Source of the DNA: an uncultured Flavobacteriaceae bacterium | GTDB lineage: Bacteria; Bacteroidota; Bacteroidia; Flavobacteriales; Flavobacteriaceae | Direction: 5' to 3' | DNA: 64,000 bases | Assembly (NCBI GenBank): GCA_938092005.1 | Contig: CALKOU010000001.1 | Span: 186,001 to 250,000 of the forward strand | In this document: positions 1 to 64,000 of the stretch, one piece after another | Position numbering within the stretch: the stretch's first letter is position 1 | Layout of the letters: every line of letters begins with the position of its first letter | Translations under genes and position numbers: made by a program | Notes under the pieces: model-generated | Databases searched by the model: none | Told to the model about the DNA's origin: nothing | The model's input: only the letters and a program-made list of their open reading frames with translations

Positions 1-1
1 T

Positions 2-85
2 ACTAGCGAAGACAAGTATCAAGCGCTTAAAAAGAAAAATCCTGTGGTTGATCTCTTTAAAAACAAATTTAACTTAGAGTATTAG
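2..85 (+). CDS. C-terminal tail of an unidentified protein (possibly DnaX), 5' truncated
   Basis: An open frame enters from the left edge and stops at TAG 83-85, leaving 27 residues that end in KNPVVDLFKNKFNLEY. The 'KNP...L...F.L' ending resembles the C-terminus of Bacteroidota DNA polymerase III gamma/tau subunits as I remember them, but 27 residues are too few for an assignment. It converges on the ppx-type gene, with about 70 bp between the two stops. The product name is a guess; that this is a real gene end is likely but unproven. Confidence 0.4.
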   Translation, partial: TSEDKYQALKKKNPVVDLFKNKFNLEY

Positions 86-155
86 TAGGCTACCTCAAAG
101 CAAAAGCATGAGGCATTAAACGGAGATGAATTTGAAATCTCGAACAAACTGTTTG

Positions 156-1043
156 TTAATGTAATTCCTTATACAACAACTTAATCATCCCGTCAGCAAG
201 TCCAACTTTTGGGACATAAATTTTATTGGAATTGGATTCTTTCATTGCCAAAAGATATATGTGGACAGCAGGGACAATTACATCCGCTCGATCTGGATTC
301 AATTTTAAATCCGTGATCAGTTCCTTTTTCGTGCGCTTTTTTAAGTATTCGTAGTATTCGGATAGTAAAATAAACGAAAGTGGTTTCCCAATATTTTTAC
401 CTGACAATTTAAACACTTTGTTGATGGTACCGCCAGATCCAACAACTGAAAGACGGTCTAAGTGTTGTGTGTGTTTTGCGATCCATTTAACATAGGATTT
501 CATTTCTTTATCGGTGACCATTTTATTCAGCAAGCGAACGGTTCCAATTTTAAAAGACTTTGAGGCCAGCGTTTTCCCACGATCTATGACCGTAAGCTCT
601 GTACTACCACCACCCACATCAACAAGCAGGTAAGACTTATGGGGCTTCATGACATCAAAAAGGTCAGTCATGGCAATAATTTCCGCCTCTCGCTTGCCGT
701 CAATAATAGCTACGTTTACTTCTGTCTCTTTCTGAATGCGTTTCACTAATGCAGCACCATTTTTAGCCTCACGAAGTGCAGAAGTAGCACAAGCCATATA
801 ATGCGAAACACCATGAACGCCCATTAACTTTTTAAAAGAAAGCATGGCATCGATCATACGCTGTTGGTTAGGCATTCCAATCGAACCGTGGGTAAAGGTG
901 TCTTGTCCCAAACGAATGGGAACACGAACCATGGTGTTTTTGGTAAATAATGTGGGGCTATTGTTGCGCTCAATAACATTGTAAACTAGCAAACGTACAG
1001 CGTTTGAACCAATATCGATAGCGGCATATTTAGATAGTCTCAA
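156..1043 (-). CDS. ppx: Ppx/GppA family phosphatase (exopolyphosphatase-like)
   Basis: The family hydrolyses terminal phosphates from polyphosphate or pppGpp in the cytoplasm. The 295 residues carry the sugar kinase/Hsp70/actin-type phosphate loops of the family: AAIDIGSNAVRLLV at residues 7-20 and LLVDVGGGSTEL at 139-150, with a candidate catalytic Glu in GKREAEII near 119-121. It is about 300 residues long, so it is the short form without the C-terminal HD-type extension of E. coli Ppx. The start overlaps the end of ppk1 by 4 bp, and the pairing with polyphosphate kinase favours exopolyphosphatase over a purely GppA role. It is the last gene of the eight-gene minus-strand operon. Confidence 0.85.
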   Translation of the reverse strand: MRLSKYAAIDIGSNAVRLLVYNVIERNNSPTLFTKNTMVRVPIRLGQDTFTHGSIGMPNQQRMIDAMLSFKKLMGVHGVSHYMACATSALREAKNGAALVKRIQKETEVNVAIIDGKREAEIIAMTDLFDVMKPHKSYLLVDVGGGSTELTVIDRGKTLASKSFKIGTVRLLNKMVTDKEMKSYVKWIAKHTQHLDRLSVVGSGGTINKVFKLSGKNIGKPLSFILLSEYYEYLKKRTKKELITDLKLNPDRADVIVPAVHIYLLAMKESNSNKIYVPKVGLADGMIKLLYKELH

Positions 1044-3088
1044 GCGTTACTTACTTTATTTTGGTAATATTCATATGTGGCCTCTTGTGAGCGCAACGGA
1101 AGTGCTCCATTTGTACGATACGTAGGCTTTGACGGATCATTGACCCACCGTGCTTTTATGTTATCATTCCAGCTTAGCTCAAAAGTATCTACGAGCTCTT
1201 GTTGAATATCTTTATCATAAATAGGACACGAAACTTCAACACGGTTATCGAGGTTACGTGTCATCCAATCAGAAGATGATATCAAAATATCTCGGTCGCC
1301 TCCATTTTCAAAAATTACCATACGAGGATGCTCTAAAAAACGATCGACTACGCTGATCACTTCAATATTTTCGCTAACTCCTTTGACACCAGGAATCAAA
1401 CAACAAATTCCTCTAACAATCATACGTATTTGCACACCTGCTTGACTGGCTTTATAGAGTGCTGCAACCATATCATAGTTTGTCAAGTTATTAATCTTTA
1501 TGCGTATTAATGCGTTTTTCCCAGCTCTTGCTAAAGTCATTTCTCGAGCAATACGCTCTTTGAGTCCACTAGAAGTTGAAAAAGGAGAAATGAGCAAGTG
1601 CTTATGATCAGGAACCTTATAGCTTTTTTCTAAAAAGGTAAACACACGATTTACTTCTTTTAGAATTTGTTGATTGGCGGTAAACAGTGTATAATCCGTG
1701 TAAATCCTAGCAGTAGACTCATTAAAATTACCCGTGCTAATAAACCCATACCGCTTGAGCTTATCCTCTTCTTGACGTTGAATCAAACATATTTTTGAGT
1801 GTACCTTTAAGCTGGGAATTCCAAAAATAAGACGCACCCCTTCGTTTTTAAGCAACTCGGCATACCGAATATTTGCTGTCTCATCAAATCGTGCTTGAAG
1901 TTCAATCTGCACCGTTACTTGTTTGCCATTTCGTGCAGCCTGAATTAGGGCGTTCGCTACTTGGGAGTCGTTCGACAAGCGATAGATGGTAATAAATATA
2001 CTTTTGACCTTTGGATCAAGTGATGCCTCGCGTAAGAAGCGAATAACGTATGCAAAATTATGATAAGGGGTAAACTGAAGAAAATCACGCTGCCGTATTT
2101 GATCAATGATTCCTTTTTTTAATGAAAAACCTGCAATGGAAAGGGGTTCTTTTTTGGAGTAGCATAAATCGGGGCGGCCTAAACTAGGGAACTTCATATA
2201 GTCTCTCCGGTTGTGATAACGTCCTCCCGGGATAATACTATCTCGAGAGCCAATTTGAAATTTATCAAGCAATCGTTCTAGTGTGTCTTCGCTTATATTT
2301 TTGTCGTAAACAAAACGTACTGGGTCGCCTTCTACCCTATCACGAACACTAGATGCAATTTTCTCAATGTAACTTTTGTTGATGTCTTCATCAAAGTCCA
2401 ACTCAGCATCACGAGTAAACTTAACCATGTGTGCTGTAATTGATGTTGGTGAAAAGATTTGAAAAATGTATTGCATTTGATGACGAATGAGGTCATCCAA
2501 CAGCATCACATATTGCTTGTCGCCACGTGGCGGTAAAACAACAATTCGATCCAGATGCGTGGGCATTTGAATAAGCGCATAAAGAGGCTTTCCTGTTTGC
2601 TGCTCCATACGAACAGCTAAAAAAGCATTGTTACCCCTGCTATTTGGCAGTAGGGTATCATCATCTTGCATCAAAATCGTAAGTAGTGAAGGACTTACCA
2701 TTTGATCAAAAAAGTCATGCACAAAAGCAGCATGCTCATCGTCAAGTGCATGTTCATCAAGTATAAAGATGTTTTCCTCACGTAATTCCGCTGTAAGCTC
2801 CTGGATAGTCGTAAAACTTTCACCTTGCAACGCAATTGTCTTTTGTGTAATTTCTTGAAGTAAGGCTTCTGCTTTATTGGCTTCATCTGAATTTGATGCA
2901 GCTTCCATTTGTGCTATACGCTTCACAGTGGCATAGCGTACTTTATAGAACTCGTCAAGATTATTGGAGAAAATCCCGATAAAACGAACCCGTTCAATCA
3001 AGGGGACTCGCACATCTTGCGCTTCCTGCAATACACGTCGATTAAAATCTAACCAACTTAATTCACGATTTATAAATGGTAATGCCAC
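1040..3088 (-). CDS. ppk1: Polyphosphate kinase 1
   Basis: Reversibly polymerises the ATP gamma-phosphate into inorganic polyphosphate. The N-terminal signature INRELSWLDFNRRVLQEA is present. The two catalytic histidines are recognisable: one in KVHSKICLI (His430 from the GTG start), which would be autophosphorylated, and one in EHPRMVIFENGGDRD (His587). An upstream ATG at 3148 would add 20 residues and overlap sixA by 58 bp. I prefer the GTG at 3086-3088, two bases after the sixA stop, because it puts INREL five residues from the N-terminus, as in the family. It is translationally coupled to sixA upstream and ppx downstream. Confidence 0.9.
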   Translation of the reverse strand: MALPFINRELSWLDFNRRVLQEAQDVRVPLIERVRFIGIFSNNLDEFYKVRYATVKRIAQMEAASNSDEANKAEALLQEITQKTIALQGESFTTIQELTAELREENIFILDEHALDDEHAAFVHDFFDQMVSPSLLTILMQDDDTLLPNSRGNNAFLAVRMEQQTGKPLYALIQMPTHLDRIVVLPPRGDKQYVMLLDDLIRHQMQYIFQIFSPTSITAHMVKFTRDAELDFDEDINKSYIEKIASSVRDRVEGDPVRFVYDKNISEDTLERLLDKFQIGSRDSIIPGGRYHNRRDYMKFPSLGRPDLCYSKKEPLSIAGFSLKKGIIDQIRQRDFLQFTPYHNFAYVIRFLREASLDPKVKSIFITIYRLSNDSQVANALIQAARNGKQVTVQIELQARFDETANIRYAELLKNEGVRLIFGIPSLKVHSKICLIQRQEEDKLKRYGFISTGNFNESTARIYTDYTLFTANQQILKEVNRVFTFLEKSYKVPDHKHLLISPFSTSSGLKERIAREMTLARAGKNALIRIKINNLTNYDMVAALYKASQAGVQIRMIVRGICCLIPGVKGVSENIEVISVVDRFLEHPRMVIFENGGDRDILISSSDWMTRNLDNRVEVSCPIYDKDIQQELVDTFELSWNDNIKARWVNDPSKPTYRTNGALPLRSQEATYEYYQNKVSNA

Positions 3089-3090
3089 GC

Positions 3091-3573
3091 TTATGTTACT
3101 GTTTTTGGAAAAAAAGTTTCCGCTTCTCCTTTTGTTATGTCTGACCACAAAGATACATCAAAGCGAAAAAGCACAGCTCCAGCAGTGGGAATGTTGTTGT
3201 TATCTAATGCTCCTAGCATGTGCGCGAGTGCAGTACATGCGTTATTGTGTCCAAAAGTGATAACAGTATCCAAACGATCATCAAGACAATGAATAAATTC
3301 TAGCACATCATCACCAGAAAAGTCATATAATGAATTGCTAAAAGAAAGCTTGTGTAGTGGAACATTCATTTCTTGGCAAACAATAAGAGCGGTATGTGTC
3401 GCTCGAACTGCTGGACTTGAATAAACAGCATCAATAGCAAAATCCTTTTTACCCAAAAAAATGCCCATTTTATGCGCATCATCAATACCGCGTTGATTAA
3501 GAGGTCTGTCTTTGTCAGCAACTCCTAATCCCCAAGATGATTTGCCGTGGCGCATCATAAGCCATGTTTTCAT
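3091..3573 (-). CDS. sixA: SixA-type histidine phosphatase
   Basis: A 160-residue member of the histidine phosphatase (phosphoglycerate mutase-like) superfamily. The catalytic RHG lies at residues 8-10 (MMRHGKSSWG), and a second histidine in TFGHNNACTALAHML fits the family's distal catalytic His. E. coli SixA dephosphorylates phosphohistidine on signalling and PTS proteins; the substrate here is unknown. The frame stays open to 3630, but the ATG at 3573 gives the normal N-terminus and leaves 29 bp after pdxH. Its place directly before ppk1, an enzyme with a phosphohistidine intermediate, is suggestive but proves nothing. Confidence 0.8.
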   Translation of the reverse strand: MKTWLMMRHGKSSWGLGVADKDRPLNQRGIDDAHKMGIFLGKKDFAIDAVYSSPAVRATHTALIVCQEMNVPLHKLSFSNSLYDFSGDDVLEFIHCLDDRLDTVITFGHNNACTALAHMLGALDNNNIPTAGAVLFRFDVSLWSDITKGEAETFFPKTVT

Positions 3574-3602
3574 GCGTTGCTTTTTAAAAGAGTTAAATAT
3601 TA

Positions 3603-4247
3603 CTAGGGTGCCTTGCGCACAACACGCCAAAGGCTATCAAGTTTGGTGTAAACAATGCGGTCGTGTAACCTGTTAGGTCTTCCTTGCCAAAATTCGATTT
3701 CTATTGGCGCTACAACAATACCACCCCAGTGGGTTGGTCGAGGAATTTCTTTCCCTTCAAATTGCTTTTTCAACACGTCTTGCCGTGCTTCCAACACGTC
3801 ACGTGAGGCTATGGGCTCGCTTTGTGGTGAGATGTGCGCTCCTAATTGGCTTCCTACGGGGCGAGAGGCAAAATAGACATCTGAAACTTCTGGTGCCACT
3901 TTAGACGCAACACCTGAAACGATCACTTGTCGTTCCAGACTAGGCCAAAAAAATGACAAACTTACTTTAGGGTGTGCAAATAATGCTTTGCATTTATCGC
4001 TGTTGTAATTGGTATAAAACACAAAGCCTTCCGTTGCTAATTCTTTTAACAGCACGACCCGTCCCTTAATGGCTCCTGTGGTATCAACAGTACTCAATGT
4101 CATGGCATTAACTTCAGCTACTCCGTCAGATTTCGACACCTCATCAAACCATTGATTGAATAACGTGAGCGGCGACTCGGGGATTTGGGATTCGTCTAAG
4201 GAGTTGGTGTCGTAGCTTTTGCGTAGGTGTCTAAAATCTCTTTCCAT
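3603..4247 (-). CDS. pdxH: Pyridoxamine 5'-phosphate oxidase
   Basis: FMN-dependent oxidase making pyridoxal 5'-phosphate from pyridoxamine or pyridoxine phosphate. The 214 residues match the family's usual length. Characteristic segments are the N-terminal LRKSYD...PLTLFNQWFDE, the FMN-binding KGRVVLLKE...GFVFYTNYNSDKC, LSFFWPSLERQV, the SRPVGSQLGAHISPQSE block, and the C-terminal WGGIVVAPIEIEFWQGRPNRLHDR. It sits in the pyrR-to-ppx operon, 21 bp after rnz. Several PLP enzymes are encoded nearby, though no direct link is implied. Confidence 0.93.
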   Translation of the reverse strand: MERDFRHLRKSYDTNSLDESQIPESPLTLFNQWFDEVSKSDGVAEVNAMTLSTVDTTGAIKGRVVLLKELATEGFVFYTNYNSDKCKALFAHPKVSLSFFWPSLERQVIVSGVASKVAPEVSDVYFASRPVGSQLGAHISPQSEPIASRDVLEARQDVLKKQFEGKEIPRPTHWGGIVVAPIEIEFWQGRPNRLHDRIVYTKLDSLWRVVRKAP

Positions 4248-4268
4248 ACCCTAAATGTACGAAAAGCG

Positions 4269-5171
4269 TTATGAAATTACAGCTCCATCTGCAGCTAAAA
4301 TAACATTGGGAAAAATAGCAGCTGCTTCCATGACAAAAGGCTGCAAGTCTTTGTAACGCGAAGAAAAATGTCCTAAAATCAGTCGATCTATTTCAGCCTC
4401 TTTAGCAATGGAAGCTGCTTGGGCTGCAGTACTGTGTTTTGTTTTGGCAGCAATGGACTCGTGCTGTGCCAAAAAAGTAGCCTCATGATAAAGCCAATCT
4501 GCTTTGTGGATTATAGGAACAATAGCTGGATGGTATGCGGTATCACTGCAATAGGCATATTTTTGAGGTGCATCTGGAGCTAAAGTAACGGTGGCGTTGT
4601 CTATTAAAATACCGTTTTCGTTCTTCACATTTTGACCAAGTTGCAGTAATCGAAACTGGCTTTTATCAATGTCGTTTGCTTGAGCTGCTTTAAGATTAAT
4701 ACGGCGCAAACCTTCTTTTTCTTCAAACAAAAAACCATTGGTATAAACACGATGCAGTAGTGGTATCGTCGTTACTTTTACTGAATCGTCCTCATAGATA
4801 CATTCCGACACATCAGACTCAAGCTCATGAAAATGAAGAGGGTAACTAGGTGCTGATTTACCCAATTTCAACAATAAAAGCAACGCATCTTTAATCCCCT
4901 TTGGTCCGTAAATATGAAGCGGAGCCTCCCTGCCTAAAAGACGAAAAGAAGAAACCAAACCTGGCAATCCAAAAAAATGATCTCCATGGAGGTGTGAAAT
5001 AAAAATATGCTTTAGGTGTGTAAACGAAACTTTCGCTTTTCGTAATTGAACTTGGGTTCCCTCGCCGCAATCGATTAGGAAACGATGTCCTTTTATGTCC
5101 AATACCTGGGCGGTAGGGTTTTTATTCTCGTGTGGTGTAGCAGAGTGACAGCCTAAAATTGTGAGCTTCAT
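4269..5171 (-). CDS. rnz: Ribonuclease Z
   Basis: Zinc-dependent endonuclease of the metallo-beta-lactamase superfamily that trims tRNA 3' trailers. The N-terminus MKLTILGCHSATP, the metal motif SHLHGDHFFGLPG, and the later histidines and aspartate in YCSDTAYHPAI, HEATFL and LILGHFSSRYKD are all present in family order. The length of 300 residues fits the short bacterial RNase Z. The start codon overlaps the stop of the STAS-like gene upstream by a base, so the two are almost certainly co-translated. Confidence 0.92.
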   Translation of the reverse strand: MKLTILGCHSATPHENKNPTAQVLDIKGHRFLIDCGEGTQVQLRKAKVSFTHLKHIFISHLHGDHFFGLPGLVSSFRLLGREAPLHIYGPKGIKDALLLLLKLGKSAPSYPLHFHELESDVSECIYEDDSVKVTTIPLLHRVYTNGFLFEEKEGLRRINLKAAQANDIDKSQFRLLQLGQNVKNENGILIDNATVTLAPDAPQKYAYCSDTAYHPAIVPIIHKADWLYHEATFLAQHESIAAKTKHSTAAQAASIAKEAEIDRLILGHFSSRYKDLQPFVMEAAAIFPNVILAADGAVIS

Positions 5172-5512
5172 TAATACCCTAAATCGCGTTCTATTTCTTC
5201 CATATCAACAATATCTAATGCCTCCTGAAAAGTTGGCGCAGTACTTATATCGTCGGGAAGTTCGTCAATACGCATAGTGCCAACCACTACCACAAACGAC
5301 TTTAATACCTTTTCTTTATTATATGAATTTAGTTCTGAAAATTCCAAAACATGCATGGGCAATAGTTTTTTAATTCCAGACAAATCAATCACAATATTCT
5401 GCTGATGCATGTTTTTATATTGTGCTTTAACGAGATTACGGAAATCTACTCCTACTGGGTCAATGGGCTCCCAAGTGAACGTGGTTGTATTTTCGTGCTG
5501 ACTGATCTTCAT
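5171..5512 (-). CDS. STAS-like small protein
   Basis: A 113-residue soluble protein with no signal peptide or membrane segment. The middle (NIVIDLSGIKKLLPMHVLEF, residues 40-59) aligns by eye with the beta-strand/helix core of STAS domains such as SpoIIAA. The phosphorylatable serine that normally follows (the DSSG-type motif) is replaced by LPMH. The C-terminus is acidic (EALDIVDMEEIERDLGY). It lies 2 bp after pyrB and is coupled to rnz. I infer a non-phosphorylated STAS fold; the function is unknown. Confidence 0.6.
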   Translation of the reverse strand: MKISQHENTTTFTWEPIDPVGVDFRNLVKAQYKNMHQQNIVIDLSGIKKLLPMHVLEFSELNSYNKEKVLKSFVVVVGTMRIDELPDDISTAPTFQEALDIVDMEEIERDLGY

Positions 5513-5514
5513 TA

Positions 5515-6438
5515 TTAACTTTTTGCTGCAAGCAAATATAAAACAGCCATTCGAATCGCCACACCATTTTCGACTTGATCTAAAATAATGGCTTGGTTTG
5601 AATCTACAACTTCACTTGAAAGTTCAACACCGCGGTTAATCGGGCCTGGATGCATAATTACAATCTCTTTGTCAAGAGCATCAATCATGGGTTTTGTAAT
5701 ACCATAAAAGGCAGCATATTCGCGGTTTGACGGAAAATAACTTGCAGACATACGCTCAAACTGTACTCTTAAAATGTTAGCTACATCGCACCATGCGAGC
5801 GCTTTTTGAACATTTGTTTCTATTTTCACCCCCAAACTCGAGATATGTTTTGGAATAAGTGTTTTTGGTCCACATACGCATACTTGAGCACCTAATTTTT
5901 GTAGCGCAAAAATATTGGACAGTGCAACCCTAGAATGAAGAATGTCTCCAACAATAACAACTTTTTTACCTGCTACATCACCTAGGCGCTCCTTAATAGA
6001 AAAGGTGTCTAGTAATGCTTGCGTGGGGTGCTCGTGAGCACCATCGCCTGCGTTAATGATCGTAGCGTTTACATGCTGTGCTAGGAAGCTTGCCGCCCCC
6101 GGACTCGAGTGGCGCATAACGACCATATCAACTTTCATGGACAATATATTGTTTACGGTATCAATTAAGGTTTCACCTTTTTTGAGTGACGACATGGAAG
6201 ACGCAAAGTTAATTACATCTGCAGATAATCTTTTTTGAGCTAATTCAAAGGAAAGTTTTGTGCGTGTACTGTTTTCAAAAAAAAGATTAGCAATTGTAAT
6301 ATCGCGCAACGAAGGCACTTTCTTTATTGGACGATTAATCACTTCCTTGAATTGAGTTGCTGTATCAAAAATAAGTTGGATATCTTCTTCCGTTACGTAT
6401 TTAATCCCCAGTAAATGCTTTACGCTTAACTCACTCAT
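5515..6438 (-). CDS. pyrB: Aspartate carbamoyltransferase catalytic subunit
   Basis: Catalyses carbamoyl phosphate plus aspartate to N-carbamoylaspartate, the committed step of pyrimidine synthesis. The carbamoyl-phosphate loop FFENSTRTKLSFELAQKRL, SSLKKGETL, MRHSSPGAA, GAHEHPTQALLD and the C-terminal HPGPINRGVEL are all clear. The length of 307 residues is typical of the catalytic chain. No regulatory pyrI is adjacent; control may come through PyrR, encoded one base upstream. Confidence 0.95.
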   Translation of the reverse strand: MSELSVKHLLGIKYVTEEDIQLIFDTATQFKEVINRPIKKVPSLRDITIANLFFENSTRTKLSFELAQKRLSADVINFASSMSSLKKGETLIDTVNNILSMKVDMVVMRHSSPGAASFLAQHVNATIINAGDGAHEHPTQALLDTFSIKERLGDVAGKKVVIVGDILHSRVALSNIFALQKLGAQVCVCGPKTLIPKHISSLGVKIETNVQKALAWCDVANILRVQFERMSASYFPSNREYAAFYGITKPMIDALDKEIVIMHPGPINRGVELSSEVVDSNQAIILDQVENGVAIRMAVLYLLAAKS

Positions 6439-6439
6439 A

Positions 6440-6979
6440 TTATTTGTTTACCATATAAACTGCATCTTCATCATGATCTTCTTTCCAGCTAACAACCACA
6501 CGTTCGTTTTGGATAGCGTCTACTTGTCTGCCGCAAAAGTCGGGTTGAATGGGTAGGTGTCGTGAAAAGCGTCTATCTATGAGGGTTAACAACTGTACCT
6601 CTGATGGACGTCCATAAGAGTCAATAGCCGTAAGCGCAGCGCGGATACTCCTTCCTGTGTACAAGACATCATCTATCAATACGATGCGTTTGTTCTCAAC
6701 ACTCACCTCCATATCATTAATACTTGGGTGTAACACCTTGTCGCTACGTCTAAAATCATCTCTGAAAAAGGTAATGTCAAGTTGACTTAGTTTTACATCA
6801 GATACCTTATAATGATGCTGCAAAATATGCAGCAGCCTTTCTGCCAGTCTTACGCCTCGAGGCTGTAAACCAATCAACAGCGTGTTGGAAAAATCGCCGT
6901 GGGTTTCTTTAAGTTGACAAGCTAAACGAAAGAGGATGATGTGGAGGTCTTTGTCGCTAAGTAGTAGCTTTTGGCTCAT
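6440..6979 (-). CDS. pyrR: Bifunctional PyrR-type regulator/uracil phosphoribosyltransferase
   Basis: A type I phosphoribosyltransferase of 179 residues with the PRPP loop IVLIDDVLYTGRSIRAAL near residues 99-116 and the family segment LLIGLQPRGVRLAERL. In Firmicutes PyrR both attenuates pyr mRNA and makes UMP from uracil. The frame extends to 7021, but ATG 6979 gives the family N-terminus and lies 13 nt after a TAnnTTTG box. The leader is therefore too short for a classical PyrR attenuator, so enzyme activity or another form of control is more likely. It is the first gene of the operon. Confidence 0.88.
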   Translation of the reverse strand: MSQKLLLSDKDLHIILFRLACQLKETHGDFSNTLLIGLQPRGVRLAERLLHILQHHYKVSDVKLSQLDITFFRDDFRRSDKVLHPSINDMEVSVENKRIVLIDDVLYTGRSIRAALTAIDSYGRPSEVQLLTLIDRRFSRHLPIQPDFCGRQVDAIQNERVVVSWKEDHDEDAVYMVNK

Positions 6980-6992
6980 CCCAGAATTTTTA

Positions 6993-7022
6993 CAAAAATA
7001 GAAAAATTTGATGGTTTTCAAG
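6993..7022 (-). promoter_or_regulatory. Predicted promoter of the pyrR-to-ppx operon
   Basis: Read on the minus strand, CTTG (7019-7022) is followed after 18 nt by TATTTTTG (6993-7000). This fits the Bacteroidota pattern of a TTTG-like -33 box and a TAnnTTTG -7 box. The -7 box ends 13 nt before the pyrR ATG. Confidence 0.55.
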
Positions 7023-7027
7023 TTTTA

Positions 7028-7057
7028 TTGTCATTTAAAGAAAAATGTGTAAATTTA
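7028..7057 (+). promoter_or_regulatory. Predicted promoter of the small membrane protein gene
   Basis: TTG at 7028-7030, a 19-nt spacer and TAAATTTA at 7050-7057 match the Bacteroidota consensus except for the last base of the -7 box. The ATG follows 22 nt later. It is divergent from, and nearly abuts, the pyrR promoter. Confidence 0.4.
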
Positions 7058-7079
7058 ACTAACCTTAAATCTTACAATT

Positions 7080-7358
7080 ATGTTCAATAAAGCCTACAGA
7101 TACTTCGCTGGAAGTTACTACCAACTGATTCCTTTAACTATTATTATTCAAGCATGTATTGGCTCTATAGCCGTTTACTTTCTTTTACAAGGCGCACCAA
7201 CCTTTTGGGATATGATCCTATTGATGTGCTGTATAATAGCAACAACTGCTTACCTAGGTGGTATATTAGGACAGATACACGTTAAGAAAGTGTTCTATAT
7301 TTTCATTTTCGGACTGATTGTTAATCTATTCGTTTTAACGAGTCAATTGATCGGTTGA
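7080..7358 (+). CDS. Small integral membrane protein, unknown function
   Basis: A 92-residue, very hydrophobic protein. Three membrane segments are apparent: about residues 15-36 (LIPLTIIIQACIGSIAVYFL), 41-62 (TFWDMILLMCCIIATTAYLG) and 69-89 (VFYIFIFGLIVNLFVLTSQL). I see no catalytic motif and no clear family. It is divergent from pyrR and followed by a 10-bp inverted repeat that straddles its stop codon. Small three-helix proteins like this are common in Flavobacteriaceae; no role can be assigned. Confidence 0.7.
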   Translation: MFNKAYRYFAGSYYQLIPLTIIIQACIGSIAVYFLLQGAPTFWDMILLMCCIIATTAYLGGILGQIHVKKVFYIFIFGLIVNLFVLTSQLIG

Positions 7359-7378
7359 TTTTTTTACACTCGTTAAAA
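7333..7378. repeat. 10-bp inverted repeat across a stop codon
   Basis: TTTTAACGAG (7333-7342) pairs perfectly with CTCGTTAAAA (7369-7378). The 26-nt loop holds the stop codon of the small membrane protein and a run of seven T. No T-run follows the right arm, so it is not a textbook terminator on the plus strand. Confidence 0.45.
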
Positions 7379-7449
7379 AGTCATCACAATGTTTCGTTAT
7401 ACCATTCTAATTATAACTATTACTATATAATTTGAGTTGCACTAGACCC

Positions 7450-8373
7450 ATGACCGAGCCACCAAATGCCGTGCTTGTTATTCACGGTGGCGCTGGTTGG
7501 ATTTCACGTGAAAGCGTAACGGACAGTATGGAAAAAGCCTATATTAAAACACTTGAAGAAGCGTTAATAAAGGGGCAGAATATAATAAAAAGTGGAGGTG
7601 CTAGCTTGGATGCAGTGCAAAGTGCGATCGAACACCTAGAAGATTCACCGCTATTTAATGCGGGTAAAGGGGCTGCATTCACGTATGACGAGACCCATGA
7701 GATGGACAGTGCCCTTATGGATGGAGCAACTGGAGATGCAGGAGCCGTAACAGGAATTACAACCATAAAAAACCCCATACAGGTGGCGAGGGCTGTTCTT
7801 GACCACTCAGTACATGTGTTCTTGAGTGGAGGCGGTGCAGAAGAGTTTGCTCGAGAACAAGGTCTTGAACAAGTTGACCCTTCATACTTTTTTACACAAA
7901 AAAATTACGACCGACTTAAAGAGGTTAAAGTTTCAATGACGGTACCAAATCAAGAAAAGTTAGGCACCGTTGGTGCTGTAGCTCTTGACACAAAGGGAAA
8001 TTTCGCAGCAGGAACTTCAACTGGCGGCATGACTAATAAACGTTATGGACGAATTGGAGATGTTCCTGTAATTGGTGCAGGCACGTATGCTGAAAATGAA
8101 GTCTGTGGTATTTCAGCTACTGGTCATGGAGAATATTTTATTCGTAACGTTGTAGCACATGATATAGCGGCGCGCATCAAATATGCAGGTCAAACGTTAG
8201 AAAATGCAGCAAAAGAAGTTATTGCAACGCTTAAAGGAAAAGGAGGTCTGGGCGGCGTTATTGGATTAGATTCAAAGGGAAACGTCGTTATGCCCTTCAA
8301 CACACCTGGAATGTTTAGAGGATATATCTCCTTAGCTGGCGATCCAATAGTGGGAATCTACAAAAATGATTAA
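7450..8373 (+). CDS. Isoaspartyl peptidase/L-asparaginase (Ntn hydrolase)
   Basis: A threonine-type N-terminal nucleophile hydrolase. The precursor self-cleaves before the Thr in EKLGTVGAVALD (Thr173 from the ATG) to give alpha and beta subunits. The AVLVIHGGAGW start, DSPLFNAGKGAAFT, MDSALMDGATGDAGAV and the substrate-binding GTSTGGMTNKRYGRIGDVP and SATGHGEYFI segments are present. The frame is open from TTG 7432, but ATG 7450 is the better start. There is no signal peptide, unlike some periplasmic homologues, so it probably clears isoaspartyl dipeptides in the cytoplasm. Its stop overlaps that of the convergent PLP acyltransferase gene. Confidence 0.88.
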   Translation: MTEPPNAVLVIHGGAGWISRESVTDSMEKAYIKTLEEALIKGQNIIKSGGASLDAVQSAIEHLEDSPLFNAGKGAAFTYDETHEMDSALMDGATGDAGAVTGITTIKNPIQVARAVLDHSVHVFLSGGGAEEFAREQGLEQVDPSYFFTQKNYDRLKEVKVSMTVPNQEKLGTVGAVALDTKGNFAAGTSTGGMTNKRYGRIGDVPVIGAGTYAENEVCGISATGHGEYFIRNVVAHDIAARIKYAGQTLENAAKEVIATLKGKGGLGGVIGLDSKGNVVMPFNTPGMFRGYISLAGDPIVGIYKND

Positions 8374-9632
8374 ACTCCTGCAGTAGCTAAGAAATCTTGT
8401 GATAAACGCTCGTAAACACCAGATGTAAGTTTTTCTCTTATCGAAGAAAAAGCCGCAAGGGTTTCATCAACATCGTCTAGCGTATGCGATGCAGTTGGAA
8501 TAAGGCGTAATAAAATTAATCCCTTAGGAATTACGGGATACACTACAATCGAACAGAAAATACGGTAATTTTCACGAAGATCTTTTACCAAAACCATTGC
8601 CTCAGGCACACTCCCTTTTAGATATACAGGGGTAACGCAACTTTGAGTAGTACCAATGTCAAATCCTCGTTCTTTAAGACCGGACTGTAATGCGTCTACA
8701 TTCTCCCAAAGTTTTGCTTTGAGCTGCGGCATGGTACGCAACATGTCTAGGCGTTTTAACGCACCTTTGACAAGCACCATTTGCAATGATTTCGCAAATA
8801 CTTGCGAACGCATGTTGTACTTCATGTAATCAATAATTTCTTTCTCAGCAGCAATAAAAGCCCCTGTACTTGCCATTGACTTTGCAAAAGTGGCAAAGTA
8901 CACATCAATGTCATCCATCACACCTTGCTCTTCACCAGCTCCTGCACCGGTAGCACCAAGTGTTCCAAAGCCATGGGCATCATCTACAAGAAATCGAAAT
9001 CCATATTTTTCTTTCAGAGCAGCAATTTCACGCAAGCGTCCCTGTTCACCACGCATACCAAATACGCCTTCCGAAATAACTAAAATACCTCCGCCTGTTT
9101 CATTGGCAACGCGCGTAGCACGTTCTAAGTTTTTTTCAAGACTTTCAATATCGTTATGACGAAATGTAAAGCGCTTGCCCATATGCAAACGAACACCATC
9201 TACAATACAAGCATGGGAATCAACGTCGTAAACAATCACATCGTTTTTAGAAACCAATGAATCAATCGTAGATAAAATACCCTGATATCCAAAGTTTAGA
9301 ACATAAGCGGCTTCTTTACCAACAAAGGCAGCTAACTCGTCCTGTAGTTGTTCATGAAAAGAACTATGACCCGACATAAGACGTGCGCCCATAGGGTATG
9401 CTGAACCGTGTTCTGCGGCTGCTTCAGCATCAACTTTTCTAACTTCAGGATGGTTTGCCAATCCTAGATAATCATTTACACTCCAAGTAATCACTTTTTT
9501 ACCTTGGAAATACATATGGTTTCCTATTTCACCTTCAAGTTTGGGAAATGCAAAATAGCCTTCTGCTATGGATGCCCATTTTCCTAGTGGTCCTTTATTA
9601 TTGCGAAATTTAGCAAATAAGTCGTTGGTCAA
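8370..9632 (-). CDS. PLP-dependent acyl transferase, alpha-oxoamine synthase family (candidate cysteate acyltransferase)
   Basis: Fold-type I enzyme of the serine palmitoyltransferase/KBL/BioF family, 420 residues. The PLP lysine is Lys251 in FATFAKSMAS, with the cofactor-binding DDAHGFGTLG at 217-226 and SHACIVDGVRLH near 139-150. Family members condense an acyl thioester with an amino acid and release CO2. In Flavobacterium johnsoniae a family member makes the capnine (sulfonolipid) precursor from cysteate. The neighbouring cysteine-synthase-like gene makes that role plausible here, but serine palmitoyltransferase remains possible. The start is TTG 9632, since no in-frame ATG lies nearby. 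Confidence 0.8.
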   Translation of the reverse strand: MTNDLFAKFRNNKGPLGKWASIAEGYFAFPKLEGEIGNHMYFQGKKVITWSVNDYLGLANHPEVRKVDAEAAAEHGSAYPMGARLMSGHSSFHEQLQDELAAFVGKEAAYVLNFGYQGILSTIDSLVSKNDVIVYDVDSHACIVDGVRLHMGKRFTFRHNDIESLEKNLERATRVANETGGGILVISEGVFGMRGEQGRLREIAALKEKYGFRFLVDDAHGFGTLGATGAGAGEEQGVMDDIDVYFATFAKSMASTGAFIAAEKEIIDYMKYNMRSQVFAKSLQMVLVKGALKRLDMLRTMPQLKAKLWENVDALQSGLKERGFDIGTTQSCVTPVYLKGSVPEAMVLVKDLRENYRIFCSIVVYPVIPKGLILLRLIPTASHTLDDVDETLAAFSSIREKLTSGVYERLSQDFLATAGV

Positions 9633-9654
9633 TGTGTTGGTTTTTAAGTTGTTA

Positions 9655-9662
9655 CAAATATA
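9655..9662 (-). promoter_or_regulatory. TAnnTTTG -7 box before the acyl transferase gene
   Basis: Minus-strand TATATTTG, 22 nt before the TTG start. No good -33 box is visible. It would allow transcription separate from the upstream synthase gene. Confidence 0.35.
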
Positions 9663-9689
9663 AGAATTCGTTCGTTACTAGGTAAGTAA

Positions 9690-10748
9690 TTAACGAATAT
9701 ACTCTATAGGCTTTTCCTTTTCAATGTTTTGTGCATCAAAGAATCCTTGTTCTCTCATCCACTTATCACTGTAAATTTTACTCATATATCTAGAGCCGTG
9801 ATCACAAAAAATGACAACAACGACACTGTCTTTGTCGAAAAAAGTTCCTGCTTTGTCTAGTTGACGAGCTGCCTGAATTGCCGCTCCAGATGTGTATCCT
9901 ACAAAAAGACCTTCTTGTTTGGCAATATCACGGGCTGCGTGAGCACTCTCTTCATCTGTTACTTTTTCAAAGTGATCAATTACATCAAAGTCTGTTGCGG
10001 ATGGAATTAAATTTTTGCCAAGGCCTTCAATACGATATGGGTAAATTTCATTTGGGTCAAACTCTTGTGTTTCATGAAACTTTTTCAACACAGAGCCATA
10101 AGCATCAACACCTATGATTTTAACATCTTTATTTTGTTCTTTTAAGTAACGTCCAATTCCAGAAATGGTTCCACCAGTTCCGCTACTTGCAATAAGGTGC
10201 GTGATTTTACCACCTGTTTGTTTCCATATCTCAGGACCAGTACTTAGGTAGTGTGCCTCGGTGTTTAGTTCGTTAAAGTATTGGTTGATGTAAATTGAAC
10301 CTTCTATTTCGTTATTTAAACGCTTGGCAACTTGATAATAAGAACGTGGATCGTCTGCGCTAACATGTCCAGGACACACATAAACCTTTGCCCCCATGGA
10401 ACGAAGCATGTCGATTTTATCAGGGGATGATTTTGATGTTACAGCCAAAATACAATCATATCCTTTAATAATACTTACCATAGCCAAGCTATAGCCCGTA
10501 TTACCCGAAGTTGTTTCAATGATCGTGTTTCCAGGTTTTAAGATACCTTTTTCCTCTGCTTTTTCAATAATATGCAGGGCAATCCTATCTTTATTAGAAT
10601 GTCCAGGGTTGAGGGCTTCAACTTTAGCAAAAAAGCTACCCTTAAAACCTTCTGTTATTCGGTTAAGCTTGACAAGCGGAGTGTTTCCAATCAGCTCTAA
10701 AGCGTTATTATGTGCCGTTATCTTATTGGTTGTCATATCATAACACAC
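9690..10748 (-). CDS. PLP-dependent cysteine synthase/cystathionine beta-synthase family enzyme (candidate cysteate synthase)
   Basis: Fold-type II beta-replacing enzyme of 352 residues. It shows [15 protein letters not shown], the PLP lysine Lys53 in [11 protein letters not shown], the phosphate/substrate loop [11 protein letters not shown] and the glycine loop [16 protein letters not shown]. The C-terminal [16 protein letters not shown] is typical of cystathionine beta-synthase cores, but there are no CBS-pair or heme domains. It lies 57 bp upstream of the acyl transferase gene on the same strand. Candidate roles are cysteate synthase for sulfonolipid, cystathionine beta-synthase or cysteine synthase. 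An internal ATG at 10736 is an alternative start. Confidence 0.8.
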
Positions 10749-10770
10749 ATGGTGCGGTAATATTGGACAA

Positions 10771-10778
10771 CAAATTTA
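10771..10778 (-). promoter_or_regulatory. TAnnTTTG -7 box before the cysteine-synthase-like gene
   Basis: Minus-strand TAAATTTG, 22 nt before the ATG at 10748, in the 54-bp gap behind the S9 peptidase gene. No clear -33 box. Confidence 0.4.
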
Positions 10779-10802
10779 CTAAAAATGAATAAAACATGTT
10801 GT

Positions 10803-12914
10803 CTATAAGTCATTGTTTTCCAATTGTAATAAAAATGCATACTCCATTGCAATCTCTTTTAAGGCCTCAAAACGTCCCGAAGCACCACCATGTCCAGCAT
10901 CCATATTGGTGTGTAATAATATAACATTATCTCCTTGGTGAACATCTCTCAATTTTGCTACCCATTTGGCAGGTTCCCAATATTGCACTTGTGAATCATG
11001 AAGTCCCGTAGTAACCAAAGTGTTTGGATAGGAAACTTCCTTTACGTTGTCGTAAGGAGAATATGATTTTATGTAATGATAATAGGTTTCATCATTTGGA
11101 TTACCCCACTCATCATACTCACCAGTGGTCAAAGGAATTGAATCATCAAGCATGGTGGTGACAACATCTACAAAGGGGACGGCAGCCACAATTCCATTAT
11201 AAAGATCAGGTGCCATGTTCATAATTGCACCCATAAGCAAACCTCCAGCAGAACCGCCCATAGCATATAGGTGTGGTGATGAGGTGTATTCGTGCTCAAT
11301 TAAAAATTTTGAACACGCAATAAAATCAGTAAATGTGTTTTTCTTGGAAAGTTGTCTCCCCTTTTCATACCATGCCCTCCCCAAATATTCTCCACCGCGA
11401 ACGTGAGCAATAGCAAAAACAAATCCCCTGTCTAACAGACTTAATCTAACAGAAGAAAAATAAGGATCAATGGTGTTTCCATAGGAACCATAACCATACT
11501 GAAGAAGTGGTGTTTTTGAATTTAACGCGGTGTCTTTATGACGCACCAATGAAATTGGGATTTTGACACCATCATCGGCCGTAGCCCACAAGCGTTCAGA
11601 AACATAGTTTGCCTTATCAAAAACACCGCCAAGAACTTCCTGCTCCTTTTTGATTTCATGCGTTTTGGCATTGATATCATAATCAATAACACTTGAAGGG
11701 GTTGTCAAAGAGGTAAAATTGTATCGAAATGTGTTCGCATCAAAATCGGGATTAGTACCAAGCGATGCGGTGTATGTTTCGCTGTCAAAGTCAATGTAGT
11801 AATCTTCACTAGCATCCCACTTCACAACACGAAGTTGAAGTAATCCATTGGTGCGTTCGGAAACGACCATAAAATCGCGAAAAAGCTCAACCCCCTCAAG
11901 AAGCACATCGTCTCGATGCGGCAACACTTCCTTCCAATTACTTTTACCGGGATTAGCAACTGGTGCCTTAACCAACTTAAAATTGGTGCTATTATCTGCA
12001 TTTGTAGAAATGTAAAACATATCTTCAAAGTGGGACACGTCATACTCCAACCCTCGTTCTCGTTTCTGAACCAATTTAAAACTACCATTTGGTGTATTGC
12101 TGGGTAAATACTGATATTCTGATGTCAAGGTACTTGTTGAACCAATCATGATGTATTCACGAGACTTAGAAGGATAAACAAAAGTGTAAAATGTTTCGTC
12201 TTTCTCCTCAAAAACCAATACATCATCCGTTTGACTTTGACCTACTTTATGACGATAAATTTGATCTGTTCGAAGGGTCTCCTCATCTTTTGAAGTGTAA
12301 AAAAAAGTTTTGCTATCAGCTGCCCACGCAGCATATGAACTAACACCCGTAATTTCATCTTCTAATATTTGACCTGTCAGTAAATCTTTAACCTTAATGG
12401 TATAAATTCTTCTAGAAAGCGTATCAATACCATACGCCAATTTGGTGTTGTCTGGACTAATGCTCAACCCAGAGACTTGGCAATACGACAATTCTTTAGC
12501 CAATTCATTTACATCAAGTAGAATTTCTTCTTTAGCATCCAGCGTTTTGTGCTTTCGGGTGTAGATTGGATAATCCTTTCCTTTTTCATATCTACTGATA
12601 TACCAATACTCGTTTAAAAAATATGGGACAGAGCTATCATCTTCTTTAATGCGTCCTTTCATTTCTTCAAAAAGATTCTTTTGCAACTTTTCTGACGGCT
12701 CAAGCACCGATTTTGTAAAGCTATTTTCGTCATTTAAGTACTGAATAACTTCTGGATCTTCTCTGTTATTTAACCAAAAATAAGGATCAATACGGGTGTC
12801 TCCGTGCATGGACAATGTTTTATCCTTTGCAATTGCATCAGGTGGAGTTTGTGTCATGTGTGTACAACTAATTAAGAGGCAAAAATAAGCCGCTAATGTG
12901 AGTTTTGAGGACAT
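10803..12914 (-). CDS. ptrB: S9 family peptidase, oligopeptidase B type, lipoprotein
   Basis: Serine peptidase of the prolyl oligopeptidase family, 703 residues, with an N-terminal beta-propeller gate and a C-terminal alpha/beta hydrolase. The nucleophile lies in MGGSAGGLLMGA, the catalytic Asp in GLHDSQVQYWEPAKW and the His in DAGHGGASGRFEAL. The acidic residues of EYDEWGNPND match oligopeptidase B rather than prolyl oligopeptidase. The first 17 residues form a lipoprotein signal with lipobox LISC, so it should be anchored in the envelope and cut short peptides after basic residues. Confidence 0.88.
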   Translation of the reverse strand: MSSKLTLAAYFCLLISCTHMTQTPPDAIAKDKTLSMHGDTRIDPYFWLNNREDPEVIQYLNDENSFTKSVLEPSEKLQKNLFEEMKGRIKEDDSSVPYFLNEYWYISRYEKGKDYPIYTRKHKTLDAKEEILLDVNELAKELSYCQVSGLSISPDNTKLAYGIDTLSRRIYTIKVKDLLTGQILEDEITGVSSYAAWAADSKTFFYTSKDEETLRTDQIYRHKVGQSQTDDVLVFEEKDETFYTFVYPSKSREYIMIGSTSTLTSEYQYLPSNTPNGSFKLVQKRERGLEYDVSHFEDMFYISTNADNSTNFKLVKAPVANPGKSNWKEVLPHRDDVLLEGVELFRDFMVVSERTNGLLQLRVVKWDASEDYYIDFDSETYTASLGTNPDFDANTFRYNFTSLTTPSSVIDYDINAKTHEIKKEQEVLGGVFDKANYVSERLWATADDGVKIPISLVRHKDTALNSKTPLLQYGYGSYGNTIDPYFSSVRLSLLDRGFVFAIAHVRGGEYLGRAWYEKGRQLSKKNTFTDFIACSKFLIEHEYTSSPHLYAMGGSAGGLLMGAIMNMAPDLYNGIVAAVPFVDVVTTMLDDSIPLTTGEYDEWGNPNDETYYHYIKSYSPYDNVKEVSYPNTLVTTGLHDSQVQYWEPAKWVAKLRDVHQGDNVILLHTNMDAGHGGASGRFEALKEIAMEYAFLLQLENNDL

Positions 12915-12929
12915 AATAATGTATTTTTA

Positions 12930-12937
12930 CAAACCTA
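12930..12937 (-). promoter_or_regulatory. TAnnTTTG -7 box before the S9 peptidase gene
   Basis: Minus-strand TAGGTTTG, 15 nt before the ATG at 12914, within the 35-bp divergent gap shared with prfB. No -33 box is clear. Confidence 0.4.
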
Positions 12938-12949
12938 AAGTACAAAAAA

Positions 12950-14051
12950 TTGAATCAAGACCAACTTAAAAGTCTTTTAGAGCGCCTAGGTGCGCTAAGG
13001 AGGTATCTTTGACATTGATGCCCGAACAATTGAGATTGCCAACAAGGAAGAAAAAACATTAGACCCAGCATTTTGGAACGATTCCAAAAAGGCAGAGCTA
13101 TTTATGCGCGAGCTACGCAGTGTAAAGCAATGGGTTATGGATTATGAAAAAGCTGCGCAACTGGTTGAAGAGCTAGAAGTGTTGCTTGAATTCTTTAAGT
13201 CGGGTGACGTTGAAGAGACAGCACTCAAAGATCATTTCGAAGTCACCATCAATCATTTTGAGGAACTAGAATTCAAAAACATGTTGTCTGATGAAGGTGA
13301 CAACCTTAGTGCCGTAATACAGGTTACAGCAGGTGCCGGCGGTACCGAAAGCTGTGACTGGGCTGCCATGCTCATGCGCATGTATCAAATGTGGGCAGAA
13401 AAAAAAGGGTTTAAGATTCGTGAACTTAACCTACAAGAAGGAGATGTTGCGGGAATTAAAACCGTAACCTTAGAAATTGATGGTGCATATGCCTTTGGAT
13501 GGCTCAAAGGGGAAAACGGAGTACACAGATTGGTTCGGATTTCTCCATTTGATAGCAACGCCAAACGCCATACAAGCTTCGCCTCAGTTTATGTATATCC
13601 ATTAGTTGATGACTCCATTGAAATAGAAATTAATCCTGCTGATATTGAAATTACCACAGCGCGATCAAGTGGTGCAGGTGGACAAAATGTAAATAAGGTA
13701 GAAACCAAAGTACAACTGGTACACAAACCTTCTGGCATTCAAATTTCCTGCTCCGAAACCAGATCTCAACACGACAACAGAGATCGTGCCATGCAAATGC
13801 TTCGTTCACAATTGTATGAAATAGAGTTGCAAAAACGCATGGAAGCGCGTGAAGATATTGAAGCGGGTAAAATGAAAATTGAATGGGGTTCGCAAATAAG
13901 AAATTATGTGTTACACCCTTACAAGCTTATAAAAGATGTTCGAACGCAAGAAGAAACAGCAGCAGTTGAAGATGTCCTCAACGGCAATATAGATAGCTTT
14001 TTAAAGGCCTTTTTAATGACTCAAAATCAACCCAAAAACGAAGACTTATGA
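12950..14051 (+). CDS. prfB: Peptide chain release factor 2, with programmed +1 frameshift
   Basis: Releases nascent chains at UGA and UAA. Translation starts at TTG 12950 ([19 protein letters not shown]), meets an in-frame TGA at 13010-13012, and continues in the +1 frame from GAC 13011 ([15 protein letters not shown]). The joined product is 366 residues, matching the 365 of E. coli RF2. The SPF stop-recognition tripeptide lies in [15 protein letters not shown] and the catalytic GGQ in [14 protein letters not shown] plain ORF search sees only the portion from 13104. The stop overlaps the ATG of the HAD gene. Confidence 0.95.
12996..13013 (+). promoter_or_regulatory. prfB programmed frameshift site
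   Basis: AAGGAGG followed by TATCTTTGAC reproduces the known RF2 autoregulatory site: a Shine-Dalgarno-like element just upstream of CTT-TGA-C. Low RF2 stalls the ribosome at TGA and promotes the slip. It is the clearest Shine-Dalgarno sequence I noticed in the window. Confidence 0.95.
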
Positions 14052-14662
14052 AAAATATAGACACCCTTATTTTTGATTTTGGCGGTGTTCTCATTGACTG
14101 GAACCCTGCCTATGTTTACCTTAAAGAATTCAGAGGAGACCAAGAAGCAATGAGTAATTTTTTAAACACCATTTGTTCTTGGGAATGGAACGACAATCAA
14201 GATGCTGGCTATTTGATTCAAAAAGCTACGGAAGAACGTGTGGCTATGTTTCCAGAACACGAGCGACTTATTCGTATGTATTATGACCGTTGGGAGGACA
14301 TGCTTGGATATGAACACACCGAAACTGTTGCACTCCTAAAACATTTTAAAGAACAGAAAAAATACAAACTAATTGGACTCACCAATTGGAGTCATGAAAC
14401 CTTTCCAGTGGCAGTAGAACGATTTGACTTTTTGTCTTGGTTTGACGGAATTGTAGTTTCGGGAACAGAAAAAATGAAAAAACCCGATGAGCGCATTTAC
14501 AGCCTAACCCTTAATCGTTACAATATCAAAGCCGAAAAAGCCGTTTTTATAGACGATAAACTTGAAAATATTGAAGCAGCCAAAAAACTAGGAATTCACG
14601 GCATTCACTTTACCGAAGCTGCTAAACTCAAAAGAGATTTAAACATGCTCGGAATTGACTAA
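14048..14662 (+). CDS. HAD superfamily hydrolase (phosphatase), subfamily IA
   Basis: A 204-residue haloacid dehalogenase-type phosphatase. Motif I is [11 protein letters not shown] (nucleophile Asp near residue 10), motif II is the Thr in [10 protein letters not shown], motif III the Lys in MKKPDERIY and motif [14 protein letters not shown]. An alpha-helical cap lies between motifs I and II. It resembles YihX/epoxide-hydrolase-type HADs acting on small phosphorylated metabolites; the substrate is unknown. Its ATG overlaps the prfB stop (ATGA), so it is translationally coupled. Confidence 0.85.
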
Positions 14663-14722
14663 GCACGCTTCGCGTTGGATTTTATTTCGCCATTTAAAAG
14701 ATTACTTTTACAAAAAAAATGA

Positions 14723-17149
14723 ATGAATAAGTTAGCAATAATTGCCTCAGTATTGTTGGGATTAAATGCAGGGTTTTGTCAACAACGATACACCATTACT
14801 GCAACAATTGAAGATAAAATTACCAGTGATTTTCTACCATTTGCTACGATTACCTTACGTAACGCAGCCAACAAAAAACTTATTGGAGGAGCCGTTTCGG
14901 ATGAAAATGGAAAAGCATCTATTGTAAGTAGTGTTTCAAACGTTGAAATTCAAGTAGATTATATTGGTTATGAAACGCTTATTTTCAAAAAGGAGTTAAC
15001 AAAAAGAACAAACTTAGGGGCACTTCAACTGGAACCAAAAGAAAATCAATTGGCAGGTATTGACCTTGTCGGACGGAGATCTGATGTGGAAATTAGATTG
15101 GACAAACGGGTTTATAATGTTGGACAAAACCTGAATGCTAAAGGCACGAATGTCTCCGATGTTTTAGAAAACATACCGTCCTTGTCCTTAGATTTAGATG
15201 GGAATCTAGAATTAAGAGGAAGTACCAACGTTCGAATCTTAATAGACGGAAAACCTTCAGGATTGGTAGGCTTAAATGGTATTGATGCGCTTGCAGACTT
15301 ACCCGCCGAATCAATAGAGCGGGTGGAAGTTATTACAGCTCCTTCTGCACGTTATCAGGCCGAAGGGTCGTCAGGGATTGTGAATATCATTCTCGCTAAA
15401 AATTCCTTAAAAGGGCTTAACGGTGTATTTAATGCATCAGTTGGAAAATTCGAAAGCTATGGTGCCAATGCCAGTCTTAATTATAAGATTGGAAAGTTTA
15501 ATTTTTTCACCAACTCCGGGTATCGAGACAATACCGATATGGGAGGTGCATTTCAGAGAAACACATACACTTCTGTTTCAACTTTCGACCAATTTGAGGA
15601 AAGACGCACATTTGATCGAAGAAGAGTTGGAACAAACGTGAATTTAGGTATGGATGCCGACATTACCAGCAAAACAAAATTCACGTTTTCGTATGTGAAT
15701 AATTACAGAGATGGCGACGACATAACCCAAAACGATCAAAACCATTCCTTATTGGGAGCAGCTGTAACCCAATCGCTTCGTTCTGAAATTGAGGAAGACA
15801 AAGACATTAACAAACAATTGAGTTTTTCAGTTACCCACAAGTTTGATGACGTGGGGCATAAACTTGATGTTACCGTCCAAACAGAAGAAACTATTGAGGA
15901 TGAGTTTTCAGACCTGATAACACAGCAATTATTTCCTCAAAGTAACCGTAGTCCATTAGAAGAAAACAATACGGAGGAAGCTCAAAAACAGCTTCTAGCG
16001 CAAGTGGATTATGTTTGGCCTATTGACAAAAACACGCAATTTGAAGCTGGGTATCGAACAACAAAGGAAAATCAAGATACAGGGTTTACCGTTCAAACAA
16101 AAGACGAAAACGGCACTTTTATTATTAATGAAAACCTTACAAATTTTTTAGACTATGAACAATCCATTCATGCCTTCTACAGCCAATATGGTAAAAAATG
16201 GAATGGTTTCTCAGTGCTTGCAGGCTTACGGTACGAGCATACAGATTGGTCCGTTGTACAAAAAACAACATTAGAAGAAGACACTAAAACATTTAATGGC
16301 TTTTTCCCAACGCTAAACATTGGTCTTGAATTATCCGAAACGGACAACATTACATTTGGGTATAACCGACGTATTTCTAGACCTCGATCAAGAAGTTTAA
16401 ATCCGTTTAGATCAAGAGCGAGTGAAACAAGTTTTTTTCAAGGAAACCCAAACTTAGTTCCTAGTTATTCCGATGGTTTTGATTTAGGTTATTTAAAACA
16501 ATTCAAGAAATTCACGCTCAGCAGTTCCGTTTATTTTACACGCACCTATAAACCAAGACAACGCATTACGGTAGCGTCAGGAGAATTTGTTGAAGTCAAT
16601 GGGGAAAACACAGCCGTAATCAAGCGTTTCCCAATCAACTTGGGACGACAAGACCGGTTAGGTATCGAAGCAAACAGCTCAATGCGCTGGTCGCCTAAGT
16701 GGCGTACAAACATCAGTTTTAACATCTTTCGCAGTGTTGATAAAGGAACATATGAAAATCTAGTTCTTGACAATACCAATGAAAGCTGGTCTGGGAATTT
16801 TCGCAACAATCTAAACCTTCCCAGGGACATCAATATGCAAATAAACGTATGGTATGTAGGTGGGCAACAATCAGCCTTTGGTAATCGCAAAGCATTTGGC
16901 GGTACTAGTGTTGGTATCAGCAAAGACATTTTGAAGAATAATGCCACAATAAATTTAAATTTCACTGACGTGTTTAATACGAGTATTTACAGATGGAATA
17001 CGTTAACGGATAATATAGCTACAACAGCAGAGTATCAACGAAGAAGACCTGTTTACAAACTCACCTTTACCTACAGATTTAAGCAAGATAAAGAAAGCTC
17101 AAGAAGAGGTGTTGAAAACTACGGAGATGGAGGCGGTTTTGACTTGTAG
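14723..17149 (+). CDS. Outer membrane beta-barrel receptor, TonB-dependent family
   Basis: An 808-residue outer membrane protein. A signal peptide (about 1-19, ending GFCQ) is followed by a carboxypeptidase-D-like regulatory domain (about 21-105). A plug-like domain (about 120-225) contains NVSDVLENIPSLSLDLDG and SIERVEVITAPSARYQAEGSSGIVNII. The long barrel (OMP_b-brl_3 type) has repeated aromatic strands and ends in YRFKQ plus an acidic/glycine tail. No SusD partner is adjacent, so this is probably not a polysaccharide locus. The ligand is unknown. Confidence 0.87.
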   Translation: MNKLAIIASVLLGLNAGFCQQRYTITATIEDKITSDFLPFATITLRNAANKKLIGGAVSDENGKASIVSSVSNVEIQVDYIGYETLIFKKELTKRTNLGALQLEPKENQLAGIDLVGRRSDVEIRLDKRVYNVGQNLNAKGTNVSDVLENIPSLSLDLDGNLELRGSTNVRILIDGKPSGLVGLNGIDALADLPAESIERVEVITAPSARYQAEGSSGIVNIILAKNSLKGLNGVFNASVGKFESYGANASLNYKIGKFNFFTNSGYRDNTDMGGAFQRNTYTSVSTFDQFEERRTFDRRRVGTNVNLGMDADITSKTKFTFSYVNNYRDGDDITQNDQNHSLLGAAVTQSLRSEIEEDKDINKQLSFSVTHKFDDVGHKLDVTVQTEETIEDEFSDLITQQLFPQSNRSPLEENNTEEAQKQLLAQVDYVWPIDKNTQFEAGYRTTKENQDTGFTVQTKDENGTFIINENLTNFLDYEQSIHAFYSQYGKKWNGFSVLAGLRYEHTDWSVVQKTTLEEDTKTFNGFFPTLNIGLELSETDNITFGYNRRISRPRSRSLNPFRSRASETSFFQGNPNLVPSYSDGFDLGYLKQFKKFTLSSSVYFTRTYKPRQRITVASGEFVEVNGENTAVIKRFPINLGRQDRLGIEANSSMRWSPKWRTNISFNIFRSVDKGTYENLVLDNTNESWSGNFRNNLNLPRDINMQINVWYVGGQQSAFGNRKAFGGTSVGISKDILKNNATINLNFTDVFNTSIYRWNTLTDNIATTAEYQRRRPVYKLTFTYRFKQDKESSRRGVENYGDGGGFDL

Positions 17150-17311
17150 TTACGATTTAGCTTTTTGACGCTTTTCTTTGAGCCATTGCATCAAGTTACC
17201 TGTTAACCAAAAGGGAATAACAAACGTAATTAGGAAAATCATCAACCAAAATCCTATGGTTAGGATGGTCAAGAAAGCTAAGAAACCTAAATATTGATCA
17301 AATTCAATCAT
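17150..17311 (-). CDS. Small single-pass membrane protein
   Basis: From ATG 17311 the product is 53 residues (MIEFDQYLGFLAF...): a long hydrophobic segment at about 8-37, possibly two short helices broken near residue 25, then a basic tail (WLKEKRQKAKS). The frame is open to 17356 but the ATG at 17311 is more natural. Its stop abuts the stop of the convergent receptor gene, and the fumC promoter lies behind it. Function unknown; it could be spurious, though the hydrophobic-plus-basic pattern looks genuine. Confidence 0.5.
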   Translation of the reverse strand: MIEFDQYLGFLAFLTILTIGFWLMIFLITFVIPFWLTGNLMQWLKEKRQKAKS

Positions 17312-17379
17312 GGATGAAGTTTTGACAAAGGTACATATTGGAAACATAATGAACAACTAAGAATGTGCTAATGCTTTTG

Positions 17380-17387
17380 TATTTTTG
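17380..17387 (+). promoter_or_regulatory. TAnnTTTG -7 box of fumC
   Basis: TATTTTTG lies 14 nt before the fumC ATG. No -33 TTTG is evident at the expected distance. Confidence 0.4.
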
Positions 17388-17401
17388 CACAAAACAACCG
17401 C

Positions 17402-18796
17402 ATGAAATTTCGTACCGAAAAAGATACCATGGGTGCTGTTCAAGTTCCCGCTGATAAATATTGGGGTGCACAAACCGAACGTTCCCGAAACAACTTTAAA
17501 ATTGGAAAAGCAGGCAGTATGCCCATGGACATTGTTTATGGCTTTGCAGTTCTAAAAAAAGCCGCTGCATACACCAACGAAGAACTAGGCGTTTTGGACA
17601 CAAACAAACGAGATTTAATTGCGCAAGTTTGTGATGAAATTGAAGCAGGTAAGCTCAACGACCATTTTCCACTAGTGGCGTGGCAAACCGGTTCAGGTAC
17701 GCAATCCAACATGAATGTCAATGAAGTTATTGCCAATCGTGCCCATGTACTAGAAGGCAATGTGTTAGGAGAAGGGGAACGAACGCTACTTCCAAATGAC
17801 GATGTAAATAAGTCACAATCTTCAAACGACACCTTCCCTACCGGAATGCACATTGCCATTTACAAAAAAATTATTGAGACAACACTTCCAGGAATAAAAC
17901 AATTGCGCGATACTTTAGTTCAAAAAGCCAACGATTTTGATGATGTTATCAAAATTGGTCGTACGCACTTTATGGATGCAACCCCGTTGAGCTTGGGACA
18001 GGAATTTTCAGGATATGTAGCCCAATTAAACCAAGGCATAAATGCACTAGAAAACGCATTGCCACATTTGGCACAACTTGCACTTGGTGGAACTGCTGTA
18101 GGAACAGGCATCAACACACCAAAAGGATATGCTGAAAAAGTAGCTGCTTACATCGCACAATTTACAGGACTCCCATTTGTTACTGCTGAAAATAAGTTTG
18201 AAGCACTTGCTGCCCATGATGCGCTTGTGGAAACACATGGTGCGTTGCGTCAATTGGCCGTTTCACTTTTTAAGATCGGTAATGATATTCGCATGATGGC
18301 AAGTGGTCCACGCTCGGGTATTGGCGAGCTTATAATACCTGCTAACGAACCTGGAAGTTCCATTATGCCAGGAAAAGTAAATCCAACGCAATGTGAAGCC
18401 CTTACCATGGTTTGCACCCAAGTTATGGGCAATGACGCAACCGTTGCATTTGCTGGATCACAAGGGCACTTTGAGCTCAATGTTTACAAACCCGTAATGG
18501 CATTAAACGTGCTAGAGTCAGCAGAACTTTTAGGAGATGCATGCGTTAGTTTTGATGTCAACTGCGCAAAAGGCATTCAACCCAATACAGCTAAAGTTGA
18601 CGAATTGCTTAAAAATTCGTTAATGCTTGTGACAGCACTCAATCCAAAAATTGGATATTACAAAGCAGCAGAAATTGCTGGTTTAGCGCACAAAAAGAAC
18701 CTTACACTTAAAGAAGCAGCCCTTGAAACAGGATATCTTACGGCTGAAGAATTTGATGAATGGGTACAGCCCAAAAACATGATTGGGCGAGACTAA
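17402..18796 (+). CDS. fumC: Fumarate hydratase class II
   Basis: Iron-independent fumarase of the TCA cycle (fumarate to L-malate), 464 residues. The start [20 protein letters not shown], the substrate segments [14 protein letters not shown] and [13 protein letters not shown], the HxD-like [19 protein letters not shown], and the superfamily signature [13 protein letters not shown] are all present. The ending [14 protein letters not shown] is typical. It is a lone plus-strand gene with its own promoter; its stop overlaps the stop of the convergent CPBP protease gene by 4 bp. Confidence 0.96.
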
Positions 18797-19722
18797 TGAG
18801 ATTGCACTATTTCAGGTGCTGTAATTAGATGAGATTTGTAATTTTTCCACTTGTATTTACGAGCAAATATGAAAAACAACAAGCCGTAAACCACTAAAGG
18901 GCCCACAATATATTTTGATAAAACTGGATCTGAAACATCTCTAAACAGCGCATTTGTTTGAAAAACAGTCCAATCTGAGGACAACACCAAAGACAAAAAC
19001 AAGTTGTTCCCGGCATGATAGCCTATGGCCAATTCCAGCCCTTCGTCCATAAGGGTGATGGCACCTAAAAAAAAACCTGTTGCCACATATGAAATCAAGA
19101 TAGCATCGCCCAGTTTATCAACTTCTGGATTAGCGTAATGTAACAGACCAAAAAATACGGAGGTCAGCACAAAAGGAAAAATACGTTTTGAAAACGTTAA
19201 CCCTAGCCCTTGCATCAAATAGCCTCGGAAAAACAATTCCTCAACCGTGGTTTGAAGCGGAATCATAAAGATGCTAATCGCAAACAATATCGCAAATGCT
19301 TTGGCATCAAAATTCCACGCAATGCTTTCGGGGTTTGCAAAATAGCTTAATGCTAATAAAACTGCAGACACACCTATAACAACTAAAAAACCAAAACCTA
19401 CCCTACCCCAATCAACCTTATCCCTAGAAGTGACAAGTGTTTTAATGGGCAAGTGATGAAGGGTTTTTATTACAATAAGCATCACCGCAAATGCTACTGA
19501 AAAAGGGAATAGCGTATAAAAAAGGGTGGTGTTTGAAGGTAAAGTTTGCAGTCGTTCATAAATGGTCAACGAAGACAACCCTTGCATTTCGATGCCTAGT
19601 GCTTTTACAAGCGCAAACTCGAAAGGCATTCCAGCTAATGCGATAGCCAAAACTAAGATAAGGGTTCCTAGCACATAGAACCAAGTCTTATTTTTTTGTT
19701 TGCGAACTTGCTCTACATACAT
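18793..19722 (-). CDS. CPBP family intramembrane glutamic metalloprotease
   Basis: A multipass membrane protein of 309 residues with about eight hydrophobic segments. The Abi/CPBP (Rce1-like) motifs are complete: EELFFRGY at 161-168 (Glu161, Glu162, Arg166), [11 protein letters not shown] with His195, and GYHAGNN with His236 and Asn240. The family cleaves membrane-embedded substrates; the bacterial targets are mostly unknown. It is downstream of the thioesterase gene with about 20 bp between them, possibly one transcript. Confidence 0.82.
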
Positions 19723-19743
19723 CCCAAATATGATTAAATCAGT

Positions 19744-20163
19744 TTATTTTTTAACGGGCAGTGTTAACGTGGTTAGCTTACAAGAGGACACAAGTTTACC
19801 TGAATCATCTGTAATTTCTATTGACCAATGCTGCATGGTTTTTCCTTTATGGACAGGGGTTGCTTTAGCATAAACAAAACCATCACGAACGCCACGCACA
19901 TGATTCGCCGATATCTCAATACCACGCATCAATACATTTTCTGTTTTACAAAGAATAGCACAAGCGGCACTACCTACGGTTTCTGCTAAAGCAGCTGTAG
20001 CCCCTCCGTGAAGCACGCCGTCTACTTGATGAACTGTAGGAGTTACGGGCATTTTTGCAATAAGATAATCTGCTCCTAGCTCCACAAAAGTAACGCCAAG
20101 CGTATCAACAAAAGTATTGGCACAACGTTGTTGTAGGTTTTTTAAAATGAGTTGATTATCCAT
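19744..20163 (-). CDS. PaaI-type hotdog thioesterase
   Basis: A single hotdog-fold domain of 139 residues. HQVDGVLHGGATAALAETVGSAA carries the HGG and the downstream Glu used by PaaI/YbdB-type acyl-CoA thioesterases. The substrate could be a phenylacetyl-CoA-like or menaquinone-pathway thioester; no such pathway genes are adjacent. It sits just beyond the dnaK terminator, so it is transcribed separately or by read-through. Confidence 0.8.
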   Translation of the reverse strand: MDNQLILKNLQQRCANTFVDTLGVTFVELGADYLIAKMPVTPTVHQVDGVLHGGATAALAETVGSAACAILCKTENVLMRGIEISANHVRGVRDGFVYAKATPVHKGKTMQHWSIEITDDSGKLVSSCKLTTLTLPVKK

Positions 20164-20165
20164 AT

Positions 20166-20204
20166 AAAAAGTGTGCGCCCCGCTTTGCGGGGCGCACTTT
20201 TGTT
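20166..20204. terminator. Bidirectional intrinsic terminator after dnaK
   Basis: A perfect 11-bp GC-rich stem, GTGCGCCCCGC (20173-20183) with GCGGGGCGCAC (20187-20197), has a TTT loop and is flanked by A5 on the left and T4 on the right. Read on the minus strand it ends dnaK with a U-run. The hairpin overlaps the dnaK stop region. Confidence 0.9.
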
Positions 20205-22101
20205 ATTTAACTTCTTCAAAGTCAACATCCTCAACATCGTCATCAGATGAAGAAGACGCATTAGCATCGTCGGTAGGAGGTGTTTCGCCCCCAGCCTCTT
20301 GCTGTGCTTTATACATTTCTTCAGAAGCCTGTTTCCATGCTTCATTGATGGTGTCAAGTGCAGGTTTGATTGCTTCTAAATCTTTTGCTTCATACGCTTT
20401 TTTCAACGTTTCAAGTGCCGCCTCAACAGGTGCCTTTTTATCATCCGAAAGCTTATCTCCAAACTCTTTTAGTTGTTTTTCTGTTTGGAAAATCATCTGA
20501 TCAGCATTGTTAAGCACGTCTACTTGTTCTTTAGCTTTCTTATCAGCATCCGCATTGGCTTCAGCTTCTTGGCGCATACGCTCAATTTCTTCCTCAGTAA
20601 GACCAGAAGAGGCCTCAATTCGAATATCTTGAGATTTATTAGTTGCTTTATCCAAAGCTGTAACCTGAATCAAGCCATTAGCATCAATATCAAACGTTAC
20701 TTCAATTTGCGGTACACCACGCTGTGCAGGTGGAATGCCATCTAAGTGAAAACGACCAATGGTTTTGTTGTCTGTAGCCATGGAACGCTCTCCTTGCAGT
20801 ACGTGTATTTCAACAGATGGCTGGTTATCAGCAGCAGTAGAAAACACTTGTGATTTCTTTGTAGGAATGGTTGTATTGGACTCAATAAGCTTGGTCATGA
20901 CACCACCCATGGTTTCAATACCAAGTGATAAAGGTGTTACGTCTAACAACAATACATCTTTAACATCACCTGTGAGTACGCCGCCTTGAATAGCTGCACC
21001 TACGGCAACTACCTCATCTGGGTTTACACCCTTTGAAGGTTTCTTACCAAAGAATTTTTCCACTTCTTCTTGAATAATAGGAATACGGGTTGAACCACCT
21101 ACTAAGATCACTTCGTCAATATCACCAGTAGAAAGACCTGCGTCATCTAACGCATTTTTTACAGGATTCATAGAGCGTTTTACCAACTCATCTGCCAATT
21201 GTTCAAACTTTGCACGGGTGAGCGTTTTTACCAAGTGTTTAGGTCCAGAAGCAGTAGCTGTAATATAAGGGAGATTAATCTCTGTTTGCGCAGAAGAAGA
21301 CAATTCAATTTTTGCTTTTTCAGCTGCTTCTTTTAAGCGTTGCAATGCCATTGGGTCTTTGCGCAAATCAATATCCTCAGCTTCTTGGAATTCGTAAGCC
21401 AGCCAGTGAATCACCACATCATCAAAATCGTCACCACCAAGGTGGGTATCACCATTGGTAGACAGTACTTCAAAAACACCATCTCCTAGTTCAAGAATGG
21501 AAATGTCAAATGTTCCACCACCTAGATCATAAACGGCGATTTTCTTGTCAGAACCTCCTTTATCTAACCCATAAGCTAAGGCTGCGGCAGTTGGTTCATT
21601 GATAATACGTTGCACTTTTAGTCCAGAAATTTCACCTGCTTCTTTTGTAGCTTGACGTTGCGCATCATTAAAGTATGCAGGTACGGTAACAACAGCTTCT
21701 GTTACGGTCTGCCCAAGATAATCTTCAGCGGTTTTTTTCATTTTTTGAAGCACCATTGCTGATAGCTCTTGAGGCGTGTATAAACGACCGTCAATATCAA
21801 CTCTAGGGGTGTCATTATCTCCATTTACTACTTTGTATGGAACGCGCTCAACATCGTTTTTAGACTCCGAGAACTTGTTTCCCATAAAGCGTTTTATGGA
21901 CGAAATGGTTTTTGTAGGGTTTGTAACAGCTTGTCGTTTCGCAGGGTCACCTACTTTAATTTCGCCACCTTCAACAAACGCAATAACCGATGGGGTTGTG
22001 CGCTTTCCTTCAGCATTTGGAATTACAACAGGCTCGTTACCTTCCATTACAGAAACACAAGAGTTTGTAGTTCCCAAATCAATACCAATAATCTTACTCA
22101 T
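20203..22101 (-). CDS. dnaK: Molecular chaperone DnaK (Hsp70)
   Basis: ATP-dependent chaperone, 632 residues. The N-terminal actin-like ATPase starts [19 protein letters not shown], with the phosphate loop [19 protein letters not shown] and adenosine motif [15 protein letters not shown]. The linker [15 protein letters not shown] precedes the substrate-binding domain and helical lid. It ends in the acidic tail [13 protein letters not shown]. No grpE or dnaJ is adjacent, so it is an orphan locus. The divergent gap to panB holds a perfect 17-bp palindrome that could be an operator. Confidence 0.97.
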
Positions 22102-22149
22102 TTAAATATATTTTCTCTACCTATTTCAATCTCTATGCCACATCAAAAT

Positions 22150-22166
22150 CATGACAGGGTGTCATG
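22150..22166. promoter_or_regulatory. Perfect palindrome between dnaK and panB (candidate operator)
   Basis: CATGACA-ggg-TGTCATG is a perfect 7-bp inverted repeat with a 3-bp centre. It lies 48 bp upstream of the dnaK ATG and 25 bp upstream of the panB -7 box. It matches neither CIRCE (TTAGCACTC-N9-GAGTGCTAA) nor HAIR. A regulator-binding role is inferred from form and position only. Confidence 0.4.
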
Positions 22167-22191
22167 TATGGGTCATATGCCATCAATAATG

Positions 22192-22199
22192 TATTTTTG
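22192..22199 (+). promoter_or_regulatory. TAnnTTTG -7 box of panB
   Basis: TATTTTTG lies 12 nt before the panB ATG; no -33 TTTG is seen. It supports the internal ATG at 22212 as the true start. Confidence 0.4.
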
Positions 22200-22211
22200 A
22201 AAAAAAATAAT

Positions 22212-23030
22212 ATGTCAGCAGCTGCAAAAGCGTACAAGCGCATTACAACGAACTCGCTCATTGAGATGAAGCAAGCAGGAACTAAAATCTCCATGCTAAC
22301 GGCTTACGATTACTCAATGGCAAAGGCTGTTGATGCCGCTCAAATAGATGTTATTTTAGTGGGCGACTCTGCATCAAATGTGATGTCAGGACACGAAACA
22401 ACACTGCCCATTACGCTTGATCAAATGATTTACCACGCTTCGGCGGTAGTTCGAGCAGTACAACGAGCGCTTGTAGTGGTTGACTTACCCTTTGGAAGCT
22501 ACCAATCAGATCCCAAAGAAGCCCTTCGTTCTTCTATTCGAATCATGAAAGAAGCGGGAGCGCACGCCGTAAAAATTGAAGGCGGTGCCGAAATAAAAGA
22601 TTCTTTAATCCGCATTTTGAATGCTGGTATTCCAGTAATGGGGCACTTGGGACTCACGCCCCAATCCATTTATAAGTTTGGAACCTATACGGTAAGAGCA
22701 CGAGAAGAAGCAGAAGCAGCAAAATTATTGGAAGACGCAAAACTTTTAGAAAAACTAGGCTGTTTTGCCTTGGTGCTTGAAAAAATTCCTGCTGACTTAG
22801 CCAAAAAAGTAGCTGCTGCGGTAAGCATTCCTGTTATTGGCATTGGTGCTGGTGGCGCTGTTGACGGTCAGGTGTTGGTACTGCACGACATGCTTGGCCT
22901 TACTACCGAATTCAGCCCTCGTTTTTTACGTCGTTATATGAATTTGTATGATCAAATGACAACTGCCATACAGCAGTATGTTAAAGATGTTAAGTCACGT
23001 AATTTTCCAAACCAAGACGAACAATACTAG
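22212..23030 (+). CDS. panB: 3-methyl-2-oxobutanoate hydroxymethyltransferase
   Basis: First committed step of pantothenate synthesis: transfer of a hydroxymethyl group from methylene-THF to ketoisovalerate. [37 protein letters not shown] (metal and substrate Asp), [23 protein letters not shown] and VIGIGAG are hallmark segments. The frame runs upstream to 22164, but ATG 22212 gives a 272-residue protein and a proper -7 box distance. The downstream pseudouridine synthase starts directly at the panB stop; no panC or panD is nearby. Confidence 0.95.
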
Positions 23031-23705
23031 TTGCAACCTACCATCCTTTTTGAAGACAATCATCTTCTGGTTATCAACAAGCCAGCAGGAATGTTGTCAC
23101 AAGGCGATAACACCAAAGACCCTTCGGTCTTAGAAGTCATAAAGCAATTGATTAAAGTGCGTGATCAAAAACCTGGAAATGTATATTTAGGACTGGTCCA
23201 TCGGTTAGACCGTCCAACAAGTGGCGTTATGGTATTAGCAAAAACATCTAAAGCTTTGTCGAGACTAAACAAGCAGTTTGTCGAAAAAACAACCCAAAAA
23301 AAATACTGGGCTATTGTAAGCGGAAACCCAAAACAAGAGCCTACCCGTTTGTCACATTATTTGTTGCGAAAACCTGCACAAAACAAATCCTATGCACACC
23401 GCAAGGAAGTTCCAAATAGCAAATTCAGCGAATTGATTTACAGCGAGAAAGTTGCGTTGAATCGGTATTCATTGTTAGAAATTGAGCTATTGACAGGAAG
23501 GCACCACCAAATTAGAGCGCAATTGAGTGCGGAAGGACTCACCATCAAAGGCGACTTAAAATACGGCGCGGCACGACCCAACAAAAATGGCAGTATTCAT
23601 TTACATGCCCGTGAACTAAGCTTAACGCACCCTGTTAAAAAAGAAAAAATGACCTTTACTGCCCCACCACCAAGCGAAGTTTTATGGGATGCGGTAGCTG
23701 ATTGA
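23031..23705 (+). CDS. RluA family RNA pseudouridine synthase
   Basis: Isomerises uridine to pseudouridine in rRNA or tRNA. The 224 residues have INKPAGMLSQ and the catalytic-Asp motif HRLDRPTSGVMVLAKT, then LLTGRHHQIRAQL and KYGA near the C-terminus. There is no S4 domain, so it is a short RluA/TruC-like member; the target position cannot be read from sequence. It starts with TTG immediately after the panB stop, an unusual zero-gap coupling, and the next possible ATG would cut into the conserved N-terminus. Confidence 0.87.
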   Translation: MQPTILFEDNHLLVINKPAGMLSQGDNTKDPSVLEVIKQLIKVRDQKPGNVYLGLVHRLDRPTSGVMVLAKTSKALSRLNKQFVEKTTQKKYWAIVSGNPKQEPTRLSHYLLRKPAQNKSYAHRKEVPNSKFSELIYSEKVALNRYSLLEIELLTGRHHQIRAQLSAEGLTIKGDLKYGAARPNKNGSIHLHARELSLTHPVKKEKMTFTAPPPSEVLWDAVAD

Positions 23706-23769
23706 TCAAAACCTAACATGCGAATTACATTTTAAACGCAATTCTATTATGACAAAATATAAAATTGGT

Positions 23770-23777
23770 TACTTTTG
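23770..23777 (+). promoter_or_regulatory. TAnnTTTG -7 box of the leu operon
   Basis: TACTTTTG lies 17 nt before the leuA ATG at 23795. The -33 position reads TTAT, a poor match. The leader is too short for leucine attenuation or a T-box. Confidence 0.4.
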
Positions 23778-23794
23778 CCTTTAACGCTTTTTGC

Positions 23795-24955
23795 ATGAAA
23801 CAAGAACACGTTCAAATTTTTGACACCACACTACGAGACGGGGAGCAAGTTCCAGGTTGTAAACTCAACAAAGAACAAAAGCTCATTTTAGCCAAACGTC
23901 TTGACGATCTTGGTGTTGATATTATAGAAGCAGGATTTCCTATTTCTTCCCCTGGTGATTTCCAAGCAGTTAACGATGTTGCGAAAACCGTTCGTAACGC
24001 CATTGTTTGTGGACTTACACGAGCCGTACAAAAAGATATTGAGGTTGCTGCAGAAGCATTAAAGCCTGCCAACCGTGCGCGTATTCACACAGGTATTGGG
24101 ACATCTGACTCACACATTCAACACAAGTTTAGATCAACACGTGAGAAAATTATCGAGCGTGGCGCAGCAGCTGTGAAATATGCCAGAACGTTTGTGGAAG
24201 ACGTTGAATTCTATGCCGAAGATGCCGGAAGAACCGACAACGCTTTCTTAGCGCAAGTTTGTGAAGCCATGATTCAAGCGGGTGCAACTGTTCTCAATAT
24301 CCCTGACACAACAGGGTATTGCCTCCCCGATGAGTACGGAGCCAAAATAAAATATTTAATGGAGCATGTGCCTTCCATTCACAAAGCAACACTCTCGTGT
24401 CATTGCCACAACGATTTAGGATTAGCCACTGCAAATTCCATTGCTGGTGTGATTAATGGAGCAAGACAAATTGAGTGTACCATTAACGGTATTGGCGAGC
24501 GTGCCGGAAACACTTCTCTAGAAGAGGTGGTGATGATCATGCGTCAACATCCTAATCTTGGACTTGACACCAACATACAAACTCAAATGTTGTCGGAAAC
24601 AAGTCAAATGGTTTCAGATGCTATGGGCATGGTCGTACAACCCAACAAAGCTATTGTTGGTGCCAATGCATTTGCGCACAGCTCAGGTATTCACCAAGAC
24701 GGTGTGATTAAAAACAGAGAAACATACGAAATCATCAACCCACATGATGTTGGTGTAGATACTTCGTCCATTGTATTAACAGCAAGAAGCGGTCGTGCTG
24801 CCCTTGCCTACCGTGCCAAAAATATTGGCATTGAACTCACCAAAGATGAATTGGATCTTGCTTACGCAACCTTTTTAACCTTTGCTGATAAAAAGAAAGA
24901 AATTAACGACAACGACATTCCAGAAATAGTTAAATCAGCTGGAATAAGTTTATAG
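23795..24955 (+). CDS. leuA: 2-isopropylmalate synthase, short form
   Basis: Condenses acetyl-CoA with 2-ketoisovalerate in leucine synthesis. The TIM barrel shows [31 protein letters not shown], the metal motif [15 protein letters not shown], the [14 protein letters not shown] segment and HSSGIHQDG. The product is 386 residues and stops after the linker subdomain, lacking the roughly 120-residue LeuA-dimer domain that mediates leucine feedback in E. coli-type enzymes. Homocitrate or citramalate synthase activity is an alternative, but the leuCDB context argues for leucine. The frame opens at 23765; ATG 23795 is preferred. Confidence 0.9.
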
Positions 24956-24959
24956 CTAC

Positions 24960-26336
24960 ATGAAAAAAACACTTTTTGATAAAGTCTGGGACAGCCATGT
25001 TGTATCATCTGTTGAGAATGGACCAGATATTTTGTACATCGACAAACACCTCATTCACGAGGTAACAAGTCCACAAGCGTTTAATGTTTTAGAGGAAAAA
25101 GGGATTCCCCTTTTTAGACCCAATCAAGTGGTGGCAACTGCTGATCACAATGTGCCAACAGAAAATCAGCACTTACCAATACAAGATGCGCTTTCTAGAA
25201 AGCAAGTGAGTCAACTCACTAAAAACTGCGATCAGTATGGGGTAAACCTATATGGTTTAGGACACCCTTATCAAGGGATTGTGCATGTTATTGGTCCAGA
25301 ACTTGGCGTAACCCAACCAGGGATGACCATGGTATGTGGCGATAGCCATACATCAACCCATGGTGCCTTTGGAACCATCGCCTTTGGGATTGGAACCAGC
25401 CAAGTAGCACAAGTTTTTGCTAGTCAATGCGTACTGGTAGCGAAACCCAAAAGCATGCGTGTTGTAGTATCGGGAAAACTACACCCTTCCGTTCAACCAA
25501 AGGATGTGGTATTGTATGTTATTTCAAAACTAGGCACCGATGCCGGAACAGGTCATTTTGTTGAATTTGCGGGCAATGTCTTTGAAGAAATGAGCATGGA
25601 AGGTCGCATGACTGTTTGCAACATGAGTATTGAAATGGGCGCACGTGGGGGTATGATAGCACCCGACCAAACTACCTTTGATTATGTCGCAGGTCGTGAA
25701 TTTGCCCCTAAAGACGAGGAACTAACCGCCAAAATTGCACATTGGAAAACACTTCCAACGGATGAGGGCGCCACATTTGACACCGAACATCATTTTGATG
25801 CTACCGACATCAAACCCATGATCACCTATGGAACCAATCCGGGAATGGGTGTCAAAATATCAGAACATATTCCAACTTCAAACGATGCAAGTTTTGTCAA
25901 GTCGCTAAACTATATGGGCTTGGAAGCAGGAACAAGCTTGTTGAACATGCCTATCAGCCATGTTTTTATTGGTAGCTGTACCAATTCAAGAATTGAAGAC
26001 TTTAGAGCTGCTGCGGCACATATTAAAGGAAAACAGAAGTCGCCAGATGTGTCGGCACTAATCGTTCCTGGGTCACAGCAAGTAGCCAAACAGATTATAG
26101 CAGAAGGCCTTGATCAAATTTTTGAGGACGCCGGCTTTACTTTGCGTCAAGCAGGATGTTCTGCTTGTTTAGCGATGAATGATGATAAAATTCCTGCTGG
26201 TGCCTATTGTGTTTCTACTTCAAATAGAAATTTTGAAGGTCGTCAAGGACAAGGAGCACGAACGTTATTAGCAAGTCCCGTAACAGCGGCGGCAGCGGCG
26301 GTAGCTGGAAAAATTGTGGATGTAAGTCAAGCATAA
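24960..26336 (+). CDS. leuC: 3-isopropylmalate dehydratase large subunit
   Basis: Aconitase-family subunit that, with LeuD, isomerises 2- to 3-isopropylmalate. The three 4Fe-4S cysteines are visible: one in [13 protein letters not shown] and two in [25 protein letters not shown] and the ending [20 protein letters not shown] are also typical. It is 458 residues, begins 4 bp after leuA and ends overlapping the leuD ATG. Confidence 0.96.
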
Positions 26337-26923
26337 TGAAAAAATTTACCCTATTACAAAGCAGCATGGTTCCACTAACAGTGGAAAATGTGGATACAGA
26401 CCAGATTATTCCAGCACGTTTTCTAAAAGCCACTGATCGTAAAGGCTTTGGTGAAAACCTTTTTCGCGACTGGCGTTTTACAACTGACGGAGAAACAAAA
26501 GAAGATTTTACACTAAACCAATCGCAATACTCGGGTTCCATCTTGGTGGCAGGAAACAACTTTGGTTGTGGTTCAAGTCGTGAGCATGCCGCGTGGGCAC
26601 TTGCTGATTATGGTTTTCGTGTGGTTATCTCCAGTTTTTTTGCTGACATCTTTAAAGGTAACGCACTAAACAATGGGATTCTCCCTATCCAAGTGTCACC
26701 AGAAGTGTTACAACGCATTTTTGCTGCCATTGAGGAAAACAAAGGAGTTCAAGCAACCGTTGATTTAGAAAACCAACAGCTTAGCATTGCCGAAACGGAT
26801 ATTGCCGTTTCGTTTGAAATCAATGACTACAAAAAAATGTGCATGCTAAATGGTTATGACGATATTGATTACTTACTAAGTCAAAAGGAAGCCATTGAAG
26901 CTTTTGAGCAAAACCGTTCTTAA
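26336..26923 (+). CDS. leuD: 3-isopropylmalate dehydratase small subunit
   Basis: Swivel-domain partner of LeuC, 195 residues. [14 protein letters not shown], the [19 protein letters not shown] loop and [17 protein letters not shown] are diagnostic. The ATG overlaps the leuC stop by one base, implying coupled synthesis of the two subunits. leuB follows after 12 bp. Confidence 0.96.
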
Positions 26924-26935
26924 AAACCTTACATC

Positions 26936-27994
26936 ATGAAAAAAAATATTGCCGTACTTCCTGGAGATGGGATTGGACCTGAAATCGTGCGTGAAGCTGT
27001 TAAAGTGCTTGATGCCGTTGCCAAAGTGTATGACCATACCTTTGAATACACCTATGCAGACATGGGAGCTATTGCCATTGATAAAACGGGGACACCCCTT
27101 CCAGAGGCAACGCTAAAAGCTAGCTTGGAAAGCGACGCTGTTCTATTTGGCGCCATTGGCGATCCAAAATATGATAACGATCCCAACGCAAAGGTGCGTC
27201 CCGAACAAGGACTTTTAGCTATTCGAAAAGCACTGGGTTTGTTTTGCAATATCAGACCCGTTAAAACATTTGATGCTCTGTTGCATCAATCACCACTAAA
27301 AGAAGAACGTGTTAAGGGCACCGATTTTGAAATGTATCGCGAACTTACAGGGGGTATTTATTTTGGCGAAAAGAAATTGTCGGAGGATAAGAATACTGCC
27401 TCTGACCTATGTGAATACACACGAAGTGAAATTGAACGCATTGCACACAAAGCTTTTGTGGCAGCGCGTAAAAGACGTAATATCTTGACGCTTGTTGACA
27501 AAGCAAATGTTCTGGAAAGCTCTCGTCTATGGCGAAGAGTAGTTACCGAACTACACAAGGCTGAATACCCTGATGTGGAGCTACGCTTTTTGTTTGTTGA
27601 CAATGCAGCCATGCAAATGATTTTGGCACCCAATCAGTTTGACGTAATGCTTACCAGCAACCTCTTTGGTGATATTATTTCTGATGAGGGAAGTGTAATT
27701 GGTGGATCTATTGGGCTTTTGCCTTCGGCTTCTGTTGGAGATACCCATGCCTTGTTTGAACCTATTCACGGTTCATTTCCACAAGGTGCTGGGAAAGGCA
27801 TTGCTAACCCCATAGCCATGATTTTATCTGCTGCGATGATGCTTACCCAATTTGATATGGATAAAGAAGCAGAAGCGGTACGATCAGCTGTTGACCTAGC
27901 GCTTGCACAAGGCGTTTGCACTCCAGAAGTTTTCCCTGAAAACAACTATTCCACTTCAGACGTTGGCGACTTTATTGCTAACAATATTGCATAA
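26936..27994 (+). CDS. leuB: 3-isopropylmalate dehydrogenase
   Basis: NAD-dependent oxidative decarboxylation of 3-isopropylmalate, 352 residues. Segments include IAVLPGDGIGPEIVREAVKVL, VLFGAIGDPKYD, the substrate-binding arginines of the RPEQGLLAIRKALGLFCNIRPV stretch, RELTGGIYFG, the metal aspartates in NLFGDIISDEGSVIGGSIGLLPSA and the NAD loop FEPIHGSFPQGAGKGIANPIA. It is the last gene of the leuACDB operon and is followed directly by a terminator. Confidence 0.96.
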   Translation: MKKNIAVLPGDGIGPEIVREAVKVLDAVAKVYDHTFEYTYADMGAIAIDKTGTPLPEATLKASLESDAVLFGAIGDPKYDNDPNAKVRPEQGLLAIRKALGLFCNIRPVKTFDALLHQSPLKEERVKGTDFEMYRELTGGIYFGEKKLSEDKNTASDLCEYTRSEIERIAHKAFVAARKRRNILTLVDKANVLESSRLWRRVVTELHKAEYPDVELRFLFVDNAAMQMILAPNQFDVMLTSNLFGDIISDEGSVIGGSIGLLPSASVGDTHALFEPIHGSFPQGAGKGIANPIAMILSAAMMLTQFDMDKEAEAVRSAVDLALAQGVCTPEVFPENNYSTSDVGDFIANNIA

Positions 27995-28024
27995 AAAAAG
28001 GGAGCATTTAGCTCCCTTTTTGTT
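27994..28024. terminator. Bidirectional terminator between leuB and rpsA
   Basis: AAAAAGGGAGC-attta-GCTCCCTTTTT forms a perfect stem with an A-tract on one side and a T-tract on the other, so it can end both convergent operons. It starts at the leuB stop codon. Confidence 0.9.
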
Positions 28025-28044
28025 TTACTACTACTTAAAGGTGA

Positions 28045-29895
28045 TTATTCACCACCTTCCATTTTACGCTTAAGGTCTGCTAGTGCGTCTAAATCACCTA
28101 GGGTGGATTTTTCAGCGTTGTCAGACATTTTGCGACGTGCAGTTTTAACGTTGTCAGCTTCTACACCTTTGTAAACTGCTGCGTGAGACATAACAACTCG
28201 CTTAAAGTCTTTGTTAAACTCGATAACTTTAAATTCAGCTGTTTCGCCTTTTGTGAGTTTCGTACCGTCTTGTTTCTCAAGATGACGACCCGGAACAAAT
28301 GCCGTGATATCATCGTTAAGAACAATAGTAGCGCCTTTGTCAACGATTTCAGTAAGTGCTAATTCATGACTTGAACCTTCGGCATAGGTTTTAGCGTATT
28401 TCTCCCAAGGGTTGTCTGTCGTTTGCTTGTGTCCAAGGCTTAATTTACGACCATCAACATCCAACTCAAGAACAATTACGTCAAGCTCTTGACCAACAGT
28501 TACCACCTCAGATGGGTGCTTCACTTTCTTTGTCCAAGATAAGTCAGAGATATAAATTAACCCGTCAATACCTTCTTCAAGTTCAACAAAAACACCAAAG
28601 TTGGTGTAGTTACGAACAACACCTGTATGTTTAGAACCTAATGGATATTTAATGGTGATATCTGTCCAAGGGTCTTGTGAAAGTTGCTTAATACCTAATG
28701 ACATTTTACGTTCTTCACGGTCAAGGTTTAGGATTACTGCCTCTACCTCATCTCCTACTTTAACAAAGTCTTGAGCAGAACGCAAGTGCGTACTCCATGA
28801 CATTTCAGAAACGTGAACAAGTCCTTCAACTCCAGGGGCTACTTCAACAAATGCGCCGTAGTCAGCAATAACGGTGACTTTACCTTTTACGGTTTCGCCT
28901 TCGTTCATTTTTTCGTCAATAGCTTCCCATGGGTGTTGTGATAATTGCTTCACACCTAGTTGAATGCGTGATTTATCATCGTCAAAGTCAAGGATTACCA
29001 CATTGAGCTTTTGCTCAACTTCCAAGATTTCGCTTGGGTGGCTAATACGGTTCCAAGACAAGTCTGTGATATGTACTAGACCATCTACACCTCCAAGATC
29101 GATAAACACCCCGTAAGACGTGATGTTTTTCACAGTACCTTCAAGTACTTGACCTTTCTCAAGTTGTGAAATGATTTCTTTTTTCTGTTCTTCGATATCA
29201 GCCTCAATAAGTGCTTTGTGCGACACTACCACGTTCTTAAATTCATGGTTGATCTTAACAATCTTGAATTCCATGTTTTTGTTTACGTACTGATCGTAGT
29301 CACGGATAGGCTTCACATCAATTTGCGAACCAGGTAAGAATGCCTCAATGCCAAACACATCGACAATCATACCACCTTTGGTACGGCATTTTACAAAACC
29401 AGTAACGACTTCTTGATTATCGTGTGCTGCGTTAACACGATCCCATGCCATGATGGTGCGTGCCTTACGGTGTGACAATACAAGTTGTCCAGTTTTGTCT
29501 TCTCTAGTATCAATCATCACTTCAACCGTATCACCAACTTTTAGGTCAGGGTTGTAGCGGAATTCATTGAGTGAAATAACACCTTCAGACTTTGCATTAA
29601 TATCGATAATCGCTTCGCGGTCTGTCATGTGAATGACTTTACCTGTGACTACGTCGGCACCTTGAGTGTCAACAAAGTTTTCAGAAACGAGTTTTTCGAA
29701 TTCTTTTAGTTTACCATCCTCAACGGCTTCAATGCCATCTTCGTAGTTTTGCCAGTCAAAATTGGCAAGAAATTCTTCAGGTGAAACGGTTGGAGTGGAA
29801 TCTTCTTGTGGGGTAGCTACTTCTTCAGTAGTAGCTTCTGTTGTAGCAACAACTTCTTCAGTTGTTTCTTCTACAGCTTGTTTTTCATCAGCCAT
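28045..29895 (-). CDS. rpsA: 30S ribosomal protein S1
   Basis: An RNA-binding ribosomal protein with several tandem S1 (OB-fold) repeats, 616 residues. Recurrent signatures include GTVKNITSYGVFIDLGGVDGLVHITDLSW, GKVTVIADYGAFVEVAPGVEGLVHVSEMSW and GVVRNYTNFGVFVELEEGIDGLIYISDLSW, each ending in a basic LSLGxKQ-type segment. The first 40 residues are acidic and rich in Glu/Thr, typical of Bacteroidota S1. It is monocistronic: a strong two-box promoter and a roughly 100-nt structured leader on one side, a terminator on the other. Confidence 0.96.
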   Translation of the reverse strand: MADEKQAVEETTEEVVATTEATTEEVATPQEDSTPTVSPEEFLANFDWQNYEDGIEAVEDGKLKEFEKLVSENFVDTQGADVVTGKVIHMTDREAIIDINAKSEGVISLNEFRYNPDLKVGDTVEVMIDTREDKTGQLVLSHRKARTIMAWDRVNAAHDNQEVVTGFVKCRTKGGMIVDVFGIEAFLPGSQIDVKPIRDYDQYVNKNMEFKIVKINHEFKNVVVSHKALIEADIEEQKKEIISQLEKGQVLEGTVKNITSYGVFIDLGGVDGLVHITDLSWNRISHPSEILEVEQKLNVVILDFDDDKSRIQLGVKQLSQHPWEAIDEKMNEGETVKGKVTVIADYGAFVEVAPGVEGLVHVSEMSWSTHLRSAQDFVKVGDEVEAVILNLDREERKMSLGIKQLSQDPWTDITIKYPLGSKHTGVVRNYTNFGVFVELEEGIDGLIYISDLSWTKKVKHPSEVVTVGQELDVIVLELDVDGRKLSLGHKQTTDNPWEKYAKTYAEGSSHELALTEIVDKGATIVLNDDITAFVPGRHLEKQDGTKLTKGETAEFKVIEFNKDFKRVVMSHAAVYKGVEADNVKTARRKMSDNAEKSTLGDLDALADLKRKMEGGE

Positions 29896-29923
29896 GCTGC
29901 GGTTATTTGTATTCTGTTTGGCG

Positions 29924-29979
29924 GAGTAATAGCGCTGCCCAACAGAAGAGTTATATTTGTTTTTCCTCTCGTATTACTC
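29924..29979 (-). promoter_or_regulatory. Structured 5' leader of rpsA (candidate autoregulatory element)
   Basis: On the minus strand the transcript leader contains GAGTAATA pairing perfectly with TATTACTC across 40 nt. A nested GAGAG/CTCTT pairing (one G-U) encloses an A-rich loop, and a one-sided bulge CTGTTGGGCAGCGC remains. It sits 28-84 nt upstream of the rpsA ATG. Ribosomal protein leaders often mediate feedback; that role is inferred here. Confidence 0.45.
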
Positions 29980-30002
29980 TAAGGCGCTTCTCAAGAGGAC
30001 GG

Positions 30003-30034
30003 CAAATTTACTGTTTTATATGTTTATAGACAAA
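30003..30034 (-). promoter_or_regulatory. Two-box promoter of rpsA
   Basis: Minus strand: TTTG (30031-30034), a 20-nt spacer, then TAAATTTG (30003-30010). This is an exact match to the Bacteroidota -33/-7 consensus and the best promoter in the window. It implies a leader of about 100 nt. Confidence 0.75.
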
Positions 30035-30073
30035 ACTTACCTATTTTAGGTGCTATTATTGCGATAACCAACT

Positions 30074-31066
30074 ATGAAAAGATATATAGCGTTACTACTA
30101 TTTGTTGCACTGCTCTCTGTTAAACCCACCCTTTCAGCACAATTTGACCGGTACCAATGGGATACGATAAGCACTAAAAATCTTCCCTCTGGAAGGCACG
30201 AAAATGGATTTGTAGCATATAAGGGTAAATTCTACCTCATTGGCGGACGTGGAATCCATCCTGTTAATGTATATGATCCCAACACAAACGCATGGGAAAC
30301 CAAAAAGAAAACCCCATTTGAAATGCATCATTTTCAAGCGGTTGTGCATGACAGTATCATCTACATTGTGGGAGGCATGACGGGACGTTACCCAAAGGAA
30401 AAACCATTAACGCATATTTGGTGCTATTATCCCGAAAACGATCTTTGGAAAAAAGGAGCTGAAATTCCGAAAGAACGACGCAGGGGAAGCGCAGGAGCAA
30501 CAGTATACAATGACAAAATTTTTTTGGTAGGAGGAATTAAACTTGGGCATACTAGTGGAACCACAAATTTATTTGACTGCTATGATCTCAAAACAAAAAC
30601 ATGGAAGACATTAACAGATGCGCCACACATCCGAGATCATTTTTCAGCGGTGGTAGCAAAGAACAAACTCTATTGTGTTGGGGGCAGAAACACTAGTGTT
30701 CATAATCCAACTAAGTTTAGTGCTTTTTTTGGAGCTACTGTTCCTCAAGTGGATTACTATGATTTTGAAAAACAAACGTGGTATACCATGGAACATGATT
30801 TAGCTATTCCTTCAGCAGCAGGCGCAATTGTTTTGCTACATGAGCAGTTGGTGTATTTTGGAGGGGAAAGCAATCAAAAATTAGCACATAATCAAACGCA
30901 ATCACTCGATCTATTAACGGGCAGATGGGCCGTACATCACAATATGATTACAGGTAGGCATGGCACAAATGCCGTAGTTCATAATGGGGCTATTTATACA
31001 GCTGCAGGCAGCGGAACTAGAGGAGGCGGGAAATTGACTTCCTTAGAAATATTCTCCATACGCTGA
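30074..31066 (+). CDS. Secreted Kelch-repeat beta-propeller protein
   Basis: A 330-residue exported protein with a signal peptide (residues 1-22, ending LSAQ). Kelch blades are recognised by di-glycine turns: FYLIGGRG, IYIVGGMT, IFLVGGIK, LYCVGGRN, LVYFGGES and a degenerate IYTAAGSG, with a Trp a few residues before each next blade. That predicts a six-bladed propeller. No galactose oxidase radical-copper residues are evident, so a binding or scaffold role is likelier than catalysis. It precedes the redox lipoprotein block but may have its own promoter. Confidence 0.82.
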   Translation: MKRYIALLLFVALLSVKPTLSAQFDRYQWDTISTKNLPSGRHENGFVAYKGKFYLIGGRGIHPVNVYDPNTNAWETKKKTPFEMHHFQAVVHDSIIYIVGGMTGRYPKEKPLTHIWCYYPENDLWKKGAEIPKERRRGSAGATVYNDKIFLVGGIKLGHTSGTTNLFDCYDLKTKTWKTLTDAPHIRDHFSAVVAKNKLYCVGGRNTSVHNPTKFSAFFGATVPQVDYYDFEKQTWYTMEHDLAIPSAAGAIVLLHEQLVYFGGESNQKLAHNQTQSLDLLTGRWAVHHNMITGRHGTNAVVHNGAIYTAAGSGTRGGGKLTSLEIFSIR

Positions 31067-31142
31067 TTGTTGTTTTTTTAGCAAACAACAAACGTCCTTG
31101 GCATATTTATTGTAACAATATTAAGAATGAAAAACCCAGATC

Positions 31143-32147
31143 ATGAAAAATACAAATTCCTTTTATGCACTAAAAACGCATCTTAAACCATTCGTATATC
31201 TCTTTTTCGTTTTATTAACTTTTGCGTGTTCGAAAGACGATGTAGACGATAAAAAGACCATGACCCCTCCCAACAACACAACATCAGAAGACAAAGCACC
31301 TTTGTTTTCGTTAGCATCATTAGACAACGGAACCATTAACCTTGCCGATTATGAAAATAAGGTTGTGGTGTTGTACTTTTTTGGCAGTAACTGCCCATTC
31401 TGTATTGCTGCTGGTCCTGATATAGAAAAAACATTAAAAACACCTTTTGCAGCAAACGATGATTATGCCATTATTGGTCTTGATCAATGGGATGGAAATA
31501 ATGCTGCTGTAAATGCGTTTAAATCACAAACGGGAATCACATTTCCTTTACTGTTAAATGCTTCTAGTGTAGCAACAACGTATCAAACTACATACGACAG
31601 GCTTATAGTGCTCAACAAAGAAAGGGAAGTAGTGTTTAAGGGTACTCAACTTGCTGGCAACGACTTAGCCGCTGCTGAAGCAAAAGTATTAGAGCTTGTA
31701 ACACCTAAATCCGACAACAATCAAGGAAGTAGCAAATATAGCTTTACACTCAAGTCATTAGACGGAAACGATGTTAGCTTATCTGACTATGACAACAAAG
31801 TAGTCTCACTATTCTTTTTTGGTAATGGTTGCCCAACATGCAAATCTGCAGCATCAACAATACAAAGAGAATTGGTTAATTCATTTTCATCAAATGATGA
31901 TTATGTTCTTTTAGGTTTAGATGTTTGGAATGGAAATTCGGCTTCGGTACAAGCCTTTAAAACCTCCACAGGAGTATCTTATCCCTTATTATTAAAAGCT
32001 TCAAGCGTAGCATCGGATTTCGAAACGTCTTACGATCGCATCGTTGTGCTAGACAAGAACAAAGAAATTGCGTTTAAAGGCAGTCGAAATGCCAATGGAG
32101 ATATTGCGACTGCAAAAGCAAAAATCAGTACGCTTTTGTCAAACTAA
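31143..32147 (+). CDS. Lipoprotein with two tandem thioredoxin-like (redoxin) domains
   Basis: A lipoprotein signal ends at Cys29 in LLTFACSKDD. Two homologous redoxin/TlpA-like domains follow. Domain 1 (about 52-187) has YFFGSNCPFC (Cys84, Cys87) and domain 2 (about 197-334) has FFFGNGCPTC (Cys230, Cys233). Each repeat also shows NAF/QAFK-T-G-(I/V)-(T/S)-(F/Y)PLLL, SSVA and YDRIVVL blocks, so the halves arose by duplication. It is probably a periplasm-facing thiol-disulfide protein. It is followed within 41 bp by a TlpA-type gene, with DUF6029 after that. The two-domain form is uncommon. Confidence 0.8.
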   Translation: MKNTNSFYALKTHLKPFVYLFFVLLTFACSKDDVDDKKTMTPPNNTTSEDKAPLFSLASLDNGTINLADYENKVVVLYFFGSNCPFCIAAGPDIEKTLKTPFAANDDYAIIGLDQWDGNNAAVNAFKSQTGITFPLLLNASSVATTYQTTYDRLIVLNKEREVVFKGTQLAGNDLAAAEAKVLELVTPKSDNNQGSSKYSFTLKSLDGNDVSLSDYDNKVVSLFFFGNGCPTCKSAASTIQRELVNSFSSNDDYVLLGLDVWNGNSASVQAFKTSTGVSYPLLLKASSVASDFETSYDRIVVLDKNKEIAFKGSRNANGDIATAKAKISTLLSN

Positions 32148-32187
32148 ATGCGCAAATTGCGTATGCTATCAAACCCAAAACCTTATC

Positions 32188-32673
32188 ATGAAAACATATG
32201 TTATTTTATTCTGTTTAGTGTTACTCCCTTCTTATGGATTAGCACAAATCGTAGACAATTTTGAACTCAAAGATCTGCAGAATAACCTACAAGAGTTTGA
32301 AGAACTCAAAGGAGAGAACCTTACCCTTATTGACTTTTGGGCTTCGTGGTGCAAACCGTGTAAAAAGGCCATCCCGTACTTAAACGACATCTATGCTAAT
32401 TACAAAGAAAAAGGCGTGGAAATAATTGGGATTAACTGTGACGGACCAAGAAGCATTTCAAAAGTTGTTCCGCTGAGCAAATCGTTGCGAATTCAATATC
32501 CTGTGCTTTTGGATATTGACGCAGCAGTAAAAAATGATCTGAACATTATGCTTTTCCCTACGCTTATCATGGTAGACGCATCAGGCAATATCGTGTGGAC
32601 CCACGAAGGTTTTGTTTCTGGTGATGATGAACACATTAAAAAAGCAATTGACCAGCAACTTAATGTACTTTAA
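32188..32673 (+). CDS. TlpA family thiol:disulfide oxidoreductase
   Basis: A 161-residue exported protein with a cleavable signal (1-19, SYGLAQ) and one thioredoxin-like domain. The active site is WASWCKPCKK with Cys55 and Cys58, followed by EIIGINCDG and the cis-Pro segment LFPTLIMVD. It probably reduces periplasmic disulfides, for example in cytochrome maturation or envelope repair. The frame extends upstream inside the preceding gene, but ATG 32188 is the natural start. It lies 2 bp before the DUF6029 gene. Confidence 0.87.
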   Translation: MKTYVILFCLVLLPSYGLAQIVDNFELKDLQNNLQEFEELKGENLTLIDFWASWCKPCKKAIPYLNDIYANYKEKGVEIIGINCDGPRSISKVVPLSKSLRIQYPVLLDIDAAVKNDLNIMLFPTLIMVDASGNIVWTHEGFVSGDDEHIKKAIDQQLNVL

Positions 32674-32675
32674 TA

Positions 32676-34139
32676 ATGCATAAAAACATATGGGTATGGG
32701 TGTTTTGTGCGCTCTGGTTTTCTGCTGACGGTCTTGCTCAGTTTAGCGGAAATAATCTGTCAGAATATCAATATGGAGGATTACCAACTGATGCCAGTTC
32801 TTTTTCGGCATTTTACAATCGTTTGGTCACCAACTATAAACACAAAAGCTTTAAAGCCAGTGGAAGCTTGGAAGTATTTCAATCACCAAGAAATGGAAGC
32901 AGCTATGTAAACCTATCGCAACTCTCGTTGCGGTATAAGCAAAAAACTTTTGATATTCGTGTGGGGAATTTCTACGAAACCATTGGTCGGGGGACTTTAT
33001 TGCGTTCGTTTGAAATTCCAGGAGCTGTTCTTGAGGATTTAAGTTATCGCTCTCGGCATTATTTTAATCGAGATATACAGGGTGCAATTGCCAAATTTCG
33101 GTTTCAAAACTTCGAAACTAAGCTTATTTATGGTAAACCCTTAAACTATGTTTTTCCACCAACGCAGCACAGGAATCAACGAAGAGCAGACGAAATTTCG
33201 GTAATCTACTCGGCATTCCACAAAAAACAACAAACACTTGGCTTTGCGTTTATGAACCATAAAAATGCATCCAAAAGCACCCAATATTTTATGACCACCC
33301 TATCGGGAAGTATTAGCCCTTCGTTGACATATTATACAGAAGTAAGTAAAAACATCAGCGATTTTGATGTTTCTGACTTCTCAAACAGGGCTTCTTTTGC
33401 CGCTTATGCAGGCTTGAGTTATACGTATAAATCCTTGGGGCTTAGCGTCGAGTATAAAAACTATAAAAACTTTTTAATTGGTTCTGGAATCAATGAACCG
33501 CCAGCACTTGTAAAGGAACATTCCTACAGCGTCCTAAATCGAAGCACACACGTACTACAACCCGCCAATGAAAATGGCTATCAACTCGAAGCGTTTTATA
33601 GTTTTCCTGATTTTTCAACCATAACCCTTAACTATACCAAAGCAATCAATGACTTTAACACCAAAACTGTTTTCGAAGAGTATTTTGTTGAGTACGATTT
33701 TACTTTCGCATCAAAGCACGATGTAAAGATTTTTGCGGACTATGCTAAAGACCCTTTTAAACTTGAGGACAATCGAATATCTACTGGTATCAATACGGTT
33801 TTAAAAGCCACAAAAACACATGCCTATACCATAGATTATGAATTTCAATCGTTTGAGCGTTTGGCTGAAACTTATCTAAATCATGTTATGGTTTTGGGCT
33901 ATAATCCCATACCAAAGCTTATTGGATCGGTTGTAGCCGAATGGAGCACCGATTCTTTTCTGGTTGAGGAAGGGACACGGTTTTGGGCCGGTATAAACAT
34001 GCGCTATCAAGTCAATCGAAAAAACAGCTTACAACTATTTATTGGAGAGCGGCGTGGTGGTCCTGCATGTAACGCAGGCGTTTGCTATGAGGTGTTGGAC
34101 TTTAAGGGAGTGGAGCTGCGTTTTTCAAGTCGGTTTTAG
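32676..34139 (+). CDS. DUF6029 family outer membrane beta-barrel protein
   Basis: A 487-residue protein with signal peptide (1-22, ADGLAQ) and a pattern of alternating aromatic beta-strands ending in ELRFSSRF, so the final residue is the Phe expected of an outer-membrane barrel. The VGNFYETIGRGTLLRSFEIPG segment resembles the conserved N-terminal part of DUF6029 as I recall it. A CNAGVC pair near the C-terminus could be a disulfide and a substrate for the neighbouring TlpA protein. The function of the family is not established. It is the last gene of the plus-strand redox block. Confidence 0.7.
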   Translation: MHKNIWVWVFCALWFSADGLAQFSGNNLSEYQYGGLPTDASSFSAFYNRLVTNYKHKSFKASGSLEVFQSPRNGSSYVNLSQLSLRYKQKTFDIRVGNFYETIGRGTLLRSFEIPGAVLEDLSYRSRHYFNRDIQGAIAKFRFQNFETKLIYGKPLNYVFPPTQHRNQRRADEISVIYSAFHKKQQTLGFAFMNHKNASKSTQYFMTTLSGSISPSLTYYTEVSKNISDFDVSDFSNRASFAAYAGLSYTYKSLGLSVEYKNYKNFLIGSGINEPPALVKEHSYSVLNRSTHVLQPANENGYQLEAFYSFPDFSTITLNYTKAINDFNTKTVFEEYFVEYDFTFASKHDVKIFADYAKDPFKLEDNRISTGINTVLKATKTHAYTIDYEFQSFERLAETYLNHVMVLGYNPIPKLIGSVVAEWSTDSFLVEEGTRFWAGINMRYQVNRKNSLQLFIGERRGGPACNAGVCYEVLDFKGVELRFSSRF

Positions 34140-34156
34140 AACATTATGAGAATGAA

Positions 34157-34834
34157 TTATATGCCCATTATTCGATCCCTTACCAAGGTCAATACATACT
34201 TTAGCATTCCATCAACGGTAAACTGTGTCGCATCTAACGCAATGGCATCCTCAGCTTGTATTAAAGGAGAATCTGCTCGAGTGCTATCTAGATGATCACG
34301 TTGGGTGATGTTTGTCAATACGTCCTCAAACGTAGTTGAACCATTTTGGGCGATTAGCTCATCGTAACGGCGTTGCGCTCGAATGTTGGCATCTGCGGTC
34401 AAAAACAGTTTTAAATTAGCCTTAGGAAATACAACGGTACCTATATCCCGACCGTCCATAACTACGGCTTGATTAGCACCCATAATGCGTTGTTGCGCTA
34501 CCAAAAAAGCGCGTATTTCAGAAACAGCAGCTACTTGGCTTACTACATCCGATACCTTCATGCTTCTAATTTCAGCACTTACATCGTTACCGTTTACATA
34601 CAACGCACCCTTTTTAAACGATAACTGAATATCATCTAAATGTGCAATAAGCGAAGCCTTGTCAAGCTGTTGATTTATTAACCATCCGTTTTGTTGGGCA
34701 TAAAGTGTGAGTCCACGATACATGGCACCAGAATCAACATGGACAAATCCTAAAGCTTTAGCAAGCCCTTTGGCAAGGGTACTTTTTCCAGTTGAAGAAG
34801 CGCCGTCAATGGCAATTACAAAAGGTGTTGTCAT
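34157..34834 (-). CDS. cmk: (d)CMP kinase
   Basis: Phosphorylates CMP and dCMP. The 225 residues have P-loop IDGASSTGKSTLAKGLAKAL, the MYRGLTLYA segment, MDGRDIGTVVFPKANLKLFLTA and QRDHLDSTRADSPL. The long NMP-binding insert is typical of bacterial CMP kinases. Its ATG overlaps the porQ stop by 4 bp; the cmk-porQ pairing recurs in Bacteroidota. Confidence 0.94.
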   Translation of the reverse strand: MTTPFVIAIDGASSTGKSTLAKGLAKALGFVHVDSGAMYRGLTLYAQQNGWLINQQLDKASLIAHLDDIQLSFKKGALYVNGNDVSAEIRSMKVSDVVSQVAAVSEIRAFLVAQQRIMGANQAVVMDGRDIGTVVFPKANLKLFLTADANIRAQRRYDELIAQNGSTTFEDVLTNITQRDHLDSTRADSPLIQAEDAIALDATQFTVDGMLKYVLTLVRDRIMGI

Positions 34835-35844
34835 GGTCGAGGTTCCAAGGTTAATCCCAAAAAAATACGGTTTCCAGCTACATTGTATCGGGCATGACTA
34901 ATTTGAAAACGCAAACGGCGTAATTGCATCCCCACACCAAACGATAGACCTGAAAAGTTACGGAGGTCTAAAATACGTAATTCTGCTGCACGTTGCGCAT
35001 GATACCCCAAACGAATGGAGAATAAACCTTCTGGAAATACTTCAACTCCAAAAGTAGCGTGCCGGGAGAGCTTTTTAAGCAATCCCGCTTTGGACTGGCT
35101 GGAAGCACCATTTAGGTTTTGCGTAGCTTCTTCTGGATTATCAAAATACAATGGCCATTTGTTTAAATGATGTAAGGATATATGCCACCGCAACGGCAAG
35201 TGTTGTAATGCACTAGAAAAACCAAAGGTTAAATTAGCAGGCAAGGGCTCATACACATCTTCATAGGCAGATAATTGCCGACCCAAATGCTGATAAACCA
35301 GTGAAAGGCGCCATGGCTTTGCAACTGGACTATAGTAAACCCCAATGTCGGCCGTCAAACCTGTTGAGGTGTAAGCTTCTAAGCTTGATAACACATAGCG
35401 CAACCGTGCGCCTAAATGCAGGTTAGGACGCAAGAAATAATGCGAAGTGGCAATCCCCAGCGCAACTTCACTTCCCGTAAAAGATGCCGTAGGATTACCC
35501 AATTCATCAGCACCATCAAAAGTGCCATAGTGGATATAATTCACATCAAACACTAGGGCTTTTTGCCTGTTAATAGTATAGCCATAGGCTGCTGTCCCAC
35601 GATGAATACCATCAAAATAAGGTTCATAATTTACCATGACTTGCCCCCCATGCAACCCACGTATTACAGCAGGATTGGCAAGGGTGGTGCTAATATCTTT
35701 GTCTTGAAGGGTAATTGGATTACCCAAAGACAATTGGCGTGGTGTGTTCGTAAGTTCCAAAAAACGGAACGTAGCATCGCCGCCAATTTGTGTATATGCG
35801 GAAACGGCATACCCCAATAAACAACAAGCCACAAAACGCTTCAT
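34831..35844 (-). CDS. porQ: Type IX secretion system protein PorQ
   Basis: A 337-residue outer membrane protein of the PorV/FadL-like barrel family. Signal peptide 1-19 (VSAYTQ) is followed by IGGDATFRFLELTNTPRQLSLGNP and the DISTTLANPAVI and NYEPYFDGIHRGTAAYGY segments characteristic of PorQ. In Porphyromonas PorQ works with PorU, PorV and PorZ at the cell-surface attachment complex. No other Por genes are adjacent; PorD is encoded at 52.7 kb. It is downstream of lon with 17 bp between them. Confidence 0.85.
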   Translation of the reverse strand: MKRFVACCLLGYAVSAYTQIGGDATFRFLELTNTPRQLSLGNPITLQDKDISTTLANPAVIRGLHGGQVMVNYEPYFDGIHRGTAAYGYTINRQKALVFDVNYIHYGTFDGADELGNPTASFTGSEVALGIATSHYFLRPNLHLGARLRYVLSSLEAYTSTGLTADIGVYYSPVAKPWRLSLVYQHLGRQLSAYEDVYEPLPANLTFGFSSALQHLPLRWHISLHHLNKWPLYFDNPEEATQNLNGASSQSKAGLLKKLSRHATFGVEVFPEGLFSIRLGYHAQRAAELRILDLRNFSGLSFGVGMQLRRLRFQISHARYNVAGNRIFLGLTLEPRP

Positions 35845-35861
35845 CTTAACAAAAACGCAAA

Positions 35862-38312
35862 TTAACGCTTTTTCGTACCTGATGTACGTTGTTTGGTAAT
35901 GGCAATGTCAAGTACCTCATCAATCGTACGTACAAAATGAAACGTTAATCCCTTTAGGTAACGTTCTGGAATTTCGTTGATATCCGCTTTATTTTTCTCA
36001 CTTAATACAATTTCTTTAATGTTAGCACGCTTGGCAGCAAGTATCTTTTCTTTGACACCTCCAACAGGCAATACTTTACCCCTTAAGGTAATTTCCCCAG
36101 TCATGGCAATGCGGTTTTTAACCTTGCGTTTTAAAATGCTCGATACCAAAGAAGTAATCATGGTAATTCCTGCGCTTGGTCCATCTTTTGGGGTAGCACC
36201 TTCGGGGACGTGAATATGAAAATTATGCTTCGCGAAAAAATCTTCTGAAATTTCCAACTCCACAGCATGTGCTTTGATATACTGTAAGGCAATGGTAGCA
36301 GACTCTTTCATTACTTTCCCTAAATTCCCAGTAATGGAAAGCACACCGTTACCTTTACTAATCGACGACTCAATAAAAAGGATATCGCCTCCTACACGTG
36401 TCCAAGCAAGACCCGTAACAACTCCAGCAACATTGTTGTTTTCGTACACATCACGGAGCATCTTTGCAGGACCCAGTATAGATTCCAATTCATCCTTTAA
36501 AAGCTTCGCATCTCGAGGCGTTTCTTTTGCCTCAAGCATAGCATAATGACGCACTACCTTAGCAATCTGTTTTTCCAAACCACGAACGCCCGACTCGCGT
36601 GTGTATCCCGAAACCAAATGCAACATGGTGGCTTTGGGAAGCTTTACCGCTGCTTTTTTTAGCCCATGTTCTGTAATCTGTTTTGGCAATAAATAGCGCA
36701 ATCCTATCTGAACTTTTTCCTCCACGGTATAACCCGAAACCTCAATAATTTCCATTCGGTCACGTAGTGCAGGTTGAATGGTAGAAAGCGAGTTTGCCGT
36801 AGCAATAAACATCACTTTCGATAAATCATAACCCGTTTCTAAATAGTTGTCATAGAAACTAGTATTTTGCTCTGGATCTAGTACTTCTAGCATTGCTGAT
36901 GACGGATCGCCCTGTGCACTTTCTGCAAGTTTATCTAATTCATCAAGTACAAAAACAGGATTAGAAGTAGTTGCTTTTTTGATGTTTTGCACTACCCTGC
37001 CTGGCATGGCACCAATATAGGTTTTACGATGTCCTCGAATTTCGGCCTCGTCGCGCATTCCACCCAACGACATACGTACATACTTTCTTCCCAACGCCTC
37101 AGCAATGGATTTTCCAAGTGATGTTTTACCAACACCAGGAGGGCCAACCAAACAAATAATGGGTGACTTCATATCGTTTCGAAGCTTGAGTACCGCAAGG
37201 TGTTCTACAATACGTTGTTTTACCTTATCCAATCCAAAGTGATCGCGATCCAAAATAGTTTGCGCTTTGTTAAGATCAAAAGAATCTTCAGAAAAAGTAT
37301 TCCAAGGAAGGTCTAAGTATAAGTCTAAATAGTTTCGTTGAACCGAGTATTCAGCTACTTGTGGGTTCATACGTTCTAACTTGGCAAGCTCTTTATTAAA
37401 GTGTTGCGCCACTTTTTCATCCCACAATTTGGTTTTGGCACGTTCACGCATTTCATGCACTTCTTCATCAAAAGAAACACCACCCAATTCTTCTTGTATG
37501 GTTTTCATCTGTTGATGTAAAAAATATTCGCGCTGTTGTTGGTCTAAATCGTTGCGAACTTTACTTTGAATATCGTTTTTTAGTGTCAGTTTTTGAAACT
37601 CAACATTCATTTTCTTTAAGCACAACATGGCGCGTTGTTCAAGATCATCCAACATGAGTATTTCTTGCTTTTCGGCAACAGACATGTTCATATTGGAAGA
37701 AACAAAATTGATCAAAAATGTATTGCTTTGAATATTCTTGATTGCAAAAGAGGCCTCAGACGGAATTTCAGGATTGTGAGAAATAATTTTAAGTGCCATA
37801 TCTCGAATAGAATCAATGATAGCATTAAAATTTGGATCATCATTTTCTGGGCGAACTTCTTCTAAAGCGGTCACCTGCGCCTTCAAAAAAGGCTGCTCGC
37901 TAGTATATTGTTCGGTTTGGAATCGTTTCTTCCCTTGAAGAATTACGGTCGTATTTCCATCGGGCATTTTAAGTACACGCAACACCTTTGCTAAAGTTCC
38001 TTTATCATAAAGGTCATTTGGTGATGGAGATTTGGTTTCACCATTTTGTTGTGCCACAACCCCCAACAGCTTGTTGCCGTTATTCACTTCCTTGATAAGC
38101 TTAACAGAACGATCTCTACTAGCCGTTATAGGAATAACTACACCTGGAAACAATACAGTGTTTTTAAGCGGAAGTATGGGCAATTCTTCTGGAACAGGTT
38201 CCTTCTGCATGGCTTCCTCATCATCAGAGGTCATGAGTGGAATTAAATCTGCTTCATCCTCTAAATCTTGAGGTAACAGTGAATCTAATGACAATATTTT
38301 ATTTTGAGACAT
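35862..38312 (-). CDS. lon: Endopeptidase La (Lon protease)
   Basis: ATP-dependent cytoplasmic protease, 816 residues. The N-terminal LON domain begins PEELPILPLKNTVLFPGVVIPIT, the AAA+ module has Walker A GPPGVGKTSLGKSIAEALG and Walker B VFVLDELDKL, and the C-terminal S16 domain has the Ser in DGPSAGITMITSLVS and Lys in KEKILAAKRANIKEIVLSEKN. The acidic N-terminal extension is usual in Bacteroidota. The frame is open to 38330; ATG 38312 (MSQNKILSLDS) gives the family N-terminus. Confidence 0.96.
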   Translation of the reverse strand: MSQNKILSLDSLLPQDLEDEADLIPLMTSDDEEAMQKEPVPEELPILPLKNTVLFPGVVIPITASRDRSVKLIKEVNNGNKLLGVVAQQNGETKSPSPNDLYDKGTLAKVLRVLKMPDGNTTVILQGKKRFQTEQYTSEQPFLKAQVTALEEVRPENDDPNFNAIIDSIRDMALKIISHNPEIPSEASFAIKNIQSNTFLINFVSSNMNMSVAEKQEILMLDDLEQRAMLCLKKMNVEFQKLTLKNDIQSKVRNDLDQQQREYFLHQQMKTIQEELGGVSFDEEVHEMRERAKTKLWDEKVAQHFNKELAKLERMNPQVAEYSVQRNYLDLYLDLPWNTFSEDSFDLNKAQTILDRDHFGLDKVKQRIVEHLAVLKLRNDMKSPIICLVGPPGVGKTSLGKSIAEALGRKYVRMSLGGMRDEAEIRGHRKTYIGAMPGRVVQNIKKATTSNPVFVLDELDKLAESAQGDPSSAMLEVLDPEQNTSFYDNYLETGYDLSKVMFIATANSLSTIQPALRDRMEIIEVSGYTVEEKVQIGLRYLLPKQITEHGLKKAAVKLPKATMLHLVSGYTRESGVRGLEKQIAKVVRHYAMLEAKETPRDAKLLKDELESILGPAKMLRDVYENNNVAGVVTGLAWTRVGGDILFIESSISKGNGVLSITGNLGKVMKESATIALQYIKAHAVELEISEDFFAKHNFHIHVPEGATPKDGPSAGITMITSLVSSILKRKVKNRIAMTGEITLRGKVLPVGGVKEKILAAKRANIKEIVLSEKNKADINEIPERYLKGLTFHFVRTIDEVLDIAITKQRTSGTKKR

Positions 38313-38459
38313 AAAAAGTGTGTGTGCCATTTTGTCCGCTTTTTGTGTAAAAACGTCTAAAACAGCTGGTTTTATTTGATATAATTAATAATTTCAAACT
38401 CCATGCCATTGTAACAAAACGTCTGATGGTGCGTTATACCTATAACCAAATTCATAATC

Positions 38460-39179
38460 ATGAAAGCATTTGTTACACTATTTGTCATCTTAATAACGGT
38501 TCCCAGTCAAGCACAATGGAACAAGAAAATAAGAGGAAACGGAGAAACCAGTACCGAAACCCGTAAACTTAGCCCTTATGAGGCGCTTCAAGTACATGGG
38601 AGCTTTGATGTGGAACTGGTTGGCGACAACACTACTGCAATCACTATAAAAAGTGAAAAAAATTTACTACCATATATCATTACTGAAGTAAAAGATAATA
38701 CCCTTATCATTAAAACCGCAAAACGAAAAGACCTTTATCCATCAAAAGGGAATAGCATAAAAATAACACTTCCTGGGTCAAAATTGAATCACATAGCACT
38801 AAACGGATCTGGAGATATAACAGGGAAAGCTCCTTTAAAAGGAGACCTCATCCGCCTAAAAATTAACGGGTCTGGAGATTTGCGTGTAGCTGTTGAGGCT
38901 TCAAGGGTTGAGGCAAAAGTAACAGGTTCGGGAGATATGGACATTCAAGGAAATACGCATTCTTTTGATGCCAGCGTGACAGGGTCTGGAGACCTAAATG
39001 CACATGACCTAATATCACAAAACTGTGACGCAAATATTGTAGGTTCTGGCGATATTTCAACAAATGTAAAAGAAAAGCTCTATGTGAAAATTATAGGCTC
39101 AGGAGATGTAGAAGTCAATCGAGATGTTGCTGAAATTGAAGAAAAAATAGTTGGCTCTGGTGACGTCTCGAGGCGTTGA
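38460..39179 (+). CDS. Exported DUF2807 (head GIN domain) protein
   Basis: A 239-residue protein with signal peptide (1-19, PSQAQ) and a putative auto-transporter adhesin head GIN domain. Seven GSGD turns occur at residues 116, 137, 156, 175, 195, 213 and 232, spaced 18-21 residues, which is the rung repeat of a right-handed beta-helix. It ends directly after the last repeat (GSGDVSRR), with no sorting signal or membrane anchor. The role is unknown; the family is abundant in Bacteroidota envelopes. Confidence 0.85.
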   Translation: MKAFVTLFVILITVPSQAQWNKKIRGNGETSTETRKLSPYEALQVHGSFDVELVGDNTTAITIKSEKNLLPYIITEVKDNTLIIKTAKRKDLYPSKGNSIKITLPGSKLNHIALNGSGDITGKAPLKGDLIRLKINGSGDLRVAVEASRVEAKVTGSGDMDIQGNTHSFDASVTGSGDLNAHDLISQNCDANIVGSGDISTNVKEKLYVKIIGSGDVEVNRDVAEIEEKIVGSGDVSRR

Positions 39180-39183
39180 GAAG

Positions 39184-40506
39184 CTAAATAGCATTAGCAT
39201 TCTTTTTTTGAAGACGAATAAGCAACAACATTCCTATTAGAAAGAATGCAATAAAAAATAAAATAGCACTTCGCATACTCCCTGTTATTTGATCTATTGT
39301 AGCATACATAAGCATTCCAATGACAATACCAACCTTTTCAGCAACATCATAAAAACTAAAATAAGATGTTGTATCTATTGTCTCAGGTATGAGTTGTGAA
39401 TATGTTGACCGCGCAACAGACTGGATTCCACCCATGCATAACCCAACAAAACCAGCAACGATATAAAACTCAATTGGTTCGTAAATAAAATAGGCTATTA
39501 CACACAATATTACCCATATGCCATTGAGTAAAATAAGCGTTTTGATGTTCCCCCATTTGTTAGCCAATCGAGATGACAATAGTGCGCCAAAAATAGCAAT
39601 GATTTGAATAAGTAAAATACTGATAATGAGCCCCATCGTTTTTTCCTCACCAGACCAAGAAATTTCTTGTTCACCAAAATAAGCCGCAACCAACATAACC
39701 GTTTGCAAGGCCATGCTAAAAACAAAAAACGCGCCTAAATATCGTTTTAAAAAGCTTAGGTTTTTAAGACTTCTCCAAACGGAACGCAGTTCACGATAGC
39801 CGTTAAAGAAAATATCTTTGGTGTATACCTTGTCTTTATTTCCTCTTGGCAAATGATAAAAAGCAATATGACTAAAGCCAAACCACCAAAGTCCTACTGT
39901 GATAAAAGCATAGCGCATGGCTTTCAGCGAAGCCGCTCCACCTTCACCACTAATGCCAAACCATTGAGGTTGCATTACCATTAGTAAGTTGACAATCAAT
40001 AACAATACGCTACCCACATAACCCAAGGCAAAACCTTTGGCACTAATGCGGTTTTGTTGTTCTGGGTAAGCAATATCAGGAAGGTACGAATTGTAAAATA
40101 CCAAACTAGACCAAGCGCCTACTAGGGCTAAAAAATAAAATAATAACCCCCAATAAATATTTTGAATATCAAACCAATAAAGACCAACACATGCCGAAGC
40201 ACCCAAATAACAATAAAACTGCATAAAGCGTTTTTTGTTCCCCATATAATCTGCTATACCCGAGAGGATGGGAGACCAAAGTGCTATAACCACAAATGCC
40301 ATGGCGGTAACATAACTTATTAATGCTGTGTTTTTAAAAGACATTCCAAAGACTTCCAAGTGCGATTGTCCATCACATATATAACCGTAGTAAAGCGGAA
40401 AAATGGTTGATATGACAACTAAGAAATAAACAGAGTTAGCCCAATCATATGAAGCCCACGCTTGAAGTAACTTTTTATCTCCCTTTTTGTATTGTGGCAT
40501 TTTCAT
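39184..40506 (-). CDS. MFS transporter, UMF1/Atg22-like
   Basis: A polytopic protein of about 440 residues with roughly 12 hydrophobic segments. KKLLQAWASYDWANSVYFLVV at the N-terminus and the later GGIQSVARSTYSQLIPE are hallmarks of the UMF1 (Atg22-type vacuole effluxer) branch of the major facilitator superfamily. The substrate is unknown; amino acid or peptide efflux is a family-level guess. Frames allow starts at 40536, 40506 or 40500, and I chose 40506. Confidence 0.83.
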   Translation of the reverse strand: MKMPQYKKGDKKLLQAWASYDWANSVYFLVVISTIFPLYYGYICDGQSHLEVFGMSFKNTALISYVTAMAFVVIALWSPILSGIADYMGNKKRFMQFYCYLGASACVGLYWFDIQNIYWGLLFYFLALVGAWSSLVFYNSYLPDIAYPEQQNRISAKGFALGYVGSVLLLIVNLLMVMQPQWFGISGEGGAASLKAMRYAFITVGLWWFGFSHIAFYHLPRGNKDKVYTKDIFFNGYRELRSVWRSLKNLSFLKRYLGAFFVFSMALQTVMLVAAYFGEQEISWSGEEKTMGLIISILLIQIIAIFGALLSSRLANKWGNIKTLILLNGIWVILCVIAYFIYEPIEFYIVAGFVGLCMGGIQSVARSTYSQLIPETIDTTSYFSFYDVAEKVGIVIGMLMYATIDQITGSMRSAILFFIAFFLIGMLLLIRLQKKNANAI

Positions 40507-40568
40507 TGTTTCCTCAAATAAACAAAAATGTTTCAAGACATAAAAAAGCAGAACGTTAACTTTGTTTC

Positions 40569-41432
40569 ATGAAAAAGAAAAAAAAACATCAGCAAGGTAT
40601 CGCTGTTCCGGGTTGGTTGAAAATGACGCTTAAGAATATTGAACGTATTTCTCCACATACAGCCATGCGTATTGCAGCTTATATTTTTTCAAAACCACTC
40701 AAGTTCAAATTACCAGAAAAAGAGCAAGAAACGCTTTCCCGTTGCAACAAAAAACTTATTCGTGTTCCAGCCATTAATGAAAATATCATGATGTACGAAT
40801 GGCAAAATAATGGTGCAAAAGTGTTATTGGCACATGGATGGAGTGGAAGGGGAACCCAACTCTATGCCATTGCCGAAAGCTTACACAAGATAGGCTATCA
40901 TGTTGTTTCATTCGATGCCCCAGCGCACGGAAAATCAACAGGAAACTTGACTAACATGCTGCAATGGGTGGCATCTATTGAATCCTTAAACAAGCGTTTT
41001 GATGGATTTGATGTGCTTATCGGGCATTCACTTGGAAGCATGGCCATTCTTAAGTATTGTGAACAACCTTCAACTGTTAAAAAAATTGTAACGATAGGCT
41101 CCGGAGACTTAATGCGCACGATTTTTGATAACTTTATTTTATCGGTAGGATTAAACCTAAAAACAGCGAAACGCATGACCGCCTATTTTGAACAAAAATA
41201 CAACGTTAACATCAGGGAATATGACGCAAGTTATGTTGTGAGACAACAACAAACACCAACATTGATTGTTCATGATGAAGACGATTATGACATTGGGGTT
41301 ACGTGTGCCGATAACATTCACAAACATCACCCCAATGCTACATTAATAAAAACAAAGGGGCTTGGTCACCGGCGCATTCTTCGGGATGAAACGGTCATAA
41401 AACAAATAATATCATTTATTCATACATCATGA
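40569..41432 (+). CDS. Alpha/beta hydrolase
   Basis: A 287-residue alpha/beta hydrolase. KVLLAHGWSGRGTQL forms the oxyanion region, the nucleophile elbow is IGHSLGSMAI, the acid is probably in VHDEDDYDIG and the His in GLGHRRILRD. The N-terminus is basic (KKKKKHQQ) without a signal peptide, so it is cytoplasmic. The substrate cannot be inferred. It overlaps the msrB start by 4 bp. An exact TAnnTTTG box (TAACTTTG, 40557-40564) ends only 4 nt before the ATG, raising the possibility of a leaderless transcript. Confidence 0.82.
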   Translation: MKKKKKHQQGIAVPGWLKMTLKNIERISPHTAMRIAAYIFSKPLKFKLPEKEQETLSRCNKKLIRVPAINENIMMYEWQNNGAKVLLAHGWSGRGTQLYAIAESLHKIGYHVVSFDAPAHGKSTGNLTNMLQWVASIESLNKRFDGFDVLIGHSLGSMAILKYCEQPSTVKKIVTIGSGDLMRTIFDNFILSVGLNLKTAKRMTAYFEQKYNVNIREYDASYVVRQQQTPTLIVHDEDDYDIGVTCADNIHKHHPNATLIKTKGLGHRRILRDETVIKQIISFIHTS

Positions 41433-41932
41433 AAATTTCAGTATACCCTTTATTACTATGCCTCTTGTTAACCCTTCAAGCCTGTGGTCAACAATCTATA
41501 AAATCAACAAAGCAAGAATCAATAAAAGCAAAAGACATGAAAAAAACAGACAGCTACTGGAAAGACAAGCTCAACTCTGAAGCCTTTAGAGTTTTACGCC
41601 AAAAAGGAACTGAATATCCTCATACAGGGGAATACAACCTACACTTTAAAGAAGGCATATATAGTTGTTTTGCTTGTAAGGAACCTCTTTTTGAAAGCAC
41701 CTCAAAATTTAGAAGTGATTGTGGGTGGCCTAGTTTTGATTCCGCTATTGAAGGAAAAATCCGATATGAAAAAGACACCTCGGTTGGAATGGTGCGAACT
41801 GAGATTATTTGCAACAATTGTGATGGACATCTTGGACATGTTTTTAACGATGGTCCAACCAACACAGGACTTCGCTATTGTGTGAATTCTGTATCCCTCG
41901 ATTTTAAATCTGAGGACAAAGGCGAAGAATAA
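41429..41932 (+). CDS. msrB: Peptide-methionine (R)-S-oxide reductase, lipoprotein
   Basis: Repairs methionine-R-sulfoxide in proteins. The catalytic Cys151 lies in GLRYCVNSVSLDF, and the structural zinc site is CFAC (80, 83) plus CNNC (128, 131). The DCGWPSFDSAI and GHLGHVFNDGP segments are complete. The first 18 residues form a lipoprotein signal with lipobox LQAC (Cys19), so this MsrB acts in the envelope rather than the cytoplasm and needs periplasmic reductant, which TlpA-type proteins could supply. Confidence 0.93.
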   Translation: MKISVYPLLLCLLLTLQACGQQSIKSTKQESIKAKDMKKTDSYWKDKLNSEAFRVLRQKGTEYPHTGEYNLHFKEGIYSCFACKEPLFESTSKFRSDCGWPSFDSAIEGKIRYEKDTSVGMVRTEIICNNCDGHLGHVFNDGPTNTGLRYCVNSVSLDFKSEDKGEE

Positions 41933-41944
41933 AGGTCTGTTTCG

Positions 41945-41952
41945 TATTTTTG
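41945..41952 (+). promoter_or_regulatory. TAnnTTTG -7 box of lpdA
   Basis: TATTTTTG lies 15 nt before ATG 41968, supporting that start over the upstream TTG at 41950. No -33 box is apparent. Confidence 0.4.
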
Positions 41953-41967
41953 CAAAAACTTTACCAT

Positions 41968-43359
41968 ATGAGCCAATACGATATCATTGTTTTAGGAAGC
42001 GGCCCAGGAGGCTATGTAACAGCAATTCGCGCATCCCAGCTAGGGTTTAAAACGGCGGTTGTAGAAAAAGAAAGTCTTGGAGGCGTTTGTCTTAACTGGG
42101 GGTGTATTCCCACAAAAGCACTTATCAAATCAGCGCAAGTCTTTGAATATCTAAAACATGCCGAAGATTACGGACTAACCGTAAAAGAATTCGATAAAGA
42201 TTTTGATGCTGTTGTTAACCGTAGCCGTAACGTTGCTGGAACAATGAGCAAAGGCGTTCAATTTTTAATGAAAAAAAATAAAATTGATGTCATCATGGGG
42301 TATGGTTCTCTACTGCCCGGAAAAAAAGTGCACGTAAAAGCTGAAGATGGCAGTGAACAAGAGTTGTCTGCACAGCATATTATTGTAGCTACTGGTGCAC
42401 GTTCACGTGAACTCCCTAGCTTACCGCAAGATGGCGAAAAAGTAATTGGTTACCGTAAAGCCATGACGCTAGAAAAGCAACCTAAAAAACTTATTGTCGT
42501 TGGATCTGGTGCTATTGGCGTGGAGTTTGCGTATTTCTATAACGCTATGGGCACAGATGTCACCATCGTTGAATATCAGCCTAGAATTGTCCCTGTTGAA
42601 GATGAAGAAATTTCTAAGCAAATGGAACGCTCTTTCAAAAAGAGTGGTATCAAAATCATGACAAATGCAGAGGTAACGTCTGTTGATACTTCTGGAAAAG
42701 GTGTTAAAGCAACCGTTAAAACTAAAAAGGGAGAAGAAGTACTTGAGGCTGATGTGGTGCTTTCTGCGGTAGGTATTAAAACCAACCTCGAAAACATTGG
42801 TTTAGAAAAAGTAGGTATTGCCACGGATCGTGACAAAGTACTGGTAAATGATTTTTATCAAACGAACATTCCTGGATACTATGCCATTGGAGATATCACC
42901 GCTGGACAAGCATTGGCGCACGTTGCATCTGCAGAGGGAATCCTTTGTGTTGAAAAAATTGCCGGGCAACACGTTGAGCCATTAGATTATGGCAATATTC
43001 CTGGCTGTACATACAGCAGCCCTGAAATTGCATCAGTTGGGCTTACCGAAGCACAAGCTAAAGAGCAAGGTCTTGATATTAAAGTGGGGAAATTTCCATT
43101 TTCAGCATCTGGTAAAGCACAAGCTAGCGGAACACCTGATGGTTTTATTAAAGTCATTTTTGATGCCAAATACGGAGAATGGCTAGGTTGTCATATGATT
43201 GGTGCTGGAGTAACCGATATGATCGCTGAGGCCGTTCTTGGAAGAAAACTAGAAACCACAGGCCATGAAGTACTCAAGGCAGTGCACCCACACCCCACCA
43301 TGAGTGAGGCCATGATGGAAGCCGTTGCCGACGCCTATGACGAGGTAATACATATGTAA
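41968..43359 (+). CDS. lpdA: Dihydrolipoyl dehydrogenase
   Basis: FAD enzyme (E3) of the 2-oxoacid dehydrogenase and glycine cleavage complexes. The FAD loop DIIVLGSGPGGYVTAIRASQ, the redox disulfide GGVCLNWGCIPTK (Cys41, Cys46), the NAD loop IVVGSGAIGVEFAYFYN and the C-terminal HPHPTMSEAMMEA are all present in 463 residues. No E1 or E2 genes are near. It is monocistronic and followed by a strong terminator. Confidence 0.95.
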   Translation: MSQYDIIVLGSGPGGYVTAIRASQLGFKTAVVEKESLGGVCLNWGCIPTKALIKSAQVFEYLKHAEDYGLTVKEFDKDFDAVVNRSRNVAGTMSKGVQFLMKKNKIDVIMGYGSLLPGKKVHVKAEDGSEQELSAQHIIVATGARSRELPSLPQDGEKVIGYRKAMTLEKQPKKLIVVGSGAIGVEFAYFYNAMGTDVTIVEYQPRIVPVEDEEISKQMERSFKKSGIKIMTNAEVTSVDTSGKGVKATVKTKKGEEVLEADVVLSAVGIKTNLENIGLEKVGIATDRDKVLVNDFYQTNIPGYYAIGDITAGQALAHVASAEGILCVEKIAGQHVEPLDYGNIPGCTYSSPEIASVGLTEAQAKEQGLDIKVGKFPFSASGKAQASGTPDGFIKVIFDAKYGEWLGCHMIGAGVTDMIAEAVLGRKLETTGHEVLKAVHPHPTMSEAMMEAVADAYDEVIHM

Positions 43360-43396
43360 CAAACGACCTCAAAAAAGCTCGAGGCATAAAAAAGAA

Positions 43397-43454
43397 ATGA
43401 GCTTAAAATTTCGAAGCAAGTTTCGGAATATTAAATCTCGATCATCAAGCTCAT
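43397..43454 (+). repeat. Inverted repeat in the lpdA 3' region
   Basis: ATGAGCTT (43397-43404) and AAGCTCAT (43447-43454) pair perfectly around 42 nt, which contain a smaller CGAA/TTCG hairpin. Together with the following terminator this makes a compact structured 3' segment of unknown role. Confidence 0.4.
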
Positions 43455-43468
43455 ACGTTAAGTGATTT

Positions 43469-43496
43469 AAAAGCAGCCCATTGGCTGCTTTTTTTA
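43469..43496 (+). terminator. Intrinsic terminator of lpdA
   Basis: AAAAGCAGCC-catt-GGCTGCTTTT is a perfect 10-bp stem followed by further T residues, 110 bp beyond the lpdA stop. Confidence 0.9.
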
Positions 43497-43524
43497 TACC
43501 TTTAGAGATCCAAATCTTTAAATT

Positions 43525-43971
43525 ATGAATTGTAGTATATCCCGATTCAATCAGTTGGTTGATGTAACAAAAACATACCTAGAAGGCGCAAAACCACAGC
43601 TACTTACAGCTAAACCATCGCCAAAAAAGTGGTCAAAAAAAGAGATTTTAGGTCATCTTATTGACTCAGCAATACATAACCTTAAACGATTTACCGAAAT
43701 TCGTTTTAAGAAAAAACCCTATCAAATTATAGATTATTATCAAGATGAATTGGTGCATTTCAACGACTATCAAGGAGCAGACATCAAAAATCTAATAGCA
43801 CTTTGGGCTAGCTTAAACAGGCAAATTATTCATGTCATTGAACAGCTCGATGAAAAAACACTACAAGAACAAGCTAGGCTACCCAATCAAACAGCAACGA
43901 GCTTGCTTTTTTTAATCAATGACTACCTCGAGCACTTAGAATATCACATAAGACAAATCATTGATAGTTAA
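43525..43971 (+). CDS. DinB family protein
   Basis: A four-helix-bundle protein of the DinB/YfiT superfamily, 148 residues. WSKKEILGHLIDSAIHNLKRF carries the first metal histidine, and HLEYHIRQI near the C-terminus the second and third. Members are often metal-dependent thiol transferases or of unknown function. A near-consensus -7 box (TACCTTTA, 43497-43504) lies 20 nt upstream. Confidence 0.8.
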   Translation: MNCSISRFNQLVDVTKTYLEGAKPQLLTAKPSPKKWSKKEILGHLIDSAIHNLKRFTEIRFKKKPYQIIDYYQDELVHFNDYQGADIKNLIALWASLNRQIIHVIEQLDEKTLQEQARLPNQTATSLLFLINDYLEHLEYHIRQIIDS

Positions 43972-44006
43972 TCGTTATTTTGCACACCTAATCATAAAAT
44001 CCAATC

Positions 44007-44864
44007 ATGACAAAGTGTGTGTTAATTACAGGTGTATCATCAGGTATTGGTGGTGATGCATTAAGACTATTACATCAAAAAGGCTATCACATTTTTGGCA
44101 GCGTGCGAAAAGAAGCAGATGCACAACTCCTTACATCAGCTTACTCCGAGCGCTTTACCCCTTTAGTTTTTGACGTGCAAGACCACGATGCGGTCATAAA
44201 AGCATCAAAGCTTGTATATGAGCAATGTGATCGTTTAGACGGCCTAATCAACAACGCAGGCGTTGCTGTTCCAGGTCCTTTGCAATTTATGTCAGAAGCA
44301 GATTTTGAACAACAGTTAGACATAAATCTAAAAGCAGTACGGCGCATTACCAATGTATTCTTACCCCTACTTGGTACGAAGCCTGATTTTAAAGGAAAGC
44401 CAGGCAGAATCATAAACATAAGCTCAATATCAGGGTTGTTTAACTCCCCGTTTAATGGTGCTTATTCCATTTCAAAACATGGATTAGAAAGCATGACAGA
44501 CATCTACAGACGTGAGCTCCGACGCTATGGCATAAAAGTAATGGCTATTGAACCAGGTCCCATCAAAACAAAAATTTGGCAAAAGAATCTAAACAGCATG
44601 CGTCCATATGCCGAAACAGACTATTTTGATGTTTTGCAAAAAGCAGATGGTATGATTGAAAACATAGAAAAAAATGCATTACCCGTTGAAAACACCTCAA
44701 AAGTAATTCTAAAATGCTTGACGAAACAAAACCCTAAAACGCGGTATATCGTTCACAAAAACGTATTTGTATTTAAACTTTTGGCCTATTACTTACCAGA
44801 CAAACTCGTGGATTGGTTTGTTGAAAAAACACTTACAAAAGGAAATCGTCATCGGCCTGTGTAA
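44007..44864 (+). CDS. Short-chain dehydrogenase/reductase
   Basis: Classical SDR of 285 residues. The nucleotide-binding motif is ITGVSSGIGGDALRLL, NNAG is in GLINNAGVAVPGP, the catalytic Ser in RIINISSISGLF and the Tyr-Lys in GAYSISKHGLESM. The C-terminal 70 residues are longer than in minimal SDRs, with a basic, hydrophobic end (LLAYYLPDKLVDWFVEKTL), as in retinol-dehydrogenase-like members. Substrate unknown. It is convergent with aroQ. Confidence 0.87.
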   Translation: MTKCVLITGVSSGIGGDALRLLHQKGYHIFGSVRKEADAQLLTSAYSERFTPLVFDVQDHDAVIKASKLVYEQCDRLDGLINNAGVAVPGPLQFMSEADFEQQLDINLKAVRRITNVFLPLLGTKPDFKGKPGRIINISSISGLFNSPFNGAYSISKHGLESMTDIYRRELRRYGIKVMAIEPGPIKTKIWQKNLNSMRPYAETDYFDVLQKADGMIENIEKNALPVENTSKVILKCLTKQNPKTRYIVHKNVFVFKLLAYYLPDKLVDWFVEKTLTKGNRHRPV

Positions 44865-44868
44865 GCCG

Positions 44869-45288
44869 TTACTTTGCCAAAAAGCTTTCAATAGCTAAAC
44901 GGTATACATCTAAACCAAACCCTAAAATAAGCCCTTTAGCATTAGGGGTGATATATGAAGTGTGACGAAAATCTTCTCGTGAAAAGGTGTTTGAAATATG
45001 AACCTCCACTACAGCTGTTTCAATGGCTTTAATAGCATCGCCAATCCCAACAGAGGTGTGCGTATAAGCACCGGCATTTAACACAATTCCATCGGCAGAA
45101 AAACCATGCTCATGAAGTGCATCAATCAATTCCCCTTCAATGTTTGATTGAATATATTCAAAATCGACATTTGAAAAACGTGTTTTAAGTTCATCTAAAT
45201 ATCCTTCAAAACCTTGAGTACCGTAAATTTCAGGCTCACGTTTGCCGAGTAGATTCAGGTTTGGTCCGTTGATGATGGTAATCTTCAT
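44869..45288 (-). CDS. aroQ: Type II 3-dehydroquinate dehydratase
   Basis: Third step of the shikimate pathway (3-dehydroquinate to 3-dehydroshikimate). The 139 residues show INGPNLNLLGKREPEIYG with the catalytic Tyr, NAGAYTHTSVGIGDAI, and VHISNTFSREDFRHTSY with the conserved His and Arg. It is divergent from xerD with a 55-bp gap and has its own -7 box; no other aro genes are adjacent. Confidence 0.95.
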   Translation of the reverse strand: MKITIINGPNLNLLGKREPEIYGTQGFEGYLDELKTRFSNVDFEYIQSNIEGELIDALHEHGFSADGIVLNAGAYTHTSVGIGDAIKAIETAVVEVHISNTFSREDFRHTSYITPNAKGLILGFGLDVYRLAIESFLAK

Positions 45289-45301
45289 GATATATTTTGT
45301 T

Positions 45302-45309
45302 CAAAACTA
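45302..45309 (-). promoter_or_regulatory. TAnnTTTG -7 box of aroQ
   Basis: Minus-strand TAGTTTTG ends 13 nt before the aroQ ATG. No -33 box at the right distance. Confidence 0.35.
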
Positions 45310-45343
45310 AGAAACTCTTGTCAATCAATCCGTATTTTTGGGT

Positions 45344-46240
45344 ATGCAATGGGAAAAAGCATTAACGGCATATGGGTTTTACTTGCAATTAGAACTGGGG
45401 CTTTCTAAAAATACGATTGAAAGCTATCAGTTTGATGTAAGGCGTTTGATGCGTTATTGCGAAACACTTGACACGAAAAACACTCCGTTAACCATTGATG
45501 ATGAAACGCTAAAAGATTTTGTTTATCAGCTATCCAAAGAGGTGCAACCTCCTAGCCAGTCGCGGATATTATCTGGAATAAAAGGTTTTTTTGGATACAT
45601 GAGCCTAGAAGGGTACCGAAAAGACAACCCAACTCTATTATTAGAAACACCCAAAACAAGGAAAACATTCCCTGACACACTAGCTCTTCAAGAAGTTGAC
45701 GCCCTTATACAGTCCATTGACGAGAATTCAAAACACGGAATTCGAAACCGATGCATGCTAGAATTACTTTACAGTTGTGGCCTTCGTGTTAGCGAGCTGA
45801 CATCGCTCAAACATTCCGATTTATTTTTCGAAAAAGGGCTTATTCGCGTAAGAGGAAAAGGCGATAAGTTGCGGTGGGTACCTATTGCGGATAGCACTAT
45901 CGATCAAGTTGATGCGTATCTAAAATTACAGTTTCATAAAAAAATTGCACGTGGCTTTGAAGATGTTTTGTTTTTGAATAATCGAGGAAAATCCATGACG
46001 CGTGTTATGGTATTTACCATAGTAAAAAAAGCAGCTATCGATGCTAACATTCAGAAAAACATCAGCCCGCATACCCTTAGGCATTCGTTTGCCACGCACT
46101 TGGTAGAAAATGGTGCCGACATTCAATTGGTGCAACACATGATGGGACATGCCAGTATTACGACTACAGAACGTTATATACATATGAGTCGGCGACACTT
46201 AAAAGACGTGATTTCAACATTCCACCCAAGATCAAGCTGA
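45344..46240 (+). CDS. xerD: Tyrosine recombinase XerD
   Basis: Site-specific recombinase for chromosome dimer resolution, 298 residues. An N-terminal SAM-like core-binding domain (about 1-95) is followed by the catalytic domain with Arg148, Lys172, His243, Arg246, His269 and Tyr278 in order (SCGLRVSELT, SPHTLRHSFATHL, GHASITTTERYIH). The length and housekeeping context indicate the cellular enzyme rather than an integrase. A TATTTTTG box ends 3 nt before ATG 45344. The 3' end overlaps the convergent response regulator gene by 9 bp. Confidence 0.92.
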   Translation: MQWEKALTAYGFYLQLELGLSKNTIESYQFDVRRLMRYCETLDTKNTPLTIDDETLKDFVYQLSKEVQPPSQSRILSGIKGFFGYMSLEGYRKDNPTLLLETPKTRKTFPDTLALQEVDALIQSIDENSKHGIRNRCMLELLYSCGLRVSELTSLKHSDLFFEKGLIRVRGKGDKLRWVPIADSTIDQVDAYLKLQFHKKIARGFEDVLFLNNRGKSMTRVMVFTIVKKAAIDANIQKNISPHTLRHSFATHLVENGADIQLVQHMMGHASITTTERYIHMSRRHLKDVISTFHPRSS

Positions 46241-46939
46241 CACGGTCATACGGAATCCCTCACCGTGGATGTTTGTTATTTCAATACTTGGGTCTACTTT
46301 TAAATGTTTGCGAAGTTTAGCAATGTACACGTCCATGGAACGAGAAGTGAAGTAGGTGTCATCTTTCCAAATCTTTTTCAGTGCTAGCTCACGCGGCATC
46401 AAATCGTTTTGATGCAAAGCTAGTAATTGCAATAGAGATCCTTCTTTAGGCGAAAGCTTTACAGGGAGATTCTCTTCAAAAGATAATTCTCTTAGTTTGG
46501 CATTAAATGAAAACTTACCAATGGTAAACAAATGTGTTGCTTTATCTAAATTTACAACATTTTGTTCCATACGCTGAAACATCGCTTTCATTTTGAGCAA
46601 GAGCACATCGGAGTCAAAAGGCTTCGTCAAATAATCATCAGCACCAATGTTATACCCTTTTACGACGTCTTCTTTCATCGATTTTGCCGTTAAAAAAATA
46701 ATAGGAACAGACATGTCTGATTTTCTTATTTCCTTGGCAAGCGTAAAGCCATCTTTGTAGGGCATCATCACATCTAATAAACAAATATCAAAGCTTCCTT
46801 TATTAAATTTTTCGCCACCTTCTACCCCATTGCGAGCCAATACTACGTCATAATCGTTTAGCTCCAAATAATCGCGTAATATGGCACCAAAATTTTGATC
46901 ATCTTCTACCAATAAAACTTTTTTCTTTTCCGTAATCAT
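46232..46939 (-). CDS. OmpR-family response regulator
   Basis: A 235-residue regulator. The receiver (about 7-120) has the acidic pair Glu12/Asp13, phospho-acceptor Asp56 (CLLDVMMP), Thr84 and Lys106 (LTKPFD). The C-terminal winged helix ends SRSMDVYIAKLRKHLKVDPSIEITNIHGEGFRM. It is co-translated with the kinase gene upstream (4-bp overlap). It is similar in type to Bacteroidota RprY; the target genes are unknown. Confidence 0.92.
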   Translation of the reverse strand: MITEKKKVLLVEDDQNFGAILRDYLELNDYDVVLARNGVEGGEKFNKGSFDICLLDVMMPYKDGFTLAKEIRKSDMSVPIIFLTAKSMKEDVVKGYNIGADDYLTKPFDSDVLLLKMKAMFQRMEQNVVNLDKATHLFTIGKFSFNAKLRELSFEENLPVKLSPKEGSLLQLLALHQNDLMPRELALKKIWKDDTYFTSRSMDVYIAKLRKHLKVDPSIEITNIHGEGFRMTVSA

Positions 46940-48522
46940 AAGGTGTGTTTTAGTGGGAAACGTACGGTAAAAGTACTTCCTTTTCCTGGTTGACTCTTAA
47001 CATATATCGTGCCATCATGTAATTCAACAATTCGTTTTACGTAAGAAAGACCTAATCCATGTCCTTTAACGTTGTGAATATCACCCGATTCTTCTCGGTA
47101 AAATCGAGTAAAAACCTTACGGCTTACACTGGCACTCATACCAATTCCCCTATCTTGAATGGTAACCGTAAATGTATCATTTGAAATAATGGTAACCACG
47201 TCTATTTCAACATGGTTATCTGAGTATTTTATGGCGTTTTCTAATAAGTTAACCCAAACATTTGTCATGTGAGATTCGGAAATGGGGAGTTTGATTTGTA
47301 ATGGATCCAGCGCTATTCGAAGCGTTCCTTCACGCTGATCTACCAATAGACGCACATGTTCAACAGCCGTTTTAATTGGAATGTGAGGATCTAACATAGT
47401 AGTAGTAAGTTCTAACTCTCGCCTATCCAATCTAGATATTTGCAAGACATTTTCTACTTGCGTGTTCATGCGGCTGCTTTCATCACGAATCATGCCCAGG
47501 TATTGTGTTACTTTATCGGGTTGTTTGGCAATAACCGGAGTTCCTAATGCATCTAGTGCCAACTGTATGGTCGCAATGGGTGTTTTAAACTCATGCGTCA
47601 TGTTGTTGATAAAGTCTGTCTTAATATCGGATATCTTCTTTTGCTTTAAGGCTTGGAAAAGTGTAATGGTAAATACACCAATCAAAATAACAGTAAAAAG
47701 AATAGAAAGTGCGATGGAACTGGCCACTGATGACCTTAAAAAAGCGTCTTTCTCTGGAAAAATAAGACGTATTTCATATTTACTTTCTCCGTTTTCATCG
47801 ACAAACAAAGGAGTTCTGTATGTAGGACTGTTGACGTTTTGTAAAAAAGCATCGGTGCCTAATTGAGACATTCTATTTCCCTCGAAAACACGAAAATCAA
47901 AATCAATATCAATATCGCGTAGCAATAGCTCTTGCCCTAAAAGCAATTCCAACTCAAAAGTACTTGCGCGTTTTTCAATAGGCTTATTGGCGGCAATGTC
48001 CATAAAAATATTTTCATATTTTGCCTTATCCATAGATGACAAACGCGCGATGCGCTGCATGCGCTCTGTTGATGACATATTATTGATGGTGTTCTCAACA
48101 TCTTCCTCAAGAACAGTTGTAGCCATGATGCTACGATAGTCCAAAATAGGAGTAGAGTCTGAAGACATTGGATCAAATAATTCAGGGAAAATTCCATAAG
48201 AATCTTCAATGATTCCTCGCGAAACCAAAAGGGCTTTGTTTTCAACTGTTGACCTGTCAATGTACTGAAACACTTCTGTTAGTTGTGATGCTTTCGGCGA
48301 GCCAATGCTATCCATTATTTTTTGAGTAGCACTGATATAATCACGAAGTTCACGCTCTTTAATTTGTTCCGAAACTGCTGCCAGTGCGTTATTGACGCTT
48401 AACGAAAATTGACGATCGCGATTTGTCAGGTTTGTTTGAATCCAAAAGGTCTGGACAACAATAATACCCAACAGCGAAACCGCCATAAGCGCAATTAATG
48501 TGCTAAACAAACGCTTTTTCAT
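46936..48522 (-). CDS. Membrane sensor histidine kinase
   Basis: A 528-residue kinase. TM1 is at about 7-26, a periplasmic sensor of about 240 residues without an obvious known domain follows, and TM2 is at about 267-290. The dimerisation domain has His310 in INNMTHEFKTPIATIQ, and the ATPase domain has N (NLLENAIKYSD), G1 (DRGIGMS), G2 (GHGLGLSYVKRIV) and GKGSTFTVRFP. It overlaps its response regulator by 4 bp. The signal is unknown; the architecture is like RprX. Confidence 0.92.
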   Translation of the reverse strand: MKKRLFSTLIALMAVSLLGIIVVQTFWIQTNLTNRDRQFSLSVNNALAAVSEQIKERELRDYISATQKIMDSIGSPKASQLTEVFQYIDRSTVENKALLVSRGIIEDSYGIFPELFDPMSSDSTPILDYRSIMATTVLEEDVENTINNMSSTERMQRIARLSSMDKAKYENIFMDIAANKPIEKRASTFELELLLGQELLLRDIDIDFDFRVFEGNRMSQLGTDAFLQNVNSPTYRTPLFVDENGESKYEIRLIFPEKDAFLRSSVASSIALSILFTVILIGVFTITLFQALKQKKISDIKTDFINNMTHEFKTPIATIQLALDALGTPVIAKQPDKVTQYLGMIRDESSRMNTQVENVLQISRLDRRELELTTTMLDPHIPIKTAVEHVRLLVDQREGTLRIALDPLQIKLPISESHMTNVWVNLLENAIKYSDNHVEIDVVTIISNDTFTVTIQDRGIGMSASVSRKVFTRFYREESGDIHNVKGHGLGLSYVKRIVELHDGTIYVKSQPGKGSTFTVRFPLKHTL

Positions 48523-48610
48523 TTCAATAAAACTTTATAATATGCTCTTGATAACACGCCAATAGTTGGTTTAATGTTTAAGTAAAAATACACAACCTTT
48601 ACGACACTGC

Positions 48611-49192
48611 TCAACTTTGCAACAACTGTTGATGAAGTTTGGCAACCTGCAAATTTGTTTCGTCCAAACTATTGTTTTGAATTATCATATTGGTTAGCGG
48701 TATCTTTTTTTCATCAGACCACTGGTGCAGCATTCGGTTTCGTATGGATTGTTCTGTGGTATTGTCACGTATCTGCACTCTTTCTATTCGCTGCGACTCA
48801 GGGCTAACAACTAAAATAACCCCGTCAAATCGATCTTGCTCTCCTAGTTCAAAGACTAGTGGAAATTCATAGAGCGTGTAAGGAGTATCTTGTTGTTTGT
48901 GCCAATTTATATATGCCTCGCGAGCAGCTGGATGAACAATTGCATTGAGTTGGCTTAGCTTTTCATCATTGCCAAAAACTTGATCGGCAATAAAAAGTCT
49001 GTTTAATTTGCCTTTATTGTAAGACGCTGCACCAAATGTTGCTATAATTTTATCCCGAAGCACTGCATCATGCTCCATGGCGTGCTTTGCAGATTCATCT
49101 GCAGCAAAAGTGGGCACCCCCAAATCCTCAAACATAGAAAGCACTGTAGATTTCCCACTCCCTATTCCCCCAGTAAGCGCATAGTGTTTCAT
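48611..49192 (-). CDS. coaE: Dephospho-CoA kinase
   Basis: Last step of CoA synthesis. The 193 residues carry P-loop ALTGGIGSGKSTVLSMFEDLG, the ADESAKHAM segment, HPAAREAYINW and VVSPESQRIERVQIRD. It overlaps the YbbR-like gene by 4 bp. coaBC lies 5 kb upstream in the same-direction run, so two CoA genes sit in this neighbourhood. Confidence 0.94.
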   Translation of the reverse strand: MKHYALTGGIGSGKSTVLSMFEDLGVPTFAADESAKHAMEHDAVLRDKIIATFGAASYNKGKLNRLFIADQVFGNDEKLSQLNAIVHPAAREAYINWHKQQDTPYTLYEFPLVFELGEQDRFDGVILVVSPESQRIERVQIRDNTTEQSIRNRMLHQWSDEKKIPLTNMIIQNNSLDETNLQVAKLHQQLLQS

Positions 49193-50133
49193 TCCGAAAT
49201 AAGGTATGAAACCGTTGGCGGTGTTACTACAACTTGTTTTGCGTTGTCGGGCAAACCCGTAATGCGAACAGGTAACTGCCCGGTTGCTGAAGGGTCATAG
49301 GTTACGTCAGCCCTAAAATCTGTGGCATTAATACTTCGTAAACTAGCAAGTGGTGCGGCAAATTTTAGCGTTACCTGCGTAGATGTAAGCAGAATATCTA
49401 AACTATCTGGAGCATTTTGTATTGCTAAAGGCAACACAAAAGATATGTCGGAATAACGATCAACTTGACCACTAACTTCAATTTCAGTAGCATTCCAATC
49501 TGCTAAAACAGTAATGGAATCTAAAAGTCTAGCCTTTAAAATAAAATCTTCCTTTACAACCTCATTAGAAGTCAACTCAAAAAAGGCAGTATCCAACAAC
49601 TTTAGCGTTTCGCTGCCACCCGAAGCAACGACTTGATCAATACTAAGCTGAATAGGAGAAGTCAACTGGTATCCCGCCGCTAATACTGGAGGAGCAATCA
49701 GTACAGGTTTAAAAGACTTTACCGAAGCTTTCGTAATGGGTAAGCGCACAGAAGACAAAACAAATCCATTTAATCCATCCCCACTAGGATTTTGACGGCG
49801 GTAAGCATCAAACAAGAACCTCGTCGTAACAACAGGGTTATCTAGGTCTAGTTCTGGCAAATTGCTTGTGGAAAGTCTTAGTTCACGAGGAAAAAGACGT
49901 TTAAAGAAAATCGAAAAACCAGAGGCGGAAACGCTAGCCAAAACCTCCATTCGATTTTCGGTTAGTATAATAGACTCGGTATCGTTATGAAACGCTACAT
50001 GTACCGGAGCAACGCTAGTGTAGGTTTCTGACAGCGCACTAAGTACCCAAATAAGCGCAGCGAAAACGAGGAACAAGAGTCCTTGCTTTGATCCTAAAAA
50101 CCTTGATCTACGTATTCGCTGTTGCTTGGGCAT
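49189..50133 (-). CDS. YbbR-like domain protein
   Basis: A 314-residue membrane-anchored protein with a basic N-terminus, one transmembrane helix (about 16-35, GLLFLVFAALIWVLSAL) and periplasmic beta-rich repeats resembling YbbR domains. In Firmicutes YbbR (CdaR) regulates the diadenylate cyclase encoded beside it; here no cyclase gene is adjacent, the neighbours being fabI and coaE. Function inferred only at fold level. Confidence 0.75.
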   Translation of the reverse strand: MPKQQRIRRSRFLGSKQGLLFLVFAALIWVLSALSETYTSVAPVHVAFHNDTESIILTENRMEVLASVSASGFSIFFKRLFPRELRLSTSNLPELDLDNPVVTTRFLFDAYRRQNPSGDGLNGFVLSSVRLPITKASVKSFKPVLIAPPVLAAGYQLTSPIQLSIDQVVASGGSETLKLLDTAFFELTSNEVVKEDFILKARLLDSITVLADWNATEIEVSGQVDRYSDISFVLPLAIQNAPDSLDILLTSTQVTLKFAAPLASLRSINATDFRADVTYDPSATGQLPVRITGLPDNAKQVVVTPPTVSYLISE

Positions 50134-50145
50134 TCTAGTTGTTAT

Positions 50146-50961
50146 TTACTGGTCTTCAAAGGCTTGCATGACGGCATCACTAACTCCCATGTTGGAAAAT
50201 CCACCATCGTGAAACAGGTTTTGAAGCGTTACTTTTCGCGTCAAATCAGAAAAAAGTGAAACCGTATAATTTGCACAGTCTAATGCGGATGCATTTCCTA
50301 ATGGTGACATTTTTTCAGCGTATGAAATAAAACCATCAAAACCTTTCACTCCTTTACCAGCTGTTGTGGGTGTTGGTGATTGTGAAATGGTATTGACACG
50401 TACTTTTTTGTCACGTCCAAAAAAATACCCAAAACTTCGAGCAATAGACTCTAAAAAAGCTTTGTTGTCTGCCATATCATTATAATCTGGAAACACACGT
50501 TGTGCCGCCATATAAGATAAGGCTACAATACTGCCCCACTCACTCATAGCGTCTTGCTTATAAAGCACTTGCATCACTTTATGGAACGAACCAGCAGAAA
50601 CATCCCATCCCTTAGCGGTCCAATCGTATTTTTGATCGGTGTAAGAACGTCCTTTTCTTACATTGACAGACATACCAATAGAGTGTAACACAAAGTCAAT
50701 TTTACCCCCCAAAACCTCAACAGCTTCATTTACCAATTTTTCTAAATCTTCTAAAGAAGTAGCGTCAGCAGGGATAATTTTAGAGCCTGTTGCTTCAGCC
50801 AATTGGTTGATGGTACCCATACGCATAGCAATGGGTGCGTTTGTTAACACAAAACTACCACCTTCCTCATGCACACGTTGTGCCGTTTTCCAAGCGATGG
50901 AGTTTTCGTCCAATGCGCCAAAAATGATACCTCGTTTTCCTTTTAATAATCCGTAACTCAT
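50146..50961 (-). CDS. fabI: Enoyl-[acyl-carrier-protein] reductase (NADH)
   Basis: Final reduction of the fatty acid elongation cycle. This 271-residue atypical SDR has GLLKGKRGIIFGALDENSIAWKTA at the N-terminus, SIGM and the active-site pattern Tyr-x6-Lys in FPDYNDMADNKAFLE, spaced as in E. coli FabI. It ends in the NLFHDGGFSNMG region. It lies 14 bp after recN and may be part of a recN-fabI-ybbR-coaE transcript. Confidence 0.94.
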   Translation of the reverse strand: MSYGLLKGKRGIIFGALDENSIAWKTAQRVHEEGGSFVLTNAPIAMRMGTINQLAEATGSKIIPADATSLEDLEKLVNEAVEVLGGKIDFVLHSIGMSVNVRKGRSYTDQKYDWTAKGWDVSAGSFHKVMQVLYKQDAMSEWGSIVALSYMAAQRVFPDYNDMADNKAFLESIARSFGYFFGRDKKVRVNTISQSPTPTTAGKGVKGFDGFISYAEKMSPLGNASALDCANYTVSLFSDLTRKVTLQNLFHDGGFSNMGVSDAVMQAFEDQ

Positions 50962-50975
50962 AGTTGTAATTTAAA

Positions 50976-52631
50976 TTATACGTTTCGTAACTCGCGGGCA
51001 TGCGTTCGGGCAGATGCCTTAACATCCTTACCACTCAGCATTTCTGCAAGTTCTTCAATTCTGCCCTCTTCATCAAGAGGTATTAAAAATGTTTGTGTGG
51101 ATTCTCCAACCACTTTCTTATAAACTTTGTAATGTGCGTCGGCTAATGCAGCTATTTGCGGAAGGTGCGTAATCGAAATCACTTGCATGTGACGGCTCAT
51201 GTCGTGCATACGCTTGCCCATAGCATTTGCCATTTCTCCTGAAACACCTGTGTCAATTTCGTCTAAAACTAATGTTGGGAGTTGGGTTTTCTCAGCCATA
51301 ATAGACTTAATCACCAACATGATTCGCGATAATTCTCCGCCCGAAGCTACTTTACTTAGTGGCGCAAAAGCTACCCCTTTGTTAGCAGAAAAAAGCAGTA
51401 TAGCTTCATCAGTACCATTACTTGTAGGCATGTCAAGGGGGTTGAGCTCCAATGAGAAACGAACATGTTCCATACCTAAGTCGCGTGAACGCAACGCTAA
51501 CGCATCAGCAAGCGGCTCACAAAGTTGTTGCCGTTCATTGTGCAATATTATGGCTGCATTATCCAATGCCTTTTTGGATTGAAGCACCTCTTGCTGTACT
51601 AGTTGTATTTCTTCATCCATAGCTTCGGCTCCATCACATAGTTGCCGCAGATGTTCCCGTTTTTCAATGAGCCCGGCTGCATCTTGAAGCTGATGTTTTT
51701 GACACAAGTGATTTAGCGTACTAAGTTGTTCTTCAACCTCTTGCAAACGTAGAGGATCGCCTTGTACGGCTTCGCCCAATTGTTGTGCCTCAGTTACTAC
51801 GTCTGCTATTTCAATACCTATACTAGACACACGATCGTAAAGTGATTTGTATGCGCCCCCTAAGTCTGAAATTTTAGCTAATAACTGAGTAATGGTAATA
51901 ACTTGATCTTGAATCCCAAGTCCCTCTTGCATACTTATAGAAACAACCTCAGAAAGCGCAGCTTGAAGCCCTGTGGCATTTCGTAACACATTGGCTTCTT
52001 CTTCCAAACGTTCCATGCAATTTGGTGAGAGCGTTACCTGCTCTAGCTCGTTGCGTAAAAATTTATGATAATCTAAGGCCTCATCCGATTTTCGTTGACG
52101 GGCTACTAAAGTTTCCAATTCAGCAACACCACTACGCCATTGCGCATAGGCTTTTCTGTAATCTTGCAAAGGGGTTACATTAACGTTGTAAGCATCAATC
52201 AAGTTCAAATAAAATGATTGATCCGTAAGCTGCAGGGTTTGCCGCTGGGTGTGGATGTCAACCAAGGAATTTCCGATCTTTTTGAGCGCATCAAGTGTGG
52301 TGGGTGTATCATTAATAAATGCTCGTGACTTACCTGATGCACTAAGTTCTCGTCGAATAATCGTGTGGCGTTCCGCATCCAAATCCAGTTGCTCAAAAAC
52401 GTCTTTTATCCTGTGTTTGTCAATATCAAAAGTAGCTTCCACTATGCATTTTGATGCATGGGCACGAATAGTAGACAAATCGGCGCGCTGTCCTAAAATA
52501 AGTGATAATGCTTGTAGTAAAATGGATTTTCCAGAGCCTGTTTCACCCGTCAAAATACACAACCCCGAATCAAAAGACACCTCTAGGTCTTCAATGAGTG
52601 AAAAGTTTTTGATGGATAGTGAAAGTAACAC
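50976..52631 (-). CDS. recN: DNA repair protein RecN
   Basis: SMC-like ATPase in recombinational repair, 551 residues. Walker A is ILTGETGSGKSILLQALSLILGQ, a coiled-coil region spans about 150-370, and the ABC signature (KVASGGELSRIMLVIKSIMA) and Walker B (LPTLVLDEIDTGVSGEMA) are C-terminal. It ends in the usual EMLSGKDVKASARTHARELR. It is 61 bp downstream of porD in the same direction. Confidence 0.94.
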   Translation of the reverse strand: MLLSLSIKNFSLIEDLEVSFDSGLCILTGETGSGKSILLQALSLILGQRADLSTIRAHASKCIVEATFDIDKHRIKDVFEQLDLDAERHTIIRRELSASGKSRAFINDTPTTLDALKKIGNSLVDIHTQRQTLQLTDQSFYLNLIDAYNVNVTPLQDYRKAYAQWRSGVAELETLVARQRKSDEALDYHKFLRNELEQVTLSPNCMERLEEEANVLRNATGLQAALSEVVSISMQEGLGIQDQVITITQLLAKISDLGGAYKSLYDRVSSIGIEIADVVTEAQQLGEAVQGDPLRLQEVEEQLSTLNHLCQKHQLQDAAGLIEKREHLRQLCDGAEAMDEEIQLVQQEVLQSKKALDNAAIILHNERQQLCEPLADALALRSRDLGMEHVRFSLELNPLDMPTSNGTDEAILLFSANKGVAFAPLSKVASGGELSRIMLVIKSIMAEKTQLPTLVLDEIDTGVSGEMANAMGKRMHDMSRHMQVISITHLPQIAALADAHYKVYKKVVGESTQTFLIPLDEEGRIEELAEMLSGKDVKASARTHARELRNV

Positions 52632-52692
52632 GGCTTATTGTTGACGTTATTTCAAATATAGTGTGTTTCTTCCACTTAAAGACATGAAGTTA

Positions 52693-53583
52693 TTAACGCG
52701 GAATACTGCTCCAGTAGGACGACATACTAGGCACAAATCGATTCAGAAAACGAATCAAATCTTGTGTTTCAATTTCAGGACCACTACTAAAAAGCTGTCC
52801 AATTTCCTCGGCTTTAGCATCAAAAAATGATTGGATTAGATACGAATTTGGCTGACGACGCATTACGTTTTGCAAAGCTATTAGTTGGTCTGCAATATGT
52901 GTTTTGGCGTCTTTCGACTGGTCGGTCATGACATCTAAACCATTGCGGTGGTACTCATAAACAAGGGTTCGGAAATCTTTGAGGGCGGGTGATGATAGTT
53001 CATCAATAAGGTCATACCTCCCATTTTGGCGTTGGTTGGCCGCCCAGCCAGAAGCATTGCTAGCCTGTGCTGCATTCGCAATGGTTCGCGCACGTTCAAA
53101 ATAAGGTGTCCCACCAAGGGGCGAAAAACTGTCAAGCTCCATTCCAATAACCAAATTGATATAATAAGACAAAACCGAAACAAGATTGTTGTTAAATCGG
53201 TTTACGTCGTAGTAAAAAGGTTGAAATTCCTGATAGGTAAACGCAAAGCTGCTGTCTAGATAATTAACAAGTGGCGCTGTATAATTGGTGTTGTAAACCA
53301 ACCTTCCCGACTGGACTTGCAGGGTTCCAACATATGAATTGTTATTCACGCTGTTAACGGTTAATAACATTGCGATTGAAATTTCGGAGGTGTTAGTTCC
53401 CCTTTCAGTAGTCCAACGTGTATTGTTTAGAAAGTCTTGTGCCGCCTTCTCAAGTGTTTGCAATGGAGTTACATTGGTTTGATCTACTAAATCGGTATTT
53501 ACCGTTAAAGTTACCGTAACGGGTTGCGCCCAAGAAAAAGTACTGCATACAAAAACAAAAAAAAGCATTTTAACGTTCATCAA
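52693..53583 (-). CDS. porD: DUF4835 family protein (type IX secretion protein PorD)
   Basis: A 296-residue exported protein with signal peptide (about 1-20, TFSWAQ), then VTLTVNTDLVDQTNVTPLQTLEKAAQDFLNNTRW, which matches the conserved start of DUF4835. That family is annotated as the T9SS component PorD; its exact role is poorly defined and my assignment relies on memory of the family. The start overlaps the coaBC 3' end by 14 bp; in-frame ATGs at 53583, 53580 and 53568 are possible. The coaBC-DUF4835-recN order recurs in Flavobacteria. Confidence 0.77.
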   Translation of the reverse strand: MMNVKMLFFVFVCSTFSWAQPVTVTLTVNTDLVDQTNVTPLQTLEKAAQDFLNNTRWTTERGTNTSEISIAMLLTVNSVNNNSYVGTLQVQSGRLVYNTNYTAPLVNYLDSSFAFTYQEFQPFYYDVNRFNNNLVSVLSYYINLVIGMELDSFSPLGGTPYFERARTIANAAQASNASGWAANQRQNGRYDLIDELSSPALKDFRTLVYEYHRNGLDVMTDQSKDAKTHIADQLIALQNVMRRQPNSYLIQSFFDAKAEEIGQLFSSGPEIETQDLIRFLNRFVPSMSSYWSSIPR

Positions 53584-54784
53584 ACATATTTTTTAAGTGA
53601 TTCAACACATCCGCAGCTACATCCTCTTTTGGTTTTAGAGGATAGTGTACTGCTTCTTTGTCAGCTTGCAAGAATGAAATTTTGTTGGTATCATGTCCAA
53701 ATCCAGCTCCAGCATCCGCGAGTGAATTTACAACAATCCCATCCAAATTCTTTTGTGCAAGTTTTTGCTGTCCATAGCGCAAAGCATCTTGCGTTTCTAA
53801 TGCAAACCCTATTAAGCGTTGATGCTGTTTCTTTTTACCAAGCGTTTTTAAAATATCTGTCGTTGGTTCAAGCGGAATGGTTGCCACCCCCTCCTGCTTT
53901 TTGATTTTCTGATTAGCTTTCTCAGCAGGCTTAAAGTCAGCAACCGCAGCCGTCATAATAAGGGCATCTGTTTTTTCGTAAACATCCAAACAAGCCGCTA
54001 ACATTTGTTGTGCTGTGGTAACAGAAACTAACGAAACATTGGGATGCGCTTTATTACCAGCCGTTGGACCGCTAATTAAGGTAACTTCTGCTCCCTGTTT
54101 TGCTGCAACATTTGCTAGTGCATATCCCATTTTTCCTGACGAATGATTTCCAATAAAACGTACAGGATCAATAGGTTCGTATGTGGGACCTGCTGTAATG
54201 GTTATTTTTTTACCCGAAAGTGGCGATTTCGACTCAAAATAGGATGCCATTCGAGCTACGATTTGTTCGGGTTCTTCCATTCTCCCTTCGCCTTCTAATC
54301 CACTAGCCAAAGAACCAGAAGTAGCAGGAATATGCATGTTCCCATTAGCGATTAATTGCTCTATATTTTTCTTATTAGCCGGGTGTTTGTGCATGTCCAA
54401 ATCCATAGCTGGCGCAAAAAAAACAGGGCATTTTGCAGAAAGGTAAGTAGCTAAAAGCAGATTGTCAGCGGCAGCAGTAGCCATCTTGGCAAGGGTATTG
54501 GCAGAAGCTGGGGCAACAAGCATCACATCAGCCCAAAGACCTAATGCAACGTGATTATTCCAAACCGCATTGTCGTTGTCGTCTTGCGTAAAAGATGATA
54601 ATACTTCACGGTTGGTGAGCGTTGATAATGTAAGGGGTGTGACGAAACCTTTTGCGGAATCGGTCATAATAACCTGAACCGTAGCACCTGCTTTGACAAG
54701 TAATCGAGCAATATTTGGCGTCTTGTAGGCCGCTATACTCCCCGATATCCCGAGTAGAATTCGCTTGTCATGCAGAATAGACAT
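53570..54784 (-). CDS. coaBC: Bifunctional phosphopantothenoylcysteine decarboxylase/phosphopantothenate-cysteine ligase
   Basis: Two consecutive CoA-synthesis steps on one 404-residue chain. The N-terminal flavoprotein CoaC domain (about 1-180) has GISGSIAAYKTPNIARLL, the active-site His in NNHVALGLW and APAMDLDMHKHPANK. The C-terminal CoaB domain (about 188-404) has ITAGPTYEPIDPVRFIGNHSSGKMGYALA and the MTAAVADFKP and KIKKQEG segments. It lies 2 bp after rpoZ. Confidence 0.95.
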   Translation of the reverse strand: MSILHDKRILLGISGSIAAYKTPNIARLLVKAGATVQVIMTDSAKGFVTPLTLSTLTNREVLSSFTQDDNDNAVWNNHVALGLWADVMLVAPASANTLAKMATAAADNLLLATYLSAKCPVFFAPAMDLDMHKHPANKKNIEQLIANGNMHIPATSGSLASGLEGEGRMEEPEQIVARMASYFESKSPLSGKKITITAGPTYEPIDPVRFIGNHSSGKMGYALANVAAKQGAEVTLISGPTAGNKAHPNVSLVSVTTAQQMLAACLDVYEKTDALIMTAAVADFKPAEKANQKIKKQEGVATIPLEPTTDILKTLGKKKQHQRLIGFALETQDALRYGQQKLAQKNLDGIVVNSLADAGAGFGHDTNKISFLQADKEAVHYPLKPKEDVAADVLNHLKNMFDER

Positions 54785-54786
54785 GT

Positions 54787-55116
54787 CTATTTACTTGCGT
54801 CAGCATCTGTGTGCCGATAATAAATCTTTTCTTGGAGCCACTGCTCAATAGCAATAGCGTGTGGCTTTGGAAGCTTTTCATAAAACTTAGAAACTTCTAT
54901 CTGCTCTTTGTTTTCAAATATTTCCTCTAGGTTTTCTGTAGGTGTTGCAAATTCTTCTAGTTTCTCAAACAGTTCTGTTTTGATATCCTCATTAATTTGC
55001 ACGGCACGCTTTGCCATTACAGAAATACTTTCGTAAATGTTACCAGTGGTCGCATCAAGTTCGTTGCGATCGTATGTTTTTGTTGTAGCTGCGGCTTGTG
55101 TGCTTTTTAAGTCCAT
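54787..55116 (-). CDS. rpoZ: DNA-directed RNA polymerase omega subunit (Bacteroidota type)
   Basis: A 109-residue RpoZ-like protein. The segment TTGNIYESISVMAKRAVQINEDIKTEL corresponds to the omega helix that clamps the beta' subunit. The extended, acidic C-terminus (ENLEEIFENKEQIEVSKFYEKLPKPHAIAIEQWLQEKIYYR) is typical of Bacteroidota RpoZ. It lies between bamD and coaBC; rpoZ-coaBC linkage is common across bacteria and supports the call. Confidence 0.85.
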   Translation of the reverse strand: MDLKSTQAAATTKTYDRNELDATTGNIYESISVMAKRAVQINEDIKTELFEKLEEFATPTENLEEIFENKEQIEVSKFYEKLPKPHAIAIEQWLQEKIYYRHTDADASK

Positions 55117-55125
55117 GCGTATTAT

Positions 55126-55926
55126 TTAATTGGATGCAAAAGTACGGATTTCTTGCTCAATATCTTCCATTAGCTTTTGCGCTTCTTCCATATGAGTAGA
55201 TTCGGGATATAAACGTTTGAAATTGTCAAACTTAGCCTTAGCGTCTTCTAACCTTTTTTCCTTCTTATACGCAACGCTATTAATAGCCAGTGTTGCCATG
55301 GCAGAAAACTGAACAACTAGTGCTGCTTCTCGGAAGGAAGTACCCGGATTATCTGCAATAAAATTATCCAGAGCCTTTACAGAGGCTTTGTAATCGCGAA
55401 TCGTATTGTACTGTTTTGCTGTTTCAAACCCTTTTTTTTCTGTCTTAATACGAAGTTCTTGAGCCATTGCGTTCGCATCTTCCATGTGCTCGCTTTGTGG
55501 ATAACGATCGATAAATTCTTGCAATTTATCAAGAGCTTCAAATGTATCTGTCTGATCTAAGCTGTACTTTGGAGAGGTCATGTAATAGGCATAAGCCATC
55601 ATAAAATAAGCTTCGTCTGCTTTTTGACTTTTAGGGTATGCCTTTACAAATGTCTCAAATTCGTATGCTGCTAAAATATAACGCTTGGTTTCGAGAAGCG
55701 TGTTTGCGTAAAAGAAAACAATACGTTCGGCTTGTGGCTTCCCACGGTATGCCCCTTTTAATTGTTCAAAGAGTTGCGATGCTCTCCTATAATCTCCTTT
55801 ATCATATAAGCTTTGAGCCAGATCGTTCTTAACACCAAGATCTTCGCTCTTTAATGCCTTTTGAAAATCACTACAACCTACAACTAGAAAAAGTAGGCTT
55901 ACAATTAAATAATGTGGTACTTTCAT
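55126..55926 (-). CDS. bamD: Outer membrane protein assembly factor BamD
   Basis: A lipoprotein of the BAM complex, 266 residues. The signal ends in lipobox VVGC, followed by SDFQKALKSEDLGVK and TPR-like repeats (YDKGDYRRASQLFEQL, AYPKSQKADEAYFMMAYAYY, YPQSEHMEDANAMAQEL) of the YfiO family. The frame opens at 55950, but ATG 55926 starts a proper signal peptide. It is divergent from the PagL-like gene by about 30 bp. Confidence 0.9.
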   Translation of the reverse strand: MKVPHYLIVSLLFLVVGCSDFQKALKSEDLGVKNDLAQSLYDKGDYRRASQLFEQLKGAYRGKPQAERIVFFYANTLLETKRYILAAYEFETFVKAYPKSQKADEAYFMMAYAYYMTSPKYSLDQTDTFEALDKLQEFIDRYPQSEHMEDANAMAQELRIKTEKKGFETAKQYNTIRDYKASVKALDNFIADNPGTSFREAALVVQFSAMATLAINSVAYKKEKRLEDAKAKFDNFKRLYPESTHMEEAQKLMEDIEQEIRTFASN

Positions 55927-55957
55927 GGCGGCTAATTTAATCAAAACCATCCATATT

Positions 55958-56629
55958 ATGAGGCAAATGCCTACATCTTATTTATTAGCTTTAAGTTTCT
56001 TGTTTTCGTCTCACCTGCTAGTGGCACAAGAAAATAAAGTTGTTTTTCCCTGGGGCATACATGTTGGCTATAGTACGCAGCAAACCTTTCCCTATAACGA
56101 CAAGGATTATAGGCTTACACAGCAACACATACTTGCGCAATTTGTAGTGAAACAATTTGATATGGGATCCGTGGGGGCAACAATTACGGCTGAGGGAGGC
56201 TATTACCTTTCACAACACCAATTGATAAATAAATGGTTTACAACAAGTCCTAAATTCATTAATTTACCAGAAAACTTTCAAGAGACTATGCTTAAGAAAA
56301 AAAGCATCCATCAAATTGCTACACATCTTGGAATTGAACTGTCATATTATTTAACTCCAAAAACAGCACTGTTTGGGTATGCTGCCATTGGCCCGATGTA
56401 CACTTCGCAACAAACAGAACGCTTGGCGGCCGGACTTGCCTTTTCAGATAATGTTGGCATTGGAATAAGAATAAAGTACAATCCACGTATTTGGATTATC
56501 AGTACCGTGTTGTTTCGTCATGAATCAAATGCTGATTTAAAATTTCCTAACTCAGGACATAATACGACAGGAATACGGTTGGGAGTACGATTTAATCCAA
56601 CTGCTCCACAAAAGGTTTTAATGCCGTAA
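55958..56629 (+). CDS. PagL-like acyloxyacyl hydrolase (lipid A deacylase family)
   Basis: A 223-residue outer membrane beta-barrel with signal peptide (1-24, LLVAQ). The C-terminal motif FRHESNADLKFPNSGHN contains the His-x-Ser (His188, Ser190) and Asn of PagL lipid A 3-O-deacylases. It would remodel lipid A in the outer leaflet; the substrate position is inferred. The frame is open from 55925, and ATGs at 55958 and 55967 both give a signal peptide. Its last 38 bp overlap the 3' end of convergent dapA. Confidence 0.78.
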   Translation: MRQMPTSYLLALSFLFSSHLLVAQENKVVFPWGIHVGYSTQQTFPYNDKDYRLTQQHILAQFVVKQFDMGSVGATITAEGGYYLSQHQLINKWFTTSPKFINLPENFQETMLKKKSIHQIATHLGIELSYYLTPKTALFGYAAIGPMYTSQQTERLAAGLAFSDNVGIGIRIKYNPRIWIISTVLFRHESNADLKFPNSGHNTTGIRLGVRFNPTAPQKVLMP

Positions 56630-57476
56630 CAAGTTGATCAGTAGCCTTAACCAAAGGCAAACGAACAGTCGAAGAACACAAGCCTAAAAGAGCTGAAACA
56701 GCCTTGATTCCAGCAGGGTTTCCTTCTTGAAACAACAAATCAATTACGGGCTTAAGCGTGTTATTGATGCGATTAGCCTCCTCTTCGTTTTGGTTTAGCG
56801 CCGCATCCATTCCCGCCTTAAATGTTTTTGGAAAACCTCCTGCAGCCACAGAAATAACACCATCACCTCCCAACAACGTCAGGGGAATTGCAGTTTCGTC
56901 GTCACCAGAAAAAGTTAAAAAATCAGCTGGGCTATTGGTTATTATTTCCTTGCCCTGATGTAAATCACCACTAGCATCCTTAACGCCTATAATGTTTGTA
57001 GCAGCATTTGCAATACGAACGGTTGTTTCAGCCGTCATATTTACCCCAGTACGACCTGGTACATTATACATGATAATAGGTAATGGGGTAACGGCATCCA
57101 GTGCCATATAGTGCTGGTACAAACCTTCTTGCGTTGGGCGATTGTAGTACGGGGTAACCGAAAGTATTGCTTCAAATCCCGTGGTATCAAGTTCTTGGAA
57201 TGTTTTTACCAAAGTATGTGTGCAATTGCCTCCAACACCCATGATCAACGGAACACGCTGGTTGGTTTCACGAACAAACGTGTCAAAAATGGTTTTGCGC
57301 TCTTTTGCAGTTAACGTTACAGACTCACCTGTTGTTCCTAAAGCAACAAGGAAGTCAATACCATCATCAATTAAGAAATGAATAATGCTTGCAAGGGCAT
57401 CTATGTCCACAGAACCATCTGCCTTAAAGGGAGTGATTACGGCTACTCCTGTTGATGTTGCTGTTAGCTTATGCAT
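56592..57476 (-). CDS. dapA: 4-hydroxy-tetrahydrodipicolinate synthase
   Basis: Condenses pyruvate with aspartate semialdehyde in lysine/diaminopimelate synthesis. The TIM barrel of 294 residues has GVAVITPF, VALGTTGESVTLT, SVTPYYNRPTQEGLYQHY, YNVPGRTGVN and the Schiff-base Lys in IIGVKDASGD, plus FSGDDETAIPLTLLGGDGVISV. An upstream ATG at 57482 is also possible. Its start overlaps the end of the DUF6913 gene. Confidence 0.95.
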   Translation of the reverse strand: MHKLTATSTGVAVITPFKADGSVDIDALASIIHFLIDDGIDFLVALGTTGESVTLTAKERKTIFDTFVRETNQRVPLIMGVGGNCTHTLVKTFQELDTTGFEAILSVTPYYNRPTQEGLYQHYMALDAVTPLPIIMYNVPGRTGVNMTAETTVRIANAATNIIGVKDASGDLHQGKEIITNSPADFLTFSGDDETAIPLTLLGGDGVISVAAGGFPKTFKAGMDAALNQNEEEANRINNTLKPVIDLLFQEGNPAGIKAVSALLGLCSSTVRLPLVKATDQLVTALKPFVEQLD

Positions 57477-57975
57477 TTGCATTAATCTTATTAAAATAGG
57501 TTTTCAAGTCATTTAAAAAGCCGCCGAAATCTGTACGGGCCGGTAACACCAAATCATTGAGTCGGTTATCAAGACACGATGGACCAATTCGAAAAGAAGC
57601 TTTTAATTGTGCAGAAAAAGAAGTTAACGAAAGGGTTGCATCTTGTACAAAATGAATGGCTATATCATACTCTTGCGCAAGGGAAAATTTTAAATCCTCG
57701 GCTAAAATTCGACCACGCCAATCCAAACTTTTAGGATGCAAATGTGGCTTTGGCAATCCTTCTAACATTTTTTTATTTTCATGAAAATTAACGCGCTCGA
57801 TCGAGTAATATTTTGGTGAAAAAAAACTACACATATCTTCGTACTGAGCTTCCGTAAGATCCAAATCTGTATCGTGAATAAAAATCATACGACGTACCGA
57901 TTTAGGTTTTGCACCCAACCTTATATCAAGGGCATTTAACTGCTGATTAACGACACGTTTAGCAAAAAAATTCAT
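57469..57975 (-). CDS. DUF6913-type protein, unknown function
   Basis: A 168-residue soluble, basic protein without signal peptide or recognised catalytic motif. It contains AKPKSVRRMIFIHDTDLDLTEAQYEDMCSFF and a C-terminal DLVLPARTDFGGFLNDLKTYF. I believe it belongs to DUF6913, found beside dapA and ligA in Flavobacteriaceae; that is from memory. It is coupled to dapA (8-bp overlap). A minus-strand TACTTTTG box (57981-57988) ends just 5 nt before the ATG. Confidence 0.6.
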   Translation of the reverse strand: MNFFAKRVVNQQLNALDIRLGAKPKSVRRMIFIHDTDLDLTEAQYEDMCSFFSPKYYSIERVNFHENKKMLEGLPKPHLHPKSLDWRGRILAEDLKFSLAQEYDIAIHFVQDATLSLTSFSAQLKASFRIGPSCLDNRLNDLVLPARTDFGGFLNDLKTYFNKINANA

Positions 57976-58064
57976 CGGCGCAAAAGTAGTGATTTCATTA
58001 ATCCCACTTAGATGTTTACACCATTATATTATAAAAAACTAACGGTTTGTTACAAATGCAACAA

Positions 58065-60937
<2,873 letters not shown>

Positions 60938-61385
60938 GAGTAGTGGCCTGTATCTCCCATGGGGGCATCTACATATTGAAAGCCATTTGCCGAATAACAT
61001 TTTTGTGCTGCTATCATATTGGGCATGGTTTCCAAATAACAGAGCTTAAATCCAAAAGAACGCGCTTGATCAAGTAATTGTGTCATCATGCGCTGCCCGA
61101 GGCCTTTACCTCTTGCTTGAGGATCAAAGTACATTTTCTGCAATTCACATACCGCAGCATCTCCACGCAAAAGTGGCGCAATGCCACCACCACCTAAAAC
61201 AGTATTTCCTTGGGCAACTACCCAGTATGTATGTCTTGGCTTGTCATAGGCTTCAAACATGGCATCAAGCTCTGGATCGGCATAAGCCGTTCCCGTTTTA
61301 GGAACACCAAAAGCAACGAGTACTTCACGAAGCACTTTTGCTAACGGCTTGTTATCTCGAATCCCAATGGGTCGCAAATGAAATT

Positions 61386-61415
61386 CTTGTTGCATGCAGA
61401 TATTTGATATTTTTG
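61386..61415 (+). promoter_or_regulatory. Predicted promoter of ribD
   Basis: CTTG (61386-61389), an 18-nt spacer and TATTTTTG (61408-61415) have the same arrangement as the pyrR promoter. The box ends 18 nt before TTG 61434 and supports that start. It overlaps the 5' end of the divergent GNAT gene. Confidence 0.5.
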
Positions 61416-61433
61416 CTAAAATACACAATCCCA

Positions 61434-62486
61434 TTGCATCCTTCTCACGAGATTTTTATGCGCCGCTGTATCACGCTAGCCCAAAAAGGGCTGGGGTACA
61501 CCTATCCAAACCCTATGGTTGGTGCGGTAGTGGTCATTAACGAGAAAATCATTGGTGAAGGGTGGCACCAAAAAGCAGGCAGTCCGCATGCAGAGGTTAA
61601 CGCATTAAAAGGACTTACTGAGGAACAATTAGCTCAAGCTACATTATATGTAAGTCTGGAACCCTGTTCGCATCACGGTAAAACACCTCCTTGTAGCGAT
61701 TTGATCTTAACCAAAGGAATCAAAAAAGTAGTGGTTGGCGCTAAAGACCCCAATCCAAAAGTAGCCGGACAAGGTATCAAAAGGTTACAGGATGCTGGTG
61801 TAACGGTCATAAGCGATGTTTTGAAACAAGCATGTATTACCCTAAACAAACGATTTTATTGCTTCCACACAAAAAAGCGTCCTTATATAATAATCAAGTG
61901 GGCACAGTCAGCAGATGGATATATTGCCCCAAGAGATGATAAAAAGGGAGACGTGTTTTGGATAAGTGATGCTCATAGTCAGCAATTAGCGCACCGCTGG
62001 CGCGCCGAAGAACACGCTATACTGGTTGGCAGGAAAACGGTAGAACATGACAATCCTACACTCACAACGCGAAAATGGGCAGGCACAAACCCCATTAGAA
62101 TGGTTCTGGATCCTAGGAACAGTATTTCAAAAAAAGCGAATGTGCTACATCAAGATGCACAAACAATTGTTTTCAATACCATAAAATCAGAAACCGCACA
62201 GCAAACACAATGGCATAAGGTTAATGCAAATGCAATTTTAGAGCAAGTATTGCTTTGGGCACATCAAAACGAAATACAATCCATTCTAGTTGAAGGAGGT
62301 GCACATACAATCGAAGGCTTTATTGAAAAAAATATTTGGGATGAATGCCGTATTATCCAATCCAAAACTAAACTTAATGACGGTGTAAAAGCACCCAAAG
62401 AACCATTAGGGAAAAAAATGACTCAAAAACTTGTAGGAGATCAACTACAAATCATCCTAAATGAAAAACAGACTCTAAAAATTTAG
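61434..62486 (+). CDS. ribD: Bifunctional riboflavin deaminase/reductase
   Basis: Two steps of riboflavin synthesis. The N-terminal deaminase has the zinc motif SPHAEVNAL and the cysteines of LEPCSHHGKTPPCSD; the C-terminal reductase begins RPYIIIKWAQSADGYIAPR and contains LVEGGAHTIEGFI. The TTG at 61434 gives HPSHEIFMRRCITLAQ, the usual N-terminus, whereas the first ATG (61458) would trim it. The 3' end overlaps the convergent thioesterase gene by 35 bp. Confidence 0.92.
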   Translation: MHPSHEIFMRRCITLAQKGLGYTYPNPMVGAVVVINEKIIGEGWHQKAGSPHAEVNALKGLTEEQLAQATLYVSLEPCSHHGKTPPCSDLILTKGIKKVVVGAKDPNPKVAGQGIKRLQDAGVTVISDVLKQACITLNKRFYCFHTKKRPYIIIKWAQSADGYIAPRDDKKGDVFWISDAHSQQLAHRWRAEEHAILVGRKTVEHDNPTLTTRKWAGTNPIRMVLDPRNSISKKANVLHQDAQTIVFNTIKSETAQQTQWHKVNANAILEQVLLWAHQNEIQSILVEGGAHTIEGFIEKNIWDECRIIQSKTKLNDGVKAPKEPLGKKMTQKLVGDQLQIILNEKQTLKI

Positions 62487-62859
62487 GGCATTTGATGGCT
62501 TTCCGGGAAGCTGCATCTACAAAAACCAAACGCGTTGATGCCGTTGCTACAATCCTTTTTGCAACATCTTCAATACGATATGAAAACGTAACAAAAAAAC
62601 CATCTAGCGATTCTAAAGATACGTGAACAAAAAAGCGATCCTCAAAACGTAGCGGTTGTTTATAATGTATTGAAATATCAGTCAAAGGCAACAAAATACC
62701 GTCTTTTTCTAGAGCAGCATAGCTAACTCCCTGATGCTGCAACCATTCGATACGGGATTGCTCCAAAAAGTAAGCATATTGAGCGTGATGCACAATTCCC
62801 ATTTGATCAACTTGATGGTATTGAACAACGCATGAGCTTGTAGTTTTTTTATTACACAT
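62452..62859 (-). CDS. YbgC/4-hydroxybenzoyl-CoA thioesterase-type hotdog protein
   Basis: A single hotdog domain of 135 residues. YHQVDQMGIVHHAQYAYFLEQSRIEWL has the catalytic Asp and the Tyr-Phe-Glu helix of acyl-CoA thioesterases in this class. The substrate is probably a short- to long-chain acyl-CoA. It is divergent from dnaA and sits beside it; no Tol-Pal genes are adjacent, unlike E. coli ybgC. Confidence 0.85.
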   Translation of the reverse strand: MCNKKTTSSCVVQYHQVDQMGIVHHAQYAYFLEQSRIEWLQHQGVSYAALEKDGILLPLTDISIHYKQPLRFEDRFFVHVSLESLDGFFVTFSYRIEDVAKRIVATASTRLVFVDAASRKAIKCPKFLESVFHLG

Positions 62860-63053
62860 TGTAGGAATATTCTTTCAAAACGTTTGTTATATGAAGTGTT
62901 TTAAGATGCATAAAACTTTCTGAAAATTCAATAGCAAAACCACTTTTTTTTAAAAAAAATTCAACACATATTTGTACTGTTCAATTAAGCAGATTTTCAC
63001 CCCAGTAATTTGTTTTAATAATTAACTTACAACTACAATAACCAATAAGAAAA
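62860..63053. other. AT-rich intergenic region upstream of dnaA
   Basis: This 194-bp divergent gap is strongly AT-rich, with a T8-A8 tract near 62950. I found no convincing DnaA box (TTATCCACA); the best match, TTCAACACA, agrees at 6 of 9 positions. It must hold the dnaA and thioesterase promoters, but no exact TAnnTTTG box is visible. Confidence 0.4.
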
Positions 63054-64000
63054 ATGCATAATACCGCTGATAGCGTATGGGGAAATTGCTTGAGTTTTAT
63101 CAAGGATAACATTCATAATCAAGCCTTTAGAACTTGGTTTGAGCCCATTAAACCGCTAAAGCTTAATGGTGATGCATTGAATGTTGAAGTTCCTAGTAAA
63201 TTTTTTTACGAGTGGTTAGAAGAGCACTACGTTGATGTGCTTAAGGTTGCATTAACAAAAGAACTTGGTGCGCATGCACGGCTCGTTTATGTAATTCGAA
63301 TGGAGAACACTTTTGGGAATAAGCAAGCGTTTACCGAAAGTATTCCCAGTCAAAATAAAGGACGTATTAAAGTACAAGACGTTGAGGCGCCTTTACGATC
63401 CAAAACTGCTGAACTTAAGAATCCGTTTGTTATCCCTGGCATACGAAACTTAAAAGTAGAATCGCAACTAAATCCAAGTTATAACTTTGAAAATTTTCTT
63501 GAAGGTGACGCTAACCGATTAGCGCGATCAGCTGGAATTGCCGTGTCTAATAAGCCTGGAGGCACCTCGTTTAATCCACTACTCATTTTTGGTGGGGTTG
63601 GACTTGGCAAGACACACCTTTCGCATGCTATTGGAGTGGATATTAAAAGTAAATATCCCGAAAAAACAGTACTGTATATTTCTGCTGAAAAATTTACACA
63701 ACAGTATATTGAAGCGGTTAAGAAAAATAACCGAAACGACTTCATTCACTTTTATCAAGTAATGGACGTACTTATTATTGACGACGTTCAATTCTTTTCA
63801 GGAAAATCAGGAACTCAAGATGTATTCTTTCACATCTTCAACCACCTGCATCAAAACGGGAAACAAGTTATCTTAACATCTGACAAAGCCCCTGTTGACA
63901 TGCAAGATATTGAGCAACGCCTCTTATCCCGATTTAAGTGGGGACTGTCAGCAGAATTACAACGTCCCGATTACGAAACTCGTGTGTCAATTCTGAAAAA
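63054..64000 (+). CDS. dnaA: Chromosomal replication initiator DnaA (3' truncated by window)
   Basis: The first 315 residues are inside the window. Domain I (SVWGNCLSFIKDNIHNQAFRTWFEPI) is followed by a linker and the AAA+ domain: NPSYNFENFLEGDANRLARSAG, Walker A GGVGLGKTHLSHAIG, Walker B VLIIDDVQFF and sensor VILTSDKAP with the RLLSRFKWGLSAEL arginine region. The DNA-binding domain IV lies beyond the edge. The start is ATG 63054 after AAGAAAA. Its presence suggests, but does not prove, a nearby replication origin. Confidence 0.96.
   Translation, partial: MHNTADSVWGNCLSFIKDNIHNQAFRTWFEPIKPLKLNGDALNVEVPSKFFYEWLEEHYVDVLKVALTKELGAHARLVYVIRMENTFGNKQAFTESIPSQNKGRIKVQDVEAPLRSKTAELKNPFVIPGIRNLKVESQLNPSYNFENFLEGDANRLARSAGIAVSNKPGGTSFNPLLIFGGVGLGKTHLSHAIGVDIKSKYPEKTVLYISAEKFTQQYIEAVKKNNRNDFIHFYQVMDVLIIDDVQFFSGKSGTQDVFFHIFNHLHQNGKQVILTSDKAPVDMQDIEQRLLSRFKWGLSAELQRPDYETRVSILK

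Follow-up and report, generated by a model that had tools for sequence, protein, structure and literature searches.

A gene trio encoding a lipoprotein, a TlpA-type reductase and an outer-membrane barrel lies at positions 31143-34139, all on the plus strand, of the window (the whole 64,000-nucleotide stretch analysed here, from an uncultured Flavobacteriaceae bacterium), and very probably forms a functional unit. This is supported by the recurrent linkage of such barrels with thiol genes, a conserved Cx4C pair in the barrel, a TlpA-barrel fusion and apparently exported partners. An earlier note had suggested a thiol relay or a chaperone set: the unit as such was upheld by the linkage, the fusion and the invariant Cys pair. 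Of the two readings, we tentatively prefer an outward thiol relay across the outer membrane to a role in barrel maturation.

Layout and members of the trio

The first gene (31143-32147, plus strand) encodes the redoxin lipoprotein with two AhpC/TSA-type domains, as seen in the ORF list, Pfam, the AF2 model and the alignment of its halves. It is followed after 40 nt by the gene for a TlpA/ResA-type thiol-disulfide oxidoreductase of 161 aa (32188-32673, plus strand; ORF list, Pfam and alignment) and, 2 nt further, by that for an outer-membrane beta-barrel of 487 aa (32676-34139, plus strand; Pfam, AF2 and Foldseek). These gaps suggest co-transcription of the trio. A 9-bp A/T-rich inverted repeat (TTGTTGTTT...AAACAACAA; 31067..31091, plus strand), read from the sequence just past the stop codon of the preceding Kelch gene and absent from the terminator-scan listing, is a candidate separator of this gene from the module. 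The Kelch gene itself (30074-31066) was rejected as a member of the unit: in genome G001 it stands between rpsA and cmk with the trio absent, and other genes are found upstream of the trios in G004, L039, L040 and L106.

The lipoprotein matches PF00578 in two stretches (92.5 bits), its halves are 51% identical across 132 residues (E 8e-55), and its AF2 model (pLDDT 79.6) shows two thioredoxin folds, with which Foldseek agrees; the internal duplication of CxxC redoxin domains read earlier from the sequence is thus confirmed. Among the motifs that the halves had been said to share, PLLL and SSVA do occur in both; YDRIVVL belongs to the second half only, the first reading YDRLIVL. Domain 1 (residues 50-188; 31290..31706, plus strand) carries CPFC at 31392-31403 and, at the TlpA cis-Pro site, YDR at 31593-31601; domain 2 (residues 197-333; 31731..32141, plus strand) carries CPTC at 31830-31841 and YDR at 32031-32039. 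A peroxiredoxin assignment was rejected, as both halves read FFGxxCPxC and not PxxxT/SxxC, the peroxidatic motif of peroxiredoxins.

The second gene product matches PF00578 with 74 bits and has WCKPC at 32350-32361 and a cis-Pro within FPT; its start was placed at the ATG at 32188 (the mechanical ORF opens earlier, at a TTG), and a signal peptide is apparent by eye. By its thioredoxin-fold match, CxxC and cis-Pro, 32188-32673 is a TlpA/ResA-type family member, in agreement with the single-domain TlpA that had been noted close behind the lipoprotein. The fold, WCxPC and cis-Pro are shared with TlpA/ResA/StoA oxidoreductases, from which it differs in the barrel linkage and in a C-terminal signature shared by the linked TlpAs. 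This signature, [YFH]xxG[DESTAN][EDA], was loosened after an earlier version fitted 47/76 and is therefore descriptive only; it fits 74/76 linked TlpAs, 2/53 partner redoxins and 2/18 other RED-class ORFs, of which one is an additional copy of a linked TlpA and the other is the fusion.

The barrel matches PF19494 (DUF6029) at profile positions 62-538 with 89.1 bits, above the Pfam cut-off of 27 bits, and leaves the first 61 profile positions unmatched, short of a core-level full-length match. Core members reach 515-698 bits in a set of 10 genomes. In a larger set, 25 of 79 further genomes with a match score >500 bits, the remainder declining gradually to about 19, so that the barrel is a divergent DUF6029 relative; the earlier assignment to DUF6029 with a CNAGVC pair stands, but only as distant membership. 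The AF2 model, of modest confidence (pLDDT 63), has about 24 strands, and a solved-structure sequence search with the barrel gave no match. Foldseek lists LptD as one of many large barrels, with TM values of about 0.3-0.46; given the low TM and low-confidence model, kinship with LptD or ushers is not claimed. The family is widespread: in the window's class, 275/395 sampled genomes contain a DUF6029 match with an E value of 1e-20 or better. Separately, a T9SS tail domain occurs in 78/79 DUF6029 genomes (the window's excluded) versus 150/217 others, counts uncorrected for kinship and with a total uncertain by one, which is suggestive of a tie between DUF6029 and T9SS.

HHpred similarity to DUF6029 was described for Wzi-type OPX-linked barrels (PMC9603273). 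Polymer export has been suggested for some Wzi-type barrels. DUF6029 barrels might accordingly be polysaccharide porins with accessory thiol genes; yet the scan of the window neighbours showed neither an OPX nor a polysaccharide gene, and the recurrent partners are thiol proteins, which makes this reading very improbable.

Recurrence of the linkage in Bacteroidota

The survey of barrel loci started from 96, reduced to 93 by dropping L041 (from the same genome as L033), L034 (only part of a barrel, located at a contig end) and L125 (in which no barrel ORF was found, its DUF6029 match being under the cut-off); L089 and L090 share a genome. The RED and OMP28 models match each other's members and were for this reason counted as one thiol class, and some TlpA-sized proteins were labelled OMP28. 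With these and the barrel model trained partly on the same 93-locus material, a co-oriented thioredoxin-fold gene of this class was found within three genes of the barrel in 89/93 loci, directly upstream in 74/93 and directly downstream in 64/93, against a background of 10/359 ORFs more than four genes away. For two barrels with Cx4C, L052 and L083 (contig edge), the sequence inspected around them contained no thiol gene. After omission of L039 and L040 from the family and genus counts, a directly adjacent, co-oriented thiol gene was present in 87/91 loci, with at least one such locus in 31/32 families and 61/65 genera. In a second set, 20 loci hand-picked from high-scoring DUF6029 matches, spread over families and including L159, chosen for its odd open frame, frozen models scored a directly adjacent thiol gene in 17 (background 0/73); none was adjacent in L165, L172 and L170 (contig edge).

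The remaining, 32nd family is the one holding the fusion, a single 667-aa ORF (L053) with PF00578 at 21-140 and PF19494 at 158-667 (583 bits) and no signal peptide visible between the two parts. A second candidate fusion, the 810-codon open frame of G493, was discarded since the frame merely runs over Ns. Furthermore, L072 carries, on one 4.5-Mb contig, a truncated barrel whose C-terminal part is missing, still beside TlpA and Omp28 genes. The expectation that DUF6029 recurs with TlpA and thioredoxin-fold partners thus holds phylum-wide, and its converse, no recurrent linkage, is contradicted. The double redoxin itself was seen beside the barrel only in the window and L039 of the 93 loci. That the domains of these two were duplicated in one common event is not claimed: the domain tree is without resolution, though both barrels group (100/98).

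A common barrel partner in the phylum is Omp28, which has a solved relative (2r2c). The canonical TlpA-DUF6029-Omp28 neighbourhood agrees with the window in having TlpA upstream of the barrel, a thioredoxin-fold partner alongside and a glycine-bearing Cx4C near the C-terminus; the window differs in its lower barrel score, in reading GGPACNAGVCYE where core members read CVGGVCR, and in the redoxin lipoprotein taking the canonical Omp28 place. PF11551 (Omp28) had no match in the window's own genome, which is 84% complete, and the control was silent too. The window copy is a variant in which redoxin replaces Omp28, with a patchy distribution in its genus; here the forced-congener test was set after the identities were known, and the G004 branch is long.

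That unrelated genes lie together by chance, or are transcribed independently, might be considered because the Kelch gene and further neighbours vary in this interval. Against it stand the breadth of the linkage over families, the fusion, the gaps of 2-40 nt, the identical trio order in G004, where the site is an unrelated one, and the G008 remnant, spanning from lipoprotein start to barrel end and consistent with one deletion; we consider this explanation extremely improbable.

The Cx4C pair and the apparently exported partners

The pair C465-N-A-G-V-C470 (34068..34085, plus strand) lies in a predicted extracellular loop that joins the final two long strands, and comprises the only Cys past residue 26. 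Cx4C is present near the C-terminus in 91/93 barrels, the exceptions being one contig-cut and one truncated gene; 90 carry it by pattern, and in the 91st (L071) it is in another frame, beyond a frameshift beside Ns. It is also found in 20/20 barrels of the second set and in 1/1071 other ORFs. Both Cys are 100% conserved across 90 aligned barrels (L039, L071 and L072 omitted) with a median pairwise identity of 21%, and 68 of these 90 have no further Cys after residue 25. Loop lengths and the termini-inside rule would place the pair outside the cell; in the model this loop has pLDDT <50. The pair may be redox-active and not a structural disulfide.

No more than three genes from the barrels lie 114 thiol neighbours other than TlpA, 14 of them on the opposite strand; to these, regular expressions assigned a T9SS-type tail to 40, a lipobox to 51 and neither to 23, and Pfam upheld the tail in 6/6 tail-bearing partners tested; judged from these signals, most thiol partners look exported. 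These data bear on barrel maturation, by which TlpA and the lipoprotein would act in the periplasm, ahead of insertion or in its course, to make the Cx4C disulfide, correct it or hold it open, the folded barrel having a role unrelated to thiols. The pair lies in the last hairpin, beside the C-terminal strand, which in outer-membrane proteins is the first part to engage the assembly machinery; TlpA resides in the periplasm and, in one genome, is fused to the barrel; and LptD, whose assembly requires disulfide rearrangement, appeared in the fold search, though only as one of the many barrels above. However, many partners bear a T9SS tail or a lipobox, in some cases with a surface signal, which points to action outside, after insertion, and one structural disulfide would hardly need at least two dedicated thioredoxin-fold proteins. 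Maturation is possible, though doubtful.

The lipobox Cys29 of the window lipoprotein is followed by S-K-D-D-V (31227..31244, plus strand), fitting the surface-lipoprotein export signal C-X-K-(D/E)2-X, as given in PMC5080379. The signal is exact in three of six lipoproteins (window, CSKDDV; L039; L040) and inexact in L033, L106 and the G008 remnant. The lipoprotein probably faces the cell exterior. It lacks the cis-Pro of a classical thioredoxin-fold oxidoreductase: cis-Pro is present in 13/13 TlpAs aligned and absent from the barrel-linked exported redoxins, in which 39 domains read YDR (37), FDR (1) or YDN (1) at this site. The exported redoxins are thus perhaps not ordinary oxidoreductases.

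Such CxxC without cis-Pro could favour metal binding, and a surface lipoprotein plus barrel, as in the trio, is a general Bacteroidota uptake layout. The barrel might then import a metal or a thiol/disulfide compound, with the surface redoxin or Omp28 and TlpA binding or reducing the ligand on either side; same-strand regulators upstream in three loci (AraC in L039 and L040, a two-component system in L106) would suit this. The stretch ahead of the first strands, however, seems in the model too short for a plug domain, no metal-handling gene is present among the window neighbours scanned, and the invariant feature is Cx4C, not a ligand-specific motif. We regard uptake as unlikely.

A possible thiol relay across the outer membrane

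In the outward relay that we prefer, the trio would act as one envelope thiol-disulfide unit working across the outer membrane. Periplasmic TlpA would be recharged, probably via the DsbD-type membrane protein (one DsbD_TM protein was found in the window's own genome, and no match to VKOR), and would swap disulfides with the barrel, whose single Cx4C pair, in the last outward loop, would exchange with a thioredoxin-fold partner at the cell surface. This partner, here the double-redoxin lipoprotein but frequently Omp28 or a redoxin secreted by T9SS in related loci, would then act on outside disulfides or oxidants. The direction of electron flow is a presumption of this scheme. Against it, the outward Cx4C and TlpA are on opposite sides of the membrane, and linkage by itself yields neither direction nor chemistry.

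A partial parallel is the CcdA-Etrx1/Etrx2-MsrAB2 pathway of Streptococcus pneumoniae (PMC3914529), in which surface thioredoxin-fold lipoproteins are fed electrons from inside; Etrx2 was among the fold matches of the lipoprotein, whereas that organism is Gram-positive and has no outer membrane that electrons must pass. Among the window neighbours, no Msr gene was recognised. In MtrCAB-type porin-cytochrome conduits an outer-membrane barrel joins periplasmic and surface redox proteins; the likeness is in the idea of a barrel link only, as MtrCAB uses haem electron transfer. The literature searched gave no assigned function for DUF6029, Bacteroidota Omp28 or the linked TlpA group.

It is conceivable, if doubtful, that the trio represents a phylum-wide device moving thiol-disulfide equivalents over the Gram-negative outer membrane, with TlpA inside, the Cx4C barrel crossing, and thioredoxin-fold proteins displayed outside via lipoprotein-export or type IX routes. 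To our knowledge, nothing has been described that provides thiol reducing power at the outer surface of Gram-negative cells. If the proposal is true, the unit would supply such power by pairing a periplasmic reductase, a barrel and exported thioredoxin-fold proteins; alternatively, it would show that a whole barrel family, common in the window's class, needs private thiol helpers.

Composition and history of the thiol gene trio

The trio opens on the plus strand with a 334-aa lipoprotein (31143-32147), whose lipobox cysteine is Cys29 and in which PF00578 matches two domains of AhpC/TSA type (92.5 bits, both domains). These domains are 51% identical over 132 residues, which bears out the internal duplication proposed earlier. 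Forty nucleotides downstream lies a TlpA/ResA-type protein of 161 aa (32188-32673); it has WCKPC, the cis-Pro typical of its fold and what looks like a signal peptide. The 487-aa barrel protein (32676-34139) starts 2 nt past the TlpA stop. Pfam matches and the sequence agree with the earlier description of a two-domain redoxin lipoprotein, TlpA and a DUF6029 barrel with a cysteine pair. With 89 bits, this barrel belongs to the wide low-scoring fringe of the DUF6029 family; core members from 10 genomes reach 515-698 bits, and among 79 other genomes with a match, 25 gave values >500. The genes cmk and porQ are convergent to the barrel and, adjoining the trio, overlap each other by 4 bases on the minus strand (34831-34834).

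Within the genus, the barrel was detected in 3 of 17 genomes (the window's, G004, and G002 as a fragment at a contig end), and the whole lipoprotein was limited to the window and G004 in a search of 16 genus genomes. G004 shows the identical gene order at a different site, with a single-domain lipoprotein, and its rpsA-cmk interval is empty. In G008, between rpsA and cmk as in the window, about 75 lipoprotein residues are joined directly to the last 16 codons of the barrel, an arrangement consistent with one deletion. The rpsA-cmk interval (window 29896-34156) was compared with ten relatives having both flanks (L147, L149-L157): it is nearly empty (157-220 bases) in four, and four others have there what appears to be a lipoprotein gene of about 340 aa (two with more sequence besides); one holds Kelch only, and one a trio remnant plus two other genes. 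The site is thus variable in the genus. The window barrel is 60% identical to that of locus L039 vs 47% to its congener in G004, and a tree forcing the congeners together was rejected (p-AU 0.0045, in a test chosen once the identities were known), which suggests that the trio was transferred between Bacteroidota.

Linkage of barrel and thiol genes

The survey comprised 12 regions from relatives, 80 from a phylum-wide sample (DUF6029-type barrel match in 80 of 296 genomes), three further loci and the window; after removal of three, 93 barrel loci were counted. Neighbours were scored with redoxin/TlpA-class and Omp28 models, pooled as one thiol class. Such a gene lay directly upstream on the same strand of 74/93 barrels and directly downstream of 64/93; at least one co-oriented member occurred within three genes in 89/93, and two or more in 63/93, against a background of 10/359 ORFs located more than four genes from the barrel. 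With either strand allowed, 91 of the 93 loci had a thiol-class neighbour. An adjacent co-oriented thiol gene was present in 87/91 loci, 61/65 genera and 31/32 families, the single family without one being that of a TlpA-barrel fusion (L053). Since the models were trained partly on survey loci, 20 further loci, picked by us from other genomes of the class, were scored with frozen models, and 17 had an adjacent, co-oriented thiol gene (background 0/73). Pfam assigned Omp28 (PF11551) or AhpC/TSA to most of 11 partner proteins, several with a T9SS sorting tail. The linkage of barrel and thiol genes is real, and the recurrence on which the earlier note depended is upheld.

Upstream and on the same strand of three redoxin-TlpA-barrel trios lie regulators (L106:2640-4810, L039:1513-2379, L040:1657-2508), either response regulator and histidine kinase or AraC-type; no such upstream gene was found at the window trio. 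In family f37 (L105, L107-L123) a redoxin lipoprotein, a T9SS-tailed redoxin or both come after the barrel, and 27/31 of these redoxins have a DsbA-like CPHC motif. The Omp28 partner at L093:7473-8501 also matches NCBIfam NF045500 'Omp28-related selenoprotein', listed as a UxxC hypothetical protein in a passage of a selenoprotein review (PMC13188914).

The cysteine pair and the thiol partners

C465 and C470 are the only cysteines of the window barrel beyond residue 26. This Cx4C pair lies 15-19 residues before the C-terminus in 90/93 barrels, 68 of which have no other cysteine beyond residue 25, and in 20/20 of the second set; among other ORFs of the same stretches the pattern occurs in 1/1071 (79 aa). 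Both cysteines and five glycines are 100% conserved in the alignment of the 90 barrels, at a median pairwise identity of 21%. Of the other three, L071 has a frameshift beside Ns, with the motif readable in another frame; the L039 barrel is cut by the contig, and the gene at L072:5390-7146, on a 4.5-Mb contig, is truncated at profile position 355 and lacks the C-terminal part. Directly behind the L072 barrel gene comes an ORF that overlaps it and ends in a T9SS-like tail; TlpA and Omp28 genes still adjoin the barrel.

An AF2 model of the window barrel built from four sequences (pLDDT 63, pTM 0.57) has about 24 strands. By hand count, the side that bears the Cx4C loop (loop pLDDT < 50) has 12 connections, averaging 13 residues, and the opposite side 11, averaging 3; adjacent connections do not alternate long and short in every case. 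In barrels of this type both termini are periplasmic and the long loops external; given these loop lengths, the rule predicts an outward Cx4C.

After its lipobox the window lipoprotein reads CSKDDV, fitting C-X-K-(D/E)2-X, a signal of surface lipoproteins in Capnocytophaga according to passages in PMC5080379; L039 and L040 also fit, and L033, L106 and the G008 remnant show no exact fit. By regex, the 114 non-TlpA thiol neighbours divide into 40 with a T9SS-type tail (confirmed by Pfam in 6/6 tested), 51 with a lipobox and 23 with neither; 69/73 co-oriented TlpAs have neither. The cis-Pro position is Pro in 13/13 TlpAs aligned, and in 39 barrel-linked redoxin domains (window 31143-32147, L033, L039, L040, L105-L124) it is occupied by YDR (37), FDR (1) or YDN (1). 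Because these residues stand where TlpAs have cis-Pro, the redoxins form a distinct group, of which the triplet is a possible marker, and perhaps they are not ordinary oxidoreductases. A peroxiredoxin identity was ruled out by motif.

Candidate function of the set

No function for the barrel-thiol set was found in the literature covered, which leaves out most subscription journals. A passage in PMC9603273 suggests that DUF6029 may serve polysaccharide secretion, by similarity to Wzi-type barrels; the window genes scanned included no neighbour of OPX type.

The sole fusion found, L053:5539-7542, is one 667-aa ORF in which residues 21-140 form a TlpA domain (PF00578, CVPC) and residues 158-667 a DUF6029 barrel (583 bits); no signal peptide can be made out in between. 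The fusion places TlpA at the N-terminal, periplasmic end of the barrel. The earlier note had offered a thiol relay or a chaperone set; from linkage, fusion and Cx4C pair, the three genes very probably form one thiol-disulfide unit, with the relay as the tentatively favoured role.

In such a relay, TlpA would be recharged via the DsbD-type protein present in this genome (VKOR gave no match there) and would hand equivalents to the Cx4C pair, which would pass them on to the surface partner. Its main gap is spatial, TlpA and the outward Cx4C being on opposite sides of the membrane. A set for barrel maturation instead, which we hold somewhat less likely, is free of that gap but gives no reason for partners built for export. 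Surface thioredoxins supplied from inside do exist, as PMC3914529 describes for the pneumococcal Etrx lipoproteins; that host has no outer membrane, whereas the relay that we tentatively prefer would run outward across one.
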